Shown here: in pieces, positions 1-6,157 of the stretch
Position numbering within the stretch: the first letter of the stretch is position 1
Layout of the letters: each line of letters opens with the position of its first letter
Assembly: GCA_003354055.1 (NCBI GenBank)
Contig: PIVQ01000448.1
Location: 1-6,157 of the forward strand
Direction: 5' to 3'
From: Desulfobacteraceae bacterium
GTDB lineage: Bacteria; Desulfobacterota; Desulfobacteria; Desulfobacterales; Desulfobacteraceae
Length of the DNA stretch: 6,157 bases
Program-made: the position numbers and the translations under genes
The notes under the pieces: generated by a model
What the model was told of the DNA's origin: nothing
The model's database searches: none
Seen by the model: only the letters and a program-made list of their open reading frames with translations

Positions 1-330
1 CCAAAACGCATTGATGTCAAACATGGGAATGGGTTTATTGGACAGGGTCTCTTTGACGGCAAAGCAGAGAATCAGATTCTTCAGCCGCTTCATTCCCATG
101 GCAACCAATGCCTCGGAAATGGTATGGATACTTTGGCGAAACCCGAAAAAAGCAGAGTTAACAACCCCGAGCAACTGGGCGGTCAACGCCGGATTTGTGG
201 AGATCAGCCGTGTTAAGGTTTCAATTTCCGCATCATCGCTCAGGGTATATTGAATCAGACGCATGACCTGGCGGTCAGGCATGGGCAGATTTTCCGGCCT
301 GATCTCTTTATAAAATGCCGGTGCCGTCAT
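1..330 (-). CDS. HDOD-domain signalling protein, N-terminal part (3' end outside window)
   Basis: The reading frame is open from ATG at 330 to the left edge (110 residues visible). After a short N-terminus the protein enters an HDOD-type domain at about residue 14. Visible signatures are LPMPDRQVMRLIQ, the helix with ISTNPALTAQLLGVVNSAFFG (residues 43-63), then ISEALVAMGMKRLKNLIL (71-88), which match the family pattern of an alpha-helical HD-related domain. HDOD proteins are usually cytosolic signal-output or scaffolding proteins in bacterial regulatory and chemotaxis-type networks, and most lack the HD hydrolase residues. The rest of the domain and any partner domain lie outside the window, so the exact role is unknown. 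An in-frame TAA at 352-354 lies upstream of the chosen ATG. That ATG has only a poor ribosome site, while a better-placed ATG at 375 runs straight into this TAA. Confidence 0.85.
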   Translation of the reverse strand, partial: MTAPAFYKEIRPENLPMPDRQVMRLIQYTLSDDAEIETLTRLISTNPALTAQLLGVVNSAFFGFRQSIHTISEALVAMGMKRLKNLILCFAVKETLSNKPIPMFDINAFW

Positions 331-351
331 AAGAGCAATATATCTGATAAT

Positions 352-383
352 TTATTCTGTGTATTGTGCATCCATAGGTCTCC
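352..383 (-). other. mini-ORF with Shine-Dalgarno upstream of the HDOD gene
   Basis: On the minus strand a GGAGA sequence (383-379) precedes ATG at 375, which reads MDAQYTE and then TAA at 352-354. The ATG is in the same frame as the HDOD gene, 45 bases upstream of its start. It may be the original start of the HDOD gene broken by a nonsense change, a leader peptide coupled to HDOD translation, or chance. The short gap of about 3-4 bases between the Shine-Dalgarno core and the ATG weakens the case slightly. Confidence 0.3.
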
Positions 384-406
384 AATGATGGGATTAAAAT
401 ACTACT

Positions 407-592
407 TTAAAAGAAATTACCGGCTTTCGTCAAGCCGGTCTGGTTGTGCTCCGGGCTTGGTTCAGGATTTAGGGATAACCCGGCGGCATTACCGGTGGGG
501 TATTTTATTGATTCTGGAATCACTTTACAGGTCTTGAAAAGATTGATAATAATTGGCCAATTCAGTTCTGGGCGGGCATCAATCAAATTCAT
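407..592 (-). CDS. doubtful small ORF, 61 codons
   Basis: ATG at 592 is preceded by GGAG (601-598) at a good 5-base spacing and reads MNLIDARPELNWP onwards. I recognise no family, signal peptide or membrane segment. The last third is rich in Pro, Asn and Thr and is encoded by the hairpin-forming sequence at 419-439, which is unusual for a real gene end. It could be a small protein, a decayed gene or a chance frame; the ribosome site is the only positive argument. Confidence 0.15.
   Translation of the reverse strand: MNLIDARPELNWPIIINLFKTCKVIPESIKYPTGNAAGLSLNPEPSPEHNQTGLTKAGNFF
419..439 (-). terminator. strong hairpin, possible terminator or attenuator upstream of HDOD
   Basis: ACCGGCTT (419-426) pairs perfectly with AAGCCGGT (432-439) around a 5-base loop. 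Read on the minus strand the hairpin is followed by AATTTCTTTT, an imperfect T-tract, so it could end or attenuate a transcript entering the HDOD gene. There is no T-tract on the plus side. Confidence 0.35.
551..562. repeat. perfect 12-bp palindrome AATTGGCCAATT
   Basis: This perfect dyad lies 77 bases upstream of the SH3-domain gene start. It could be a protein-binding site, but no second copy is seen in the window and no promoter hexamers are placed around it. Confidence 0.25.
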
Positions 593-639
593 ATGATCTC
601 CGATTCTATTCAATAATCTGTTAGAAAAGGCAAATACTG

Positions 640-1002
640 ATGCAGTTTGAAAAATACAGAGTCATAAAAGACTATAAATCACCATATCCGGATTCAATTT
701 CCTTTCAAAAAGGGGAAGAGATAACGATAGGGAATGAATTCAATGATGATCCTGATTGGGAGGATTGGCTTTGGTGCGAAGGCGAGAATAACAACAAGGC
801 CTGGACCCCCAAGCAATTCATCGTCAAGCAAGGGGAAAAAGAAATACTCAATACGGATTATGATGCTAAGGAGCTGAGTATTCAAACTGGAGAAGTATTG
901 ACCGTTTTAAAAATAGTAAATGGCTTTGGATTTTGTGAAAACTCGAAAAGCGAGACTGGTTGGGCTCCGATAAAGTATTTATCAATTGTCTCAAATAAAT
1001 AA
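640..1002 (+). CDS. small protein with two SH3-type domains
   Basis: The protein has 120 residues, no signal peptide and no membrane segment, so it is probably cytosolic. It appears to consist of two SH3-like beta-barrels in tandem. Domain 1 (about residues 5-61) has YRVIKDYKSPYPDSISFQKG followed by WLWCEG and KAWTPKQFI. Domain 2 (about 68-116) has NTDYDAKELSIQTGEVLTVL and then GWAPIKYLSIV. Each reproduces the SH3 order of an ALYDY-like strand, an acidic RT-loop region, the L/I-x-x-G-E/D turn and a final GW-x-P-x-x-Y/F-L/I strand. Such domains usually bind peptides or proteins, and the partner cannot be told from the sequence. An AAAAGG at 625-630 lies 9 bases before the ATG. It stands alone between non-coding gaps and by eye is more AT-rich than mgsA or the synthase, consistent with an accessory gene. 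Confidence 0.75.
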   Translation: MQFEKYRVIKDYKSPYPDSISFQKGEEITIGNEFNDDPDWEDWLWCEGENNNKAWTPKQFIVKQGEKEILNTDYDAKELSIQTGEVLTVLKIVNGFGFCENSKSETGWAPIKYLSIVSNK

Positions 1003-1010
1003 AAATTTCA

Positions 1011-1026
1011 AATATCACATGATATT
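1011..1026. repeat. AT-rich dyad AATATCA-CA-TGATATT
   Basis: A perfect 7-bp inverted repeat with a 2-base centre lies just after the SH3 gene stop and about 70 bases before the methyltransferase start. It has no T-tract, so it is not a standard terminator. An operator for the methyltransferase gene is possible but unproven. Confidence 0.25.
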
Positions 1027-1098
1027 CAGTGGCTCATAATTTTCTAATGGTATTCTGATCCGTTGGTAACTTGTTCAGTGCAAAGTATGGAGGATTCT

Positions 1099-1914
1099 AT
1101 GAATGAAAAAAGTGGCTGGCAACTGTGCGGAGATGGTCCCGAAGCTTATGAAAGATATATTGTTCCAGCTTTCAGCGGTGTCTGGGCGCAGGATATTGTA
1201 GACAGGGCAAATTTACAAATGGGGGACAGGATTCTTGATGTTGGATGCGGGACGGGTATTGTTTCCCGATATGCCTATAAATCTTTGGGTGATTCCGGTC
1301 ACATTACCGGTGTGGATGTAAACGAGACAGTGATAAACAAGGCTGCCGAAATATGTCCGCCAAACGTCACTCCGATTAAATGGAAGCAATGCAATGCAGA
1401 GGCAATGCCATTTCCTGATGCCGGGTTTGACGTTATATTATGCCAGCAAGGCTTGCAATATTTTACTGACCGCTCTCTTGCACTTAAAGAAATCAATCGT
1501 CTGCTTGTACCTGAAGGCCGCCTTGTTTTTAGTGTTTGGCGCTCATTAAAATACTTTCCATTTTATTTGGCATTACACGGAGCACTTGAGCAGTATGTGA
1601 GTAAAGAAGCCGCTTTGATACTCGCATCCGCATTTTCACTGGGGGATTCTAACAAGTTGAGGGGATTATTTGAATCTGCAGGGTTTGAAAATATTGATAG
1701 TTGCCTAGTTATCAAGCAAATGCGATACCCATCGCCGGAGGATTTCTTGATTGGTGGTTTTGCAGCATCACCGTTTGCCAATGAAATTTTAGCATTATCA
1801 AAATCAAAACGTGAGGAGATGTTTCTAACGATTCAAAAATCCATATCAGATTATATTGATGATCATGGCCTTGCAGCTCCAATGGAATGCTATGTTGTCT
1901 CAGCTACAAAATAA
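1099..1914 (+). CDS. class I SAM-dependent methyltransferase
   Basis: The 271-residue product has a Rossmann-type methyltransferase fold of the Methyltransf_11/UbiE-like kind. Motif I is ILDVGCGTG (residues 45-53, SAM glycine loop) and GVDVN (71-75) carries the acidic residue for the SAM ribose. NAEAMPFPD (99-107) and FDVILCQQGLQYF (110-122) form the following strands, and LLVPEGRLVFSVW is the post-motif III strand. The C-terminal 100 residues probably cap the substrate site; the substrate is not evident. I chose ATG at 1099 because GGAGG (1088-1092) lies an ideal distance before it. Starts at TTG 1063 or ATG 1087 are in frame, but the Shine-Dalgarno core lies within or after them. There is no operon partner: 96 bases separate it from the SH3 gene and 220 from mgsA. 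Confidence 0.85.
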   Translation: MNEKSGWQLCGDGPEAYERYIVPAFSGVWAQDIVDRANLQMGDRILDVGCGTGIVSRYAYKSLGDSGHITGVDVNETVINKAAEICPPNVTPIKWKQCNAEAMPFPDAGFDVILCQQGLQYFTDRSLALKEINRLLVPEGRLVFSVWRSLKYFPFYLALHGALEQYVSKEAALILASAFSLGDSNKLRGLFESAGFENIDSCLVIKQMRYPSPEDFLIGGFAASPFANEILALSKSKREEMFLTIQKSISDYIDDHGLAAPMECYVVSATK

Positions 1915-1954
1915 ATGTTACAACTTTTTCAAGACGGATCGATTTGAAAACAGA

Positions 1955-2001
1955 TTATGCCGAACGAATAATTGGTGCGGGCGCATAAAGCCGTTCCGCA
2001 C
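1955..2001. repeat. two interleaved inverted repeats downstream of the methyltransferase
   Basis: TTATGC (1955-1960) can pair with GCATAA (1983-1988), and GTGCGG (1975-1980) can pair with CCGCAC (1996-2001). The pairings interleave, so an RNA could form a pseudoknot or switch between two hairpins. No T-tract follows. Six-base stems can arise by chance; confidence in a function is low. Confidence 0.2.
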
Positions 2002-2017
2002 AGTTTAATATTACAAC

Positions 2018-2123
2018 GTAAGGATCGGCTCCAAAATTACTTGATCTTTTATTTTCAAAATACCCAGTCTTTTAAGGGGTTTTGGAAATAATTTAGATCA
2101 AGTTATTTTGTAACGATTCCTAA
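2018..2123 (+). repeat. 106-bp palindromic repeat element, copy 1
   Basis: This stretch recurs at 4878-4983 with only two differences (2026 C/T and 2051 A/G) and in the same orientation. It is itself an imperfect long hairpin: AAAATTACTTGATC (2033-2046) faces GATCAAGTTATTTT (2096-2109), and an inner arm with TTTCAAAATACCC faces GGGGTTTTGGAAA. The outer ends read AGGATCG and, inverted, AGGAATCG. It has no coding capacity. It resembles a miniature inverted-repeat (MITE-like) element or a dispersed intergenic palindrome. It ends directly at the Shine-Dalgarno region of mgsA. The family and any target-site duplication cannot be fixed from two copies. Confidence 0.85.
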
Positions 2124-2134
2124 GGGGCCAGATT

Positions 2135-2572
2135 ATGGTGGTAAAAAAAAGGATTGCATTGGTTGCTCATGATCAAAGAAAAGAGGATCTGATATCCTGG
2201 GCGAAAAGTAATTGTGACACCCTGAAGCATCATGAGCTTTTTGCCACCGGGACCACAGGCAGCCTTTTAAAGGATACGCTGGGCTTTGACATCACCTGTC
2301 TTAAAAGCGGTCCTCTTGGCGGGGATCAACAACTGGGAGCCATGATTGCAAATACCGAACTTGATATTGTTATTTTCTTCTGGGATCCGATGTCAGCCCA
2401 GCCCCATGATGTAGATGTGAAAGCCCTTTTAAGGATGTCTGTGCTTTATAATATTCCAACAGCGTGCAATCGATCCACTGCGGATTTTATGATTTCAAGC
2501 CGGCATTTTGACAGAAAGTATGAACCGGTTTTAAAAGACTATGGTGTCCATGTGAAACGGTTTGAAAAATAG
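2135..2572 (+). CDS. mgsA: methylglyoxal synthase
   Basis: The 145-residue protein matches MgsA (152 residues in E. coli), a cytosolic enzyme that converts dihydroxyacetone phosphate to methylglyoxal and phosphate. It acts as a bypass of lower glycolysis when phosphate is limiting. Seen in order are IALVAHD (residues 7-13), the phosphate-binding ATGTTG (37-42), SGPLGGDQQLGA (58-69, catalytic Asp64, equivalent to E. coli Asp71), FFWDPMSAQPHDVDVKALLR (81-100, with Asp84, His91 and Asp94) and IPTACNRSTADF. All active-site residues known in E. coli are present at a constant offset of seven. A GGGG (2124-2127) lies 7 bases before the ATG, starting where the 106-bp repeat ends. The pseudouridine synthase gene follows after 20 bases, so the two are probably cotranscribed. 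Confidence 0.97.
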   Translation: MVVKKRIALVAHDQRKEDLISWAKSNCDTLKHHELFATGTTGSLLKDTLGFDITCLKSGPLGGDQQLGAMIANTELDIVIFFWDPMSAQPHDVDVKALLRMSVLYNIPTACNRSTADFMISSRHFDRKYEPVLKDYGVHVKRFEK

Positions 2573-2592
2573 ATCAGCGCGGCTTTTAAAAA

Positions 2593-3477
2593 ATGATCAC
2601 TTCTGAATATCACTCCACCGTTGTTCTGCCGAAGAGCGAAAAGCCCTATCCTTCGATCCTGGCGTTTTTATCAACACGGTTTCCCCGCATTGAAACAAAG
2701 GTCTGGGAAGCCAGGATTAAGTCAGGAAAAGTGCTGACGGAAAAAGGGGAGCCCATTTCCCTTTCCACGACCTACGAACCTTTGAAAAAACTGCTTTATT
2801 TCCGGGAGGTGGAAAAGGAACCGATCATTCCTTTTACCGAAAAAATTGTCTTCTGCAATGAAGAACTCTTAGTGGCCTGTAAACCTCATTTTCTTCCCGT
2901 GATTCCGGGGGGACCCCATGTGAACGAATGCCTGCTTCACCGCCTGAAAAAAAGAACCGGAAACAAAGCGCTTTCACCCATCAACAGGATTGACCGGGAG
3001 ACTGCGGGACTTGTTCTGTTTTCAATGAACAAAAAGACCCGGGGGCGCTACCAGGAAATGTTCATGAAAGGCGAGGTCAAAAAAACCTATGATGCAGTGA
3101 CAAACTATCCTTGCCACCAGGAAAAAAAATCATGGCTCGTTGAAAACAGGATTGTCAAAGGGGACCCATGGTTCAGAATGAAAATAGCACAAGGCAAACC
3201 CAATGCCATCTCAAAAATATCCCTTGTAAGGTCAAGGGAAAATAGAGCGCTGTTTCAATTATGCCCTGTAACCGGCAAAAAGCATCAGCTGCGGCTGCAC
3301 CTTAGCGGACTTGGCTTTCCTATCCTCAACGACCGGTATTATCCTGAACTTCTACCAGAGGAAGAAAGAAAGTTTAAAGATCCGCTTCAGCTTCTTGCCA
3401 GAAAAATTCAATTCCGGGATCCAGTGTCGGCAATACCTGTGACCTATGAATCTGAACGTCGATTGTTTCTTGATTAG
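2593..3477 (+). CDS. RluA-family RNA pseudouridine synthase
   Basis: The 294-residue protein converts uridine to pseudouridine in rRNA or tRNA. Residues 1-75 resemble a degenerate S4-like RNA-binding region. The catalytic domain starts near ILFCNEELLVACKPHFLPV-type sequence (about residues 85-103). The family signature NRIDRETAGLVLF (131-143) supplies the catalytic Asp134, and TGKKHQLRLHLSGLGFPILN is the conserved late motif (normally TGRxHQIRxH). The length is typical of single-subunit RluA/RluC/RluD-type enzymes, but which RNA position it modifies cannot be told, so no symbol is given. An in-frame TAA at 2587-2589 makes ATG 2593 the first possible ATG start. It has almost no Shine-Dalgarno sequence, which suggests translational coupling to mgsA 20 bases upstream. 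Confidence 0.92.
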   Translation: MITSEYHSTVVLPKSEKPYPSILAFLSTRFPRIETKVWEARIKSGKVLTEKGEPISLSTTYEPLKKLLYFREVEKEPIIPFTEKIVFCNEELLVACKPHFLPVIPGGPHVNECLLHRLKKRTGNKALSPINRIDRETAGLVLFSMNKKTRGRYQEMFMKGEVKKTYDAVTNYPCHQEKKSWLVENRIVKGDPWFRMKIAQGKPNAISKISLVRSRENRALFQLCPVTGKKHQLRLHLSGLGFPILNDRYYPELLPEEERKFKDPLQLLARKIQFRDPVSAIPVTYESERRLFLD

Positions 3478-3497
3478 TGAAACTAATGTGATTTTTT
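3473..3497 (+). terminator. weak intrinsic terminator after the pseudouridine synthase
   Basis: ATTAGT (3473-3478) and ACTAAT (3482-3487) form a 6-bp AT-rich stem with a GAA loop that overlaps the stop codon. It is followed by GTGA and a run of six T. The T-run reaches into the stop codon of the convergent beta-barrel gene. The stem is weak, so efficiency may be low. Confidence 0.4.
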
Positions 3498-4191
3498 ATT
3501 TAAAATAGTACTGAAGGGTGAAAAAAAATGTATCCATCACAGGTTCCACAATGGTTTTATCACTTCTGGTGCCCTGGGTCGCATTGATCTCGGTATCTTC
3601 GTACCAAGTCTGTTCATACCCTAATTTAACCGTAACCCGGGGGGTGATATCGCAGGCCAGGCCAACACCCAAAGTACCGCCTAAAAGATATTCGCTTGAA
3701 TCATAGGTCGTTGATGTGGGCGAGGATTTGACGAAATCAAAATCACCGTATACCAGGCCGACCTTGGCAAACACGGATAATTTTTTATAAAGGTAGAACC
3801 CGGGCATCAGATCCAGGCTGAATGCATGATTCAAGGTATTGGTAAATTGGCTGGAACCGGCTGACAATTCAAATTCATCATCAAATACACTCACACCCAT
3901 CTGCCCACTGAGATAATACTTCTCCCAGGGCAGGGTATAGCCTACAAACAGGCTGCCGCTGTTTGAATCATAGTTATTATCAAAGTTGGACTCTTCTGTA
4001 ATCACACCGCTGGTCCGGCGGGTGAAATCCGTCTCCATATCAATGTCATGGTATCCGTACCCGATTCCCATATAGGCTTTGCCCCGTGATAGAGCGCTTT
4101 CACCGGCAGTTGCAGGGCCTGCTGTTGCAATAATGCTAAATAGAATGAGTGTAAAAATCCCGGGACAGATGATCCTCTTTTGTAATTTCAT
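3496..4191 (-). CDS. outer-membrane beta-barrel protein with signal peptide
   Basis: The 231-residue product begins with a basic and then hydrophobic signal peptide (MKLQKR, then GIFTLILFSIIATAG) and a likely signal peptidase I site after Ala29 (PATA before GES). The rest alternates polar and hydrophobic residues with many Gly and aromatic positions, as in small OmpA/OmpW-like barrels. Examples are AYMGIGYGYHDIDM, GSLFVGYTLPW, YYLSGQMGVSVFDD, KLSVFAKVGLVYGDFDF, YLLGGTLGVGLACDI and VKLGYEQTWYED. The end FFFTLQYYFK is an aromatic terminal strand of the kind recognised by the BAM machinery, with one extra Lys. I chose ATG 4191 because AAGGAGG lies 5 bases upstream and the signal peptide starts there. 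The function is unknown. It is divergent from marR and convergent with the pseudouridine synthase gene. Confidence 0.85.
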   Translation of the reverse strand: MKLQKRIICPGIFTLILFSIIATAGPATAGESALSRGKAYMGIGYGYHDIDMETDFTRRTSGVITEESNFDNNYDSNSGSLFVGYTLPWEKYYLSGQMGVSVFDDEFELSAGSSQFTNTLNHAFSLDLMPGFYLYKKLSVFAKVGLVYGDFDFVKSSPTSTTYDSSEYLLGGTLGVGLACDITPRVTVKLGYEQTWYEDTEINATQGTRSDKTIVEPVMDTFFFTLQYYFK

Positions 4192-4328
4192 GGATTCCTC
4201 CTTGGAGTGTCTGCACAAATTTTGTTCGAATATAAAATGACGTGTGTCTAAATGGGTAGACCAGACGATAATATGAGTCAAGAAAAAAATCAGTGCATTT
4301 TATTAAAAGGAACCTTTGGAACAATCTC

Positions 4329-4357
4329 TTGACTTTCGAGTTAAGTTGTCTTAACAC
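4329..4357 (+). promoter_or_regulatory. promoter with MarR-type operator in front of marR
   Basis: A -35-like TTGACT (4329-4334) and a -10-like TAACAC (4352-4357) are 17 bases apart. The perfect dyad GTTAAG-TTGT-CTTAAC (4340-4355) fills the spacer and overlaps the -10. A repressor bound here would exclude RNA polymerase. The same arrangement recurs at 4843-4870. Autoregulation by the adjacent MarR protein is inferred. The site also lies in the shared 173-bp region with the divergent beta-barrel gene. Confidence 0.6.
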
Positions 4358-4361
4358 TATC

Positions 4362-4380
4362 GGTATGAATGACTCATACC
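4362..4380 (+). promoter_or_regulatory. hairpin over the marR start codon
   Basis: GGTATGA (4362-4368) and TCATACC (4374-4380) are a perfect 7-bp inverted repeat with a 5-base loop that includes ATG 4365. It could be a second operator half or an mRNA hairpin that affects start choice between ATG 4365 and ATG 4386. Confidence 0.35.
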
Positions 4381-4814
4381 ATGATATGGCCACCCGGATA
4401 TTTCGGTTTGTCAACAAGATCATTTTTTTGGAGAAAAAGAAGATCTTTACCCATGAGGGGGTGAAGCTCTTTCCGTCTGAGATCCATCTCATGCTCTGGC
4501 TTGAGAAGGGGGAAACTGGCAATGCCACCCGGATTGCTCAAGCCTTGGGTATTTCAAAAAGTGCCGTGTCCCAGACCCTGTCCCGGCTTACGAAAAAGAA
4601 TATCCTGATCAAAGAAAAAGATACCTTTAATAAAAATGAACTTTTGCTTTCGTTTACAGGGTTTGGCAGCCAGGCCCTGAACCGGTACAAGCAGACGCTT
4701 TTATCCAATATGGCAGGCCATGGTCAGTATCTTGAGTCCCTTTCCGATGATGAGAAGAAAGTGATTAAGCAGTTTATGACCCACATGGAAAATGTGATTG
4801 AAACCCTGGAGTAG
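4365..4814 (+). CDS. MarR-family transcriptional regulator
   Basis: The 149-residue protein has the MarR fold: N-terminal dimerisation helix, winged helix-turn-helix, C-terminal dimerisation helices. PSEIHLMLWLEKG (37-49) is the helix before the DNA-binding domain. NATRIAQALGISKSAVSQTL (53-72) is the helix-turn-helix and SRLTKKNILIKEKD plus NELLLSFTGFG (91-101) form the wing. LSDDEKKVIKQFMTHMENVI is the C-terminal helix. MarR proteins are usually dimeric repressors released by small molecules or thiol oxidation; the helix-turn-helix region holds no Cys, so ligand sensing cannot be decided. Neither ATG 4365 nor ATG 4386 (142 residues) has a Shine-Dalgarno sequence, and the transcript may be almost leaderless. 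Matching operators on both sides of the gene suggest that it controls itself and the merB-like selenoprotein gene. Confidence 0.88.
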   Translation: MNDSYHDMATRIFRFVNKIIFLEKKKIFTHEGVKLFPSEIHLMLWLEKGETGNATRIAQALGISKSAVSQTLSRLTKKNILIKEKDTFNKNELLLSFTGFGSQALNRYKQTLLSNMAGHGQYLESLSDDEKKVIKQFMTHMENVIETLE

Positions 4815-4825
4815 CTGGGGTAATT

Positions 4826-4854
4826 CTCTGAAATAAAATTTTTTGTTTTCAGAG
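4826..4854 (+). repeat. inverted repeat overlapping the second promoter
   Basis: CTCTGAAA (4826-4833) is perfectly complementary to TTTCAGAG (4847-4854), with further A-T pairs inside. No T-tract follows the right arm, but the loop is T-rich. It starts 11 bases after the marR stop codon and covers the -35-like hexamer of the next promoter. It may stabilise the marR mRNA end or be a weak terminator. Confidence 0.3.
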
Positions 4855-4870
4855 TTAAGTATCTTAATAC
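4843..4870 (+). promoter_or_regulatory. second promoter with MarR-type operator, ahead of the merB-like gene
   Basis: TTGTTT (4843-4848) and TAATAC (4865-4870) are 16 bases apart, with the dyad TTAAG-TAT-CTTAA (4855-4867) between them. Compared with the site before marR, both the operator centre and the promoter spacer are one base shorter, so the layout is kept. This points to shared control of marR and the merB-like gene. The 106-bp element lies between this promoter and the gene. Confidence 0.55.
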
Positions 4871-4877
4871 GAAATGG

Positions 4878-4983
4878 GTAAGGATTGGCTCCAAAATTAC
4901 TTGATCTTTTGTTTTCAAAATACCCAGTCTTTTAAGGGGTTTTGGAAATAATTTAGATCAAGTTATTTTGTAACGATTCCTAA
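4878..4983 (+). repeat. 106-bp palindromic repeat element, copy 2
   Basis: This copy is 104/106 identical to 2018-2123 and in direct orientation. It lies between the second MarR-type promoter and the ribosome site of the merB-like gene, so it would be transcribed as a long hairpin in that mRNA leader. The flanking sequences of the two copies are unrelated, which argues for separate insertions and against a large duplication. Confidence 0.85.
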
Positions 4984-4998
4984 TTTATATTTTTACAC

Positions 4999-5004
4999 AG
5001 GAGG
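4999..5004 (+). promoter_or_regulatory. ribosome binding site AGGAGG of the merB-like gene
   Basis: A full AGGAGG lies 7 bases before ATG 5012. It is one of the best ribosome sites in the window and fixes the start of the selenoprotein frame. Confidence 0.85.
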
Positions 5005-5011
5005 AAACCTC

Positions 5012-5761
5012 ATGGGAAACCGAATTATGCTTGGGCTGTGGCGCTATGTCATTAATCTGCCGCAGGTTTTGGCCGATGTCCAGATGAAAAAGACGGCAAA
5101 GAGATTTGAGAAGCGGTATGGAAAGATGCCTGACGAGGTTCGAAAAATTCATCATTTTGTTGTTAAAAACCTGGCAACAACTGGAAACCCCTTAGGCAGC
5201 AGATTTATCTCGGAGGAACTGGACATGGCAGAGGCACAGGTGGTCAAAGCCCTGGATTTCCTGGAGAAGAAACTGACCTATCTGTACAGAAATCAAGCCT
5301 GCGAGGTGACATGGGCCTATCCGGTTACCGTGGATAAAACCCCCCACAATATTGAATTCAGTACCGGGGAATCCCTGTATGCAGCCTGAGCGGCTGACGC
5401 ATTTGCCGCTCCCTTCGTGCAAGGGAAATTACGGGGCCGGGATCTTAGTGTCCGGGTCCGGACCGAATGTGCTTTCAGTCATCGGCCCATGACATTGGAG
5501 ATAGACAGCGATCTTAATTACAAAACAGAGGAGGATTGCCGGCCTGTGATTTTTGTACCGGATGTGGATCTGTTTAAGCTTGAGGATGACAGCATTATTG
5601 AGTCCTTTTGAACCCAATGTGTTTTCTTCTGGTCAGAAGAAGAGGCAAGGGCATATCGCAGACAGACCCACAGGATCCGGGGTGTCTATCTTACGGCAGA
5701 TCAGATGGTAGAGGGAACCCGATTGATTCAGACCGCGATTTTCGGATTTGACAAAGGGTGA
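5012..5761 (+). CDS. MerB-like (organomercurial lyase family) protein with two predicted selenocysteines
   Basis: The frame runs 249 codons to TGA 5759-5761 and contains two in-frame TGAs, at 5387 (residue 126) and 5609 (residue 200). Residues 41-92 form the N-terminal winged-helix region. AYPVTVDKTPHNIEF (102-116), then GESLYAA-U126-AAD129, match E. coli MerB LYAWC96ALD99. RVRTEC153AFSHRPMTL corresponds to the Cys117 region. ESF-U200-TQCVFFWSEEEARAY matches SFC159CHVHFF. Thus both TGAs replace the catalytic cysteines of MerB, and the catalytic Asp is kept. MerB cleaves the carbon-mercury bond of organomercurials by protonolysis; whether this protein does so is unproven. Some 49 residues follow U200, compared with about 53 after Cys159 in MerB, so the last TGA is probably the true stop. 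Downstream stem-loops fit bacterial SECIS elements. Conventional annotation would split it into 5012-5389 and 5417-5611. A twice-mutated pseudogene is the main alternative. Confidence 0.82.
5387..5426 (+). promoter_or_regulatory. candidate bacterial SECIS element 1 (UGA at residue 126)
   Basis: The stem TCCCTT/AAGGGA (5410-5415 with 5421-5426) carries a 5-base CGTGC loop starting 26 bases after the UGA, with G as second loop base. This fits the bacterial rule of a small loop 16-37 bases downstream with a G among its first two bases. A second stem, GCGGC/GCCGC (5390-5394 with 5405-5409), lies directly before it and may stack on it; it extends to GAGCGGC/GCCGCTC if the first stem opens. Confidence 0.6.
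5609..5643 (+). promoter_or_regulatory. candidate bacterial SECIS element 2 (UGA at residue 200)
   Basis: A 9-bp stem with one G-U pair (5622-5630 with 5635-5643) bears the tetraloop GGTC (5631-5634), starting 19 bases after the UGA. The GGUC loop is the one known in the E. coli fdhF SECIS, where the G and U contact SelB. The distance is also canonical. This is the stronger of the two candidates. Confidence 0.75.
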
Positions 5762-5779
5762 GTTTCGATAGAGGAGGAG

Positions 5780-6157
5780 TTATTCAAACCCCTTATCGCC
5801 TTCAGGACCGGGCGGGGGGAGTGGCTTGATAACGGACGGGGCAGGTTTCCGGCTTGCCGGGGGCTGTTCAGAAGGTTTTACCGGTGTTTTTTTCTTGGTG
5901 GCCTCAGGTGAGATGACCGGAGTTATTTCCACCACAGGTGGGGGAAGTTTCTGAGCGGGTGGCTCCTTGGGTGCAGGCTTCAGGACTTCAGGCGCAGGTT
6001 CGGTATTTGGTACCGGTGAGTCCGGCTTTGAAGACTCTGTCGGTTTGTCCTCTTGAGGCAGAAGCTCGGGTGCTTCCTGAACGATCATCACTTCTGTTTC
6101 AGGTTCCGGAACAGAGACGGGGGTGGACTTATGAAAAAATACCCAGGCTGCCAGGGC
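5780..6157 (-). CDS. proline-rich, probably membrane-anchored protein, C-terminal part (5' end outside window)
   Basis: The frame is open from the right edge to TAA at 5780-5782, giving 125 visible residues. The first, ALAAWVFFHK, look like the end of a transmembrane helix. The rest is a disordered Pro/Glu/Lys-rich tail, for example PNTEPAPEVLKPAPKEPPA, KLPPPVVEITPVISPEA and VIKPLPPPGPEGDKGFE at the end. Such Ala-Pro-Lys-Glu linkers span the periplasm in TonB-like, GspB-like and other envelope proteins. No domain follows the linker, so the family cannot be named. It converges on the merB-like gene with 18 bases between stop codons, and no hairpin terminator is visible there. Confidence 0.65.
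   Translation of the reverse strand, partial: ALAAWVFFHKSTPVSVPEPETEVMIVQEAPELLPQEDKPTESSKPDSPVPNTEPAPEVLKPAPKEPPAQKLPPPVVEITPVISPEATKKKTPVKPSEQPPASRKPAPSVIKPLPPPGPEGDKGFE

Follow-up and report, generated by a model that had tools for sequence, protein, structure and literature searches.

A MerB-family gene with in-frame TGA codons in both metal-ligand cysteine columns, most likely encoding a double-selenocysteine protein

The locus and its reading frame

The window, which is the whole stretch of DNA analysed here, covers 6,157 nucleotides from Desulfobacteraceae bacterium (assembly GCA_003354055.1, contig PIVQ01000448.1, positions 1 to 6,157 of the forward strand). On its forward strand, positions 5012–5761 encode a MerB-family protein of 249 residues in which selenocysteine (Sec) is predicted at residues 126 and 200; the gene was assigned from a Pfam match and from the alignment of its relatives. 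The reading frame begins with the ATG at 5012, and a Shine–Dalgarno sequence, AGGAGG (4999–5004, forward strand), is read directly 7 nt upstream of it. Two in-frame TGA codons follow, codon 126 (5387–5389) and codon 200 (5609–5611), and a third TGA, codon 250 (5759–5761), ends the frame near the stop position of the relatives. The original prediction, which described one frame with two internal TGAs and a strong ribosome-binding site, thus had its coordinates right. Under the standard code the product would be 125 residues long, with a stop at codon 126. When the frame is read through, a winged-helix-like N-terminal part is followed by the MerB catalytic domain at residues 107–234.

Codon 250 was also considered as a third Sec codon and rejected, because the relatives described below end nearby with mixed stop codons. 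The terminal codons of the 81 genes, including that of the window, are TGA in 42, TAG in 21 and TAA in 18, at a median of 49 codons past the second Sec codon. The third TGA counted in three relatives (L038, L075 and L085) is likewise the C-terminal end.

Upstream of the gene and on the same strand lies a gene for a MarR/AdcR-like protein (4293–4814, Pfam/NCBIfam-type match), a possible local regulator. A MarR-like regulator is found upstream in 10 of the 81 loci, the window included, and a MerR-type regulator lies directly upstream in seven. No conserved operon partner emerged from the 81 loci: the largest neighbour clusters comprise 10, 9, 9 and 8 loci, and in the two clusters of nine the position relative to the gene is not fixed. 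The stretch that separates the MerB-type gene from this regulator contains a 106-nt element with 27-nt inverted ends (4878–4983). A second copy of this MITE-like element, 98% identical, lies at 2018–2123 before a methylglyoxal synthase gene (2135–2572). The surroundings are otherwise mixed, with an RluA-type pseudouridine synthase, an outer-membrane beta-barrel protein, a methyltransferase and an SH3-domain protein. A search of the whole window against Rfam at gathering scores gave no match.

Comparison with MerB and SaoL

To score the protein against Pfam and NCBIfam models, the TGAs were read as Cys. Pfam MerB (PF03243) matches residues 107–234 with 53.2 bits (27 required), and the protein misses the cut-off of the NCBIfam MerB equivalog (48.7 bits, 193 required). 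The proposed likeness to MerB stands at the level of the Pfam family and does not extend to the curated equivalog. The NCBIfam SaoL model (NF040728) is also missed, with 35.5 of the 140 bits required, and no NCBIfam model (June 2026) has a cut-off that the window protein reaches. Two relatives scored in the same way (L001 and L053) behave like the window protein.

The active-site columns were compared with those of E. coli MerB (1s6l) in a profile alignment, where we counted the MerB residue numbers by hand from the start residues. First, codon 126 pairs with Cys96 and codon 200 with Cys159, which bears out the proposal that the TGAs fall on these two cysteines. E. coli MerB and MerB2 (5c17) both have Cys in the two columns. 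Thus, the two metal ligands of MerB are not found as cysteines in the window protein; both columns hold TGA, with Sec predicted. Second, Asp99 is retained as Asp129 (GAC, 5396–5398), as had been proposed, and Asp occupies this column in all 80 of the relatives read; MerB2 itself has Ser here. Third, Cys117 corresponds to Cys153 (TGT, 5468–5470), and Cys is likewise found in 80/80 relatives read. Finally, residue 201 is not a Cys, whereas its counterpart in E. coli MerB is Cys160. Overall, the window protein shares with MerB (1s6l/3f0o; MerB2, 5c17) the fold, composed of a winged-helix and a catalytic domain, and the columns of Cys96, Asp99, Cys117 and Cys159. It differs by the TGAs at both metal-ligand Cys codons, by an N-terminal extension, by its low identity of about 16–20% and by a score far short of the NCBIfam MerB cut-off.

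SaoL is presented in two papers (PMC13188914, PMC9312934) as a MerB-like organometallic lyase, predicted to be a selenoprotein whose single Sec belongs to a CU motif. The window protein resembles it in being MerB-like and in having TGA in the Cys159 column. The same column holds TGA in L094, a wider relative that passes the SaoL cut-off (175.3 bits against 140). However, L094 has Cys in the first column and a Cys directly before the Sec, whereas in the window protein both columns are TGA and Phe199 precedes the second. The single-Sec CU motif, as given in PMC13188914, is therefore absent from the window protein, which has two TGAs and a Phe before the second.

Conserved TGA codons, hairpins and selenocysteine machinery

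A protein search returned 30 homologs. The database sequences have W at column 126 in 19 cases and end just before it in 11; in 18 of the 30, W is also present at column 200. The W-bearing entries (P0002–P0019 and P0022) lie on short contigs and were probably produced by gene callers using translation table 4 (genetic code 4), a practice by which such entries hide selenoproteins. Genome contigs were then scanned with a query alignment in which both TGA columns were masked, and 117 relatives were confirmed. The best 80 of these 117 were kept and read, and every one has TGA at both columns. Their identities are 39–62%, and for most of them the alignment spans residues 1 to 246–249. By their record titles, all come from metagenome-assembled genomes and from many phyla, with Deltaproteobacteria/Desulfobacterales, Chloroflexi, Acidobacteria, Nitrospirae, Zixiibacteriota and others among the names given. 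A genome-contig scan with the single protein as query confirmed no relative, and neither did a scan of viral contigs. In two samples, of 297 and 301 genomes, a six-frame profile search found 11 and two strong members, respectively, each with two TGAs. Nine of these 13 lie in hosts already among the 80, and the four new ones (L085, L088, L092 and L093) carry both TGAs, together with the first hairpin described below and, for the second site, a GGUC hairpin. Since the same two TGAs recur in 80/80 of the relatives read, of 117 confirmed, their placement is not due to chance, as the original prediction had argued. Its expectation of homologs with Cys or TGA at both columns was also borne out: the close relatives are TGA/TGA, and wider MerB-like proteins have Cys or TGA.

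Decay of a merB gene through two nonsense mutations, such that the standard-code stop at codon 126 leaves only a 125-residue winged-helix piece to be made, is extremely unlikely, because the same two TGAs are shared across relatives as little as 39% identical and coding constraint is unchanged beyond each TGA (54% of differences lie at third codon positions before, 55% between and 54% after the TGAs in 147 pairs, with hairpin codons excluded from the between and after segments). A reading of TGA as tryptophan (code 4) in these organisms, which the W residues of the database homologs would suggest, is scarcely credible either. The two conserved Trp columns checked are never TGA, and TGA ends flanking frames: Trp101 is TGG in 80/80 relatives, column 207 is TGG in 74, CGG in five, TGT in one and TGA in none, and flanking open reading frames of at least 200 aa, called mechanically, end with TGA in 179, TAA in 112 and TAG in 93 cases (n = 384). 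Moreover, it is Cys and not Trp that occurs in these columns among wider relatives, and the TGAs are followed by frozen hairpins.

Two SECIS-like hairpins on the forward strand, recognized by rule and by conservation, follow the UGAs of the window gene. The first (CCCUU-CGUGC-AAGGG, 5411–5425) has its loop from 26 nt after the UGA, and the second (UUCUUCU-GGUC-AGAAGAA, 5624–5641) from 19 nt after. The bSECIS rule, adapted from PMC13188914, asks for a loop of 3–9 nt with G in the first two loop positions, 16–37 nt after the UGA, and a stem of at least 4 bp at −7.5 kcal/mol or lower in any of five fold lengths. First sites satisfy it in 77/81 genes and second sites in 74/81, both window sites among them. 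The rule alone is permissive, as 5301 of 16825 control codons in the same genes (31.5%) also pass. The conservation is more specific. The CGUGC loop of the first site is found in 72/81 genes (at +26 in 73) and the GGUC loop of the second in 69/81 (at +19 in 70). The stems CCCUU/AAGGG and UUCUUCU/AGAAGAA are nearly invariant across the 81 genes, and at two pairs of the second stem C–G replaces U–A, in three and five genes, respectively.

The hairpins might merely echo the conserved peptides PFVQG and FFWSEE instead of being RNA signals. Both peptides are strongly conserved, and close to a third of the control codons satisfy the same rule, as noted above; nevertheless, we consider this very unlikely, since the hairpin codons are frozen whereas equally conserved residues elsewhere vary in codon. 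At the first site, Pro134 is CCC in 79/80, Phe135 TTC in 80/80, Val136 GTG in 80/80, Gln137 CAA in 72/79 and Gly138 GGG in 79/80. At the second site, Phe205 is TTC in 80/80, Phe206 TTC in 77/77, Ser208 TCA in 71 or TCG in nine, and Glu209 GAA in 76/80. By comparison, 26 conserved four-fold columns, hairpin columns included, have a median entropy of 1.67 of a maximum of 2 bits. The first hairpin and the GGUC hairpin at the second site also recur in the four members found by profile alone, and Cys relatives with the similar peptide FFSSEE are without the GGUC loop. Speaking against the RNA signals, a shuffle test of the 54 nt after each TGA finds the first region no more stable than chance (z = −0.07); the second has z = −2.38.

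We also surveyed the Sec machinery in the host genomes of the 80 relatives, a set of 79 from which the host of L022 was left out. SelB scores over its cut-off in 68/79 (40/49 and 28/30). Nine of the 11 SelB-negative hosts have SelA, one more (G020) has tRNA-Sec, and G030 has none of the three, so that at least one marker is present in 78/79. As SelB is near-universal in the sampled phyla (263/297 and 234/301 genomes), its presence discriminates little. tRNA-Sec is the weakest marker, because it passes its cut-off in 5/14 control genomes as well as in 16 of the 23 hosts tested. The machinery found in the hosts is thus consistent with the Sec reading and is not proof of it.

The wider family, the proposed reaction and its meaning

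In weaker matches, motif reading of the two columns gives Cys/Cys, Cys/Sec and Sec/Sec, and L110, L111 and L096 have TGA in the Cys159 column alone. When 286 genomes from the order of host G002 were searched with Pfam MerB, 44 of them yielded a total of 52 matches, with two TGAs in 42, one in three and none in seven; 30 of the 52 were read by motif, and the TGA counts of the other 22 are automatic. The 30 comprise 22 with U at both columns, one Cys/Sec gene with a CU motif and seven Cys/Cys genes.

Together with L098 and L099, 19 of the 22 U/U genes make up a second double-TGA clade (L098, L099, L123, L125–L137, L139, L140 and L142–L144). Like the window family, it has TGA at both ligand columns, a GGUC-type hairpin after the second and, in the two members scored, a Pfam MerB match; these two also fall under the MerB and SaoL cut-offs. 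However, it is separate on the tree and has Glu in the Asp99 column, where the window family has Asp. Its motifs are QUxFE, which contains this Glu, and FRSEE after the second Sec, and it has conserved hairpins of its own. Its sister group is formed by Cys-type genes (L116, L119–L121 and L124). A third group joins three TGA/TGA genes (L118, L138 and L141) with L110 and L111, which are Cys/Sec. The seven Cys genes have no GGUC loop at the second site; CGGTCGG is present in 20/23 Sec-type genes, and GGUC is the best-fold loop in 15.

The tree has 66 rows, of which the window and 20 of its 80 relatives represent the family and 45 are wider relatives, and its Sec columns were blanked. It omits L108, L109, L112 and L114, which match weakly (L112 is not MerB-like), and L113, L096 and L103 sit on long branches with unsure placement. 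The 21 rows of the window's family form one clade (100/100). The double-Sec label needs four changes on this tree, and well-supported branches force at least four; therefore, double-Sec proteins were either gained several times or lost several times.

With TGAs on the MerB ligand columns, the same pair in 80/80 relatives read and conserved hairpins after both, the window gene most likely encodes a double-Sec enzyme of the MerB family, predicted to cut carbon–metal bonds. In MerB, two Cys ligands bind the metal and Asp99 donates a proton. At neutral pH, selenolates carry a charge, and they hold mercury more tightly than thiolates do. We propose that each UGA is served by its own hairpin within the coding sequence and that, judging from the conservation of the hairpins, these would be recognized by SelB with Sec-tRNA, so that Sec is inserted at residues 126 and 200. 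Standing in for Cys96 and Cys159, the two selenolates would bind the metal of an alkyl-metal compound, for example methylmercury. Asp129 would then give the proton with which the alkyl group leaves as a hydrocarbon. Given the charge of selenolates and their tighter hold on mercury, Sec in place of Cys could plausibly make capture of the metal or cleavage of the bond faster when very little substrate is present. Of the 49 relatives' hosts searched, none has a MerA over the cut-off, as one of 14 controls does, so the freed metal would be expected to pass to sulfide, selenide or small thiols and not to a mercuric reductase.

Judged by its fold and the acid that it keeps, the protein is best taken as a putative organometal lyase; organomercurial lyase activity is suggested by the fold and the active-site residues. 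A double-Sec protein of another kind is somewhat unlikely but deserves weight: its selenols may bind or sequester a metal(loid), act on another organometal(loid) or serve in redox chemistry. Such a role would suit a protein under the curated MerB and SaoL cut-offs, from a family with no MerA over cut-off in its searched hosts and with a related double-TGA clade in which Glu stands at the Asp99 column. In the window, the seven neighbours scanned include no mer gene, so mercury is a presumed substrate, and the MarR- and MerR-type regulators seen have, in our reading, no obvious mercury site. Against it, both ligand columns, the acid and the Cys117 pattern are kept in 80/80 relatives within a full MerB fold, and the methylmercury synthase HgcA passes its cut-off in 25 of the 49 hosts.

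The distribution of HgcA is suggestive of co-occurrence with double-TGA MerB, in statistics that ignore kinship. In the phylum sample, HgcA is found in 6/11 carriers and 77/286 other genomes (one-sided Fisher p = 0.054), and in 5/10 carriers when the centre of the sample, itself a host, is removed (p = 0.11). Pooling the 17 genomes with any A3 match gives 10/17 against 73/280 (p = 0.006, kinship uncorrected), or 9/16 without the sample centre (p = 0.013, kinship likewise uncorrected).

A catalogue from 2026 (PMC13188914) covers 119 families and subfamilies of prokaryotic selenoproteins and has, in its available part, a single MerB-like entry, SaoL, with one Sec in a CU motif. No double-Sec MerB was found in the literature searched by title and abstract. 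The novelty claimed in the original prediction agrees with what the catalogue lists in that part, and priority is likely, not certain, for this predicted selenoprotein with a MerB fold outside the curated MerB and SaoL families. As all 30 protein homologs are either cut before the first TGA or given a W there, merB surveys may miss or misread the family.

To our knowledge, the anaerobic breakdown of methylmercury without MerA is an open question. We tentatively suggest, as a possibility we would not yet favour, that the MerB superfamily repeatedly became a double-Sec enzyme, in at least three clades of selenium-using anaerobes. Lineages without MerA, often methylmercury producers themselves, would thereby possess an unrecognized way, based on selenium, to break down methylmercury or other organometals. 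This raises the question of what the exchange of both ligand sulfurs for selenium does to C–Hg bond cleavage. The antagonism of mercury and selenium is usually a matter of toxicology, whereas in this enzyme the active site would bring both elements together by design.
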